Source of the DNA: Dentipellis sp. KUC8613
Taxonomy: Eukaryota > Basidiomycota > Agaricomycetes > Russulales > Hericiaceae
DNA: 63,137 nucleotides
Reading direction: 5' to 3'
Assembly: GCA_002286715.1 (NCBI GenBank)
Contig: NSJX01000015.1
Coordinates: 415,915 to 479,051, forward strand
Shown: piece by piece, positions 1 to 63,137 of the stretch
How positions within the stretch are numbered: the stretch's first letter is position 1
Layout of the letters: every line of letters begins with the position of its first letter
Translations under genes and position numbers: made by a program
The notes under the pieces: generated by a model
What the model saw: the letters and a program-made list of their open reading frames with translations, nothing else
Databases searched by the model: none
Told to the model about the DNA's origin: nothing

Positions 1-379
1 GACCTTCTGACTTCGAGCCCAGCTTCACCTCGTCCCCATGAGAATCGCATATGTGACAAGCACAGTTGCGAAATCAAAGGAAAAACCCAGCGGCGTCTCA
101 AACTCACGACACCTGCCAAGATGTCGACGACCGCATCGCCGCAGTCCTTAACATGTGAATCCCGCCTTCACGACTTCTCGCTTCCCCCGTTGATGTCGCA
201 TGTCATCGCGGCATAAAGTACCAGGCTTTCTGCAAGACACTGCTGCAAGTGAGCCCCACCTCCACGCCTCTGTAAGTCAAGTAGGATTCGGACACGAATT
301 CCGAGAGCACCACTGCAGACGGCAAAGCGCCCTCCTTCAATCCGCATAGGCACCAATCGGCAGACTGACGGCTCAAGGC
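1..379 (+). repeat. Repeat R, copy 1 (truncated)
   Basis: This stretch matches 8774-9130 in the same orientation and 25443-25060 in reverse complement, at roughly 90 percent by eye. It continues off the left edge of the window. The match stops near 379, where the other copies go on with about 250 more bases. I see no long conserved ORF, terminal inverted repeat or poly-A tail. The open frames inside are shared by all copies only because the DNA is shared. It sits directly beside the truncated NDUFV1 relic, so it marks a breakpoint of the large duplication. Confidence 0.75.
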
Positions 380-493
380 TGAGAGGTGGCGCTGGCTTCC
401 CCGCGGTCTTAAATAGAGATTTCTCACCAAGCCAGGTTAGGAGAAAAACTACGTATTTCTCAGCAGCCTCATCCACCCCTGCCTGTGCTGATG

Positions 494-1418
494 CTCCGTG
501 AAAGACTTCCCCATTGCATAGTCATTGCTGACGAGGGGGAGCCCGGCACTTGCGAGGACCGCGAGACTCAATCGTCCGCCACCTACATTTACACCCGCAG
601 CGAGACCGTCCAATTGGTTGCCTGCCTCCAATAAACCATCGATGAGGCCTGAAGGCCTGAAAGGCAGATTTCCTCGGCACACGTGCGTGTAGCGGCTCAG
701 CGCAGGCGCCTACATCTGTGTTAGCGAGAAGACCACGCGCATCGACTCGCTCTGTTCCTGAAGCCGACCTTCCCCGCCGATGCCGGCCTCTTCGGATTCC
801 TCACCACTGTCGCCAGCGTCGAGACCGTCGCTGTCGCCCTGATCATCGTCCGCCGCAGCGCCGACTGGTTCGCCGGCTTCGGCCGCGAGCGCAGTCAAGG
901 TGCCAAGCTCTTCTGCATCATAGACACGTCAGGAACCTCCGTGTCGTGGAGAGAATGAGCATCCCGCTCTAGGAGCTTGTCGAGAAGCACTACAGCGGCG
1001 TAGCGGCGGCTGGGATACCTCCTTAGGAGCATCTCCGGTAGGTGCTCCATCCCCGTTCTGCCTATCGACAACTTACAAGTTCTCGGAGATCATGGACTAC
1101 AACTCGCTCAAGCAAAACATCATGATCCGCTTTGTCGAGGGCCGCGGTCACCAGCGCGAGATCGACATGCTCCTCGAGCTCACGTGCGTCGCGCCCTCCT
1201 CTTTCTGCACTTCTTCGCGCTGACACCTCCACCCTGTATACAGTAAGTAAGTTGTGAGAAGTACGATCTGTGCGCTCGGCGGCGCCGCCGCCTGGCCGAT
1301 CCGGGGCCTTATGTGCCACTTCCGCTCGGAGGTCGACGTTGACCCCATGCTCGCGATCTTGGACAGTCTTGGTGTTGGTGATAATCTGCCTGGGCTCGGT
1401 ATTGCATCGTCTGTGTAG
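494..1418 (+). pseudogene. Relic of NDUFV1 (complex I 51 kDa subunit)
   Basis: Translated with frame jumps this stretch gives recognisable pieces of the intact gene at 31021-32773: ADEGEPGTC near 520, the FPADAGLFG region near 770, [11 protein letters not shown] near 865, [17 protein letters not shown] near 1133 and a matching C-terminus with TAG at 1416-1418. It starts at the position of intron 3/exon 4 of the parent, so the first three exons are missing. It carries stops and frameshifts. It also has an internal deletion near 1105-1125 that removes the end of exon 4, intron 4 and the CxxC cluster that binds the 4Fe-4S centre. The last intron (about 1183-1241) is still present, so this is a DNA-level copy and not a retrocopy. 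It cannot make a working subunit. Confidence 0.9.
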
Positions 1419-1807
1419 TAGCTAGGGCATTCATTTTATTATTCCCCCAAAAATCTGTGAAAGCGAAACCCCTGACAATCAAAGTCAGGTCATGTATAGC
1501 AAACGGCAACTGTAGCAGCTGGGAGCGATGAAACATCCAGAGAGGCGACATGGCGGTATGGCCGTGGATAGTTCAAGGCGCTCCTGCTTCCGCGCCGACG
1601 TCTTCATCCTCGACCAGGACCACCACGACAGACGACAAGTAGAAGCTATCCTCTCGCCACGTTGCCGCCGAGTAGACGCCTGCGCGAATGATAGCCTCCT
1701 CGTCGCGCAGCATCTTCCGTGTCGGGTCAGGTACCAATTCGATTCTACACTGCTACAATTACATGTCACGACAGCTCCGTTAGAGATCCTACCATCTTGC
1801 CAATCAC
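1419..1807. other. Intergenic, no gene seen
   Basis: About 390 bases between the NDUFV1 relic and the 3' end of gene B. It corresponds to 30424-31020 in the right arm but is shorter and hard to align. I see no coding or RNA feature. Confidence 0.5.
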
Positions 1808-4643
1808 CTATGCCTTCTGCTTCCCTTTTCTCTTCGTACCGAACTTCTGCGTCATGTTCCACTGCAAACGGGCATCGCCTTTCTGGTAATCTTCAAATAC
1901 GTGAGCCCGTATCTGCCTTTCCTCGAAAAGGCTGGCAAGCCGAGGTGCATGCTCCTTGTGCAGTTTCGCTACGAACGAGGTATAATTGACGATGCCTTCT
2001 ACAGTTGTGAGGTCGAAGACGCGTACAGTTCGGTCGATGATGCGAATGCGCTGAAAGGGAGGCATGCGATGATCAGCATCTGCCGTGGTGACAAGGACAA
2101 GTACAGGCAGGAAAATTTGAGTCACTCACAATCTCTTCGCTGTCTTGTTGTCGCTCGCCCCATGCACATATCACAGCACCCATAGCACCCTCTGTTACAA
2201 GTCCAAATATCGGGAAGTCTGTGATCCCGAGCATGCCGAGGAACTTGACGACCGCAACGAGATCCAAGCGGCCTTGGTTCGCTGCCGCATGCCGTGGCGC
2301 AGATATAGTCCTCTTGTATTCACGAACGAGAACCGGGATTTCGAGTGTGTTTTTCTCGTCAAGAACAACCTCATCATCGTCACCTGCATCATCCGTCTCG
2401 TCCTGTTCTTCAGCGCTTGTACCAATGTGGGTATTTTGGAGTTTCTTGGCCAGATCTGGCACATCGAAGGGAGACGAACCCGGAGCAGGCTCGATGTGGG
2501 CGGCGGTCCGGAAGCTGGCACTATACATAACATCCGAATGTGCCGTCGGCGGTGCGTCGCGTCTGTCAATGAACATTCCATACGAAGAAGAAGTAGTGTC
2601 TGTCTTGCCCTTCTTGATCTTTGGGAGGGCATCGATTCGGCGGCCAAATGCATTATCGACCTCCGTGCTCAGGTTCTTGGCGCTCGGAGGTTTTGATCTA
2701 GGAACAAGTGCGAACGATTTGGCCCATTCCGGATCAAAGCCTTCGAAGAATTCCTCGATGCGCACAACTGCAACACCGTCACACTTGGCTGTCAAAGGAT
2801 GCATGCCTTGTACCTGAGACATGGGCAGTGTTTCTCGGCGTTCAACCCATCTGTTGAAGAGCTCGGAGTTAAGCGCACCCGCCTGGTAGGCAGCGCTAAA
2901 TGAGTTCTGTGCATCAGCCAATGCACGTGCACGAGAGGGAGTGTCGTTGTTTGTATATGCTGCCTTCGCTTTCGTCATATTGCAATTTGCGAGCGCAGTT
3001 GATGCACCAAGTTCGTAGGCGATGGCTGTCATTTGTTCAGCGATAGTGGCTTTCTCCGTGAGTTCTAGTGAATCTCCTGGATATCCAATGGATGGGTCGA
3101 TAGTCGGAAGACGCAGTATGCGCTCGGACCTATATGAGTATGAAGCTGTTATTGAGATGAGGAGGCTGATGCAGAAGAAGACCCACGTACGTATCCCAAA
3201 CCATGACCGGGTTTGAACCTCCATCTCTGACCTTGCCTTCCGTGAAGTAGGTGCCCACCACCGAAGAAATGAGACTCCAGCCTTCCCGCCATGCTATTTC
3301 ATCTACAGAATGAGTAACCTGATCGTCCTTATTCTTTTTCATCTGAGCGAGTGCTTGAAAGCTCAGAGGGAGGCAATAAGTGAGACACCCCTCAAGCCAA
3401 GAAGGGGACTTGTCGTCGATCAGATAGACACAGTCAATACGACCAGCTAACTTGTCATCCTCTCGCCGCTGTACAGCATCAGACCCAGAAAGAAAGCTCT
3501 TCAATAGCTCGACATGTCGCGTGGTCAAGGTTTTGGTTGGTGGCTGCAAGCTAACGCATCAAATTTGCGCAAGATACTGACACCAACGGCACATACGTTG
3601 TCGATCCATGCAGATGGTAGATACAGAGCTGTCATGGTTTCATATAGCTTGAAATGTTCTTTGGCATAAACAAGCCAGGATCCGACAGCCTTCGCCTGGA
3701 ATTCATCTAGAAGAGCGGTTGGTGTAAATGAATAACAAACGGCATTTCGGTCAAGCATCCACATGTAGACGGGGTGGATACGATATCCTGAGATCTTGTT
3801 TGCCGGTGCTCTAGCAAATCTAGTGAACATAATAATAAAATTAATGGGGCGCGCAAGTTTTGAGATAGTTGACGCAACTCGGAAGCCGAATATCGCTTTA
3901 CACATTCCCCACTACAGATGCCATTAGTCAAAGACATAAATTTCAATGGTGTTCTGCTCACAACGTGGTTATGCCGATTAAATCTTTCTTTCTAGGATAT
4001 AACTGAGTAAAAATGACCAGAAAACATCGGATAATAAAGAGCGTACGGCGGTGCCACATGGTCCTCGGCGTTGTTCTCGTCGACCCTACGAGGTACATTC
4101 TCCATACATCACAGGCTTCAAGATGAATTAGGAAGCGCCTTACGTCGGTAGACTCAATTGAGACCTGCGTACGGGTCAATCACAATGCAGATCTCAGATG
4201 CGAGAGAACATACTGTGATTTCTGTGACGCAGCGCTCCGACTGTATCCAAAGCAGGCCAAGTGAGATTATAATCAGGCGTCTAAAGATAGCGCACATACG
4301 AAGATCTACGCGTTGGCTGCTCCCTATCATAGTATCATCATATCATCGAGATTGAGTCGAAGGCCAATAAATCATATACGTGACGTACACTGGCTTCAGT
4401 CCAGGTCTCTCCTTACTCGATGCCCTACTCGTTGGCATAGACCTTCAGGTTCTCGTTTGTCAACAAAGGGTAACGATTGAGGTACAGAAAAGACGCAAAG
4501 ACGCACTTTGTTTCCGCATCGTGCGCATCGGATCCCTCGCTAGATTTCGAACTTCGTGGTGTCGGTTCAATAAATCGCCTCACGAAAGACTGAAGCAACA
4601 AGACATACTCTCGGATACGGTCACTTTGGCGTCGGGAAGCCAT
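1808..4643 (-). CDS. Unknown protein B, left-arm copy (probably 3' half of an A-B gene)
   Basis: I do not recognise this family. It is the diverged paralogue of 27463-30423. Clear exons in transcription order: about 3905-3560 (motif MWMLDRNAV), about 3549-3190 (DIDC-rich block), about 3125-2150 (long exon beginning at an ERILRLPTIDPSI motif and ending at CAWGER) and about 2080-1808 (RIIDRTVRVFDLTTVEG to a KGKQKA end). The long exon has an acidic, Asp/Glu-rich stretch and a conserved segment around FLGMLGITDFPIFG. No signal peptide or catalytic motif is visible. The first 700 bases (4643-3950) are poorly conserved and may be decayed: an acceptor used in the right copy is lost here. Only 37 bases separate the possible ATG from the stop of gene A on the same strand, and a GTGAGG donor overlaps that stop, so A and B are probably one gene. 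Confidence 0.6.
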
Positions 4644-4679
4644 AAGTCGGATACGAAGGAGGAGGGGGAGGGGAGGGCC

Positions 4680-6268
4680 TCACCTATCGCTACACGCTGC
4701 ATTTACATCTGCAGCCCATGAATAGACCGCGTCCTCTCCAGGTCCTATCACGTCGCGATCGGCAGCGTGACACCTTATCATATCTGCATCCATCATGGGT
4801 ACAGGGCCATCCGCACGCCAAAACGAGATGGCGCCAGACGTAACCTGGGCAAAGACGTCTTCCGCCCGGGCGTCACCTTCTGCACTGATCAATTCGATCT
4901 TCTCCCGTAGACTCAGAAGAAAAGTGGCGAGCGCCTCTGCAGACAATGGGTCCGCGAGATCGAATATCCCGCCCTTCTCTCGTGCTGTACATCCAAGGGC
5001 GGCGTAGGCTACACGCGGCAACGGCTGAAGGGTATATGAAAACAATGGTCAGATATGGAGAACGGAATTGCGCACCACACAATACGACTGGGATACGTCC
5101 GAGTCGCCGAACCAGCCAAAGATGACTTGCACGGAAGTTTGATATTGGTCGAACGCAAGCCCGACTATCGGCTGGTTCGAGAGTCCCCATGCCCGCCGCT
5201 GATGGAGCATGCTCGCCATGACATCAAAGATATTGTCGACGTCGGCCATGCAGAGCAGACCGAGGAGAGGCATAGGACGTTGAATGGGATCAGATAGCAT
5301 ATGAATCTGCGATGCGATAGGATTGAGGCCGTCTGCAGAAGCAGAAGACTCCGATCCTGGTGACATACTTTCAGGATCGTCGACTTCGCTGGCGCCTTCT
5401 TCCCCGTCTTCTCTGTCCGTCTCGTCTTCCCTGTCTTCCCCGTCCGTGTCGTCCGTGCCGTCCATCTCGTCCATCTCGTCCGCCTCGCCTTTCTCGCCCG
5501 TCATCTTTATGTGCTCTTCTGCCATGCGCCCACCATCCTCATGTGACTTCATCGAAATGGGCGAAGAATGTGACGTTGCATTAGAGGCGTGATCCAGAGA
5601 CGGCCCGTCATCTCGACTGGATGCAGAGGACCCGACGCTCTCCTCCTGTGAACCTATCGGCGACCGCTTATCGCTGGGCGCAGACGATGAGCAAGCGTCT
5701 GCAGAAGCATGTTCGCCAGATGGAAAGTCGAAGACAGGGTGAAGTAGAAGAAATGAGGCTTCGACCGTCTTCGGAAGCCACTGCGCCAGCGGGTTCTCGT
5801 GCGCGAGGGGATGCATAGGGCGCACCACTTCAGCGAATTCCCTGAGACGCTTCATGATGAGTATGCGCACCACAGGTACTATGAGAGATGATCTACCAGA
5901 TAGCACAGTCGGGCATTGTGAAATAGAATATTGCGCGGAGAGTTCTGACAAGGAAGCCCGTCTTCGGGTTGGGTGGCACGCCTCGAATTTCATGTTCTAG
6001 TTCTACCATATCGCGGAGATTGGTCGCTAATAGCCGCACATCGCGGAGGGCTTTTGATACTTTTGTAGGGTCCAGTCCAGAGGCCTGAGAAGCAGAGGAT
6101 AATCAGCGCGATTACTGCGATGGGCTATGAGGAACGTACAGTAACTGGCTCGTCGGGATGTGGCGAGAGAACGCCAGTGAGGTCGACGAGGATGGCAGGC
6201 CATTCAAGAGACGAGCCACTCTGCACAATGGCGTGTTCTATGACATTCACCGACGGTGTAATATGCAT
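4680..6268 (-). CDS. Unknown protein A, left-arm copy
   Basis: No known domain recognised. Exons 6268-6140, 6084-5897, 5841-5076 and 5024-4680 join in frame to 475 aa. The splice signals are GTACGT, GTAGAT and GTGCGC donors with CAG acceptors. The ATG at 6268 opens with MHITPSVNVIEHAI. Upstream of it the frame soon meets TGA TAA, but an extra 5' exon cannot be excluded. Residues about 45-110 are charged and probably helical. A serine-rich stretch is followed by a low-complexity linker of D-x-x/E-x-x triplets (about residues 210-250), then a hydrophobic conserved segment (PMPLLGLLCMADVDNIFDVM). The copy at 26022-27429 is about 90 percent identical, even in the intron at 5896-5842. The stop codon overlaps a good splice donor (AGGTGAGG), so the transcript may run on into gene B. 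Probably intracellular; function unknown. Confidence 0.65.
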
Positions 6269-6444
6269 GATGATGTTGCCTTTGGCACGAAGTTATCAAG
6301 GTTCGAGGTTGTTGAAGTCTGGCTAGTTCAGATGCAGATGGCTTACATAAACAATAGATGAGAATGCAGCACGTCCTGCACCAGCAGCGTTCTGACTCAC
6401 ATATAATTAAGGTGATAGAACGTTGAGACTTCCCGGGGCTCTAT

Positions 6445-6630
6445 TTTGTGAAGGTCCTCGTATGTAGCCGTACTGATAAATCGTGCACGGAATGCTTAGT
6501 GTCGGGATCTCCCGTCGGCACTTTGCGCGCCCATGCGTCGGAGAATCAATTGACGCCGGCCCGTTGGAATGAGTCTGAGGGCGGCCAACGGTTATGTACA
6601 GGACCTAGTTCTGACTTCGACCCCAGCTTC
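6445..6630 (+). repeat. Repeat R, left piece of a split copy
   Basis: Matches the reverse complement of 25546-25425 (for example the shared TGTCGGGATCTCCCGTCGG and GAGGGCGGCCAACGG strings). A 20-base segment near 6520 is extra here. The match breaks exactly at AGCTTC (6625-6630) and resumes after AGCTTC at 8774-8779. Confidence 0.75.
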
Positions 6631-6928
6631 CAGCTGTGTAGAGATCGATAAGTAGACCGCACGAAAATTCTTTTGCACAGTCGCGTATCAGGAGCGCTCG
6701 GAGAGTTCCATGCTCCGCCGACTGACTTTTGCGGCCGGCATGGGCCGGCATGCACGGCAGCATTGACGGCTTCAATCGGGGCACAGAACCTATGACACGC
6801 GACTATGGAAAAAGTTGTCGACGTGGTCTATTGATCTCTAAACAGCTGCAAAACTGCTCCTGCATCTTTTCCAATGCAACTCTCTAAGCCATACGACGGA
6901 TACATTGTTCGTGATCATTGAACCAAAT

Positions 6929-8281
6929 CTAACGCAACTTCGCGAACCCCATGCGGTCGCGAGTGACATCGAGAGTAAGGTATACATTCTTCAAGAACGC
7001 GATTCCTATGATCCACTCTCCTGGATTCATCAGCGGGTCCGGAACGATATTAGAATGGCAGTATCCAGCTGCAATAGGAGCCCCAACGATGTCACGCGGA
7101 TCCACGTCGAATGAGCGACGGTTGATGGTGACCGACAGCTTCCGCTGGGCACCACACGGAAACGCATACGTGCCGCCGATCACCTTCACGACCCCCGGAA
7201 TCAAATTATTTATTGCGTCTGCATCGGAGGGGTGCGCGAGCAGCGCGCTGGTGCCAGTGTCGACAAAGCCGACGCGCGCCGGTAGGACCTGGGACCCATC
7301 CATCGAAATCCTGTCGATGCTGAACTTCCATTCCTTTGTCGATCCGCCGGAGAGGTTCTGCACGAACACTTGTTCGTCCGGCAAGAATTTGAGGGGATTC
7401 TCCTCGCCGAACATGATTTCGCCGTCGTTTCGACCGTCAGCATTGCGCGACAATTTCCAGCCGGATATGCCACTTGGTATGGAACTTCCGGCCGCGAGAG
7501 CATCTAGGATGGTCGGTGTACCGGTTCTCGAGGTACTCTGTTCGCAAGACATGGATATTCAGAGCCCCTCACGGATGAAGTATAGTATACAAGCTTACAC
7601 TGAAACCGAATCCCATAACCCCATCATAAGTTGCGGTAGCCAGACTACCTGTCAACGTGTCGGCGGTTCCGAACGAGAATCCAGGAAGAGTCCGGCCGCC
7701 AATAGCGACATCATCCGTAACGATAGAGCCAGCCAAAGTACTCTGATCTTCATAAGTGGTAGTCCATTTTTCGTCTGAAGATTGGAAAGTCTCCGAATTC
7801 GAAATACCGATGGGAACACGGCGACCCTGCAGGATAAAACGTAAGTAACCGAGAAGTCGATGGGAAACTGAATCCGAATTGAGGGCTTACACGCTGTGGG
7901 CATGTATCGCTAATGAGCCAAAACTCGGAGGACCCGCAGTCCATGACCACGGTGTATGCAGTTGGATTCGTGCCGACCTTCACGGAGGCGGTATAGCCGA
8001 ATTCAATATTGTTGGTCATTATGGGTGTCAGAGGGAGCGTGAAAGGAGGATGCTCTGGTCGGGATACATTTCTAGGATCATGCATAACTTCAATATCATT
8101 GTTGACAAGAATGAAATTCAGGGATGACTGACGCAAAGTGGTGCGAAGCCTCTGCCGAGTCGATATCAGTCGTGGGAAGTTCATGGCCACGAGGAAATGG
8201 AATGCCCCAAACTGACGCAGGGGCCGAAAGTCCAAGACAAGCAGCTGCTAAGAAGGCGTCGAATGTGAGTGTATACCGCAT
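6929..8281 (-). CDS. Secreted pepsin-like aspartic protease (family A1)
   Basis: Bilobal A1 endopeptidase, probably secreted. Exons 8281-8133, 8071-7891, 7826-7599 and 7537-6929 give 388 aa. The first intron (GTCAGT...CTAG, 61 nt) is my inference: without it the frame shifts by one. The N-terminus MRYTLTFDAFLAAACLGLSA is a good signal peptide, followed by a very short propeptide. The first catalytic Asp is residue 94, in a D-C-G-S-S context where the family normally has DTGSS or DSGSS. The flap region, a GVMGFGFS segment and the second catalytic motif VDTGTSALL (Asp279) are present. The C-terminus MGFAKLR is typical. Length is normal for a secreted fungal A1 protease after a short prosegment. 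It lies alone in an insertion within repeat R. If the inferred intron is wrong, the copy is frameshifted and dead. Confidence 0.8.
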
Positions 8282-8368
8282 GATAGGCAGGGAACGGCGG
8301 AGACCAGCTCGAGGGGAAGAATTGTTGGAAGGAACCAGCCTTGCCGGAAAACGTCAATGGTTGAGGCC

Positions 8369-8375
8369 TTTTATA
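8369..8375 (-). promoter_or_regulatory. TATA box of the aspartic protease gene
   Basis: Minus-strand TATAAAA about 90 bases upstream of the ATG at 8281, the only such motif in that interval. Confidence 0.5.
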
Positions 8376-8596
8376 TTGTCGGCCGTGCCAGATTTTCACT
8401 GTGTCAGCCGTCGAGGCGAATAAGATGCCGGGCCGTCAGGGTCGGGCTCCAATCAATTCAGCTTCAGTGAGGCTGCTAGCGTGAATTCGGGAAGCCCGTG
8501 ATGCCCAGACACAAGCCGGGCACCCCTGTGACACGATGTACACACAGATCAGCAGCAAATGATAGACCGGATACATCAGCAAAACAGAATCGCTAT

Positions 8597-8625
8597 GAGC
8601 AGGTATGAGCTGCTCATACCTGCTC
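8597..8625. repeat. Perfect 29-bp palindrome upstream of the protease gene
   Basis: Arms GAGCAGGTATGAGC and GCTCATACCTGCTC flank a single T, a perfect 14-bp inverted repeat with a one-base centre. It lies about 315 bases upstream of the protease start, inside the inserted segment. It could be a dimeric regulator site or a cruciform-prone relic; sequence alone does not tell. Confidence 0.7.
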
Positions 8626-8773
8626 CGGCTAAAACCCCTTCGATCGCACATTACCTACCTTTTTCGGTAATTCAGCACATTCTCGTCCAATGGGAGGCCG
8701 TCCTCTGAACAAAAAGGCTGCCCACCGTATTTGCAATTAGGCCTCTTTACAGATGTAACTACACTACAGTCAA

Positions 8774-9420
8774 AGCTTCACCTCGTCCTCATGAGAATCG
8801 CATTTGTGACAAGCACAACTGCGACATCAAATGAAAGACTCAGCAGTGTTTCGAAATCACCACATCTACCACGATATCGACGACCGTATTCCCGCTGTCC
8901 TTGACATGTGAAGCACGCCTTGACGACTTCTCACTTTCCCCGTTGATCTCGCATGCCGTCGCGGCATAAAGTAGCAGGCTTGCTGCCAGACACTGCTGCA
9001 AGTGAGCCCCACCTCCACGCCTCTGTAAGTCAAGTAGGATTCGGACACGAATTCCGAGAGCACCACTGCAGACGGCAAAGCGCCCTTCTTCAATCCACAT
9101 AGGCACCAATAGGCAGACTGACGGCTCAAGGCCTCAAGTCGCTGTATTCCTATTGACTAGGTGCGTACTTTATACCTAGTGTTTTCTATAGGCACCTAAA
9201 TGACTCCATTGTGCCCCTGTAGACCGCGCAACAAGTTCCTTTTGCGCAGGGAGCCAACGTCCACTTACCTACACCTCCGCGCGTCCATATCGCAATGAGA
9301 ATGCCGTGCCATTCACGCAAGCCGCGCTCCCCAGTACGTGACCCCGAGCAACACAGGTCTTCACTTTCGGCTAATTGGCTCATGTCCCGCACGTCGTCAG
9401 TAATCCATCTCTGTTTTGAA
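8774..9420 (+). repeat. Repeat R, right piece of a split copy
   Basis: Pairs with the reverse complement of 25430-24770 over its whole length, including the TTTTGCGCAGGGAGCCAACG block near 9240 and the CAATGAGAATGCCGTGC block near 9292. Similarity fades after about 9420. This is the inner edge of the left arm of the large inverted duplication. Confidence 0.75.
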
Positions 9421-10359
9421 TGACCACGTGCCAAGATTTTTCCAGGCCTTTGAGGGACCTAACCTCCGCGCGCTTATCGCCGTCCTGCGGTACGTCTCTT
9501 TCCCCGCTGTGCGACGGCGTCAAGTTATGGCTTTGCTCCCTTGCTGCTCTTGCTAATCTCGTTCCCAGCACGGCCCTGCAACGCTGTAGCAGACTGAATA
9601 CCCAGCACTTACCGGCCTTCGGACTGTGCGGAGCCCAAGATGGGCTTTGACCCGCGTGGGGCGTTCTTACCAGAGTTCAGCGTGCGTGAGATCGCGTCCG
9701 TACGTTCGCCTGCCTACATACATGGATGCCAACTGGGACGGGCGCTGAAACCTTCTGAAACCTTCTGTTTATTAATTCATGCCACTTCCGCAACTCCACT
9801 ACTACGCTAATCGGCACGAATCTCACCCAGTTGAACACCTCAGTGATGCCACCCCCACTTCATTCATTCCTCACGATGATCAACAATCGGGCCGCATACG
9901 CACGCGTGCAATCGACCCAATCACGTGACTGTACCGGACGCCTCGATTGCTGAGTACTCAGTGCTGTGTGTTACCGGGAGGAGCTGTCGAGATGATTCAC
10001 CAAGCGCGTGGCAAGGACAGCGACGAAAGCTTTTCGGCACGTCTTTCTCTGGACCTGACACCGATTTGCGTCTGCAAGTTCCTCATCTGGTGCCCTCTCA
10101 ATATCTGGGTCTTGTGAACTATGCCCCTGACTTGCTCTCCCATGTCCGGGTATCCTGCTTAGCTGAAGCGTAACGTGTCGCGATTTTCGTCACAGACGCC
10201 CGAGGCCGCACGGTTTTTGAAGCCTCCACACGTGTATCAATCTGTCACACAACTGCCCTCCTGCTCATCGGCACCTCCTTTCTCCGTTTCACTCCTGTCT
10301 CGCACTCCTGCACATGGTTTTGTCTGCCTTCCTATTTTGCATGCCGATACTCTAGCAAC
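9421..10359. other. Gene-free stretch
   Basis: No convincing exon, RNA gene or repeat. The open frames here have no splice-compatible partners and no recognisable motif. The last 200 bases may be the decayed beginning of the CHAT gene that follows. Confidence 0.4.
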
Positions 10360-11492
10360 TGCTCCAGTTTCATCAAGTTGCCGGACTTCTCCGAATACAA
10401 GGCAGAGAAGCTGGTCAGCGAACTTCGTTCGCTTCTGGAATTGTTGGGCCTTCGTTCCCGTGGATCTATGCAGCGCTTCGGAATTGGATGGTCTGGAGGC
10501 TTCGACAAGATTCTATCTACTCTTTGGCTGTCAGTTGTGAAGCCCGTTCTTGAGATTCTTGCATTTCCGGTAAGTTTTTCTGTAGTCCTCTTATGTAAGT
10601 TTCATCACAGACAAATTTCCTTCCAGATATGTGATTCAGTTGAGAGCCTCCCTCGCATCATCTGGTGCCCGACTTCCAGATATGTGATTCAGTTGAGAGC
10701 CTTCCTCGCATCATCTGGTGCCCGACAGGCCCTCTCTCGTTTCTCCCCATACACGCGGCTGGCTTGTACGATACCACTGAATCAGGCAACAAGCTTTCCG
10801 ATTTCGCCATTTCCTCCTATACGACTACGTTGTCTGCCTTGCTTGATAAACCAAGCACCGCAACACCATCTCCTGAGTTCTGTGGTCTTTTGGCTGTGAG
10901 CCAGCCAAATACTCCGGGTCTTTCGACACTTCCGTCTACAAAGCAAGAAATCGAACAGATCAAGAAGCACGTCGACGCGGACAAGTTTGTGTGGCTTGAC
11001 GGATCTGCCGCCACGAAACAGACAGTTCTGGATCAAATGGTGTCAATCAACTGGCTTCACCTCGCTTGCCACGCCGTACAACACCCTGAACCACCGAAGA
11101 GCGCTTTCTGGCTCGAGGATGGCGGGCTCGAGATTGGAGACATCATTTCGACGTCGCACGCCCACGCCGAGTTTGCATTTCTTTCGGCCTGCCAGACCGC
11201 TACCGGAGACGACAAGCTGTCCGAAGAAGCTGTTCATCTTGCTGCGGCGCTGCAGCTCGCGGGCTATCGAAGCGTCATCGCGACCATGTGGTCCATTCGC
11301 GACGAGGACGCGCCTACAGTAGCCGACGAGGTGTACAAGCACCTCATGCATGGCAAGGTGCCAGACAGCACTAAGGCTGCAGCCGCTCTCCATCATGCTA
11401 CAATGCGATTGCAGAGCGAGACACGACCGCCGGGAGTGCTCGACGACGCGTGGTTCCTCCGATGGGTACCCTTCATACATATTGGGGTCTAA
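10360..11492 (+). pseudogene. 5'-truncated CHAT-domain protease gene
   Basis: CHAT is a caspase-clan (separase/caspase-like) peptidase domain. The region 10378-10569 encodes a KLPDFSEYKAEKLV segment and KPVLEILAFP, equivalent to the pre-CHAT part of the intact gene at 50780-54470. An intron starts at GTAAGT (10570). The main exon (10680-11492) has the whole CHAT core with His in WLHLACHAVQ and Cys in FLSACQTATGD, and ends DDAWFLRWVPFIHIGV. The TPR region of some 800 residues that should precede it is absent: upstream there are only frame-broken traces, with no start codon better than an internal ATG at 10469. A 53-bp tandem duplication sits on the 3' splice site. The peptidase core itself is open and intact, so an expressed CHAT-only protein cannot be excluded. 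Confidence 0.7.
10621..10726 (+). repeat. 53-bp tandem duplication containing a 3' splice site
   Basis: 10621-10673 and 10674-10726 are identical but for one base. Each copy begins TTCCAGATATGTG, so the AG acceptor of the CHAT intron exists twice. Using the second AG restores the normal exon in frame. Using the first adds 53 bases and shifts the frame. Confidence 0.95.
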
Positions 11493-11871
11493 CAGACGAT
11501 CTCTTGAGACTCGGAGGGCAACATCGTACTATTATTGATATGGGTGACTTTCAATGTGTACAGACAATGCAGAAGCTGTCGGCGACCGGTGGACGAGGCG
11601 ACGACAGCAAACATACACCTCAGAATTTGATCATTATGTCAAGGTCATATTTCTCGCTTTCGAAGGGAGTGAGTATAGACTTTCGAAGCACCAATGTCGC
11701 TCAGCCGTGTGGTTGCATAACGGACGCTGATCAATTGAGTTCCTTGGAAATCTAACACCTATTCTACTAGTACATGTGCGGCGAAACAAGACAACAGCTT
11801 ACAGACAGGAGCGCGGAAACAACGAAACAATTATAATTCCCTGGGAGCCGCCTTCCTCCAACGAACCACCT

Positions 11872-14800
11872 TCAAGCGACGCAAATGTAAGAGATTCCCG
11901 CACTGTACAGCACGGTGTCGGACCAGCCGTCAATGTGCCAAGTCATCCCGGAGGTGGTGACATTGTCGACGGAGGTTCGAATGCGCAGGTTTGCGGAGCG
12001 GTCGATGTTGAGGGAGTTTAGAGCCACGAAGACCTTGGGAGGCTGCGCGAAGTTGATATTGCCGAACGTGATCTTGTTGTTATTATTCAGTTGAGGGCGA
12101 ATCCAGGAGCGGATGTCTCTGGTATCCGCACGACCGCTGACAACGTCCAGGCGACCCTGAGGATAGGCAATCCAGCCAACGTTGCCGCAATAAAGAACAG
12201 AGTCGGCCCATGTATCGACTTGGACTCTGAAGCCAGAGCGGGTGACGTCGGTGGCGGTCACATTGACTCGCCAATCCCTGCTACCCAACATGTCTAGGCC
12301 GGACAGGAAGACGACGACGTGGGGAGGCTGTGTGAATTCGCGCTTGAAAGCGATCCACTGGGACGTGCTCAACTGCGGCTGCGATCGGGAATGGACCTCG
12401 AGCGTGGAGAATTCTCCCCACTGGAACTCCTTCTCCTCCTGAGGAAGTTCGAGCCAGCTGGCGCCTGCAGAGTACAAGGTGGTCCCGCTCCAGGTGTTCA
12501 AAGAAAGTTTGAAACCCTCCTGGCCAATATCCTGCTTCTCCGCGACCACACGGATGTTGTTGTTGCGGTCGATATCGAGAGTGTTCAGGCCGAAAGGAAG
12601 TATCTGTGGGACGACAGGGAGGTTGCTGAAGGTAATAGTCTTCGTCGTCTCCCCCTGGGGTTTGTTCCACGGACGTACATCCATCGTGTTGGCGGTGCCG
12701 ACAACAATCGGATTCCTGCCCGTCGGCGTCTCCGGTGCCGGCTCGGGCTTGGGGTCGGTGGGCGGAATGGGGACCAATGGTTCCTTGTGCTGAATGATGG
12801 GAACGAGAATGGTATCCCAGACGGCCTCCGTCTTGACTGTCGAAGGCTTACCCGCGCGGCCTTCGCTGAAAGGCGAAGCTTGAGGGACATGCGAGAGGTC
12901 GACAGGCTCAGACGAGAGGAACAGCTTGAGGAATCCAACGTCGATGTCCTGACCATCTGCGAGATAGTACTCGTATGGTGCTGCACCACCAGACCCGTAT
13001 CCGATGGTCAGAGACTGTTTCGGCGCCAAGGGAGCGTCCACTTTCCCGACAGCAGTGGGCGTCTCGAAGTACGACTCTGCAACACGACGCATTCAGATAG
13101 GGTTCGAGACTCGTTAAATGCGACTTACGGATGCTCAGATCTCCGTGGCTGAAGAAGAAGACGCTGGGATACAGCGGGATGTTAGTCGTGTTGACGATCT
13201 TGACGCCGTACTTCGTCCCGTCGGCAACCACATCGACGATGTCTCCACGTTTGAGGTTGGGTCCTTTTGGCCGCAAGATCGCCTGCAAGTCTTCATCGTA
13301 CTCTCCATCTGCCTCCTCCAGCTCGTAAACCTCCACCTGAATCTTGCCCTGCAGCTTTGGCGTCTTCGTTGTCCGATTGAGATGCCAGTAATAATGAGCC
13401 GCAGCGCGAACGACCGGCAAAGCAGCGTCAACGTCGATGTCAATAGAATATGGGATCCTGTCCAGACCATAGCCTTTCACGAGCGGGTCCAAGATGTTGA
13501 AGACAATGCGGTCCTTCTCGAGCTGAAGGTCGAGGACAGACTTCTCCTTGGAGTCCAAGAGGATCTTCTGCGCTCCCGTCCCAGTCTTCTGCATCTCCAT
13601 CGCCAGCGCCTCAAACAGGTCCGTGAGGCGGTCGTCCAGAGCCACATGAATGCGAAGGTCCTCCTGAGCACCGGCCCGAGTCTGAAGAGCATAAGCGTCT
13701 TTTTCGAACGTGAACTTGTCGCCGTATGAGAGAACGTCCAGCACACTTGAGAAAGCAGCAGTCTGGAGCACAGTCAAGACGCCCAAGGGAGTGTCAAGAT
13801 CGTCACGATCCCTGTACACGGTGAACTCGGCACCTTCGGTGACGCCATGCGCAGCGCCAGCGTCCATAGCGTACTTGTCCCCCTTTATCCGGATCTTGTG
13901 AAGAACTCGCCCACGAGAAGGAGCTCTTGCATTGAACAAGATTCGCTCAGCGTTGACTCCCTCGCACTGAGGGTTTTGACTGCGTCGGACGGTTAGATGC
14001 GTGGCGTACATGGAGACAACGAGAGTGCTTACGCAGGCAAGAGAGGGATTCGCTGCGCAAGATCCTTGTATGTCACTTTGTCGGCGCCATACATGCGAAG
14101 GGCTTCTAGCAAGGCCTTGGTGAAGACACCCCTCTTGTCCTCTTCCTTCGCGGTCTCCTCAGCACTGCATGCCGCAAGCAAGACGTGAGACCTCAAGCCG
14201 CTGTGAGAGAAGCCCGAAGCGATTTTAGCGAGACGGTCGCCGGAAGAGTTGGACCAGATGTCTTTGTCGAGGTCGGACGGAATCTTGACGTTGGTCTCGA
14301 TACCGCGCACCAAGCGGTCCGGATCGAACTCATGGTCGCGCGTGCCCGAACCAGAGTGGCAGCAGTCGAAGATGACACTCTGATCACGCTCATCAGCGTC
14401 GGCGAAGGGTACGAGAGTCAACGACGTACGATGTTGTCTCCCTTCTCCTTCGCGATGTTCGAAATCAAAGAGCCCAGGGTGCGATCAGGGATCCCGACTA
14501 CCTGGCGACCGTTCACCGTTTCGAAGTGGTCGTGGGGACAGATGAGCTGGATCTTGGGTCCTCCGGCCTCCCATCCATCGGGCGCCTTCGCGGTCGAACC
14601 ATGGCCGGCGTAGAAGATGAAGATAGGATCACCATACTGAATGCGCTCGTCGGTCGCCAAAGCGCGCAGTTCTCGTATGATACCTTCCCGAGTGGCCTGC
14701 TTGTCTCGGAGGTTCCTGATGTTGTCGGGGGAGACGCCGAGATCGGTCTTCAGGTACGCCTCGATTTGATTGGCATCTGGGACGGCGCCTTTGAGAGGCG

Positions 14801-15175
14801 TGACATTGTAGGACTGGTACCTATTGATGCCGATGACGAGGGCGAAGAAACGGGGAGGCTTGCTGTAATATGCATGCTCGTCAAAGATATGGCCAAGAGA
14901 CGGGAACGAAAGCATGACTTACTCGGCCACCGGTATGGGAGTGGGAATTCCTCTGGGACGAAATGAATGTACAAGGTGAGTCGTATAGCAATGACGCGAG
15001 ATTTGAAGGTCGACTTACACGGAACGGTCTTGAGGAGGCTTTTCGCCGTCCCTCTTTTGGCTGTCGAGATATATGAGAGGCGTCGAATGTCGATAATTTG
15101 CCGAACTTACTTCAAGAGAGCCCAGAGGAGCTCTTCATAGGTGTTTATGTCCTTGTCGGAGAAGCTAAAGCGCAT
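11872..15175 (-). CDS. Metacaspase-like peptidase fused to three H-type lectin repeats
   Basis: Seven exons (15175-15111, 15060-15019, 14952-14923, 14862-14430, 14379-14033, 13979-13129, 13076-11872) join in frame to 990 aa. Residues about 46-310 form a C14 caspase-like domain: FFALVIGINRY, the His motif FYAGHGS (His133) and the Cys motif FDCCHSGSG (Cys197) are all intact. A middle region (about 311-700), shared with the paralogue at 16684-19271, looks beta-rich; its role is unknown. A Pro-rich linker then leads to three repeats of about 85 residues, each with a W-x-x-P start, a P-x-V-x-x-x-L-x-x-LDIDR-type core and a final TLYSAG-like strand. These are H-type lectin domains, a carbohydrate-binding fold. 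There is no signal peptide, so the protein is probably cytosolic. The start is fixed by splice phase and a TATA box 51 bases upstream. It is divergent from the lectin-less paralogue. Known of the family: metacaspases cleave after basic residues and act in cell death and proteostasis. Glycan-triggered activation here is my inference. Confidence 0.88.
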
Positions 15176-15225
15176 GTTGAGATCGTCTCGGGCTGGCCCT
15201 TGCCCAAAGAAACGGGTGCTCTGGG

Positions 15226-15231
15226 TTTATA
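15226..15231 (-). promoter_or_regulatory. TATA box of the metacaspase-lectin gene
   Basis: TATAAA on the minus strand (context CTTTATAAACCC), 51 bases before the ATG at 15175. Confidence 0.6.
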
Positions 15232-16566
15232 AAGAAGGCTTAGAGGTGCTCCATCGATTGCGCGGTGTTTCCTGTGCACGGCGAGAACAGAAATGGACGT
15301 CCAGCATCTTGGTGAGCGATCCTGATGTCTGATTCGATATCTAGAGGGAGTCGGTGGGGCAAACGATCTGGTGGAATATGTTCCGCGTAGAAGGACGGCG
15401 ACCTACTTCGCATCCAATTCAGTCGTCGCCATTGCGCCAGTACTCTGAATGCGGCGACCTTCGTCATCCTGCAGTGCATGACACCCCAGGAACAGCCGCC
15501 TTCGTCTCGTCTCGTCTTCGCTGAACCGAGTAAGGTATCTTGTACTTCCATCTCCTTGACATCTCCATGCAAGAAGATGCAGCCGGGGACACAGAGCGGC
15601 TGCTGTGATATTTGATCCAAGGTTCGGATGGCGAGTAGCCACTGCTTGGAAGCTGCCACTGAGGCGCGCTTCTCAATCCCGGTAAGGATCCTCAGGCATT
15701 ATGCGTATGTCCACGTCTGTACTTCACCACTGCAAATGCGGCAGGCAGTCGTGACGGTGTGAATAAGGAACCTGGCCTCAGCGGTGCCAGTCGAAGGAGA
15801 AAGGGCTTTCGGCATCCTCCGAGCATCTACAACTTTGACTTCAAGCCGCCTCCACTTCGCCGCATGTCTCTTCCGCACGCTCAGTGACACGCTGGCTCCA
15901 ATTTCGACACTTGCGTTATCCACGATGCGTCCTAACCTCGTAATGGAAAGCCCCATGGTTCTGGGCGCTTTCATATCGTAGATCGATAGCGAAGATGAAC
16001 GTCCGGAGACAATATTTCTGCTAGCTCTGCTCGGATTCGAGGTGGAAGGTGTACGCCACTTGCAGCCTCGGTGGATTCCAACGTCGAAGGAAAGAAGACT
16101 GTGGGCTTCGAAAACGACGTCAAGGGTTCTTTCTGGACAGTCTGAATCGCTGATAGTACTGTTCCGCATCCTTTCCGCAATACACCTGACGATCCCTTCA
16201 CAATGATTCATCGCCTCCAGCTGAGCACGGCGTCCCCCTATCTCGCATCTCAATACTCTTCACTTTTCTCGAAGTCGTTGCAGACCATCTTGTGACGAAG
16301 GACGGAGCATAGCTTGTCTTCTACGCCACAGGATTTCTCACTTTCAGTCGTGCTTTATCTCGGAAACCCAACGGCTAATCAGATCGAGATGGATTAGGAT
16401 CCTTGCATGGACCTGCAGGCGTTCGGGATCGTATATCAGGTTTTGTTCTCGATGAGGCCAAGACGAGTCTTCTACGAGCTCACTCCCCCCGCATTATGTA
16501 TCTCTCATCGTTTGGTGTCCATGTCTACACATACCCTGACTTGCTCTGGGTTATTCTGCAGTAAGC
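15232..16566. other. Divergent promoter region between two metacaspase genes
   Basis: About 1.3 kb between the two head-to-head genes. It contains some longish open frames on both strands (for example minus-strand 16253-15699) but no start-splice-stop arrangement or known motif that I can support. It must hold the upstream signals of both genes and probably the unread first exon of the plus-strand one. Confidence 0.4.
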
Positions 16567-16683
16567 ATGAGCCTTTACTATTTACTCAGTACGGCTCATA
16601 AATTCGGGCGTACTTTCCAGGCGTTCTCGCCCGTAAGTAACATCTGCCTGCGTATGTTGTCCGCAGCCCTGACATCTCGACAG

Positions 16684-19271
16684 AGCGTCCTTCCCTGCTT
16701 GGTATACAACTACGTTCGTTCCAGTGCCGTTCGTACTCCCTCCCCCGCCACCAGTACCCTACCAGCCGTATGCGCCCCACAAACCGCACAAATGGCCCAA
16801 GCCTGTCAAGCCCGTCAAGCCCGTCAAGCCCGCCAAGCCTTCTCCGCCCTCACAGTAAGCATTCACGACGATGTAGGTTCGAGCCTTGCATCTAACGACT
16901 GCGCTTAGGACTGTCACCGTCGTTGGGAAGGAAGTCAACATCAATATCTATTCTGAGGGTGGGACCGTTAAGTGCGTGATTAAGCGTGGTCGATTTAATG
17001 ATGATTCATTTTGATCAATATAGTATAAACACGCCTCCTCAACCCGAAGTCATAGAAACGTGAGTTATGAGTCTAATCCTGCCGCAAATACCACCGTCTC
17101 AATCGCCTTCCTTTCTAGCAAAGCGCCGCGCCTATTCGCACTCGTTGTAGGCGTCAACCAGTACCGTTCGAGCAGCGTCAGGAATCTGCTAGGTGCCGTC
17201 CCCGACGCGGACAGCATCAATCAATACCTCACGGAGGAGCTGCGCGTGCCGCCATCGCAGATCCGGAACCTTCGCGACGGGGAGGCCACCCGCGCCGCGA
17301 TCATCGACGGCATCCGCGCGCTCACGGACGACCCCAAGATCAACTCCAACGACCCCGTCTTCATCTACTTCGCGGGCCACGGCGCGACGACCAAGACCCC
17401 GGAGGGCTGGGAGGCGGGCGGGCCGAAGATCCAGATGCTCATTCCGCACGACCACGATTGCGTCGTCGCTGGGAAGACCATCCACGGCATTCCCGATCGC
17501 ACGATCGGCGTCCTCCTCGAGCGGCTGGCGAAGAAGAAGGGCAATAACGTCGTCAGTGCTTTATTCTCCCCCCTCGTGTTCTGCCGGCAGCCGTTACTGA
17601 TTGTGATCCCCGAAGAGCGTGATCTTCGATTGCTGCCACTCCGGCTCCGGGACACGCACGGACGAGATCGACTCGTCCTACCTCGTCCGCGGGATCGAGA
17701 TCAAGAAGCCGGTGCCGAGCGACCTCGACAAGGAGATCTGGAGCCAGGCCGCGGACGACCGCGCCACCGTCGTCGCTGCCGGGTTCCTGCAGAGCGGCCT
17801 GAGGTCGCACGTCTTGCTCGCTGCCTGCGGTGCGGCGGAGACCGCGCAGGAGAGGGACGGCAGGGGCGTCTTCACCAAGTCCTTCCTGGAGACAATCATC
17901 TCGACCGGCGCGGACAAGCTCACCTACCGGGACATCATCCAGCGTATCCCGAACCTGCCAGCGTGAGCATCCTCTCCTTTCGCTGCTAGGTATAAGACCG
18001 AGCTTTGACTTTGGACGCGGACCCAGCCAAAACCCGCAGTGCGAAGGCTTCCACGCGGATCGCATCATGTTCGACGCGAAGGTCTCGAGCCCCGGGCGGG
18101 TGCTGCACAAAGTCCGCCTGCACGAGGGGCAGTACGTGATGGCGGCGGGCGAGGCGCACGGGATCACAGACGGCGCAGAGTTTGCGGTGTACAAGAACCG
18201 CGACTTCACCTCCACCACGGCGCCGCTCGGCACGCTCGTCGCGCGCGAGACCGCGGCGTTCTCGAGCATCCTCGAGGTGCCCGCGGGCTCGGTGCGCATC
18301 GCGCTCGCGGACGACGACACGGTCTTCGCGCTGCAGACGCGCGCGGGCGTCGCGGAGGACCTGCGCGTGCACGTCGCGATGGACGACCGGCTCACGGCGG
18401 TGTTCGAGCGCCTCGCGGAGGACATGCAGCGCACGGACGCGGGGCAGCGCAAGGTGCTGCTTGTCGAGAAGGACCGCGCGGAGGTGGACATCGATATCGA
18501 GGGCGACCGCGTCGTGTTCAACATCCTCGACAGCCTCGCGACGCAGTTCGGGCTGCACCGCATGCCGTATACTGTCCGCCCCGACGCGGACGCGGTGTAC
18601 CCTGTCATCACGGCCGCGGCGCACTACTACTGGCACCTCCGCCGCACGAGCGAGAAGAAGATCTTGCAGAACAAGGTCAAGCTGGAGTTCATGAAGGTCG
18701 AGCTGTCCGAGGAGGAGTACGACGACGACCTGAACCCCGTCGTCAACCCCGCCGGCCCGGACATGAACAAGGCGAACGTGGTGGAGATCTTCGTCGGCGA
18801 CGAGGCGATGTACGGCATGCGCATCGTGAACACGACCGGGCGCGATCTGTACCCGTCCCTGTTCTTCTTTGACAACAGCGACTTCAGCATCAGTGCGTAT
18901 CTTCTGACTCCCGCCTCTAAACCTCAGGAACAGGATAGCACTGATCGCATTGCACTACAGCGCCGTACTACCTCCCTGGCACGGCGGGCCAGATCGTCGA
19001 CCCGCCGCTGCGGGCGAAGCAGTCGCTCACCATCGGCTTCGGCGCGGGCGGCTCCGTGCCGTACTCGTACTTCCTGCGCGACGGGCAGGACGTCGACGTC
19101 GGGTTCCTGAAGCTGTTCCTCTCAACGGAGCAGGTGGACCTTGCGCATCTGGTCCAGCGCTCGCCGTTCGAAGAGGGCCGTGGCGGGCAGCCGGCGCCGG
19201 TCAGGACGACGCCTATCTGGGACACGATTTTGGTGTCGGTTGTGCAGAGGCGCGGAAAGTCGCCCCAGTAG
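16684..19271 (+). CDS. Metacaspase-like peptidase without lectin repeats
   Basis: Caspase-like (C14) protein. Firm exons are 16909-16971, 17024-17059, 17119-17551, 17616-17962, 18027-18892 and 18961-19271. The exon ending at 16854 encodes a Pro-rich lead-in with a tripled PVK motif (KPVKPVKPVK). Its start is uncertain: I take the acceptor at 16683, and a first exon with the ATG lies somewhere in 16400-16632. Catalytic motifs are intact: IYFAGHGAT (His) and IFDCCHSGSG (Cys). Exons 433 and 347 nt long are identical in length and phase to those of the divergent paralogue. The shared middle region follows, but the protein stops after ILVSVVQRRGKSPQ, just where the other continues into lectin repeats. 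The 17.2-19.2 kb coding sequence is strikingly GC-rich compared with its neighbours. No signal peptide seen; cytosolic role in regulated proteolysis inferred from family. Confidence 0.85.
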
Positions 19272-21036
19272 AGGGGTCGCTGGATATCAATGCGGGTTCT
19301 GGGTTGGGAAATGGATTGTCTAGGGTGAAATCTACTTACGTGACGTCCTGAGTTTTTCGAATGATTTGCATTCCTGCCAACGATTCGGCGTGTCACTGGT
19401 TAGAATGTATGCCCGATACCATCGTGATGATAAGGACCTGGGTGAATGATTGCGTGGAGTGACAAGGTATTTGAGACGTTCCCGGACTGTTTGCAACATT
19501 GATAATGACGGGTTTATGGTAGCAAACTGTGATGCATGTCTTGCACACCAACAGGGCTTCCGTACATACTTATGTGGCTTACGCAGCGCTGGACTTGATC
19601 TTCGAGAGTCCTAGACGGCTTGCAGCATATTTGTTGTTTCCAATCGGAGTCGGCGCGATCGCGAGCTCCAACCCGACTCGCTGCACATCATACGATTTCT
19701 TGTCAGTTTCCTTTGGGCTTCTAAAGACGCTTCACCCAAACTGAATTCCCGTGCCCGGTTGGATATGTGGCCACTAGCTAACCGGAGGGTACAGCAAATC
19801 TGACCCGAACCTTATTTGACGTGAGACTTGGATTACGATCTACCCCGCATCAGGGGTTCGTAAGGCTGGTTGACCGCGGCAGAAGCAGCAGGTATCGTAA
19901 GGGCAGGCTTATAGATACCGTAGCATGGAGACACACCATGAGTCTATCGTCAGCGCAGCAAAGCTCAGAGGGCGGGATGCGTCTCGTTGACGGGGTGGGA
20001 TGGCCGCATTGCGAAGCCCAAAAGGCAAACCCTAATCCACACTTGATATGAGGCAATCCAGTGCAAGGGAACAGACGCCGGCGTCGGTGCTGCAAGCAAA
20101 TGAGGCAAGATGCGACCTCGTTGTCGTCAGCGCTTGCGCTGCCACATTCATTTGAGGAAGGAAGCTTCTGCGATATCAGTGTTGGCGTACCTTTTCCGGG
20201 GAATTGAAGTGAATTCATGTCGGCGGCGTGGTGGCAATACGCACGGCTTGCGATGAGGTACCCTCTCCCGCGCTGTTCGTTGTAGCCCGCGTTCCTATGG
20301 ATATGGTCTCTGCTGGAGAGTGGTTCGGAAGGCAAAATGCATCAGGTTTCATGCTTGTTAATATCCTGCATTGGCCAGAGTTAGCAAGAGGAGGGCCCAA
20401 TTGCCCGAACCACGAGGCAGTGTACCGGCGTCAATATTGTTCCCAATGGCTCGGCGCGCTGGCTGGCAAAAATTTCAGGACAAAGCAGAAGCCGTTAGCA
20501 CCTACAAGAGAGCATTTTAGGGAACAGAAATGGAGTATGCAGCCAAGAGAGAAAGTAATACGGTTGTTGCAGAACACTGGAGAGAGTGAAGAGGCGGGCG
20601 AGGCACGGTGAAGGAAGGAGGTCAGGTGGCTAGGCTTTATTACATCAGCAAATCTGGGGTTAGTGGAAGCGGCCATTACGCCCCGCCCGGCCAACGTCCA
20701 TTTCACTTTCTTTCTTTCTTCCTTCCTCCCCTCACCCTCCTTTCCTCCCCGCGCTCAGCTTAGGACGCGACAAACTATTCTCTCGCTCGGACACGGCGTA
20801 GAGACACCAGGCGCGGGCCAATCGCGGGTGGTACTCTATATTCATCCCACGCAGAAAGCCTGGACCGAGCGCCCTCAACTGCCGCCCGCTTGCAGCTGGT
20901 GATTCCCATCTGTCACGACATCTCTACCCATATATCCTTCTGCTTCCATCTCTCTCTTTGTCTCCCGCCTCCATCCTCTGCTCGTCGTTGACCGCGAGTC
21001 CTGTCTGACTGCCGTGCGATTCCGCTGCGCGTCAAG
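19272..21036. other. Intergenic region with a pyrimidine-rich promoter tract
   Basis: No gene found in about 1.75 kb. A strong C/T-rich run (about 20704-20756) of TTTC and CCTCC steps, and further CT-rich stretches up to 20990, lie upstream of the next ATG, as is common in basidiomycete promoters. Confidence 0.45.
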
Positions 21037-23907
21037 ATGTCCAGTTCACCATCCCGCTCTACGCCCACGTCTCGATGGAAGGGCAAGGCACGCGCGGAGG
21101 AGCCTGTGAAAAGAGACGAGGGAAGCGGTGGTTCAGATGGCATTGTCCTGTCGATGAACATGGTCGGCGGCGGTTTCTATGAAGCGTGAGTGCCATATTC
21201 ATTCTCGCCCAGGACGCACGCGTCGTTCGTGCGCGACGCCGTTTTCGCTACTCCGAATGGAGTATTCGGTTTGCGGCTCAAGCGATCAGATCTGCCTTGG
21301 CGGCCTACAAACGGATTCGCAGAATGCAATGGATCTGCGAGCAGCGTGTCCAGCGGGACTCTAGAACCCGCTTCAGGGTCGTCTTGGCTTCGGCTCCATT
21401 GCAATCCAGCGGCTTCTTCCTGCCATTATAGTCTTCCCTCTGTCCTGATCACCTTGGCTTACCGTTATATTTAGCGTCTACACTGTCTCGGTTTTGGTAG
21501 GTGACAATAACCAAAATTTGTCGCTGCAAGTCGACACAGGTTCCTCGGACATGGTGCGTATCCAGCCAGCATTTATCGGGTATTCAAGACTGAACAGAAT
21601 TGATCAATAGTGGATGGCCTCGACATCATGTTCGTCCTCCGCATGTTCAGATACCAAGGGACGGTTGTACGACCCGTCAAGTGGTAGGGCCACTGGCGTC
21701 GGCTTCGATATCAACTATCTTGCCGGTGATGTCCATGGGACCATATACTGGGATCAAGTGACTCTCGGTAGCTACAATGTCGACAATCAGGCTTTTGGTG
21801 CGCACTTCTTCAACGTCTGTATCTACTCTCGCTTATTGACTTCCGCCCATTAGCCGCTGCAATAACAGTGGACGAGGAGCCTCTTGAAAACGAATTTGAC
21901 GGAATCCTCGGCCTGGCGCTGCCTCTGAACTCCGTCATCGCGCAGAAAATTCCTCCACTGACTGGTAACACACCCGATGGCGCTGCGTTCGCATCCAATT
22001 TGTTCAGTATCACGCCTGTCGCATCTGCACCTGCCTCTCGTTTCTTTTCATTGTCTCTTTCGCGGCCCGACTCGGACGAAATCCCATCATTGCTGGGCAT
22101 CGGTCGGCACCCATCGCAACTCGTTTCAAACCCCAGCAAAATCACGTATTCGACAGTAGAAAGCCAGTCATCAAACGGCGTCCTGTTTTGGCAAACCAGC
22201 GTGCGAGCGATCACTGTCTATGCTGACGGGAAAGTGCTTCCTATTACACTGGGTCGATCAACATCTGGAGCTGTGTTCCCTTCTGCTGTTCTTGACTCCG
22301 GTGTGCCATTTATCCTCACCACAACGGCGATCGCGAACGGTATCTACGGCGCACTAGGTATCGGTCCCGCTTCTGACGGAAACTGTACGTTCTCGAATAA
22401 AGTGTCCCTGTAAATGTCTAACGTCATGGTAGATTATGTCCCCTGTACGACTCCCATCAATATGACTATCACGCTCGACGGACAACCTGAGCTACCCCTA
22501 CACCCCCTGGATCTCAGTGCTGCCCCTCAACAATCATCTAGCACCCAATCATGTGTCGGCCTCATCCAGACTGCTGGTGGGCAACTTGACAACGCGGCCA
22601 ACCGTCTTGAAGACATGATTCTCGGCGTGCCGTTCCTCCGCAACACGTATACCGTCATGGCCTACGAGGCGCCAAACGCTCAAGGTGCCTTCCCTTCGCA
22701 CACCGACAGCAGCGTCCTCGACGACGAGAGCCTTAATGGCAGCATCCACCCCATGATCGGCCTCCTCGGCCTCACGAACGCAACGAAGGCGCTTGACGAG
22801 TTCCATACCGTGCGTGTGCTGCAGAAGCCGCTTACGAGCGGCGGGAACCCCGCAGGCAACCAGGCGCAGTCGGACGGCAGCAAGCACGTGTCGGTCGGAC
22901 TCGAGGTGCTCTTCGGGCTCTTAGGCTTCTTTGGGCTCTGCGTCGTGCTCTTCGTGCTGCGCTGGGTCATCGTGCGCCGCCGCTTCCACCGGATGCAGGC
23001 CGCAGGCCTCGCGCCGGGCATGGAGGCCGACCGCAAGTCGCCGCTGCCCGGCTCGTCCGAGTTCGAGCTCTCGTCGCAGGAGGGCAGCTTCGGGTACCAC
23101 GACGGCGACGAGGCGATCCGCCGCTTCCGCCTCGAGGAGTACCAGCGCCGCAAGGGCATCGGCTCCGCGTACACAACTGACAGCCAGCGCACGCGCGTCG
23201 GCGCGGACGACGGCGACTCGGGCGAGTTTGGCGCGCGCGCGCTCAAGAAGGACAAGGAGGAGCGCGAGCGCTACACGCTGCTGGACCCCTGGGACCCACG
23301 CAGCTCGCTAGGGCCGCGCGACACGCTCGTGGGCGAGGCGATCGACATCCACCCAGACAAGGACAAGGCACTTCCGCCGCAGCCGGAACACGACGAGCAC
23401 GAGCATCACCGCACCGACAGCGGCGCGTCCGACGCCGAGCTCGCGCGCGCGCCGCCGCGCGCCGTGCACCAGCACTCGCCGAGCGACGTCCTCACCGCGA
23501 CCGCGCTCGAGGGCCCCGGCGTCGCGGAGCCGCTGCTCGCGCACACGCGCGCGGACTCGCGCCCGTTCGACGACATTGCGGGCTTCGACTTTGCCGCGGC
23601 CGGCGGTGCGCGCGGGAGCATGGCGGGCGTCGGCACGGCGGCGCGCGGAAGCAGGATTGACTTCGAGCCGCGCGGGAGCGTCGTCAGCGGTGGGGGCGGG
23701 GGCATTGGGCGCTCGGTCAGCCCGGGCATGCGTGCGCCTGCGTCGCCGTTGAGCGCGCGCTTCCCGGGGCTGGCGTCGTCGGACGAGGGGAGCGACGGGC
23801 GTGGGAGTCCTGAGAGGCGGCGGGCGAGCGGAGCCAGCTTTGGCTCGCGTTCAGGCTCGGGCTCGGGAGACGCACATGTGCAAGCGCCGAGGGCACACGA
23901 TTCATGA
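21037..23907 (+). CDS. Membrane-anchored aspartic protease with a long cytosolic tail
   Basis: Exons 21037-21185, 21475-21553, 21611-21797, 21854-22384 and 22433-23907 give 806 aa. It is an A1 pepsin-fold protease: first catalytic motif VDTGSSDMW in exon 2, second AVLDSGVPFIL in exon 4. After the catalytic lobe comes one clear membrane helix (LEVLFGLLGFFGLCVVLFVL, about 22899-22960), then a basic stop-transfer (RRRF) and a tail of about 310 residues rich in Ser, Gly, Ala and charged residues. This layout resembles fungal yapsin/CtsD-like surface proteases but with an unusually long tail. Odd point: the ATG follows an in-frame TGA and opens with MSSSPSRSTPTSRWKGKARA, which is not a signal peptide. 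An upstream or alternative first exon may be missing from my model. The first intron is also long (289 nt). The coding GC rises sharply after 22.6 kb. Confidence 0.85.
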
Positions 23908-24759
23908 CGATGACGAACGGACTGCTGTGTTTCTTGGATAGTTGGTCGGTCGGTCGGTCGGTTTCTTCTTTGATCGGACTCTTGACTCTTTTGGAGCGGC
24001 GTATCGGGCTTCCACTTCAGCTTCAGCTTGTACATATGTCGGTCGTCGGTCGCGCGTCGTGGTGGAGGAGCCTGCGGCAGACTTTCATACCCTATTTTGC
24101 ATTCCTGCATCATCCTTGCCCTTGTCCTTTCCAGGTCCAGGTCCATTGTCCATTGTCCATTGCCATTATCATCTACCCCCCTTCGCCCCACTCGATTCTC
24201 TCTCTCCCTCTCCTTCTCTCCCTGTTGCTCAGCTGCTTCTCCTGTTTCCCGTCGGACACACATTCCCTCACTCTCGCCCTCTCCTCTACTCTCGGACTCA
24301 CATTACGTATCACAACACTAGCTTGTTACTTACCCGCACTTGCCTTTCCCTGCCCTTATAAGGGCGCTATTCATGTTAGTCGCCGAGGTTAAGTATTTTT
24401 CTCGTGGTGGGTGTGGTTGGGTTGTGGGTTGGTTAGTTGGCCATGGCGTGGATCCGGATACGTTATCGTTACCCCCGTGGGCGGCTCGCGCGCGGGCGCC
24501 GTCAATAGTGTACGTGCGTAATGTACAACAATATCATCGTAGTCTTGCGTTTTCATGGGGTAGAGGTCGATAGCTCGGCAGGAGACAGGTGCATCGTTCA
24601 TCTGACCTCGGTTGTAGGCTTTGCTCTCTCGAAGGTAAACTGAACGCATATTTCTAATGAGCATTTGGACTATACACGAAACGACGATGATTGTGGCGGC
24701 ATCCCGCGTCGCTGGGGGCTTTGAAGTCGAGCTGGGATATCGGCCTAGGCACAAGCGGC
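23908..24759. other. 3' flank with simple repeats
   Basis: No gene. A GGTC tetranucleotide run (about 23940-23961) lies just after the protease stop. A short run of CCAGGT and CCATTGT repeats (about 24130-24165) follows, then CT-rich DNA. Confidence 0.5.
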
Positions 24760-25546
24760 AGGGACGAATTCTGGCGGTTCAAATCGGTGACGGACACGGA
24801 GAGCAGACGATGCGCGGCTGATCAGCCAAGTAGCCGAGAGCGAACGCCTGTGTCGCTCGGAGTCGCGTAGTGAGAAGAACAGCTTGCTCGTTGAGTAGCA
24901 CGGCATTCTCATTGCAATATGGGCGCGCGGAGGTCTAGGTAAGTGGACGTTGGCTCCCTGCGCAAAAGGAACTTCTTGCGCGGTCTATAGGGGACCAATG
25001 AAGTCAGATAAGAGCCTATGGAGAATACTAGTAATAGAGTAAACACCTAGTCAATAGGAATACAGCGACTTGAGGCCTTGAGCCGTCAGTCTGCCGATTG
25101 GCGCCTGTGCGGATTGAAGGAGGGCGCTTTGCCGTCTGCAGTGGTGCTCTCGGAATTCGTGTCCGAATCCTACTTGACTTACAGAGTCGTAGAGGTGCGG
25201 CCCACTTGCAGCAGCGTCTTGCGGAGAGCCTGCTACTTTATGCCGCGACGACTTGCGACATCAACGGGGGAAGCGAGAAGTCGTCAAGGTGGGCTTCACA
25301 TGTCAAGGACAGCGGGAATGCGGTCGTCGACATCTGGGCAGATGTGGTGAGTTCGCCGCCGAGTTTTTCCTTTGATTTCGCAACTGTGCTTGTCACATAT
25401 GCGATTCTCATGGGGACGAGGTGAAGCTGGGCTCGAAGTCAGAAGGTCTTGTAACCGTTGGCCGCCCTCAGACTTATTCCAACACACCGGCGTCAATTGA
25501 TTCTCCGACGGGAGATCCCGACACCAAGCCTGCCTTCCGTGCACGA
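24760..25546 (-). repeat. Repeat R, right-arm copy (uninterrupted)
   Basis: Reverse complement of 8774-9420 plus 6445-6630, and of 1-379. This is the only copy seen in one piece, and it shows that the 2.1 kb block at 6631-8773 is an insertion. It ends at the assembly gap. Confidence 0.78.
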
Positions 25547-26021
25547 NNNNNNNNNNNNNNNNNNNNNNNNNNNNNNNNNNNNNNNNNNNNNNNNNNNNNN
25601 NNNNNNNNNNNNNNNNNNNNNNNNNNNNNNNNNNNNNNNNNNNNNNNNNNNNNNNNNNNNNNNNNNNNNNNNNNNNNNNNNNNNNNNNNNNNNNNNNNNN
25701 NNNNNNNNNNNNNNNNNNNNNNNNNNNNNNNNNNNNNNNNNNNNNNNNNNNNNNNNNNNNNNNNNNNNNNNNNNNNNNNNNNNNNNNNNNNNNNNNNNNN
25801 NNNNNNNNNNNNNNNNNNNNNNNNNNNNNNNNNNNNNNNNNNNNNNNNNNNNNNNNNNNNNNNNNNNNNNNNNNNNNNNNNNNNNNNNNNNNNNNNNNNN
25901 NNNNNNNNNNNNNNNNNNNNNNNNNNNNNNNNNNNNNNNNNNNNNNNNNNNNNNNNNNNNNNNNNNNNNNNNNNNNNNNNNNNNNNNNNNNNNNNNNNNN
26001 NNNNNNNNNNNNNNNNNNNNN
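25547..26021. other. Assembly gap (475 N)
   Basis: A run of N. By comparison with the left arm it should contain the first exon and promoter of the right-arm gene A and the R-A junction (equivalent to about 6030-6500). Reading frames spanning it are meaningless. Confidence 1.
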
Positions 26022-27429
26022 GACCAATCTCCGCGATATGGTAGAACTAGAACATGAAATTCGAGGCGTGCCACCCAACCCGAAGACGGGCTTCCTTGTC
26101 AGAACTCTCCGCGCAATCTTCCATTTCACAATGCCCGACTGCGCTATCTGGTAGATCATCTCTCATAGTACCTGTGGTGGGCATACTAATCATGAAGCGT
26201 CTCAGGGAATTCGCTGAAGTGGTGCGCCCTATGCATCCCCTCGCGCACGAGAACCCGCTGGCGCAGTGGCTTCCGAAGACGGTCGAAGCCTCATTTCTTC
26301 TACTTCACCCTGTCTTCGACTTTCCATCTGGCGAACATGCTTCTGCAGATGCTTGCTCATCGTCTGCGCCCAGCAACAAGCGGTCGTCGATAGGTTCACA
26401 GGACGAGAGCGTCGGTTCCTCTGCATCCAGTCGAGATGACGGGCCGTCTCTGGATCACGCCTCTAATTCAACGTCACGCTCTTCGCCCATGTCGATGAAG
26501 TCGCATGAGGATGGTGGGCGCATGGCAGAAGAGCACATAAAGATGATGGACGAGAAAGGCGAGACGGACGAGATGGACGACACGGACGAGATGGATGGCA
26601 CGGACAACACGGACAATACGGACGACATGGACGGCACGGACGGCACGGACGGGGCAGACAGGGAAGACCAGACGGACGGGGAAGACGGGGCAGAATCCGC
26701 CAGCGAAGTCGACGACCCTGAAAGCCTGTCACCAGGATCGGAGTCTTCTGCCTCTGCAGACGGCCTCAATCCTATCGCATCACAGATTCATATGCTATCT
26801 GATCCCACTCAACGTCCTATGCCTCTTCTTGGCCTGCTCTGCATGGCCGACGTCGACAATATCTTTGATGTCATGGCGAGCATGCTCCATCAGAGGCGGG
26901 CATGGGGACTCTCGAACCAGCCGGTAGTCGGGCTTGCGTTCGACCGATATCAAACCTCCGTCCAAGTGGTCTTTGGTTGGTTCGACGACTCGGACGTATC
27001 CCAGCCGTATTGCGTGGTGCGTCATCCCGTTCATTCTCTACATCTGGCACATGTTCCTCACATCACCTACAGCCGCTGCCGCATGTAGCCTATGCTGCGC
27101 CTGGATGCACAGCACGTGAGAAGGGCGGAATATTCGATCTCGCGGACCCGTCGTCTGCAGAGGCGCTGGCTACTTTCCTCTTGGGTCTACGGGAGAGAAT
27201 CGAATCGATCGGCGCAGAATGCGACGCACGGGCAGAAGACGTCTTTGCCCAGGTCGTGTCGGGCGCTATTCCAGTCTGGCGTGCCGATGGCCCTGTACCC
27301 GTGATGGATGGAGACACGATAAGATCCCGTGCTGCCGATGAGGATGAGATAGGACATGAACAGGGCGCGTGGTGGAGGACCATCAACTCATGGGTGGAGG
27401 ATGTAAATGCAGCGCGCTGCGACAGGTGA
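26022..27429 (+). CDS. Unknown protein A, right-arm copy (5' end in gap)
   Basis: Partial: the first exon and part of the second are in the gap. Visible exons 26022-26150, 26206-27016 and 27073-27429 join in frame. The first visible residues TNLRDMVELEHEIRG match the left copy. The protein has a charged N-terminal part, a Ser-rich stretch, and an acidic linker built from GACGGCACG-type 9-mers. That linker is about 15 residues longer than in the left copy. The conserved segment PMPLLGLLCMADVDNIFD follows. The TGA at 27427-27429 overlaps the splice donor AGGTGAGG. An intron from 27427 to about 27480, with a CTGAT branch-like element, would join this frame to gene B without a shift. I could not identify a family. 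The 5' two thirds are nearly identical to the left copy; the last exon is noticeably less so. Confidence 0.65.
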
Positions 27430-27462
27430 GGTCTTCCCCTCTCCCCTCCTCGTCTCATACTG

Positions 27463-30423
27463 ATGGCTCCCGCTCGCAAAAGCTCGCGTGCCAAAGAGTA
27501 AGTCATGCTGGTTCAATCGCTTGTCAGACGAATACTTAGGAGGATATCGCGAAGATCGAAATCTCAAGATGAATCTAGTGCGCAGGGAGTGATGACAAGG
27601 TGCGTGTTCTATAGATCTGAATTGGCGAGTATTTTTTAACAGACGCGACCATAAAGATCCAAGACTGCAAGTGAGGTATCGAGCAAGAATCAATCGAGTG
27701 GAAAAGCGCCGTACGTGACGTCTTCGATTTCCTGACCCTTGATGCATGCTGAACGATGGGACAATACGACAGAGAGAAGCCAACGTCTCAACCGTCGTGG
27801 GTTCTTTACCTCGAGCGGTCTTATAACAAGCTCTCTGATGTTTTGGGTGCGATGCAGAGCAGGCTCCAAATCACGGAAATCGAAGTATGTTCCCCCGTGT
27901 TTGAGGTTTCTATGGTATTGACCCGCACCTAGGCATCAGTCCAGTCTACCGACGTGCGTCCGTCCTAGCTCATCTTGAAGTCTCTGATACATGGGACACG
28001 TTCGCTGTAGTGTCGATGAGAATAAGGTGGAACATCACGTAGCCGCACCGTACGCTTTTGCATTTCTGGTGCTCTCTCGCCGATTTCACTGATGGTTACA
28101 TACATCGGCAGGACTGATTCCATTGGGATAACGACGTAGTGAGCGCATTCTCCGTTCTGCTTGGTGGTCTGAACTCATGTATTCGGCAGCGAAAATCGTG
28201 CAAAGCGGTATTCAGCATCCGAGTTGCGTCGGCCCTCGAGTTTTGAAGTTGGACGCTTGCTGAATTTTACCTGATTCTGTAGGTTCGCCAGAGAGAAAGC
28301 GATCAATGCCGGGAATATCGAGATTCATCGCATCTATCTATGGATGCTTGACCGCAACGCTACCAGCCACTCATTCTGTCCCACCACCTTTGTGCGGCAA
28401 GCTGGAGGAGATCCCTGGATCTCGTCTACTCTGCTACACTTCGAGGCATATGAAGCATACACGGCGCTTTATATGCCATCTGCATGGGTCGAAAATGTAT
28501 GTACAGCTCTTGGGAGTATTTTGAACCCTATACTTAACTCGCGAAACAGCCACCTATCGAGAGTTTGACTTCTGAGGAAGGCGCTGCTTTTCGCACGTTC
28601 CTCACTGGACCCGAAGTCAAACAACGGAGGAAGAAAGACACTGAAGCCGGTCGGATCAGCACGTTCTGCCCACTAGGAGACGACAAGTCCGATTTGTGGC
28701 TTGTTGAGTGCCTCTCCCAGTGCCTTCCCTCAATTTTCTTGGCTCTTGCTCAGATGGAGTGTAACAAGGAGACTCAGCGCTATCGGACTGTTAGTGAAAT
28801 GGCATGGCGACAAGGCTGGGATTTAATTTCCTCCGCGGTGTCCGTCAACTTGGCACGGGTGAATACTGGATCTGGTAATACCGTTATGCACAACATGTAC
28901 GTCTATCTGTTGCTTGTTCATTTCCTTGTTATGACTTATATTGAAAACATGCAGGATTGAGCGAGTCCTTCGTCTTCCAGTCATCGACCCGTCAATTGTG
29001 TATCCCGCGGACCGCAAGTCATATTTGGATATGCCTGCAGCTAGCACGGCTCACAGCACAAACCTACAAAAGGAGATGCGACTTGCTTCCAATAACTTGG
29101 ACAGGTTAGAGGAAGCTTACAACAACAATATGACCCCCTCCCATGCACGTGCGCTGGCAGATGCGAGGACATGGTATGAAGCCACAGTGCAAGCGGTTCG
29201 GGCCAGTTCCCGACTCTTCGATTTATGGGAGACACGCCGAGAGAAGTTGTCATTATCCGAGGTTGAGGCAGCAGAGCCCTTAACAGCTAAATGCGACGGC
29301 CTTGGCGTGGTGCGCATTGAGGGGTTTTTCAAAGATGTCAAGAGGGGATGGGTAAACTCATTTGCACTTGTTTCTCGACCGAAGCCCTCGAAGAAGAACA
29401 AGACTGACGACCAGCAAACAGAGGTCAATAATGCAGCGGGTCGCGACATCGACGCGCCGCCTCTCGCCGACAAGGGAAATGCAAAACCCTTGGACAGCGC
29501 GTCTGCTACACATGGGATGTTCGTTAAAAGGGGTCCTATACCCCCGACAGCGCACTCCGATGTCATGTTCAGTGCCGTTTTCCGCACGGCTGCTCACATC
29601 GAACCTGCACCAAAGTTGCCTGGCTCTTCCCTCCGCCCCCCTCTGTCCGACGTGTCGACCGCTCAAGCTGTCGATACACTCGCCGACAAACTCGCCGACA
29701 CACATATCCGTGCCAGCGTTGGAGAGGCCAAAGCGAAGCAGGTAAACGCCGAGGGTGTTGAAGATGCCAGCCGAACAAACCTCGATGATGAGAGCGATGA
29801 CAGTGACCCGAACCAAGAGGCCGAGGATGAGGTGGTCCTCGACGAAAAAGAATCGCTCGAGATACCGATCTTGATACGCGAATACAAGAAGATGGTATCT
29901 CTCGTGGAAGAGACAGCAGGAAACCAAGCCCACTTGGACCTTGTCGCAGTCGTCAAGTTCCTCGGTGTACTTGGTATTACGGACTTCCCCATATTCGGTA
30001 TCATATCCGAGGCCGCGATGGGGGTCGTCGCATGCGCGTGGGGCGAGAAGATCCCGAAAAGTAAAGAAATTGTAGGTGTCTTAATATTTCCCGTCAGTAC
30101 TCGTTGTCGCAATGGAAACTAACCATGCGACGTCTCCACTTCAGCGCGTGCGCATCATCGACCGGAACCTGCGCGGGTTCGACCTGGCAACGGTGGAGGG
30201 CGTGTTCAACTATGCATCGTTTGTTGCGAAGCTGCAGAAAGAGCACGCCCCTAAGCTTGCCCGGCTTTTCCAGGAAAAGGCAATAAGGGCCACGGTGTTG
30301 CGAGACTACGAGAAGGACTCGTCGGAGGACACGGCGCCGCTGCGGTGGAACATATATCAGAAGGTGAGGAAGATGAAGAAAAACGCGAGTAGCGGTGAAA
30401 GCAAAGGGAAGCAGAAGGCGTAG
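27463..30423 (+). CDS. Unknown protein B, right-arm copy
   Basis: Family not recognised. The main exons are about 28280-28497 (IYLWMLDRNATSHSF), about 28551-28898 (TSEEGAAFRTFLTG to NTVMHNM), about 28955-30075 (IERVLRLPVIDPSIVY to KSKEI) and about 30145-30423 (RVRIIDRNLRGFDLATVEG to KGKQKA, stop TAG). Upstream, small exons between 27463 and 28000 carry a basic, Ser-rich start (MAPARKSSRAKE) and a segment YNKLSDVLGAMQSRLQ. The order of splicing there is uncertain. An acidic run (about 29780-29850) precedes the conserved FLGVLGITDFPIFG segment. No signal peptide, transmembrane helix or enzyme motif seen. It starts only 33 bases after the stop of A and is probably the 3' part of the same gene. 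Roughly half of residues differ from the left copy. Confidence 0.65.
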
Positions 30424-31020
30424 ACGACTGTACGAAGTGATGATGCGTTTCAACTTTGAGTAACGATTGCACCACAATGCAATTGTACAGCTTATTGGGT
30501 CTCTCGATGATACATGGTCGCCGGTGGTTAACATACTAGTAGTCGCGGGAACACGGTGGCGATGAACTGTCGACGGCGACAGGCATATGTCAACAGTCAG
30601 GTAGAACACGCTCCAGGTCGCATATTGGTGCGTGTCGAGTGCCGCTCGGAGAAAAAGGGGAGGAAAGCTCCAGACAGTCAGCGAGATGGGAAGATATAGG
30701 CAGCCGCATCCCATTATTGTAAATGGACATGCAGACCACCACGGTCTCTTCGAGCTGGATCCAACAGGATTACATTCAAGTTGATACCAGCAACGATCCA
30801 ACAGAATAGCGAGAAAACGTCGGTGCCTAAGCACATCGCCCAGTCATCCCCGGCCGGAGTTCAGTCACCTATAATATTTTCCTTCAACTCGTTGGATTGA
30901 GCCGCGCATGTACAATTGACTGATAGGACTTCGCATTCGGGCATATCACACTGTAGTTTGGTAAAGCAATAAGATAGATGCGAAAAAAGTGCAAACTGTA
31001 TTCCGAGACGCGATGTCTAA
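30424..31020. other. Intergenic between convergent genes
   Basis: About 600 bases between the 3' ends of gene B and NDUFV1. Nothing recognised beyond the two 3' flanks. Confidence 0.5.
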
Positions 31021-32773
31021 CTACTGCGCAGACGACGGAACGCCGATCTCAGGCAAGTTACCGCCAAGGTTATCCGGGATCGCGAGCGTCGGGTCGACGT
31101 CGCGGGCGAGACGCCCACCGAACAGCACGCCGCCCTCGCGCGCGCGGTAGTCCGCGATACGACGCTCAACCTCCGGGCGGAAGTGGCGCATGAGGCCCTG
31201 GATCGGCCAGGCGGCGGCGTCACCGAGTGCGCAGATCGTGCGGCCCTCAACCTGCTTACTGTATATGGTGCGGAGGTGTCAGCGTGCAGAAGGGGCAGGA
31301 GATAGGAGCGCAACGCACGTGAGCTCGAGGAGCATGTCGATCTCGCGCTGGTGGCCGCGGCCCTCGACGAAGCGATCCATCATGTTCATCATCCATGTCG
31401 TGCCCTCTCGGCACGGTGTGCACTGGCCACACGATTCGTGCTTGTAGAACTACAACACGCGTGAGATGCAGCAAGCAGCAAAGGGAGCAGATCACTAACC
31501 TGGGAGAAGCGGGCAATGGCGGCGACGATGTCGGTCGACTTGTCCATGACGATGACGGCGCCCGTGCCGAGACCAGATTGAGCATCCTTGAGCGAGTCGT
31601 AGTCCATGAGCACCTCCGAGCACTTGTCGATAGGCAGAACAGGGACAGAGCAGCCGCCGGGGATGATACCAAGAAGGTTGTCCCAACCACCGCGCACGCC
31701 GCCGCAGTGCTTCTCGACAAGCTCCTTAAGCGGAATGCTCATCTCCTCCTCAACCACGCAGGGGTTGTTGACGTGTCCGCTGATGCAGAAGAGTTTGGTA
31801 CCCTGGTTGCGCTCGCGGCCGAAGCCGGCAAACCAGCTAGCGCCGCGACGGACGATAGTTGGGGCGACGGCGACGGTCTCGACGTTAGCGACGGTGGTAG
31901 GGCAGCCGAAGAGACCAACGTCGGCCGGGAAGGGAGGCTTCAGGCGCGGCTTGCCCTGCTTGCCCTCGAGCGACTCGATGAGAGCTGTCTCCTCACCGCA
32001 AATATAGGCGCCGGCGCCGCGGTGGACGTAGACGTCGAAGGAGTAGCCGCTACCGCACGCATTCTTGCCGAGGAAGCCCGCCTTGTACGCCTCGTCGATA
32101 GCCTGTTGGAGGTGGGCGGCCTCCTGGACGAACTCGCCACGGATGTAGATGTAGGCGGCGGTCGCGTTCATGCCGCGGCCAGCGACGAGACAGCCCTCGA
32201 CGAGCTTGTGGGGGTCACCGCGAAGAATCTCACGATCCTTGCAAGTACCGGGCTCACCCTCATCGGCATTGACGACGAGGTAGCGAGGCCTTTCGTGGGA
32301 TATCAGTAGGGACGGGGGCGGATGAGAGCACTGAGACATACCGCGGGTCCTTCTCCCAACCAGGCTTGTTCATGAAACTCCACTTGAGGCCGCTTGGGAA
32401 GCCAGCACCACCACGCCCTCTGAGCCCCGAATCCTTAATCTGCTGGATGATCCAGGAGTCTCCCTTCAGAATGATGTCTTTTGTGCGGTGCCAGTCACCA
32501 CGCGACTAGAATGCCAATTAAGCATATTTTCCCCTCATATTATCGTAGATTGGACATACCATAGCACCCTTGATGCCATGGTCGTGTCGGCAGTAAGCAT
32601 TTGTGAAAATTCTGTCCTGGTCCTTGAGGCCGCCATAGCGTCGAACAGGCGTGTCTTGGACGGTTGCAAAGGTCCGCTTGCCCGCGGAGCGCGGTACGCC
32701 TGTGCATTTGGTGAGTATAGACACGATATTTGTCTTCATAGAACGCACGAGCAAGCTTCGATGCTTTCAACAT
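31021..32773 (-). CDS. NDUFV1: NADH:ubiquinone oxidoreductase 51 kDa flavoprotein (complex I)
   Basis: FMN- and NADH-binding subunit of mitochondrial complex I, which passes electrons from NADH to the N3 4Fe-4S cluster. Exons 32773-32749, 32699-32560, 32505-32342, 32289-31500, 31449-31319 and 31258-31021 give 495 aa, the family's usual size. The first exon is tiny (MLKASKLA). The splice of a 49-nt intron gives a basic, Ser/Ala-bearing mitochondrial targeting region before [14 protein letters not shown]. Visible motifs: [16 protein letters not shown] (FMN/NADH site), [33 protein letters not shown], and the cluster ligands in [12 protein letters not shown] with the last Cys in TICALGD. This is the intact parent of the relic at 494-1418. 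It shares its 3' flank with gene B. Confidence 0.97.
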
Positions 32774-33054
32774 CGTTGACGGTGAGGAGGAGAACGGGTG
32801 CAACGTCGAGCGCGGGATTGGCTCCCTCAACTCTCCGGCATATTCCGAGACAGGACGCTTAGTCAATCCAGCCAAAGTTACGCATCAAGTACTTACTTTC
32901 CACTTATCAGACAATCTAACTATTAGATAAGTAACAAATAACGTCCTGCGATATGCCTCGGAGAATCCCTCTTCTATTGAAGTACGTGCTAGCTGCGGGT
33001 AGTGCGTTCGAAGCGTTTCTATCAAAGCGAATTTGCTAGTGACCAATACGCAGG

Positions 33055-33477
33055 CTAATTCGAGATGTCAAGGTCAGCCCAGAAAGTCGTACCCTGGAAG
33101 CTCGTAATCTTCGCGTGCACAATGACCCCTGCACCGTCTCTATTCCCAACTTCCGGAGCCGCAAACTCGCGCTTCCCGCTCTGAGTCGTACCAGGTGTGA
33201 AATACGTCGGTATGAACTCGACGCAGGTTTGCGTCGGCGCGAGGTCTGCCTCGATTGCAACCCACGGCTTCTCCTGCTCGATTCCGAACGTCACAATGAA
33301 GTTGTTGCGACCGGGCGGGTTCATGAAGCGCAGCGATCCGCACGTGGCGCTGAAGTCGAGATTCAGGACCTCCTGCCCGTCGAGGACCCATGTCCCTGCG
33401 TGCGAGACAGCCTTCTCGACGAGCCAGTACTTGTCTGCTGTACTTTCTTTGATAGTGACAATAATCGTATAACCCAT
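33055..33477 (-). CDS. Fungal fruit-body lectin family protein
   Basis: Single-exon gene of 140 aa, matching the usual 140-145 aa of the fruit-body lectin family (Agaricus bisporus lectin type, T-antigen and GlcNAc binding). Recognisable layout: MGYTIIVTI start, a V-E-K-A-V strand, G-T-W, the block GSLRFMNPPGRNNFIVTFGIE and the PW-V-AIEADLAPTQT region, then EFIPTYFTPG and a final strand FWADLDISN. There is no signal peptide, as in known members, which are cytosolic and abundant in fruiting tissue. I chose the ATG at 33477 by family length; the frame is open upstream but not family-like. The nearest neighbours are NDUFV1 (same strand, upstream end 280 bases away) and a poorly supported membrane protein. 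Confidence 0.85.
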   Translation of the reverse strand: MGYTIIVTIKESTADKYWLVEKAVSHAGTWVLDGQEVLNLDFSATCGSLRFMNPPGRNNFIVTFGIEQEKPWVAIEADLAPTQTCVEFIPTYFTPGTTQSGKREFAAPEVGNRDGAGVIVHAKITSFQGTTFWADLDISN

Positions 33478-33652
33478 TCTGCTTGGAACGGTCAGCGCCA
33501 TTCGGATCACCGATGATGAAGCGATCCTACTTAGGATAACTGTCGAAGGCGGATTGAGTGAACCGATGGGAGAGCTAGAGGACGGGTTGAGTACGAACAA
33601 AGGGATGATAGACGGTCGACGCACCGATACGAAGCGTATTTCGTACGAGCGA

Positions 33653-34348
33653 CTAGATGGTCATTTCAATGTTTTTAAGGGGGTTCTCAGCATTCCGTCC
33701 TCGATCCGAGGAATTCGTCGGAAGGTATACATCGATGATCACAAGACCAGATGACCCGAATCTCGGAAAGCCCACATGAATCATGAATGGAAGATGCCAC
33801 GAGAGTCTTCTGTTCCCAGAGTAGATAGCTCTGACGGCGAGGATTCCAATATTTTCCCAGCGCAGAGACGCTCGGCTAGGAGATGATGAATTGAAAAGCA
33901 TGAACATTGCGGTGATCAAAAGCAAGTGGATAACGATGCAAAAGATGCGCAGGGAGGAAAGCAAGACATGAAGAGCATAGTCAAAGAGCAGTCTGCGGCG
34001 GCTATCGAGGATGCTTCACCAATCCTGCCATGCCAATCACGGTGAGCAATGAAGCCTGTTTTGAGAGATAAATAATAGAGACGCACCTCGCCTCCCAGTA
34101 ATAAGCAACCACCAAGCGCACCCAAAGGACGCGGCCGCTGCCAGAGCAACAAGCAAGAGGAGAATGACCATCCGACGCTCATATCGGATAGAGGCGCGTG
34201 CTGTTTCGCTTGCGGTAGAGCTATTCCGCAGCTTCGATGAAGTCCGGAGACGGGTGGTAGATGAATGCCGCAGACGGTAGGCACCTTTCTCGATGGCGAC
34301 AGAAGGTGATGACTGCACCGGGCGCGAGGGAAATGCCAATCGCGACAT
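33653..34348 (-). CDS. Possible small membrane protein
   Basis: Weak call. The frame opening at 34348 runs to a strong hydrophobic helix (MVILLLLVALAAAASFGCAW) followed by an intron-like GTGCGT...AAACAG (about 34087-34059). A second hydrophobic stretch (RIFCIVIHLLLITAMFMLF, about 33950-33894) lies in another frame before a stop at 33653. I could not find a splice set that joins them cleanly. It may be a short two-helix protein, a decayed gene, or chance. Confidence 0.3.
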
Positions 34349-34882
34349 CGTGGTTCGCGAGTCGTGATAGATAGTCTATCCAAGCAAAGCTAGAGCAGCT
34401 TATCAGAGGAAAGTCAGAACATCAGAGACGATCCCCTGTGTATGGTACTCACAACGGCGGTCCACGATGTAGAGCTTCGATACAGACGACGTCAAGGTAA
34501 GAGGAGCTTTGGAATAGACTCCAAACTCCAGGCAAGACACACAGCGGAAGATTTCGTGTCGCCCTGAAGGTCAGTGGCTTCAAGCCAGTGCAGAACAAGT
34601 CGAAACTGCAGAACGCGAGCGCTTGTCTAGCTTGATACGAAAAGGGTAATCGGCCTTCCTTATTCGCACAAAGCCTCCTCGACACGTACAAGTCAATCAG
34701 CCAGGGTTTCAGACTGCGATTCAGTCCGAATGAGATTCATACCGCTTTCATAGAAAGGAGATGAAGGTGCACAAATTTTCGAAAGACAAAAGAAAGAGCT
34801 CAAGCAAATCTATAGAACAGAACATGTATACATTGACAGGTACGAGACAGCCGTCCTCAGAATTACAATCGGAAGACGTCGT

Positions 34883-36565
34883 TCACTGGTCGATAGCTGC
34901 CGCTTCACTACTGGCGTCGGGTTTCTTGATGGGCAAGACGACGATAGCGTAAGATAGGTAAATGCTATCCTCTCGCCACGCTTCTGCTTCATTGCCAGTA
35001 TGGTTGACCGTCTCTTGCTCTTCAGAGCTCCAAGTAATCGTGGTCGCCTTAAGGTCTGTATAATAGAATGGAACATCCTCGTCCATGTCCTGAAGCCAAG
35101 ATAGTGAAGGGGATTTCAACGCCTCTTCCGCCCGAGCTCGGTCCTCCGAATTTTTCGAATCGAACGCGAATGCATATTCGACATGCGCCGTCGTGAACGG
35201 ATACACGCGGGCCCAGAAGCTGTCTCCCTCTTCATTATCATAACCATGGGGGTGACCCCACTCGGCGCCACATTCGGTGGCGATGGGTAGCAAACGCACT
35301 TGAACTCCGTCCAGACGCTGAAGGCTCGAATGCACGATGGCATCTGTTCCACTCAGCTGCTGCGTACCCATGCAGTACTGGTGTTCCAAAAGTAGACCAA
35401 AAGGCGCACTCATCTTGCTGACGCATGCTCTGATGCGCGCGGCCAGAGGCCCGTCGCGGTCTTCAATGTCGTCTTGCACAACACCCTCGCGATATATCTT
35501 GAATGCTATGACCGCTCGGTAGCCTTTCCGTATCTGAGAAACACGATGCGGCGTGTCGGGGTAGAACGCGACCCAATGGCCGGCTGATGCCTCGAAACTG
35601 CTCGGGCCGACTTCGAGGTGTTTGCCGCCCGTCGTGTCGCCCAGCCCAACCAAGAACGTGCCCACGAGGCCATTGGCAGGGGTATCGCGGTGCGCCTTGA
35701 AATGGCCGCCTGGACCATAGGTGTGAATCTTGTAGGGCTCAACACGTACGCCGCTCGGGATGAAGTTCTTGCTCCAGTGGAACCGGATCTCTTCGATGAG
35801 CTCGGGGGGTACAGTGAATCCTGATGCCGAGATCTCGCGTGCGCTCCGGACAGATTGATCGACCTTCGTCTCTTGCGTCTGGACATCGCCGTATCCTGCC
35901 ACAGTCGAGTGATCAAAGAGCCGCCGCAGCATGTCACCGTTCTGGTCCTCGGAGATAGTGATGTCCGTCTCGAGCTCGCAGCCTGGGTGCGTGATCTTCA
36001 AGTGGAATGGCTTGTCGAGTTCCCCCGAGGTCACCGATGAGCCCTCCGAATAGATCCTGGCGAGCTCTTGGACGAGCATCTGCCAAATGGAACAATGAGG
36101 ATGAAAAAGGGTCAGATATTTTGTGCGCACGGACCTCATTCGGAGTAAACTCCTGCTCTATTTCCTCCTTGAGTTCCTCTCGCAGTATAGAATTTGAATA
36201 GTAGCGTATCTTGTCTACTTTCGCTTCGTGAATTTTGGTGCGGCAGTGTCCTATCTCAGGCAGGCGCCGTAAAGAGCCGTCTAGGACTCGCTTGATTTTG
36301 AGAGCTGGATCTAAAGACGGCATAGCATTATTGCCCTTCGGCACGCACTCAGGCTGCGACGCGTATAGGCGTATTACCGTCAGGTCAGCAAAGCTCGCAA
36401 TCGATTCGAAGTGACACGTACGACGTCAACTGGCAGCACTTCCTCCCCGCCTTTCAGCCGCTTCTCCGCGGGCTTCGTCGTGACCTGCGACTGGGCGAGT
36501 TCGGGGTCAGACGGCGAGCGTTCGCGTCGCTTCGATGATACTGCGCCAAGAGTTAGCACGTCCAT
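34883..36565 (-). CDS. 2-oxoglutarate/Fe(II)-dependent dioxygenase
   Basis: Exons 36565-36422, 36353-36135 and 36079-34883 join in frame to 519 aa. The core (about residues 220-320) is a prolyl-4-hydroxylase-like double-stranded beta-helix: Fe ligands His251 and Asp253 in FKAHRDTP and His299 in DTPHRVSQIRKGYR. The basic residue binding 2-oxoglutarate follows a few positions later. The protein has a basic, Ser-rich N-terminus with a possible nuclear signal (SSKRRERS, EKRLKGGEE) and no signal peptide, so it is probably intracellular. The C-terminal 200 residues have no domain I recognise. The substrate cannot be told from sequence; proteins of this layout in fungi are mostly uncharacterised. 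The ATG at 36565 is chosen because the longer in-frame start at 36655 lies in promoter-like DNA. Confidence 0.85.
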
Positions 36566-37149
36566 GCTGTTCTTCGAGCACCGGGAGGAAATGGGGGCGA
36601 TGAGGGAGAGGGAGGAAAGTAGCTGCTGGGGTTGAGCGTATCCCGCCTGATGCATGCAGCTTTATATGCCTCGTCGAGCGATCGGCTGAATTCCACATTG
36701 GGAAGAACAAAAGAGTGGATAATAGGTGACCTGGGGACTGATTGTGGCCGTGTGGACAATTGGCTTGGAGTTTCACACAAGCCATCCACATATCTAGTGA
36801 CTCACTTTAGAAATGACTCCGACCCGTGAGTACAGTTCTGTGGGCCTGGACACCATGCGGGCGAACGCGAGGTGCTTGAGAATCAACTTCAAGGACAGCC
36901 GCATCAATGCACGCGGATGAGAACAAATAGGCCCAAACAACACGCGGCAACGGAGGTCCGACGACTCTCGAGCGGCGACTACGCATACGACATCGAAATC
37001 GAGTAGATGAATAACCACCCTTTCAACGTCGTCTCAGTCGGCCTAGCTGCGATGCTAGGTAAACCTGGGACCAGGACTACAGGATTAGGCGGGTGCCTTG
37101 ATTCAGATCCTCCTCTCGTCATTGGTCTAATGTCCTACACACAGGTTCA
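36566..37149. other. Intergenic, no gene seen
   Basis: Upstream region of the dioxygenase gene, then unassigned DNA up to the first unit of the tandem duplication. A TTTATAT element lies near 36661. Confidence 0.4.
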
Positions 37150-39800
37150 GTATATTTCAAGTTATGTTCGTAACATCCACCAATTCGATCTCGACCGAAA
37201 ATCCTCTCCCTTGGTCTAAAGCTACTTCCCCTTCGGGCAACACAGATTCTCCGCGCTCTTCTGTTCCTTGGGTTTCTAGATTGCGAAACCGAATTTCGGT
37301 AAAAATTGTCCCTCCGATAGAGTGTGCGGGTACTCGGCCAGCGGCGCGTAAGTGCAGTATAATCCTACAGCAAAGCATTCCGTGGAGTACGCGGGTCAAG
37401 CTGTGCGAGACGACATAATGAGCACTCATAGTTCCGGCATCTAAGCAAATATACGTACGCTACGAATAAATCGAAGAGTTCTGTCTGAGAAAGCCATGAG
37501 TTCTGACATCTTAAAATGCGTGGAGGAAACTTAACAGGAGCTGTGAGGGCAATCACAACATTTCCGACTGTGAAGGCTGGAAATGGGAAGGTGGTAGGAG
37601 ATCCGTTTCCAAGTGCGAAGTTGGATAGCACGTACGAAAAATGGCAAGGTAATACATGACACCTGTGGCGGAAACATTAGCGCAGCAAATAAGCGTAAAC
37701 GTAGGTCGTACTATCTGTATAAAAAATACGCAGGAGATTGCTCGTCCTGGCTTCACGGACTATATAGTAACTGCATGAGCCTACCCTACGTACTCAAGAT
37801 GTCCATGTTAGCATATGACGTACTTAACATTATTCCTTTCCAGATCGTACAACACACGATAACTATGAATTTGTTAGGATGTAGCAGTTTGACAGGCATG
37901 ACCATAGCTTACTGGATTCCACGATCAGCAGTACAGCGAAGCAGACAAAGATGATACTACTTGCATGTGCGAGATTACATCCGGGCACTGCAGGGTTGGG
38001 CTGTGGTTCGACTGTAAATCGCAGGTCGTTAGAGAAGTACAAGACTAAGTAATGCAGAGACCAGGACGAACAATCCATCGATTTCACATATTCTGATATA
38101 GCCCATAGAGCGACTGAAGTTCCGACCTAAAACCTGCGATGAGAATGACTTAACGTCGCGGAGGACGAGGAAGTACCTTACAATCCAGATAGTCCCGAAA
38201 GCGTAAAGAAACTTGGATGAGCGATCGTAAAGTGCCGATGTACGTATCATCAAGATGACTATTGAACGCCGATATCAGTAGCGGGACCGGGTTGGATGTA
38301 AGATCGTCGTACTTTCGGATAGCGCGATTCCTATTGAGTAGAACACGCTGCTGATCCCATCCGTAGTCCAACATACCTGATCAGAGCTAGTTTAGCATAA
38401 AAGCGGCATTACGAAGGGAAGGCAAACATCAGGATCCGGATGCATGGCAATGTAATCTGCAGAAAATGTAAGCACATCGGTATAGTGAGAAATTATACAT
38501 AATTCACTGTAGACATCGAGAGTAATGTCGATGTATGGCGAATAACGACTGACAAAGTAGAGGATCTGGGGAGCATTCAGCTTCCTCGACCAGATGAACT
38601 CGACCTGCCCTTTTTAGGATATTCACGTTCCAAGCGAGGTCAAAAAGCACACCTCTTGCTCGAACGTGAGCATCGTGTCATACGTCTAGGCGCAGCAACA
38701 ACCGTCAGCGCAGAAGTCGAATGGATACTAGAACCAGCACACCAGAAGAGCTAGACATGCGACTGGAGGAAAGCCTACAATGTCAGCATCGTCAGGAGCT
38801 CCTGTAAAAGGCTATTTTACATACCTTGCATGTACTACACGGATGGATGTCAATATTGGGTATCTCTAGAGGAAAATTTTCTCTACCTTGACAACATAGA
38901 GACGAGAAACGTAGAGTGACACGTCGGACATGTCTGGGACATTCGAAGAACACGATCTGTCTTTATACTTATGACAGCAATGCCAGTAAGCTTCAAGTTC
39001 AATAAAGTTTGAAATCAAGGCGATGCGCACCGCAGCGTCTGAAGCACAGATGATCCTATCGTTGCCGTTGACAGAGGCATTTCAGGATCTGAATACGAGC
39101 GCAGCTCGCTAATCAGCTGCGGGCTGGTTGATTGAATGTTGCACGACTGATGGGCTGCAGTCAAGCAATGCAAAATGCTCTTTCGTGTGCCTTTGGATAC
39201 ATACTGGAACACGGCCCTTTGAACAGCCCGTAGGCACCTTGGCGTCAATCGATGACGCTTCGTTCCGAGGACCTGTATCGCAAATAGCGTGCGAATGCAG
39301 GTAATCTTACTCCAATATCAGCCATGGTAGAACCAACAAGAGATCCTAAGAACTGATGCCGACACTCGATACTGGATAAAAGATATCTGTCTCGCGGAGC
39401 CTTCAGGTTGAAGAGCGGTATCACTATGCGGGAGAGCAGTACCTTTCTCACCATCAATATTATCACACCACGATTCCTAGACTTGGAAAGGATGGTTCTG
39501 CTCACGCGCACGGGCACCGTTCGGGAGTCGAACAGAGAAGCTGACAGATGTATCAGAAGGTCTGTAGGTCAATCACTTCAGTTTTTCGTGACACGGTTGA
39601 AAAGGCGCTGGAGCTACATACTCAAATATTCTTTGAGATGGGTCCATGCAGTCTTCTGAACTGCGAGCAGCCCCGCCAGTGAGTAGTGCGACGGCAGGCC
39701 GCACGGTTTGGCGGGCACCGGCTGCTGGCGCTGAATCGGAGATTGGATACCTGCCGGTCTGCCGAAGCCAGGCGCAAGTAAGCGCTGAGAACATTGGGAG
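37150..39800. repeat. Tandem duplication, unit 1 (about 2.7 kb)
   Basis: Aligns collinearly with 39930-42740 along its length: the DUF6533 gene, then matching non-coding blocks such as 39020-39080 with 41800-41860, and 39690-39800 with 42610-42740. Divergence is substantial, with many substitutions and small indels, so the duplication is not recent. Confidence 0.8.
37157..38931 (-). CDS. DUF6533-type multi-pass membrane protein, copy 1
   Basis: Basidiomycete-specific family of about seven membrane helices with an N-terminal DUF6533 segment; function unknown, receptor-like by topology. Pieces in order: MSDVSLYVSRLYVVK (start 38931), a 10-nt microexon TACATGCAAG, VACLALLTYDTMLTFEQE, EFIWSRKLNAPQILYFVSRYSPYIDITLDVY, GISSVFYSIGIALSE, a helix with ILMIRTSALYDRSSKF, ALWAISEYVKSMD, EPQPNPAVPGCNLAHASSI plus a helix, FTVGNVVIALTAP, and the C-terminal tail from RVLHGMLCCRIILHLRAAG to ELVDVTNIT (stop 37157). 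At least eight introns are implied. No stop interrupts these blocks in the frames used, so the copy looks functional. Confidence 0.75.
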
Positions 39801-39934
39801 AACGACAACGCCTCGGACATCCTGGCTACGAGGCTAGGCGGACCTGGGGGAGTAGGACAGCAGGGCAGCTGGCGTTCTAATTCGAAACATTATCTCTCGT
39901 CCAATATCGTACTGGTACATGATTTGAATACATA
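38932..39934. other. Spacer of tandem unit 1, no gene seen
   Basis: Non-coding part of unit 1. Its end (39690-39800) resembles the DNA just upstream of the reductase gene at 42846, including the shared AGCGCTGAGAAC, so it is a stub of that promoter region. 39830-39930 is unrelated filler between the two units. Confidence 0.5.
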
Positions 39935-42740
39935 TCATCGTACGTTCGTGATGTCCACCAACTCAATCTCAGCTGGAGGTCCTCTGCCTCCATCCAAAGC
40001 TACTTCCGCTCCGGAAAGGAAAGTATCTCCGCGTCGTTTGGTCTCTTCGGAATCTGGAGGGCGATAACAAATTTCACTCGAGGTGTATGCTGTATCATCG
40101 GTAGAGTAGGCAGATGGGTGCCCAGCCGCGCGCAGATGCAATATAATTCGACAGCAAAGCATTGCGTGGAGTACGCGGGTCAGTCTGCGTCAAGCTTAGC
40201 ACTGGTGAAGGTCAACGAGACTAAGGTGGCTATACGTACGTGTCAAATAGGTCGAGGAGCTCCGTCTGAAAAAAACAAACATGAGTTCCGGCACGTTTGA
40301 CAACGAGAAGCAGACTCAACGGGAGCCGTGAGGAGAATGATAACATTCCCAACAGTGAAAGCTAAAGGTACGATAGATCAGCTGAAAATGCATCTACCAA
40401 ATGGGATCACGCATACGAAAGATCGCAAGATAGTACATGATACCTTTCACCATCGTGTGAGCGCGGCAGATGAGAGCATAAGTTAGACGTACTATCTCTG
40501 TAAAACGTGCGCAAGAGATTGCTAGTCTTCGCTCGACGGACTGTGAAGAGATGCATGAGCGCGTTATGTGTTCGAAGCACGCGCAGCCTACAGCGTACTC
40601 AAAGTAATGCCTTTCCAGATCGTGCAACCCACGATAACTAACACTTTAGTAAGTCGCAAGGCTCGGAGGGGCGTCGTCGGGACTCACTGGACTCCATAAC
40701 CAGTAACACCGCGAAGCAGATAAAGACTATGCTGCTTGCGGAGGCGAGATTGCATCCGGGGATTGCAGGGTTTGGCTGTGGTTCGACTATGGATCATGAA
40801 TCGTGAGAGAGCTCTGAACTGTAGAGCATGACGAAGAGAACTTACAAACAGTTGATTTGACGAATTCCGATACGGCCCAGAGAACGACCGAAACCGCGAC
40901 CTGAAGCCTATGGTCAGAATCCCGAATCGTCCCAAAGCAAGAAAAGCGTGTTACAATCCAGATAGTCCCAAAAATGTATAGAAATTTGGTTGAGCGGTCG
41001 TAGAGCGCATATGTGCGCATGATCAAGATGACTGGCAATCGCCCAAATTAGCAGCCGCAGGAGCGCGCAGAAGTATCAATTGTCGCACTTTCCGAGAGCG
41101 CAGTTCCCGTCGCATTGAACACGCTGCTGATCCCGTACGTGGTCCTGCATGCCTGATCAGAGCCGGCTCAGTATCGGCATAAACTAATCCGACGGAGGGC
41201 ACACCCTAGGATTCGGGTTCATAGCGACATAATCTATAAGGGGTATCAGTGCATCGATGAGACAGAAATTCAAAGACTGCTTACCGTAGACGTCGAGGAT
41301 TGTATCGATGTATGGTGAATAACGGCTAATGAAGTAGAGGATTTGGGGGGCATTCAGCTTCCAGGACCAGATGTACTCGACCTGGACGTTTCGGTGAAAT
41401 TACGTTCCGAGGTTGTTCTATGGGTAAGAAGAAGGCGTACCTCTTGGTCAAACGTGAGTATCGTGTCGTATGCCTGGTGCGAGGATGGTTGTCAGCGCAG
41501 TCAAGTTGATGTAAGAGCCCGCATACCAGAAGAGCTAGACTCGCGACTACAGGAAAGCCCACGATGTGAATATCGTCAGAATTATCAGTAAAAAGGTCAT
41601 CACACAGACCTTGAACATACTATGACGATGTATGTCAATTTTTGTTTTCTTGAGAGGAAAGAAAATTTCCGACCTTGACAGTATAGAGACGATAGACGTA
41701 GAGGAACGTGTCAGACATCTCTAGGCTTTTTTGAGAAGCATGATCCGCCTTTATACTAGTAACAGTGATAACAGGAAGTTGCGGCTAAGTTTGAAACGAA
41801 GGTCATGCGTACAGCAGAATCGGAACGCCCAGCTGATCCTATCGCCGCTCTTGACAGTGATATTTTCAGCGCGGAACACGACAGTAACTTCACAACTATC
41901 AACCACTATGGCGATTGTTTGAGAGCTACGCGGGCAACAGGCGGAAATCGCGCACTGTAGAATGGCCTATCTTGCGTCTCCGCGGATTTACCATAGCATC
42001 GCGGTTCAAACAGCCGATAGAGCTCCTGACGGCAACCAAAAGAGATCCAATAGAAGTTCTGTATAGCCAAACCTTTCACTCACATGCAGTCCAGAACAGT
42101 CCAGTTTGAGTCCCTGCCACACCGCGAACAGCGTGTGAAGGCAGGTACACTGATCTCTCCGATCAGCCACACTGGAGCCGACTACAATCCCTTGAACCGA
42201 GAGCAGCAGTTCAAAGTTAGAGATAGATAAGTCTGTAGCATAGGAAAGTAGGCCAGATGCGGGCGAGTTTTAGTGCTATGGATCCAGTTCACTGCGCAGC
42301 CTTCGAATGTTCTAGCTGGTCGCCTAAGCGAATAGTCCTCTAGCTGAGAATAGCGAACAAGTTCTCACCGACGAAATCTTCGTATCATGATGCCTGAAGC
42401 CCGAAGAAGCTGGGCTGGTCACACGTACGAATCCCGTCCTTCCAACCTTGTGGGACAGAGAGCCTGTCAGAGACGCGGCGCATTGGCCGCAAACACTGTA
42501 AGACCACTTCAGTATCTCGTAGTGTTATCGAGACAAATTTGAAGCTACATACTAGAGCAGTTGTTGAAAGCGTCTTCATGCAATCCGCTGGAAGTATTGC
42601 GAGTAGCCCAGGCTAGCAGCGACTTCGAAATGCGCTCATCTCCTGGCTGCCGGCGTTAAATCGGAGATTAAATAAATTCCGGCAGGCCGGCCGAAGCCAG
42701 GTGAATTGGCCTGGCAAGTGATCATGAGCGCTGAGAACGT
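39930..42740. repeat. Tandem duplication, unit 2 (about 2.8 kb)
   Basis: Second unit, head-to-tail with 37150-39800. It ends about 100 bases before the ATG of the reductase gene, so the duplicated segment reached into that gene's promoter. Confidence 0.8.
39935..41718 (-). CDS. DUF6533-type multi-pass membrane protein, copy 2
   Basis: Paralogue of 37157-38931 from the tandem duplication, with the same exon order. Pieces: MSDTFLYVYRLYTVK (start 41718), microexon TATGTTCAAG, VASLALL, AYDTILTFDQE, EYIWSWKLNAPQILYFISRYSPYIDTILDVY, DYVAMNPNPR, TYGISSVFNATGTALSE, ILIMRTYALYDRSTKF, AVSVVLWAVSEFVKSTV, EPQPNPAIPGCNLASASSI with a following helix, and GIMYYLAIFRMRDPI. The tail runs from MLCCRIILHLRAAG to ELVDITNVR. 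The acidic/hydrophilic tail is presumably cytosolic. It appears intact in all blocks I could follow; exact splice sites between helices 5 and 7 were not fixed. Confidence 0.72.
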
Positions 42741-42845
42741 TGCCTTACAAGAGCGTGTACCGCTCTTCCATATCACAAATGCTGCAATATATAGGCCACA
42801 GCATGGCGGGCGCCCTAACATTTCTCCCTCTACCTCCGGCGCACC
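41719..42845. other. Spacer of tandem unit 2 and reductase promoter
   Basis: No gene recognised. The last 200 bases are the upstream region of the plus-strand reductase gene and of unit 2's end. Confidence 0.5.
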
Positions 42846-44094
42846 ATGCTCTGGAGCACGAAGTGGAATCCAGCAGAACAGGTATGTACTTTCCGGTTTC
42901 GCGAGTCGCGAGATGTCTGTGCGACTCACGTCCTGCTGAGGCTTCATGCGCGCTAACATGCCTCACCTACATCTAGCACTGCTATGTCACGGGAGGAAGC
43001 TCAGGGTTGGGCCTCGAGCTCTCGAAGGTGCTAGCCTCGCGCGGGGCGCACGTGTCCATCGTAGCCCGAGACGAGAAGAAACTAGCTTCTGCTATCCAAG
43101 AAATAGAGGTACGCTCGCCCAAATTTCCTCAGAAACTCGTTGTCTTGACACCTCTACCATATGTGCAGAAATGCCGGCGAGACTCTAAACAAATCATCCA
43201 ATCCTTCTCCCACTCGCTACTCACCGCAGCCGAATCTAAGGCTGCCTTAGATGACGTGGTTGCCACGCATCATGGCAGCGCCCCAGATGTCGTCTTTCTG
43301 TGTGCCGGAAAGTCGAAACCCCGATTTTTTCTAGAATATACCCCGGAGGAGCTTTCAGAGGGCATGGATGATGCATACTGGGCGCAAGTTTGGACTGCAC
43401 ATGTTCGTCTCTTAACACATCCCTGGATCATCCTGACCTGCTTGAATTATAGGCCGCTACGAGGCTCATGGTCGAGCAAGATCGCAGAGGCAAAATCGTG
43501 TTTGTTTCCTCGACGCTCGGCTTGATGACTGTCCCGGGCTACGCATCCTACGTCCCTGCGAAGCATGCCCTTCGAGGGCTGGCCGACATGCTTCGCACGG
43601 AACTCATACTCTATGGGATAGATGTGCACATCTTCTTTCCGCCTACAATGCTCACCCCAGGATACGAGACTGAGAACAAGACGAAGCCCAAGATTACATT
43701 GAAGATTGAGGAGGGCGATTCGCCTCTTACGGCGGAGCAAGCCGCAGAGATATTGTTCAAAGGTGCATATCGTGCTGCGTCATCCTAAAACGCATATCTG
43801 ACCGTCGCGCCGCAGGTGTCAGTAACAATCAGTTCCAGATTACGGGGAACTTTATCACGGAATTGTTTCGAGCATCCAGCAGAGAAGCGTCGCCTCGCAG
43901 AATTTGGTTCTTGGACGGCTTCCTCGGTTTCCTTGCCTACGTTTGTCCATTTTCGTCTTCCCGTACCTTCTGTCCTGAGCTCCCTACAGGTGTCGGTCCC
44001 TATCTGGGCAAGATCGGTCGACAAGCTTATGTACGAGCACCGAAAGGATCACTTGCAATTTCTCTTGGATCAAGGTGTTTTGAAATCGGCATGA
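42846..44094 (+). CDS. TSC10: 3-ketodihydrosphingosine reductase
   Basis: Short-chain dehydrogenase that reduces 3-ketosphinganine to dihydrosphingosine with NADPH, the second step of sphingolipid synthesis, on the cytosolic face of the ER. Exons 42846-42881, 42977-43108, 43169-43402, 43453-43762, 43816-43940 and 43990-44094 give 313 aa, a usual length. Visible: cofactor loop [30 protein letters not shown], the catalytic pattern with Ser in IVFVSST and Tyr/Lys in [11 protein letters not shown], and the family signature [18 protein letters not shown]. The C-terminal part [20 protein letters not shown] is hydrophobic and likely membrane-associated; the end is EHRKDHLQF. The start [15 protein letters not shown] is fixed by an in-frame TAA upstream; the N-terminal membrane helix of some relatives is absent. 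The promoter is partly duplicated in the neighbouring tandem repeat. Confidence 0.95.
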
Positions 44095-44783
44095 GTCCCT
44101 TCTTTTTGGCGCGAGCGACGACCTCGCAATTGAACGATACCCACCTCGTCGGTCACCTTCGTATATGATGCTTGATGTACCGTCTTGTAGCTAAACCCGT
44201 GTTCCTTATTTATGGACTTGCTCGATGATTTTTGGATCATGCAATTTTTAGTCGCCCCGAGACGTTGCGCGCGTGAACACCTTTTCTCTGAGTCAAGAGT
44301 TCTGACAACAGTTGATATAATTTCAAGGCACTCAGCTGGCTGCGTTGAACGTTCCTGGGCAGATCTGCGATCTTCGGGACTATCTCGCCGGCGCTTACAG
44401 TTCGGCCAAGTTGCCGGGACGGTTTTGAGGCGCAGCTGCCGGACGCCTCGTTTTCGACGCGTTCAAGAACGTTGACCACGTCGTAGTCAGTGTATCCCCA
44501 TGTTCTTCTCATGCCGTCTCTACATGAAGCTCATATCTCAACGCACATGCACCCAGGATCTGGCAGATTATGATATAGGGCCTTTCAAAACCCGTGAGTA
44601 CCCATTTGGTTTCATTGCATTATCTTGGCCATCACCGCGTTGCATTTTCGCCACGATCGTATAAGTACGGGGCGCATGACATTCTTCGTTCTTTGTACAT
44701 ATGGCCCTCTCTTCTCACATCTGACAACTCTGTAAACAGTGTATATCAAGGGCTTCTGACGGCGGCAACCGCGCTCGGTCCGA
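44095..44783. other. Intergenic, no gene seen
   Basis: About 690 bases between the reductase stop and the third DUF6533 gene; only short unsupported frames. Confidence 0.5.
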
Positions 44784-46610
44784 TATGTCCGATCTGGCGA
44801 CATCTGTACATCGTCTGTACGCTGTCAAGGTACGAATTGCGATGCTTGTATTCGAGGTTGCGCTAGCTGACATTTGAATTATAGTATGTACAAGGTACGG
44901 ACAGCCCGATGAACTCTGCATTCGGATACGAGCTGAAGTACTCATCCTTCGGGATTGATAGTTGCGAGCATGACGCTCCTGGTGTGTTCTCCCAAATATC
45001 ACGCGCCTCGCGATAGCTCACACTTCTTTCACCAAGGTGTACGATACGGCAGTACTTATGGACCAGGAGGTAATGCGTTCCAAGTCATCTCGCATTCTGC
45101 GGCTCATGCAAGACATCATAGGTGGAATTGATCTGGTCTACCAAAGTCAACGTCGTACAAATTTTCTACTTCATCAGTCGTTACTCGCCCTACCTGGATA
45201 CTGTACTTAATATTTATGGTGATTTTCTCTTGCTTCGCAGAACAATGCTATTGCTGACTGACGGTGCCCTAGACTATTTAGCCCCGAATCCAAATCCGAG
45301 AGTCAGTCTTGATCACTCGAATGCTATCGCTGCGACTAGCACTGACGAACATGCTTCCAGACCTGCTATATAACTTATAGCATAGGCAGTGGTACGTGTT
45401 TGCGGCTGCCCGCGCTCTCTGACCCCGTGCTGATCGCCATGTTCAGTTCTGACCGCCGTGGGCATCGCCTTTTCTGAAAGTAAGCACGTCATCCGAGTTG
45501 ATACACATTGAAGATTGACGATTGACACCTTGATCGCCTACAGTGATCCTCATAATCCGCACCTACGCTCTTTTTAAACGTTCTCGCAAATTTCTTTACA
45601 TCTTCGGCCCACTGTGGATCGTGCGTATCCCTCTTCAATCTGTGAATTGTCTATCTCACGCGACCATTCAAGGCGGCATGCTCAATTGCTGTCTGGTCCG
45701 TCTCCGACTTTGTCAAGTCCATAGTCTGTAAGTGATACATCACGTCGTTTGGGCGGCTTCAGTAGTGACCAAAGCAGTCGAGCGTCGACCGGAACCACAA
45801 ATACCCGGGTGCTACATGGCCGTAGTCAGCCCCATCGTCTTTGTCTGCTTCGCGACGCTATTGATCATTGAAACCAGTGCGTACATGCATGTTCTTTGAC
45901 AGATCCGCGATCTGAGGCCTCGCGCAGTTATTGTTATATGCACCATCTGGAAAGGAGTCACCTTATGTGGGTCTTGCGATGCCGTTCCTCAGACCGCGTC
46001 TTGACGATCCTCTTCAGTGCGCGAAGTCAAGTCAAGCCCGTTTATGCGCGCATTCTATCGGGATAGTGAGTACAAAGGATCGACCTGTTCAGCAAACAGC
46101 GGCTAATCACCACCAGGTATTCTATTCTATTTTGCAATCTTCCGTATGTATCGACTTTTTCGAACGAGCTCAGAATCGTATTGAATCAAATTTTTAGCGC
46201 TCACTATAGGCAACGTCGTCGTCTTCTTGACTGCCCCAGTGAGTCTTGCTTTCGTAACTACAGCTGCATTGATCTAAACTAGCGCGTGTCCTCGTTTGTA
46301 GACGGAACTCCTCGACCTGTTCGACACGTATGTTAACCCTTATTTCCTCTGAATATCCATTGACTTCGGCTCCACTGCTAGACTCACCCGAGTATTCCAC
46401 AGCCTCCTGTGCTGTCGCATCATCCTCCACCTGCGCGCTGCGGGGCACGGGCCCATCACGACGCCATACGTGGCCCCCAATAGCACCGTTTATACATTAA
46501 CGCGGCCTGTAGAATGCGACTTCAGCATGTGGGACGACGCCCCAGAGGACCAAGATCGCCCGTCGTACGCGGCGAGGGAAATCGAGATGGTGGACAGGGA
46601 AAACGGATGA
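44784..46610 (+). CDS. DUF6533-type multi-pass membrane protein, copy 3
   Basis: Third member of the family, on the opposite strand to copies 1 and 2. Order: MSDLATSVHRLYAVK (ATG 44784), 10-nt microexon TATGTACAAG, VASMTLLVYDTAVLMDQE, ELIWSTKVNVVQIFYFISR with YSPYLDTVLNIY, DYLAPNPNPR, TCYITYSIGS, VLTAVGIAFSE, ILIIRTYALFKRSRKF, AACSIAVWSVSDFVKSIV, EPQIPGCYMAVVSPIVFVCF, ILFYFAIFR, ALTIGNVVVFLTAP, TELLDLFDT, then RVFHSLLCCRIILHLRAAG. A shorter, acidic tail ends in EIEMVDRENG and TGA at 46608-46610. About twelve exons; introns are 45-70 nt. It lacks the tail extension of copies 1 and 2. Function unknown; topology suggests a plasma-membrane or endomembrane receptor-like protein. Confidence 0.78.
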
Positions 46611-47318
46611 GGGAAATGGGTGGAGCTCGCCATTTGGTACGTTTCTATAGCGCGGACCATGCGCGTAATAGTGCGATTTTCACGCTCACTGTAACCTATG
46701 CAGGTGAGGGGGATCCGTGAGTGTTCCGAGCGTCGATGTCATAGAGTATGTGCGTTAGTCTCGCTGTCTCGAATCACCGGATCTACAAGCATCCATTGGG
46801 TAATGAAATCAATTCATTCTACTGTTCGTCGGCATGGGGGCTTTCCGTCAACTCGACAATGCCACTGCTTAATCGACAGCGCCCCTGCTACGTCGACGGC
46901 GCTACTTGGGGCGCGGCAGAGCCGCGTCAGTTCAGCTCTTGGTAGTGAACAGCACTAGTGGTCTGAACACGGCCTTTACGCACAGCATCTAGTCCAAGCG
47001 GATTTTCGACGGACCCAAGGACACTGCATAAAGGAGCGTACCTAGGTATCAATCAACGAAGACGGCTCTGACTGATGGTCCGCGTAGACGCCTATTTATG
47101 TACTGCACCAAGCGCCTGCATCTGGTAAGTTCTGGCCCCCTTCAGTGCCGTATATAGTCTCATTCATTCATTTCATGACGCTGCACTGCCACGTTATATT
47201 AGGCGTCGCCATATGCCGACTATGTCTCCACGAACCTTGCATCCAGGTATCCCTTTCACTTTACCACCATCCAGCTACCTCCTCACATCTGACGACTGAC
47301 GACGCTCACTGGCAAACT
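46611..47318. other. Intergenic, no gene seen
   Basis: Upstream region of the next plus-strand gene. Nothing else recognised. Confidence 0.45.
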
Positions 47319-50300
47319 ATGGCTGTCGATGTCAACGTAGGAGAACTTCTCCGTGAAGTACGCGAAACTTTCGTCGGCCTATTCACCTGGTCCCGGGACC
47401 ACCACATACAGCACAAAGACCGGCGCGAGCGCGTATACCGTGCTCTCGCCAAACACGATGCGCTCACCTTCATGGAGTCCCCGAGCGGCATCTACCCGCC
47501 ATGGGAGTCGCTCGACTACTACCGTAGCAACCACCACCGGGCGCGCGCGGACCCATTCCAGAAGGCAGCAGCGTATGGCACGACAGGCACCAAGGCGAAG
47601 ATCATGATGCTCTTCCTCTGGGTCATTGTCCAGGCGTTGCCAGTGCAGGCCAATTCGCGCGTGCGGAGCCTCGTGAGCGATGTTGTGAGCCGAGGCCTTG
47701 AAGAGGACGAGCGCGTTGGCCTGTACAAGGACATCGTGCGTGAGCTTGTCGCGCGCTTCTGTCACCCCCTGCCGCAAGACATCGAAGTACTATTCGCTGA
47801 CCCGGCTATGGCGCTCCACGCGGGCCTCGACTATCCATCTCTATTGGACATGTTCAGGCGGTCGTTCCCGAACCTTCGCAAGCTCGAGTATGACGTATCG
47901 GAAACACCATCTGCGCTGCTATATCGCCAGGAGGATGTGCGTGTCCTTGTCGCGCAGAATCATCATACTCAGCGTGTGTTCGCATGGTCGACAAGAAAAC
48001 TGTTCATGGGTCACCGTGTCACGCGTCGAGAAGACCTGAGAGATGACGTTTGTTGGAATGCATATGTTCTCGGTGCGCCTGCTTGCAATACTCCCATGAA
48101 TGTACCTCTGACTTTATATATTACAGACCCTAGCCAGCTGGCAGCGGCTGTAGCAGCTATCCCGTCTCCGCCGCCACCGCCCCCTCCCAAAGATGAAGAC
48201 TACGATTCCGATCCCCCATCTCGGCAACATCCTCCACCTTCAGACCGCCGACCACGTCCGAGTGGTTCCTCGGACGGCCAAACCTCACAGTCCTCCACTC
48301 TCCGCTCGCAACCTGGCAACTTTGATACGTCCCACCTTTCGACTGCACCATATATCAATACCATGCACACATACCCCAGTCTGCACCTAGGACCTCTGCG
48401 AGCGCGGAGTCATGTATCACCGAACGACCATACTCTTCTGCAAGGTGGTCCCGATAGTGATTACCTGCACGCCGCATCACAAGTCATCGAGCTCTCAAAC
48501 AAACTTCTGCAGTCGCAGAGACGGCTTCCGCGCACCAAAAGGTCCCTCATTTGTCTCGCGCTCTCCATCCACCCCATCGTGCACTCTCTCGGATCTTACC
48601 CCTCCACCTCGGCCCCGTACATGCGCTTCTTTGAACGCCCTCGCATGTACCGCGGCGTCCCCAACCCCGCTATGGCGCAGAAGAGGGCGTCAGCTGTTGC
48701 GGCGGTGCTATGGCTTCTCGGCAACCGACTGGCCGCATGCCGTGCAGCTATGCTTGTCTCCACAGCCATCGAGCACGGAATCATGCAAGCTCTCATGTTG
48801 GTGGAGAAGGGTCTCATCTCATCAGTGGGCGACACGCTCATCACGCGCGGTAGTGCGGCCTGCATAGATCCTTACCGCGTGTTGTGTGCTATTGCGGATG
48901 TCGTGGAAGGTATCTCTCGGTCCATCGTACAGCCGGTGACGGAGACAGCTACCTATCTGGATGAGGACAAAATCGTCTTAACAGCCAACGTTGCTGAGCT
49001 AGGTGCTCCGCACCACGCTCTGGATATCAAAGAAAACCCATCGGCGCTCCTGCATCGCCAGACTGCCTTGTTGCTCCCGAAGACGGAGCTCACCATGCGT
49101 ATTCTCGAGCGTCTGATCGAGGAATTTGGGGTTGGCAGTCCTATGACATTCGGTCCAAAGGATGCGACGGCGCTCTGGGTAGTGCAATTTCCACGTAAGT
49201 CAGTTTTATGTACCGCCGTGGTCTTGGGTCGCTTAAATCCTGTCGTCATCTGCAGCCGGCCATCGCTTGGAGTCTGTCCCTTCACCCTGGTCGTGCCACG
49301 ATGTATCGATTGGGGCTGCGAGTACGTGCTTCCGCTAGATAATGTTGTGGGAAACTCGATCTGAAGTTTGATTCATCATAGGCTTCTATAGGATTCACAC
49401 TCCCCAGCTGTACGTCGAACATCTCACTTCTGTCCTGGCCGGAATGCTCGGCCGGACTGACCTAGAAGTGCAAATGTTGGCGCTAGAAGGGCTCGCACTG
49501 ATCTCACAAACCTATGGTGCGTGTTATGTTTCTAATGACGTACGCTCGAACTTATGGAGTGATGCATATAGGCCTTTCCCGAACTGCGACCACCTTGTCA
49601 GGTGCGGTTGAGCTACTAGCGCGTGCATGCAAAGACACTACAAGTGAGCAATGTGCGAGCAGAATACTCAGTCGTCTTGCGAAGTATGGTGCGTGGCGGT
49701 TCCGCACAGCACAGGATCCATACAAACATATTTGTTCGGGACACAGTGGGTACTGATGCGTTCGTACCAAGCGAGACAACGGTTGCCGTTCTGGTCGAAG
49801 TGCTAAAGACCCGGGAGATGTCCACACGGGCCTCGGCGTCGCGGGTACTCGCTCAACTCCTTCGACATAGTGCGTTGGTGCCATCTATCTAGCCCCCGCG
49901 CAGGTCTGAACACAGAACCACAGGCAACGTCCGCCTGAATATGGCCAACCCTGAGGCTGTAACAGCTCTCAAGGAGATGGTGCGCAGCGATATCTACGAT
50001 GCCTCAACTTCTGCTGCACAGCTCGTTCTCGCGCTGGTCAAACATGGTTCGTCTGTGCTTCGGTCATATATGATGGATGTTACTGATACTTGTCCATGCA
50101 GACAGTATCCGCGAACAGACTCGAGAATTAGGTGCGGTCGACGTACTGATCGACGTCTTGAAGCCGAGCGGAAAAGCTGCGAACCCGTCCATGCGAACGA
50201 TTATCAGAGACTGCGCGGTCAGAGGTATGCCCGATCTGCTTTCGCTGCTTCCTGAAACCAACTTGCCATCGTGTGAACGAGCAGACCAAGAATGCGCTAG

Positions 50301-50576
50301 AGTCATAGAAGACGTCGCAGATATCCAGGAGAAGACTTTGCTCCGGCCTGAGTTATCAAGGCAGCTCACCCCACCAAGGATTACGCGTGTCGAGGAGCAT
50401 GGTATGTGCAATAAGTGAAGTCAGTCAATGAGAAAGACTCTGATCATTGTCTTCGACTTCCAGTGGTCGAGAAAGCTAAATCTGGTCGGAAACTCAAACA
50501 GGACTCGGCCCCTATACGCCGAAGTGCCTCAGTTTGGGACGGCGGGCTTCCCCGTGTAATTTTAGTAATCTCGTAG
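47319..50576 (+). CDS. Unknown large protein with armadillo-like C-terminus
   Basis: The first exon is long (47319-49194), followed by 49256-49321, 49382-49516 and several short exons to the TAG at 50574-50576; total about 950 aa. The N-terminal 600 residues match no family I know. They are helical and charged, with a Pro-rich break (seven prolines near 48170, then PPSRQHPPPSDRRPRP) separating two folded parts; the second contains hydrophobic helices (AVAAVLWLLGNRLAACRAAM). From about 49390 on, repeated helix pairs such as HLTSVLAGMLGRTDLEVQML, GAVELLARACKDTTSEQCAS, TVAVLVEVLKTREMSTRASA and AVTALKEMVRSDIYDASTSA look like armadillo/HEAT-type repeats, each roughly one exon. These usually form protein-binding surfaces. 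No signal peptide. The ATG at 47319 is preferred to 47145 because the latter lies in promoter-like DNA. It converges with the TPR-CHAT gene, 200 bases apart. Confidence 0.75.
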
Positions 50577-50779
50577 TCCTTTGCCCCAAGAGGTCGGTTC
50601 ATTGAACGGACGATGTGCTATAGGAGATAATACGGCTTTTTCTTGGAGTATGGCGGTACAAAGTATTCAGTGTTCGAACCTACACTACTAATCGTTATAG
50701 TATAATTATCGCCATCGATGGCCCTCACGAACAATACACAATATTTCCCCTGCTGTAAACAGTGTTGTCCATGCGCGAG

Positions 50780-53700
50780 TCAGACGCCCATATGAATGAA
50801 TGGAACCCATCTCAAAAACCAAGCGTCGTTCAACTGCTTCGGTTTTGTATCCTCTCGAAGCCGCTTCACAGCGCAATGTAGTGCCAACGCTGCCCGAGTA
50901 CTGTCCGGCTTTGGAAGCAAGAGGCGAGAATACACACCGTCAGCGACGACCGGACCATCCTCGTCCTTGATTGACCACATCGTGGCAATTACACTGCGAT
51001 ATCCGGCGAGCTGCATCCCAGCAGCAAGGTGGACCGCTTCTTCTGAGAGATCTTCGTCGCCCGTGGATGTCTGGCATGCGGATAGAAACGCGAATTCGGT
51101 GTGAGATGCGGTTTTGGTGATGAGCTCTTCGAGAGTGAGGCTGCCGTCGTGAAGGTAAAATGCGCTTCTGAGCGGGGAATTCGACATTTGAAGTGCATGG
51201 CAGGCTAAGTGCAACCAATTGTTCTTTGTCATACCTTCGCGCACCCGATCAACTGTTGCGTCTTCATCCTCGAGCACATGAACTTGAAAACCATTCGCGT
51301 TATCCCTGATCTTCATGATTTCGTCTCCAGTGTGAGGTAGCGACCCCAAACTCGGTGTGTTCCTCTGACCAACGGCGAGTATACTTGGCGTCCTTTGACC
51401 CGAAACAGGAGGCTCTGATGTCGGAATGAGGGTGGACAAAGTCGGGGTATAAGACGAGATAACGAAGTCGGAGGTCGTGTATCCTCGCACAGGCTGATCA
51501 TATAGTCCTGCTGCATGTATAGGGAGGAACGCCAGTGGTCCGGTTGGACACCAGCATATCCGGGGAAGGGTGTCCACGTCAGATTTGGAGACCTTCTATG
51601 AAGTCAGTGCTCTGGATGATGCGCTGGATAGAGATCAAGTACGCACCTCAAAGCCAAGCCTATCCAAGACGGGCTTTACGATGGTTTTCCATATGATAGA
51701 GAGGATATGGGCGAGATTCCCGTCCTTTCGAGCACCTGGTATATAAGGTCTCGAAGAACGGGCACGAGTATGAGACGCGTCCAGGACTGAGCGCAAATTG
51801 TTCTTCAACGTCTCCGCCAGTTGGTAAGACAGACGAGGCAATGGAACATGCATGACCTCTTTCGAATCCGGAGATAACACCAGTGCGCTGCAATTTTGCA
51901 TAGCAACGTTCAGAAGAACGATATGCCCGGACCGCGTAGCCTTTTGCAGTTCAGGAAGACGCTTGGGTTGGAGGAAATTCTCAAACCCGGGAATAGCACG
52001 CGTCTTCTTCGTCAGCTCCTCCCATTCTTCTGCAAGCCGCCGATTCCTCTGCGCTGCGCCTTCTGCGGTCTCAAGAGACCATTCTTGATCTACCCTCGTG
52101 CTCACAGCGTCTAATTCGGCCGCGACGCGGGTCAACTCCTGAGCGAGTTCTGGCTCTTTCAGCATCAGTTCATCCACCGGTGCGCGAAGATTGAGCTGCT
52201 GTCCCCAGATGACCGCTCGACCTTGCTCAAGCCACTCCACAGCTTCTGTATAACGCCCACACAATGTCGCTATGGCTGCTGCACGTCGTACATCCTCTCC
52301 AATGGCACTGACTTGCCCGTGACGCTCCGAGATGGTGCGGCCCAGCCAAGCCGTACGCGGGATAAGGTCCACGAGAGACTCCCATGCAGCGAAGCTCTCT
52401 GCGAGGGTTTCTGGCGATGATCGAAGAACGAGGCCCGCCCAAGCGCGGCAGGTCTGCCGGTAGAAAGAGAGGTCGCCATTCTTGCTTCTAGAGTCAGAAA
52501 AGGCGGTGCGAAATGCATCCATAGCCATGTCACGATCGTCAGGGTCTCCGAAGGCTTCGAGGCGATATTTGAAAGCAGATCCGAGGTGTCCCATGAAGAT
52601 GAGATTGCCGGGGTGCTCAGCAGGTACTAGCTTGATTGCCCGTTGGAAGACGTCGATGCTCTCGTTGATGTCCCGAGCTTCTTTGGAATGCTGGAAAGAA
52701 TGAGAAAGAGCCAGGCCTAGGCCGTTTAGGTAAGATGCTTTGTCTGTGCCTTCGTTGATTGTTCGCTCCACAGCTTGTCGGTGACAAAAGACTGATTTTT
52801 CGATATCTGTCTGCTCTCCGTAACTGTCGAAACGTATCATGTAAGAGTATCCAAGATGGCTGAGATAGTTCGCCAAAAGAGGGTGATCCTGAGGAGTCAA
52901 AGAAACGGCACGATTTCCGACCGCAATGGCTTCTTCAATGTGCTCGCGGCCTCCACCGCGATTGAAGCGCCGATACAGGGATCCACCTAAGTGGCCTAGA
53001 TAGAGTGCTTTCGTGGGGTCGTTATCCGCTACTAGTCCTACCGCCCGCCGGTAACACATGATAGCGTTTTCCAGGTCCTTCAAGTCGTCTAGCCAGCCGA
53101 ATCGGAGTAAATATGCATTTCCAAGGGTGAAAATGTGTGCAGGCTTGTCCTTTCGCGCATTGGGTGTCATGTCGATGACCTGAGTAAGTAGAGAGATCGC
53201 AGTGTCAATGTCAATAAGTTGCTTGGAACGCCCAAAACGTGACGACAAAGAATTGGCAAGGTTGGCGAAGTAGACCGGCTTGTGTATGAGGCCCGTGTCC
53301 GGGAGAAGATCTATGGCACGATGCTGAAGAGCAATGGCATCATCGAGGTCGTTGATATCCCCGTACTGGCCGAATCGAGCCACCAGAGTATTTCCTAGGT
53401 TCGTGAGGTAAGAGTGCTTCCCGGAAAATGAGTCGGGGGATAGTGCGATCGCGCGCTTCTGCACGTCCGCCGCTTCTTCGATGTCATCACGACTTCGAAA
53501 CCGCTGAAACCGCAAGAACAAAGCATTTCCATAGCTGCAAAGGCAGCCAGCGAGTACCAGCGGCGATTCATTCACGGACTCGATGATACCGCGCAGAGCC
53601 GAGATGGCCTCGTCGAGATCATTGACGTCCCCAAAATACTCGAACCGTACCACTAAACAATCTGCAAGGCTCCGCAAGTATGTAGCCTTGCCCGTGCGGC

Positions 53701-54470
53701 TGTTGGAGGGAGATTCTGCTGCAGACCGATGAGAAATTATTGCTGCATCAAGATCGGCCGGGTCTCCACGATGTTCGAAGCGCCGTAGCAGTGCGTAACC
53801 CAACCTATAAAGAGTATCTGGGGGTTGACGGTCAAGGGGAAGGACAGTGTGCAGATGCTGGTAAGATTGTATGGCGAGGTCCAAATCCGCGACATTGCCT
53901 GTCGTCTGAAACCGCTGGATGCATTCGAAGCCAAGGGCAGGAAGGAAGATAGGCTTATTGGCGTGGGTTTCAGGAGCAAACTCGACAGCACGTTGGAAGG
54001 AACAGATGCAAGAATCGAGATCGCTCATCGTCGAATGTAATTGAAAACGAATCTTGAGTGCACTGCCAAGTGCAAACTCACAGTCGGGGTAGTCGGGGTG
54101 TGAATCTGTTGCAATTGTCTTTCCTTGCTCCAAAGCACGGATGCAATTATCCAGATCTTCGGTTTTTCTCCGTAGCTGAAACAAGCGAAAGCAGAGCTTT
54201 CCACGTGTGAAATATACGTCCGCTTTGCTCGCGTCATGATCTGACATATTGTTGATGAGATCCTGTGAAAGCTCAGTAAATCGATACCCATTCTTGCATT
54301 CACAGCGGATGCGTACCGTCGAGTCAATGCTTAGGCTGTTCAAAAACAGACTTCAGCCTCGTCATGTAATCTCGAGTAAAGCGAGCTCACCTTCGTATGT
54401 AATCATAATCAGTACTTTGCAAGCCCGCGACCAATGTTGCGAGCGTATCACGGGAAGGTGTCGAGGCCAT
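50780..54470 (-). CDS. TPR-CHAT protein (caspase-clan peptidase with tetratricopeptide repeats)
   Basis: Exons 54470-54391, 54335-51647 and 51592-50780 give 1193 aa. Residues about 60-640 are a run of some twelve tetratricopeptide-like repeats, seen as recurring L-x-x-RF / D-DLD-A-I / A-V-x-L blocks. A coiled, charged region (about 650-900) follows. The C-terminal CHAT domain has catalytic His1055 (WLHLACHALQ) and Cys1096 (FLSACQTSTGDE) and ends WFLRWVPFIHMGV. CHAT domains are related to caspases and separases. In bacteria, TPR-CHAT proteases act in defence and cleave gasdermins; in agaricomycetes the family is large and mostly unstudied. The start ATG follows an in-frame TAG; a longer N-terminus through an upstream exon (to about 54712) is possible. 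No signal peptide, so probably cytosolic. All motifs are intact, unlike the truncated relative at 10360-11492. Confidence 0.9.
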
Positions 54471-54879
54471 GGCCTATGGAAGAGAATAATGACGGTAGAA
54501 GTAGATGAGAAGATGGTGATGCGCAGTGAGACTGTGCCTGCATCGCAGTTGGAGACTTTCAGCGTCAATCTAGTGTAGCCAAGTGGGGCGAAAATGAGGC
54601 GATGCAAACGCACCATGTTGAAGTCATTCACGCCAGCTTTGGAAAGTCGTCGAAAAAGATGCATTTGATAGACTTTCAGTGAGGGTCGGAGGCGACAGCC
54701 TGATAACATCAAGAGATCAGCAGTCGAAAGGGCGTGCGTGCGAGCAGCAATCCGTGCTTACAGTAGCCTATACAGTGACTAGCGCTTGAACGAGCGCTCA
54801 CCTCGCCCGATTCACCTATGCTCGTCTGACAAGATTTTTCGAAGGCATGCCAATTCGTGACCGTGCATATGTGCCGAGC

Positions 54880-55121
54880 TGGCGATGGTGCTATGTGACA
54901 GTCTATGCGAACTGGGACGGTCGTCGACATTTCGTCTGCAATACAATAAGCGCCTGTCGGCAATAGCCGGAGACTTGGATTTTGGCGCCCAACATACTTG
55001 GAAAATGTCAGGCTTGGGCGGACCAGTCTGGCAAGTGTCTATGGTCGCGCGGTGGCAGGGGCCAGGTATTACTGACGAGCAGCTCTTACGATGGGTTGTC
55101 TTCATACGCTTTGGGATATAG
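54880..55121 (+). pseudogene. Probable relic of a CHAT gene 3' end
   Basis: The frame ending at 55121 closes with DEQLLRWVVFIRFGI, matching the C-terminal signature (DAWFLRWVPFIHIGV) of the two CHAT genes in this window. Upstream residues do not align, so only the last 15-20 codons are recognisable. It lies head-on to the intact TPR-CHAT gene. Small and possibly chance. Confidence 0.4.
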
Positions 55122-55256
55122 AGATACTTTGAGTTATAGGCGGAAGTCTATGACGTCGACGGTCAGCCCTAAAACTCGTATTCTACACGTACAAATCTAC
55201 ACATGTTACAATTACAATATTCGATACCGGATAGACTGTATAATCAGGAATGACAG

Positions 55257-57641
55257 TCAACCCGAAGCGCCTTGATTCTTCACAAGCGATACCTCGAGGG
55301 GAAGCATTGGTCCCGTGCGCCCCTTCACAGACGGCGAAGCAATTGGTCCCAGTAACCACTGGATCTCTTTCTGCGCAGGAGCGAAACGCAGTGTCGGCAA
55401 CAGCGTCGATAGGACCACCTCTGGCCGAGTGGAGAAAATGTTGAACACGCATGCGCAGATAGGACGGACATGTACGTACTGATTTCGAGGAGCGCAAATT
55501 TGAATCCGCTATCCCAATGCAGCTCTGTCAGCGTTCTTCTCGACTGGCGCTGTCAGGGCTCACTCACATGCACGACCTCTCTCCTCCGAAGAAAGTCATT
55601 CTTCGGATGACGAGATCAGCATTTACTCCCATCGAAGCAGCAATCCTGTACTCACGTGTTCGAATATACACCCGGAATCCCGGCGTTCGACAAGCTCGCA
55701 GGAAGCGGGGACAGCCATCGCTCGGGCTTCCACTCGCTCGCATCTAGTCCCCAGATGTTAGGATCTCGATTCACAGCGATGATGCTGATGATGATATCTG
55801 TGTTCTTGGCGATGCAGAGCTCGGATATATCTGTTCCATCGCGACCAAGGATAGGAGATGCCAAAGGGAGTACCGCATCCTCAGAGGTACTGCATATGGA
55901 TCGTGTCAGGCGAAAGGGATGATCGCAACATTCGAAGCTCACCTTCGGATTATAAACGAGAATGGAGGGTACCTAAAGATAGAAATATCAGCATATGATC
56001 CGCCGGTGGGCGTATCAGGCGCAGATCCTTACAGCCTCAGCGTCTCGCGGACGATGGCATTGAGATACGGCAAGTCGTTCAACTCGTCATAAGAGAGATC
56101 TTGTCCGCCGATTTGAGCTTCTAGCAACTCAGCGCGTAGCTTATCCTGTGCATCTGGGTGCTCCGCTAGAGCTTGGAATATACGAGACATTGCCGAAGTG
56201 GTGGTGTCCATAGCCGCAAACGTCAACGCACTATGAAATGTGGGTTCAGAATCTCTTCGATTTGTAAGCGTAACGCCTACTTCATTTGCCCGAGCAGCTC
56301 AATGTCACTCATATGATCTTGTTCTGAGGCGGCGAGACTCGCTTTCACTACAGCTCACTTAAGAATTTGATTAGTTGAAACTAAAGGATCGCACTTACAA
56401 AGAATGCTCATGATATCCCGACCTTCGCCAATCTGATGCAGCAGGGCATCGTCGCCTTGAGCCAAAGCGGCCTTCTTGCGTTCGAAGACTTCTCGCGTCG
56501 TTTCGTCCATGATATCAACGATACCGACCAGCTTGTTGAAAGCTGGCCACCATGCAAGGAGGTAATCGCAAGCAAAGCGTCGGAACGAGCGTGGCCCGAT
56601 CTTGTCAAGCCAAGGGACCAATTCGAAAAAGATTGCAACTTTCGAGAGCGTAGGCCTGCCACGAGCTCCGACGTGAGCCGCGCAGCGACCTTACGGGTAT
56701 TCTGAGAGATGACTTACGTGAGGCTTTTGACGGCTGCGCCATACGAGTTGGTGGAGTGCTCGTTGAGAGCATCGAATGAATAACCGAGCCCTCCTTGACC
56801 GATGAGCTCGAGCGACAGGCGTGTCATCCACGTTGTTATATCCACCTCTTTCTTTCCTTCGTCTACCTCTTTCGCTAGCAGGCCGCGGAGCTGGGACGAA
56901 GAGGTGTATTCAGACAAAGACTTCCCCGTAATGAACCGAAGCGAGGCATACATCTTTAGTGACGCGCTGGAAGAGAGGAGTTAGACAGCGCATCGAGTTT
57001 CCGGAGAAGACTGGGTTGAGCAGCTTGCGGTGGCGGCGATGTACGTCCCCTGAGGCGAAGTTCTAGTCAAATCTCTGCAGAGCTGCATAGGTGACGTACC
57101 AGAAGACGACAGCAGACCCTGGCCGAACATCCAACGGGTAGATCTGCGAAGCTTTCTAAGTTCAAAGTCAGGATTTCTACTGAAATTGAACACTCAACAC
57201 CATGAATGAGTCGGTCTCTTCGAAGCTGTGCCTGTCTTTCAGCAGGATGTTATACATCGCCCTCGGATCGCTGACATAGAGCATTGTATTCTGCAGTAAG
57301 TTCGAGTCAACAAGAGCGAGATTACAACAAGCACGAAGTGAGCACGTACCCCGAAGAAGCCCGTAAGTCGGACAATGCTTCCATAAGTCTTTACGATCGC
57401 TTCGTGGAATTTCCAGCCTTTCAGGGGATCCCAAAGTTGCGCGACATTTCCTGAAGACCGAGGTACATTAGATCAACCAGAAGTTTATCGAATTGGCAAT
57501 CGCACCAATAAAAAAGGAAGGGCTCGGCGGGCCAGGTACGTCGCGAAGAGGGGTCTGTCTGAACCACTGCCGTAAGAACTTCCCAGCGAGCAAAGCGACG
57601 GTCACAGCCAGCACCAGCTGCAACCACATAAAGAACGCCAT
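55257..57641 (-). CDS. Cytochrome P450 monooxygenase
   Basis: Microsomal class II P450 of about 520 aa in roughly a dozen exons. The N-terminus MAFFMWLQLVLAVTVALLAG is a membrane anchor, followed by the Pro hinge DVPGPPSPS. Recognised in order: WDPLKGWKFHEAIVKTYGS; MLYVSDPRAMYNILLKDRHS; WMFGQGLLSSSG with HRRHRKLLNPVFS; the EVDITTWMTRLSLELIGQGG block; and the I-helix TFAAMDTTTSAMSRIF. The K-helix ExxR is in ETLRLYPP, then EWKPERWL, and the heme loop FFGGERSCIGFKFALLEI split by an intron. The C-terminus LKNQGASG-like end stops at 55257. One problem: near 56953 the sequence ACTAAAGATGTAT needs a one-base shift to join VTK to MYASLRF. Either this is a frameshift that kills the gene, an assembly error, or a splice I missed. 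The substrate cannot be predicted. Confidence 0.82.
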
Positions 57642-60600
57642 GGCTAGCGTGCTATGGGAAGGTGGGGCGGATTGAGTGGACCAGATGTATCAAGCCTGCT
57701 TTTAAGCATCTTCGGCAGGTTCAAGAAGCAGCAGTCCCGAAATAACCTGATGGGTGACAGGGAGCTGCGATTTGCTTCGGCGAGCACACAGGAAGCCTTT
57801 GATGATTCTCAGGGACTATATCCAGCTGTGAGAGAATCGCCGATCGATGTGTATATGGTCCTCCGTATTCCAAATGCTGCTGAATATGCCATTGCGAAAC
57901 GAGCTTGTAGAGAGGCACGTCGAAGACTTTCGTAAAGCTAGTATAATTCCGTGGCCTACCGGAGGTTATTTAGTGGAAATTTGGAGTACATGTACATCTC
58001 CACGATGGGGCCGCGTGATCGCCGTGCTTCTTTCGCAGATCTAACGGAATCAAGGAGGCCAATAACTCAAATCAGTAGATGTTCACTGAACCATGGGAAC
58101 AGGTACAAATTTGAAAGCTTACCGTGGTAATTTCTCCGAGTAGCAGAGTGCTCCTCAGAGTGAATCGCAGAATCGCAACACCGGAAAATAGTAGAAAATA
58201 TAGTTCCTGAATGAGACTAGCGCGCGGACGTCAGCGATCGTCGATTTGATGCTCGCTCGGGCACTAGGCAGCGCATGCAAACTTCAAGTAGTGTTTCGCC
58301 ACTGGTTTCCATACCCTCAGACTTCAAAGAAAAATGAAGACGATGGAGGTCGGTCTTCGGGAGACAGTGATATAGATTTCCACTGGCGATCTTCCCGCGC
58401 TCGATATCAGCTGTGGTCACGAACAGTTGTGAATTCATACTCACAAACATCAGAAGAAGATAATCACCCGCTGTTTCTAACGACAGTGGCAACTGAGCCA
58501 ACGCCTAAGCAGACGCCGGGTTCTTTACGATTCCTGATAAGGCATCGTTTATTATAGACTCACCCACCGCGGGAAAAACTGCGCGCGTCGTCAGCAATCA
58601 GAGCTCCCGGTCCAGTCGATAAGCGTGAGCTTGACGTGTTGTGGGTTCGATCCCTCGACCACGTACATTTTTATTCACTTTAGATCAACCTGAACACGGT
58701 CTTTTGAAGGCAGATACATGTTCTGAGGCTTTCATAAGATACATCAAGAGTATCTCTTCTTTCTCTATAGTTGTATCAACTGGGAAGTGAAATGAGGGCC
58801 GGCATGAGGCGGAGTGCATCGACGGGGACCTTCGGCCCGGGAGTACTTCGAGGACCACATATGTAGTGACTCCAAGGAATCGTCTTGCCGTGCGACGCAT
58901 CGGCCACTCCCTCCAAGTTACCTGATGCATCGGATTTACGATCATTGCGAAGGGCTTATCAGCAAGCAGTCTATACGGGACCGAGAAGCAGACGGACCTT
59001 GTCAAATAAATCCACCACAAATGCCGCGGTACTTATATGAACAGTCCGAGAAGACGGGATGTGAGATACTTTGCCCGCGTGAGCAGGCATGCGTTCAATG
59101 TGTTGACAGGCAATGATTGACGCACTGCGTCCGACGTCATTGAAGTTCCAGAAAAGAAATGGGCCTAACGAAGAAAGCAAAAGCTAGCGGAAGACTCAAG
59201 ACTGCGTTGGAAAATACCAGCTCAAGAAGGCGCACGAGTATTGAAGGGGTTTCGAAGAGTGCTCGGATCTCAGCTGCAGACCGACTGTAAACGCAACGTG
59301 GGACACGGCTGAACCCACGACCATGGATGGCTTGATCGTGAAGGCAAGACAGTGACCTGGCGTAGCCGCCCTAACTTGAAGTTGGCGGACATATGTCCAT
59401 CCGGCCCGGGTATCCGTCGGATATTCCCGCAGTGACCCGGTGACGGCCCGCGCCTTTTCCGAGTCTTCAACTTTCTCTTCAAGTTCTGAACGGAGCGTTC
59501 ACTGTACTTTGCCCAGATCGACCTCAAGCTCGCATGTGTATGGTCAATCTCGAAGTTAATGGCATGCTATCCTCCCCCGTGTTGAATTTTCCCTGCATTA
59601 TCGAAGCAGGATCAACTACGGGGCATATACCCGGTGATTATATTCATTGTTAGATAGTATAGTAAGTACACCATCGAGATCTCCTGGCTCGCCCAGTACT
59701 GAAACATTTACCAACCAGATGATCTCGCGAACGTGAAACGGACCCAAAAGAGGTATTTGTGCGTCTTTTCAGACATTAACATCGCAGCTTCGATGCAAAA
59801 TATTGGCATAGAAACCTGTCTGCGCAATTGTTCCATCTACTTCGATTCTCTGGTCTCATCGTCTCGTATGCACTCGCCGTCGCGCGAATTGTATACCTGG
59901 CTGGCGCACTCGCCACCTTCTCTCTGCATGTCATGAACATCTTTGCTGCAACGCCGCCCTTCTGCTTGACGGGGTGCCGGATGTTAGCTATAGAAATGGG
60001 AGATCTAGAAGTTCAATCACGGCATTATGTCTAAGCATGGTAAGTCTCGTATTCATATCTCATTATCAACAACTAAGCTTCGAGAATTCGTTAGGTAGCG
60101 CCGTGTAGTATGTCAGCGGCACGGTTGAACGCAGACACGAGAAACATGAATATTATTCTCTTTTGCTTGGGTCCTCTGAATTGCCGCAGTGTGCCACGTC
60201 TTTGCCCCATCTGCGTCTACTTATGCTGGTCTCCTGACACCCCGCACTTTGTCGGGTCGAAATCGGAGAAAGAGCGCTCGTGGAATTGATTACAGAAGAA
60301 TTGTTGACTCGAGAAGAGGACTCCTGACCGCCCATATCCTCGACCAAGACGTCGGCCGCTAGACGCTTCTTGGCTAGATCGGCATGTATGCCTATCTGCA
60401 ACTCCAATATATTGCTTTCGCACTGACGAAACGCACATACGATGCAAAACCGCCCGCCGCCGCGGCAACAAATTTCTAACCACACACCGTGTCATTTCCG
60501 TCCCAGAGATCATCAGGTGAGTCACACCTGACTGCATCCGCGCTTCAGCTTCTTACGGGACTCTTTCCAGGCTCGGCGTCACTGTCTCCACAATCAACAT

Positions 60601-61980
60601 AGCTTCTGTGGCGCCAGGGCATAAACGGACAAAAACGTGGCCTTCGTCATGCAATTGATCCTCGTTCATAGGATCGTCCACCGCCATGGCTTCCCTGCAA
60701 CATCGACATGCACGCGGACCTGTCTTTCCTTATGGCGGTGCGCTTCTGGTCCATCTTGCGTGGTTTTCATTTATTTACTGATATAGATAGTGCTCCATGC
60801 GACCTCTTCGAACTCCCATACGCACAGTGACAAATAGCCGCCTTGAGCTAAGTTTGGCATTACATGTTTCACTTCCAGATGCAGCACATGCCTTTGTTCA
60901 GACTTTGGCTGCACCGAAGGCATCGCTGGCTGTTCTGGAATCACCCTCACACCTCACTGTCAATATGTTCTCCCAGCGCAATCCCGGCCTTCGCTAGTGT
61001 AGGGCTTTCTGCAATACTGTGACCGGAGACGAGTCGCAAATCCCCTCTGACCGTCACCGAGGACCTTGGCTGCGGATCCGTCCGCATCGCGGCAATGAAA
61101 ATTTCTAGCGAAGCGTGGTGTGAGGCGCTTCTGCATGACACCGGTGTCTATTGAAGGTCTCTGAGTCGCTCGAGGTCACGTTGATAGCCAAAAGAGAACC
61201 ATTCTTACTCGGAATACGGAGAATCTCCGGGTACCAAGATCGTGTTGCTCGCGGAGCTTGTCCATGCATCGCTGAGGCTCCAGATTCATTCAAGAGGCGG
61301 AAATATCCGGACCACTCCTCATGTTGGACCCTGGTTGCGGTGCTTTCCTTCCGCCAAAGACGGGTACTAGGTAGTACGCCATCCGCAAAAGTTCCGGTCC
61401 ATGAGCGACATACAAGAGTAACGAAAACAACAATAGGAAGTCCAACACAGCATCAGCCTTTCCCTAATCACAGATGTCCTCGCATTCCGGCGCGTGCCTC
61501 TCCAAGTCCGCCTACCCAATTCCACACTGCCTCTGAATCCAAGTAAATCTTTACCGGACCTCCGAAGATGCTGAAATGTTTAGGCCAGCAATTGTCTGCT
61601 TTCGGTTCGTCTGTATAGTCCCTGGACCCTTCCAAATACTAGTATGCTACCTGTTATCTACACCATGAGGCACTGTTTGCACTGCTTTCAACAGATTGTT
61701 AAATAGTCGGATGCCAGGGAAGGAGGTATCAAAGACGAACGAAAACAGTGACGACAGATCGCCCTCAACCATGCCTAGCATCGCATCACTCCTCCTTCAT
61801 TCAAGGCGCTATAAGCGGGAGACCGGGCGTTCGCTATGGGCGATGTTTTCCTCAAGTTCCCCAGTTATCCCATTCCAGCCCTCGTCCGGTAGTGATCTAG
61901 TGCAGAGGTTAGCATAGTAAGTTTCATATTCTCCATCGGCTGCGGTGACTATTTTAATTTATTTGTTCCAGCCAAATGTC
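57642..61980. other. 4.3 kb without a supportable gene
   Basis: Many short open frames on both strands but none with family motifs, codon pattern or splice-linked partners. Near 58628-58652 is a B-box-like GGTTCGATCCC, but the surrounding bases do not fold as a tRNA. The stretch could hold UTRs, decayed genes or small novel genes. Confidence 0.4.
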
Positions 61981-62041
61981 AGTACTTGCGGTGTGTCTTT
62001 TGTTACTCCTCCAAAAAATACTCTGAACTCAGGTTTTGCAG

Positions 62042-62530
62042 ATTGCCGACGATGAGATATCAGACGGCAGTTGTCAGCAAGTGAAAGTCCTCATCGAACA
62101 GGGGTGGCAGTACGGCGATCTTTATGGAGCACTTGGGCATACTTGCGACCTCAATCAGGCCATATTTATCTTGGACCAGGCATCATTGCTTGCTGCCCCA
62201 GTTGATTTGGCAATGCACCAGCATGCTCTCATTCTTTTAGGTTCCGCATTGACGAATCGATTCGAGTTGCTCGACAACGCTAGGGATCTCGACCGTGCTA
62301 TCAATTCCTTCATACAGGCAGAGAAGCTAACGGGTTCAACAGAGGAGGACTCTACGCCATCAGACACGCGGGCAGTGTGTAGTGGCGCCTTGGCCAGTTC
62401 GTATCTGATGCGTTACCGTCACCGTAAAAACTCCTCCGATCTCGACCTCGCGATCAGCCTTTTTGAAAGTGCTATCAAATTTCGGCGTAGACAGGGCTCG
62501 TTCAGACCAGCTGTAATGGGCGCGGGGGAG
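62042..62530 (+). pseudogene. Relic of TPR region of a TPR-CHAT-like gene
   Basis: After an acceptor-like TTTTGCAG the frame reads IADDEISDGS. It then shows repeat blocks with the family rhythm: DLNQAIFILDQA, ALILLGSALTNRFELLDNAR, DLDRAINSFIQAEKL and DLDLAISLFESAIKF. These match the spacing of the TPRs in 50780-54470. Past about 62520 the composition changes abruptly and no more repeats or any CHAT core follow, so this is a 5' fragment. A C2-like start region expected upstream was not found. Confidence 0.55.
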
Positions 62531-62629
62531 AGTAGTTTAACGACCTGTTGCTCACACGGGCACAATACACCAGACTCAGTTATTATTGAGTTCCAGGGTA
62601 CGATGTGCGGGGGTACAAGCAAGATAGGT

Positions 62630-62693
62630 CGAGCGCGCCAAGTGCGCGCTCGCCGATTAAGTAGTCATCGGCCATCTGATTCGGAGATGGCCG
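62630..62693. repeat. Cluster of three adjacent stem-loops
   Basis: 62630-62652: 9-bp arms CGAGCGCGC / GCGCGCTCG with a 5-base loop. 62653-62672: 6-bp arms GCCGAT / ATCGGC. 62669-62693: 9-bp arms CGGCCATCT / AGATGGCCG with a 7-base loop. The second and third overlap by four bases and so are mutually exclusive. No poly-T follows, so these are not Pol III or bacterial-type terminators. Confidence 0.8.
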
Positions 62694-62872
62694 GATTAGG
62701 TAAAATACGGGAGTCTGCTAAGTCCGTGCCGAAGCCGAAGGCAAGTAAGCGTAATTGTTCGTACGTAATACTACTGTACGCGTTACACTCGCCCCTTCCA
62801 GAGGAGGCCTACGGCCGGATCGACCAAAAGAAAACGAAAAAAGGATATGCGCCGTAGCGCTGCAATGATGAA

Positions 62873-62894
62873 CCCCGAACCGCGCGGTTCGGGG
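62873..62894. repeat. Perfect 22-bp palindrome
   Basis: CCCCGAAC and GTTCGGGG flank CGCGCG, itself palindromic: no mismatch over 22 bases. It lies 180 bases beyond the stem-loop cluster and 80 bases past the stop of the next minus-strand gene. Confidence 0.9.
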
Positions 62895-62975
62895 GGTGGT
62901 AGGGACGTGGATTTTCATCCATATCTGGCCATGGGTATCATAGTACCGTTAGGCGTGGTGTGGTGCGCGAGTTGT

Positions 62976-63137
62976 TTACTCGGCGGGAGTAGCATCCTCA
63001 GATGCGGTCGTCGGCGCAGGGAGCGTCGTGCTGGGAGTGACGGGGCCCGTCGTGGCGTCCGCCGTTCCGTCTGCGGGAGCAGCCTCCGTGTTGGTGGGCC
63101 CCACCGGGATTCCGTTAATCTCGTCGACCTCCATGTC
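62976..63137 (-). CDS. 3' end of an unidentified gene (runs off the window)
   Basis: The minus-strand frame entering at 63137 encodes MEVDEINGIPVGPTNTEAA and a Thr/Pro/Ala-rich end (TLPAPTTASEDATPAE) with TAA at 62978-62976. The codon use is GC-rich and regular, as in real genes here, and the tail is acidic and disordered. Too short to name. Confidence 0.6.
   Translation of the reverse strand, partial: DMEVDEINGIPVGPTNTEAAPADGTADATTGPVTPSTTLPAPTTASEDATPAE

What the first reader, a model, noticed from the sequence alone, without database searches (positions are those of the whole stretch)
11872..15175. Caspase-like peptidase fused to three H-type lectin repeats
One 990-aa reading unit joins an intact His133/Cys197 metacaspase-type domain to a middle domain and three glycan-binding folds, with all seven exons in frame. 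A protease with its own carbohydrate-sensing tail and no signal peptide would be a simple sensor-effector. I know of no functional description of this arrangement.
Basis: partly seen in the sequence, partly recalled or inferred. Interest (0 to 1): 0.85.

Follow-up and report, generated by a model that had tools for sequence, protein, structure and literature searches.

The report
Fungal caspase-like protease with lectin tail
A wood-decay fungus carries a gene for an internal caspase-like protease joined to a sugar-binding tail of three lectin repeats; the pairing was seen here only in the genus Dentipellis, but the same tail also sits on two unrelated kinds of protease in other organisms, which hints at a reusable way of aiming proteases.

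Summary
A minus-strand, seven-exon gene (15175-11872) encodes 990 aa, identical to annotated DENSPDRAFT_897123 of Dentipellis sp. KUC8613. Pfam gives Peptidase_C14 at 52-300 (E 1.4e-18) and three H_lectin repeats (E 1.7e-50). The last exon runs from the middle domain through all three repeats, so splicing cannot separate the tail. Two paralogs on the same contig and one Dentipellis fragilis protein share the fusion; the four form one clade whose sister lacks the lectin. His133 and Cys197 are kept in 54 of 54 aligned family members.

New here: the triple lectin is an old module, stand-alone in 105 of 129 proteins examined, modelled as one compact unit (pTM 0.91), and fused elsewhere to metzincin and trypsin-like proteases and NB-ARC.

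Most likely an intracellular recognition-plus-protease protein in which the lectin places or clusters the protease (0.5). An MOA-like defence chimerolectin is the main rival. Activity, ligand and substrate are untested. My paper searches found no description of this fusion. New variant of a known kind.

The parts
11872..15175 (-). whole gene: 7 exons (15175-15111, 15060-15019, 14952-14923, 14862-14430, 14379-14033, 13979-13129, 13076-11872), 990 aa plus stop
   Evidence: identical to P0001
14050..14846 (-). Peptidase_C14 (caspase-fold) domain, residues 52-300, interrupted by the intron 14429-14380
14601..14603 (-). catalytic His133 codon
   Evidence: His in 54 of 54 aligned family members; window position counted from the exon table
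14359..14361 (-). catalytic Cys197 codon
   Evidence: Cys in 54 of 54; window position counted from the exon table
12775..13979 (-). middle domain, residues about 307-690 (intron 13128-13077 inside); shared by the caspase family; only a sub-threshold FlgT_C match at 340-368
12706..12774 (-). Pro/Glu-rich linker, residues 691-713, variable in length and sequence among paralogs
12451..12642 (-). H_lectin repeat 1
12163..12354 (-). H_lectin repeat 2
11884..12075 (-). H_lectin repeat 3
16496..19271 (+). divergently oriented lectin-less family member (P0006, 767 aa, 9 exons), about 1.3 kb from the start of the lectin-bearing gene

Best explanation
A cytosolic recognition-plus-protease protein of the fungus itself. 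SHOWN by sequence: a pre-existing fungal caspase-middle protease gained, once in the Dentipellis lineage, a ready-made triple H-type lectin at its C-terminus. The three repeats fold as one compact unit in the model, and the enzyme keeps its His-Cys pair. INFERRED: the tail binds a repeated ligand (a terminal GalNAc/Gal-like sugar, or in some paralogs another surface) and thereby places several protease molecules side by side or at a membrane or particle. Closeness then activates the protease, as for other caspase-fold enzymes, and it cuts a downstream protein, after basic residues if the conserved Asp75 and Asp195 line the S1 pocket as in metacaspases (recalled). The output would be a defence or self/non-self response such as regulated cell death. 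Paralogs differ at the presumed ligand contacts, so they would recognise different ligands.
For: (1) Family context: 120 of 120 listed relatives that align to the caspase-middle unit show this is an established fungal protease family; 4 of 120 have the lectin, 101 of 120 have no C-terminal tail over 60 aa, and 15 have another tail, among them two with a transmembrane-like C-terminus and four with strong coiled-coil-like heptads. The lectin thus sits at a position also used for anchoring or oligomerising tails. (2) One gain: the four fused proteins form a clade (92/91) with lectin-less P0005 as sister. (3) Constraint: dN/dS among the three fused paralogs is 0.066-0.091 (caspase), 0.061-0.071 (middle), 0.128-0.170 (lectin). 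[quoted passage not shown] (5) The same tail is on an NB-ARC protein, P0124, a receptor-type NTPase. (6) No signal-peptide-like N-terminus. (7) Lectin-tail model pLDDT 94.8, pTM 0.91.
Against: No activity, ligand, substrate or expression data. Fungal cell-death partners (gasdermin genes) were not looked for. The adjacent CHAT ORF is not repeated beside the other paralogs among the CHAT matches listed. Paralog P0002 keeps 0 of 3 and P0003/P0004 1 of 3 of the recalled sugar-contact triads, so the tail may be losing sugar binding. dS is near saturation (0.9-1.5 for the three domains), so the ratios are rough. P0124 is a metagenome protein with a short NB-ARC match and no shown partner. The heptad score is crude: the lectin tail itself scores 0.75.
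Confidence: 0.5

Rival explanations
1. A defence chimerolectin of the MOA type: stored in the cytosol, swallowed by a nematode or insect that pierces the hypha, bound to gut glycans by the lectin and acting there as a protease.
For: Passages of PMC13324453 say fungal defence lectins are cytoplasmic and that MOA combines a lectin with a cysteine protease. The triple H-lectin is mostly a stand-alone protein without a signal-peptide-like N-terminus (105 of 129 stand-alone; 4 of 130 with a hydrophobic N-terminus) in mushroom-forming fungi and truffles (names). It is joined to two further protease types with intact active-site motifs: metzincin (P0126, P0216, P0222) and trypsin-like NAL1-type (P0121, P0123).
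Against: The caspase-middle unit is a large family usually without lectin, so its basic role does not need an external target; lectin contact residues are eroding in three of four fused proteins; no toxicity has been reported for an H-type lectin of fungi in what I saw (PMC8227253, passages, calls the class never isolated from fungi).
Confidence: 0.25
2. A targeted housekeeping protease: the lectin recognises glycosylated or misfolded proteins that reach the cytosol and the caspase domain trims them, or the protein works mainly by binding and trafficking with little use of its protease.
Confidence: 0.15
3. The joined gene is real but the tail has no selected role with the protease (a passenger that is decaying), or the lectin is made separately from an internal start.
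For: Loss of contact residues in paralogs; the linker is fast-evolving; P0005 does without the tail.
Against: Frame kept through the linker in four proteins of two species; lectin dN/dS 0.128-0.170; one exon covers the junction.
Confidence: 0.1

Closest known systems
Metacaspases / caspase-fold peptidases of family C14 (yeast Yca1, Arabidopsis metacaspase 4, bacterial GSU0716)
   Different: No long prodomain; reduced acidic stretch after the His; a fungal middle domain and the lectin tail
H-type lectins (Helix pomatia agglutinin, SLL-2, discoidins)
   Different: Three tandem repeats in one chain instead of separate subunits; the residue equivalent to HPA His84 is Ser/Ala/Ser; fused to a protease
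Fungal chimerolectins MOA / PSL1a and CCTX2
   Same: Lectin plus effector domain in one cytosolic fungal protein; in MOA the effector is a cysteine protease (PMC13324453 passages; PMC4764322 and PMC8244254 seen as a search listing)
   Different: Different lectin fold (beta-trefoil there), different protease clan (papain-like there), domain order reversed relative to MOA (recalled), no toxicity test
HET-lectin incompatibility proteins (het-B of Podospora)
   Same: N-terminal effector, faster-evolving C-terminal lectin-fold domain (PMC10890737 passages)
   Different: HET rather than caspase effector; fruiting-body-lectin fold rather than H-type; ligand there is a PII-like protein
CHAT or S8 protease receptors that control fungal gasdermins
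   Same: Protease fused to a recognition part in one protein (PMC12881547 and PMC10197012 passages)
   Different: C14 rather than CHAT/S8; lectin rather than WD40/TPR/ANK; no gasdermin gene was looked for here

Membership tests
Peptidase family C14 (caspase fold) | profile match above curated cut-off and caspase fold | tested here: met
Peptidase family C14 (caspase fold) | catalytic His and Cys | tested here: met
   His133 and Cys197 in 54 of 54 aligned family members; 54 of the 120 listed were put in the alignment, chosen by hand for spread
Peptidase family C14 (caspase fold) | proteolytic activity | not testable with these tools
   needs purified protein
Metacaspase (yeast type I) | acidic calcium-binding stretch after the catalytic His (role recalled) | tested here: inconclusive
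   2 acidic residues between HG and PxD in the window protein, 0-5 in the aligned stretch of 54 family members, 8-9 in the two yeast sequences; sequence only
H-type lectin (PF09458) | profile match and fold | tested here: met
H-type lectin (PF09458) | sugar-contact Arg, Trp, Tyr (HPA Arg63, Trp83, Tyr89; role recalled, letters agree with the HPA chain) | tested here: met
   window protein 3 of 3 repeats; P0002 0 of 3, P0003 and P0004 1 of 3; 82 of 129 proteins have all three
H-type lectin (PF09458) | sugar binding | not testable with these tools
   needs a glycan array
Fungal chimerolectin (MOA-like defence toxin) | lectin and effector domain in one protein without secretion signal | tested here: met
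Fungal chimerolectin (MOA-like defence toxin) | toxicity to nematodes or insects | not testable with these tools
   needs a feeding assay
Fungal NLR or gasdermin-controlling protease receptor | NTPase or superstructure-forming repeats, or a neighbouring gasdermin gene | not tested
   Pfam shows neither NB-ARC/NACHT nor WD40/TPR/ANK in this protein, but no fungal gasdermin model was searched

The most novel reading that the evidence does not exclude
The triple H-type lectin is a plug-in, cytosolic, single-chain pseudo-trimer that has been attached independently to proteases of three unrelated catalytic types (caspase-fold cysteine, metzincin zinc, trypsin-like serine) as well as to NB-ARC: a so far undescribed class of glycan-guided proteases, of which the Dentipellis caspase version is a one-protein sensor-effector switched on when several sugars are bound at once.
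Probability: 0.3. Interest if true: 0.8.

Novelty: new variant of a known kind. Interest (0 to 1): 0.55.

Why it matters
If the lectin gates or aims the caspase, a receptor and its executioner protease would be one small protein that can be expressed and tested in one tube: add sugar, measure cutting. It would join two literatures that are usually kept apart, fungal defence lectins and fungal regulated cell death. The wider pattern, one old lectin module on three unrelated protease types, offers a natural experiment on how proteases are aimed, and the paralogs with altered contact residues give ready-made variants for specificity tests.

Tried and rejected
Rejected: an artefact of gene joining (exact annotated match, four proteins in two species, one exon across the junction). 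Rejected: secreted protein (no signal-peptide-like stretch in the fused KUC8613 proteins; P0004's extra 165 N-terminal residues before the usual start look like a gene-model error, and that model also lacks a piece of the first caspase strand).

Limits: the protein searches list 120 of 383 and 120 of 397 hits; fusion counts are from those lists plus 9, and proteins far from the query's length were not candidates. The lectin-only set is therefore a sample of the best-scoring hits. The genome tool scores only best candidates, so 'three H_lectin genes in this genome' is a lower bound.

Full report
What is there. The region 11872-15175, minus strand, holds one gene of seven exons. Six GT-AG introns of 50-66 nt join into a single 990-aa frame with the YAGHG and DCCHSG motifs at His133 and Cys197. 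An exact-match splice search found the same exons. The public protein DENSPDRAFT_897123 of Dentipellis sp. KUC8613 is identical, which also names the organism. Pfam gives Peptidase_C14 (52-300, E 1.4e-18), three H_lectin stretches (E 1.7e-50) and a sub-threshold FlgT_C match at 340-368. The last exon starts at residue 590, inside the middle domain, and runs through the linker and all three repeats.

Copies. In the window's own genome, H_lectin was found in nine stretches belonging to three genes, all on contig C45. The three are caspase-lectin fusions: P0002 and P0003 besides the window gene. Two lectin-less family members lie on the same contig: P0005, about 0.7 kb upstream of P0002 in tandem, and P0006, which is in the window at 16496-19271 and is transcribed away from the lectin-bearing gene. 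A sixth, distant relative is on C27. Dentipellis fragilis has one fused protein in the list, P0004, and one P0006-like protein, P0007.

Family and origin. A search with the whole protein gave 383 hits, 120 listed; 4 of the 120 carry PF09458. Of 120 that align to the caspase-middle unit, 101 have no C-terminal tail over 60 aa, 4 have the lectin and 15 have another tail. Two of the 15 end in a transmembrane-like stretch (P0088, P0093) and four have strong coiled-coil-like heptads (P0039, P0047, P0071, P0080); the heptad score is crude. In a 22-protein tree the four lectin-bearing proteins form one clade (92/91) with lectin-less P0005 as sister, and P0003 pairs with P0004 of D. fragilis (100/100). 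One gain before the two species parted, followed by duplication, explains this best; as P0001 and P0002 branch off before P0003/P0004, D. fragilis should once have had them, and they were not in the list.

Constraint. Among the three fused paralogs, NG86 dN/dS is 0.066-0.091 for the caspase domain, 0.061-0.071 for the middle domain and 0.128-0.170 for the lectin; amino-acid identities are 80-85%, 86-90% and 66-69%. dS is 0.9-1.5, near saturation, so the ratios are rough. All parts are kept; the tail changes fastest, and the linker faster still.

The tail elsewhere. With the tail region of the whole protein as query, 9 hits: the 4 fusions and P0121-P0125. With the tail alignment, 397 hits, 120 listed. 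Of the 129 proteins together, 105 are stand-alone (15 or fewer extra residues at each end); in the other 24 the module lies at the C-terminal end with at most 17 residues after it. Partners seen: metzincin-type zinc protease (P0126, P0216 of Ganoderma adspersum, P0222; the P0126 Pfam score is just under the cut-off, but HExxHxxGxxH is intact in all three), NAL1-type trypsin-like protease (P0121, P0123; GDSGS and His/Asp motifs present), NB-ARC (P0124; P0210 looks like a piece of the same but has no Pfam match beyond H_lectin), acid phosphatase (P0125) and PKD (P0173). Repeats of the same index in different proteins are 42-55% identical, repeats of different index within one protein 36.5% (122 proteins), so the triplication is older than these fusions. 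In the lectin tree the four caspase tails form one clade (1.0) apart from the NAL1 pair (0.99) and the metzincins, which do not form a clade of their own (3 within a group of 14). As the partner domains are unrelated, these fusions arose independently.

Mechanism. The reading I commit to is an intracellular protein of the fungus in which the tail recognises a ligand and thereby concentrates or places the protease, leading to cleavage of a downstream target in defence or self/non-self recognition (0.5). For: a pre-existing internal protease family; the C-terminal position also used for anchors and coiled coils; no secretion signal; the tail being the fast part, as in het-B where the C-terminal lectin fold sets specificity (PMC10890737, passages); the NB-ARC fusion. 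Shown: architecture, single gain, constraint, intact catalytic residues. Inferred: ligand, multivalent activation, cleavage after basic residues, outcome. Against: no biochemical or expression data, erosion of contact residues in paralogs, and no partner gene identified.

Main rival. Fungal defence lectins are cytoplasmic and MOA joins a lectin to a cysteine protease (PMC13324453, abstract and passages). The many stand-alone triple lectins and the fusions to digestive-type proteases would fit a defence role (0.25). A housekeeping or trafficking role (0.15) and a passenger tail (0.10) remain.

Known or new. PMC8227253 (passages) says H-type lectins occur in 30% of the fungal genomes it studied but were never isolated from fungi. 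My searches for H-type lectin with metacaspase (0 papers), Peptidase_C14 with H_lectin, chimerolectin with caspase (20 papers, 10 listed), lectin domain with caspase and fusion terms (35 papers, 10 listed) and H-type lectin with caspase (8 papers, 7 listed) showed no title or abstract describing this fusion; only titles and abstract starts were seen, in one open-access library. The kind (effector plus lectin in one fungal protein) is known; the combination and the recurrence on three protease types appear new.

Noticed in passing
window 10644-11489 (+): A CHAT-domain ORF (E 3.2e-36) ends about 0.4 kb from the stop of the lectin-caspase gene, convergent. I saw no TPR-bearing ORF upstream of it, and part of its beginning is repeated in another frame just upstream (ORF 10174-10896), so it may be a truncated or rearranged copy.
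   Followed up: partly
window 50783-54352 (-): A TPR ORF (51638-54352) next to a CHAT ORF (50783-51595), probably one TPR-CHAT gene; its CHAT part is 57% identical to the CHAT ORF at 10644-11489.
   Followed up: no
contig C45 about 306.0-307.3k, 322.8-324.2k, 344.1-345.5k, 350.0-351.4k and 356.8-358.2k (L020, L009, L015, L010, L010/L011): A five-copy gene family without a Pfam match (one copy, 322.8-324.2k, scanned) lies directly beside two of the three lectin-caspase paralogs (P0002, P0003) but was not found beside the window copy.
   Followed up: partly
window about 2.1-6.0 kb (-) and 26.1-31 kb (+): Two stretches related in opposite orientation: ORF 5052-5996 (-) against 26051-27085 (+) at 85% identity, and 2076-3293 (-) against 28935-30119 (+) at 49%; possibly a mobile element or an inverted duplication around the caspase pair.
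   Followed up: no
P0016 (Candolleomyces aberdarensis): Two caspase domains in one 1344-aa protein, apparently a doubled caspase-middle unit.
   Followed up: no
P0195, residues 1-170: A triple H-lectin protein whose N-terminal part has a histidine pattern that looks tyrosinase-like by eye; Pfam and NCBIfam gave no such match.
   Followed up: partly
first 25 residues of the caspase family: A short conserved start (pattern around 'YxELLW') is shared by lectin-bearing and lectin-less family members before the caspase domain; a possible signalling or interaction motif.
   Followed up: no
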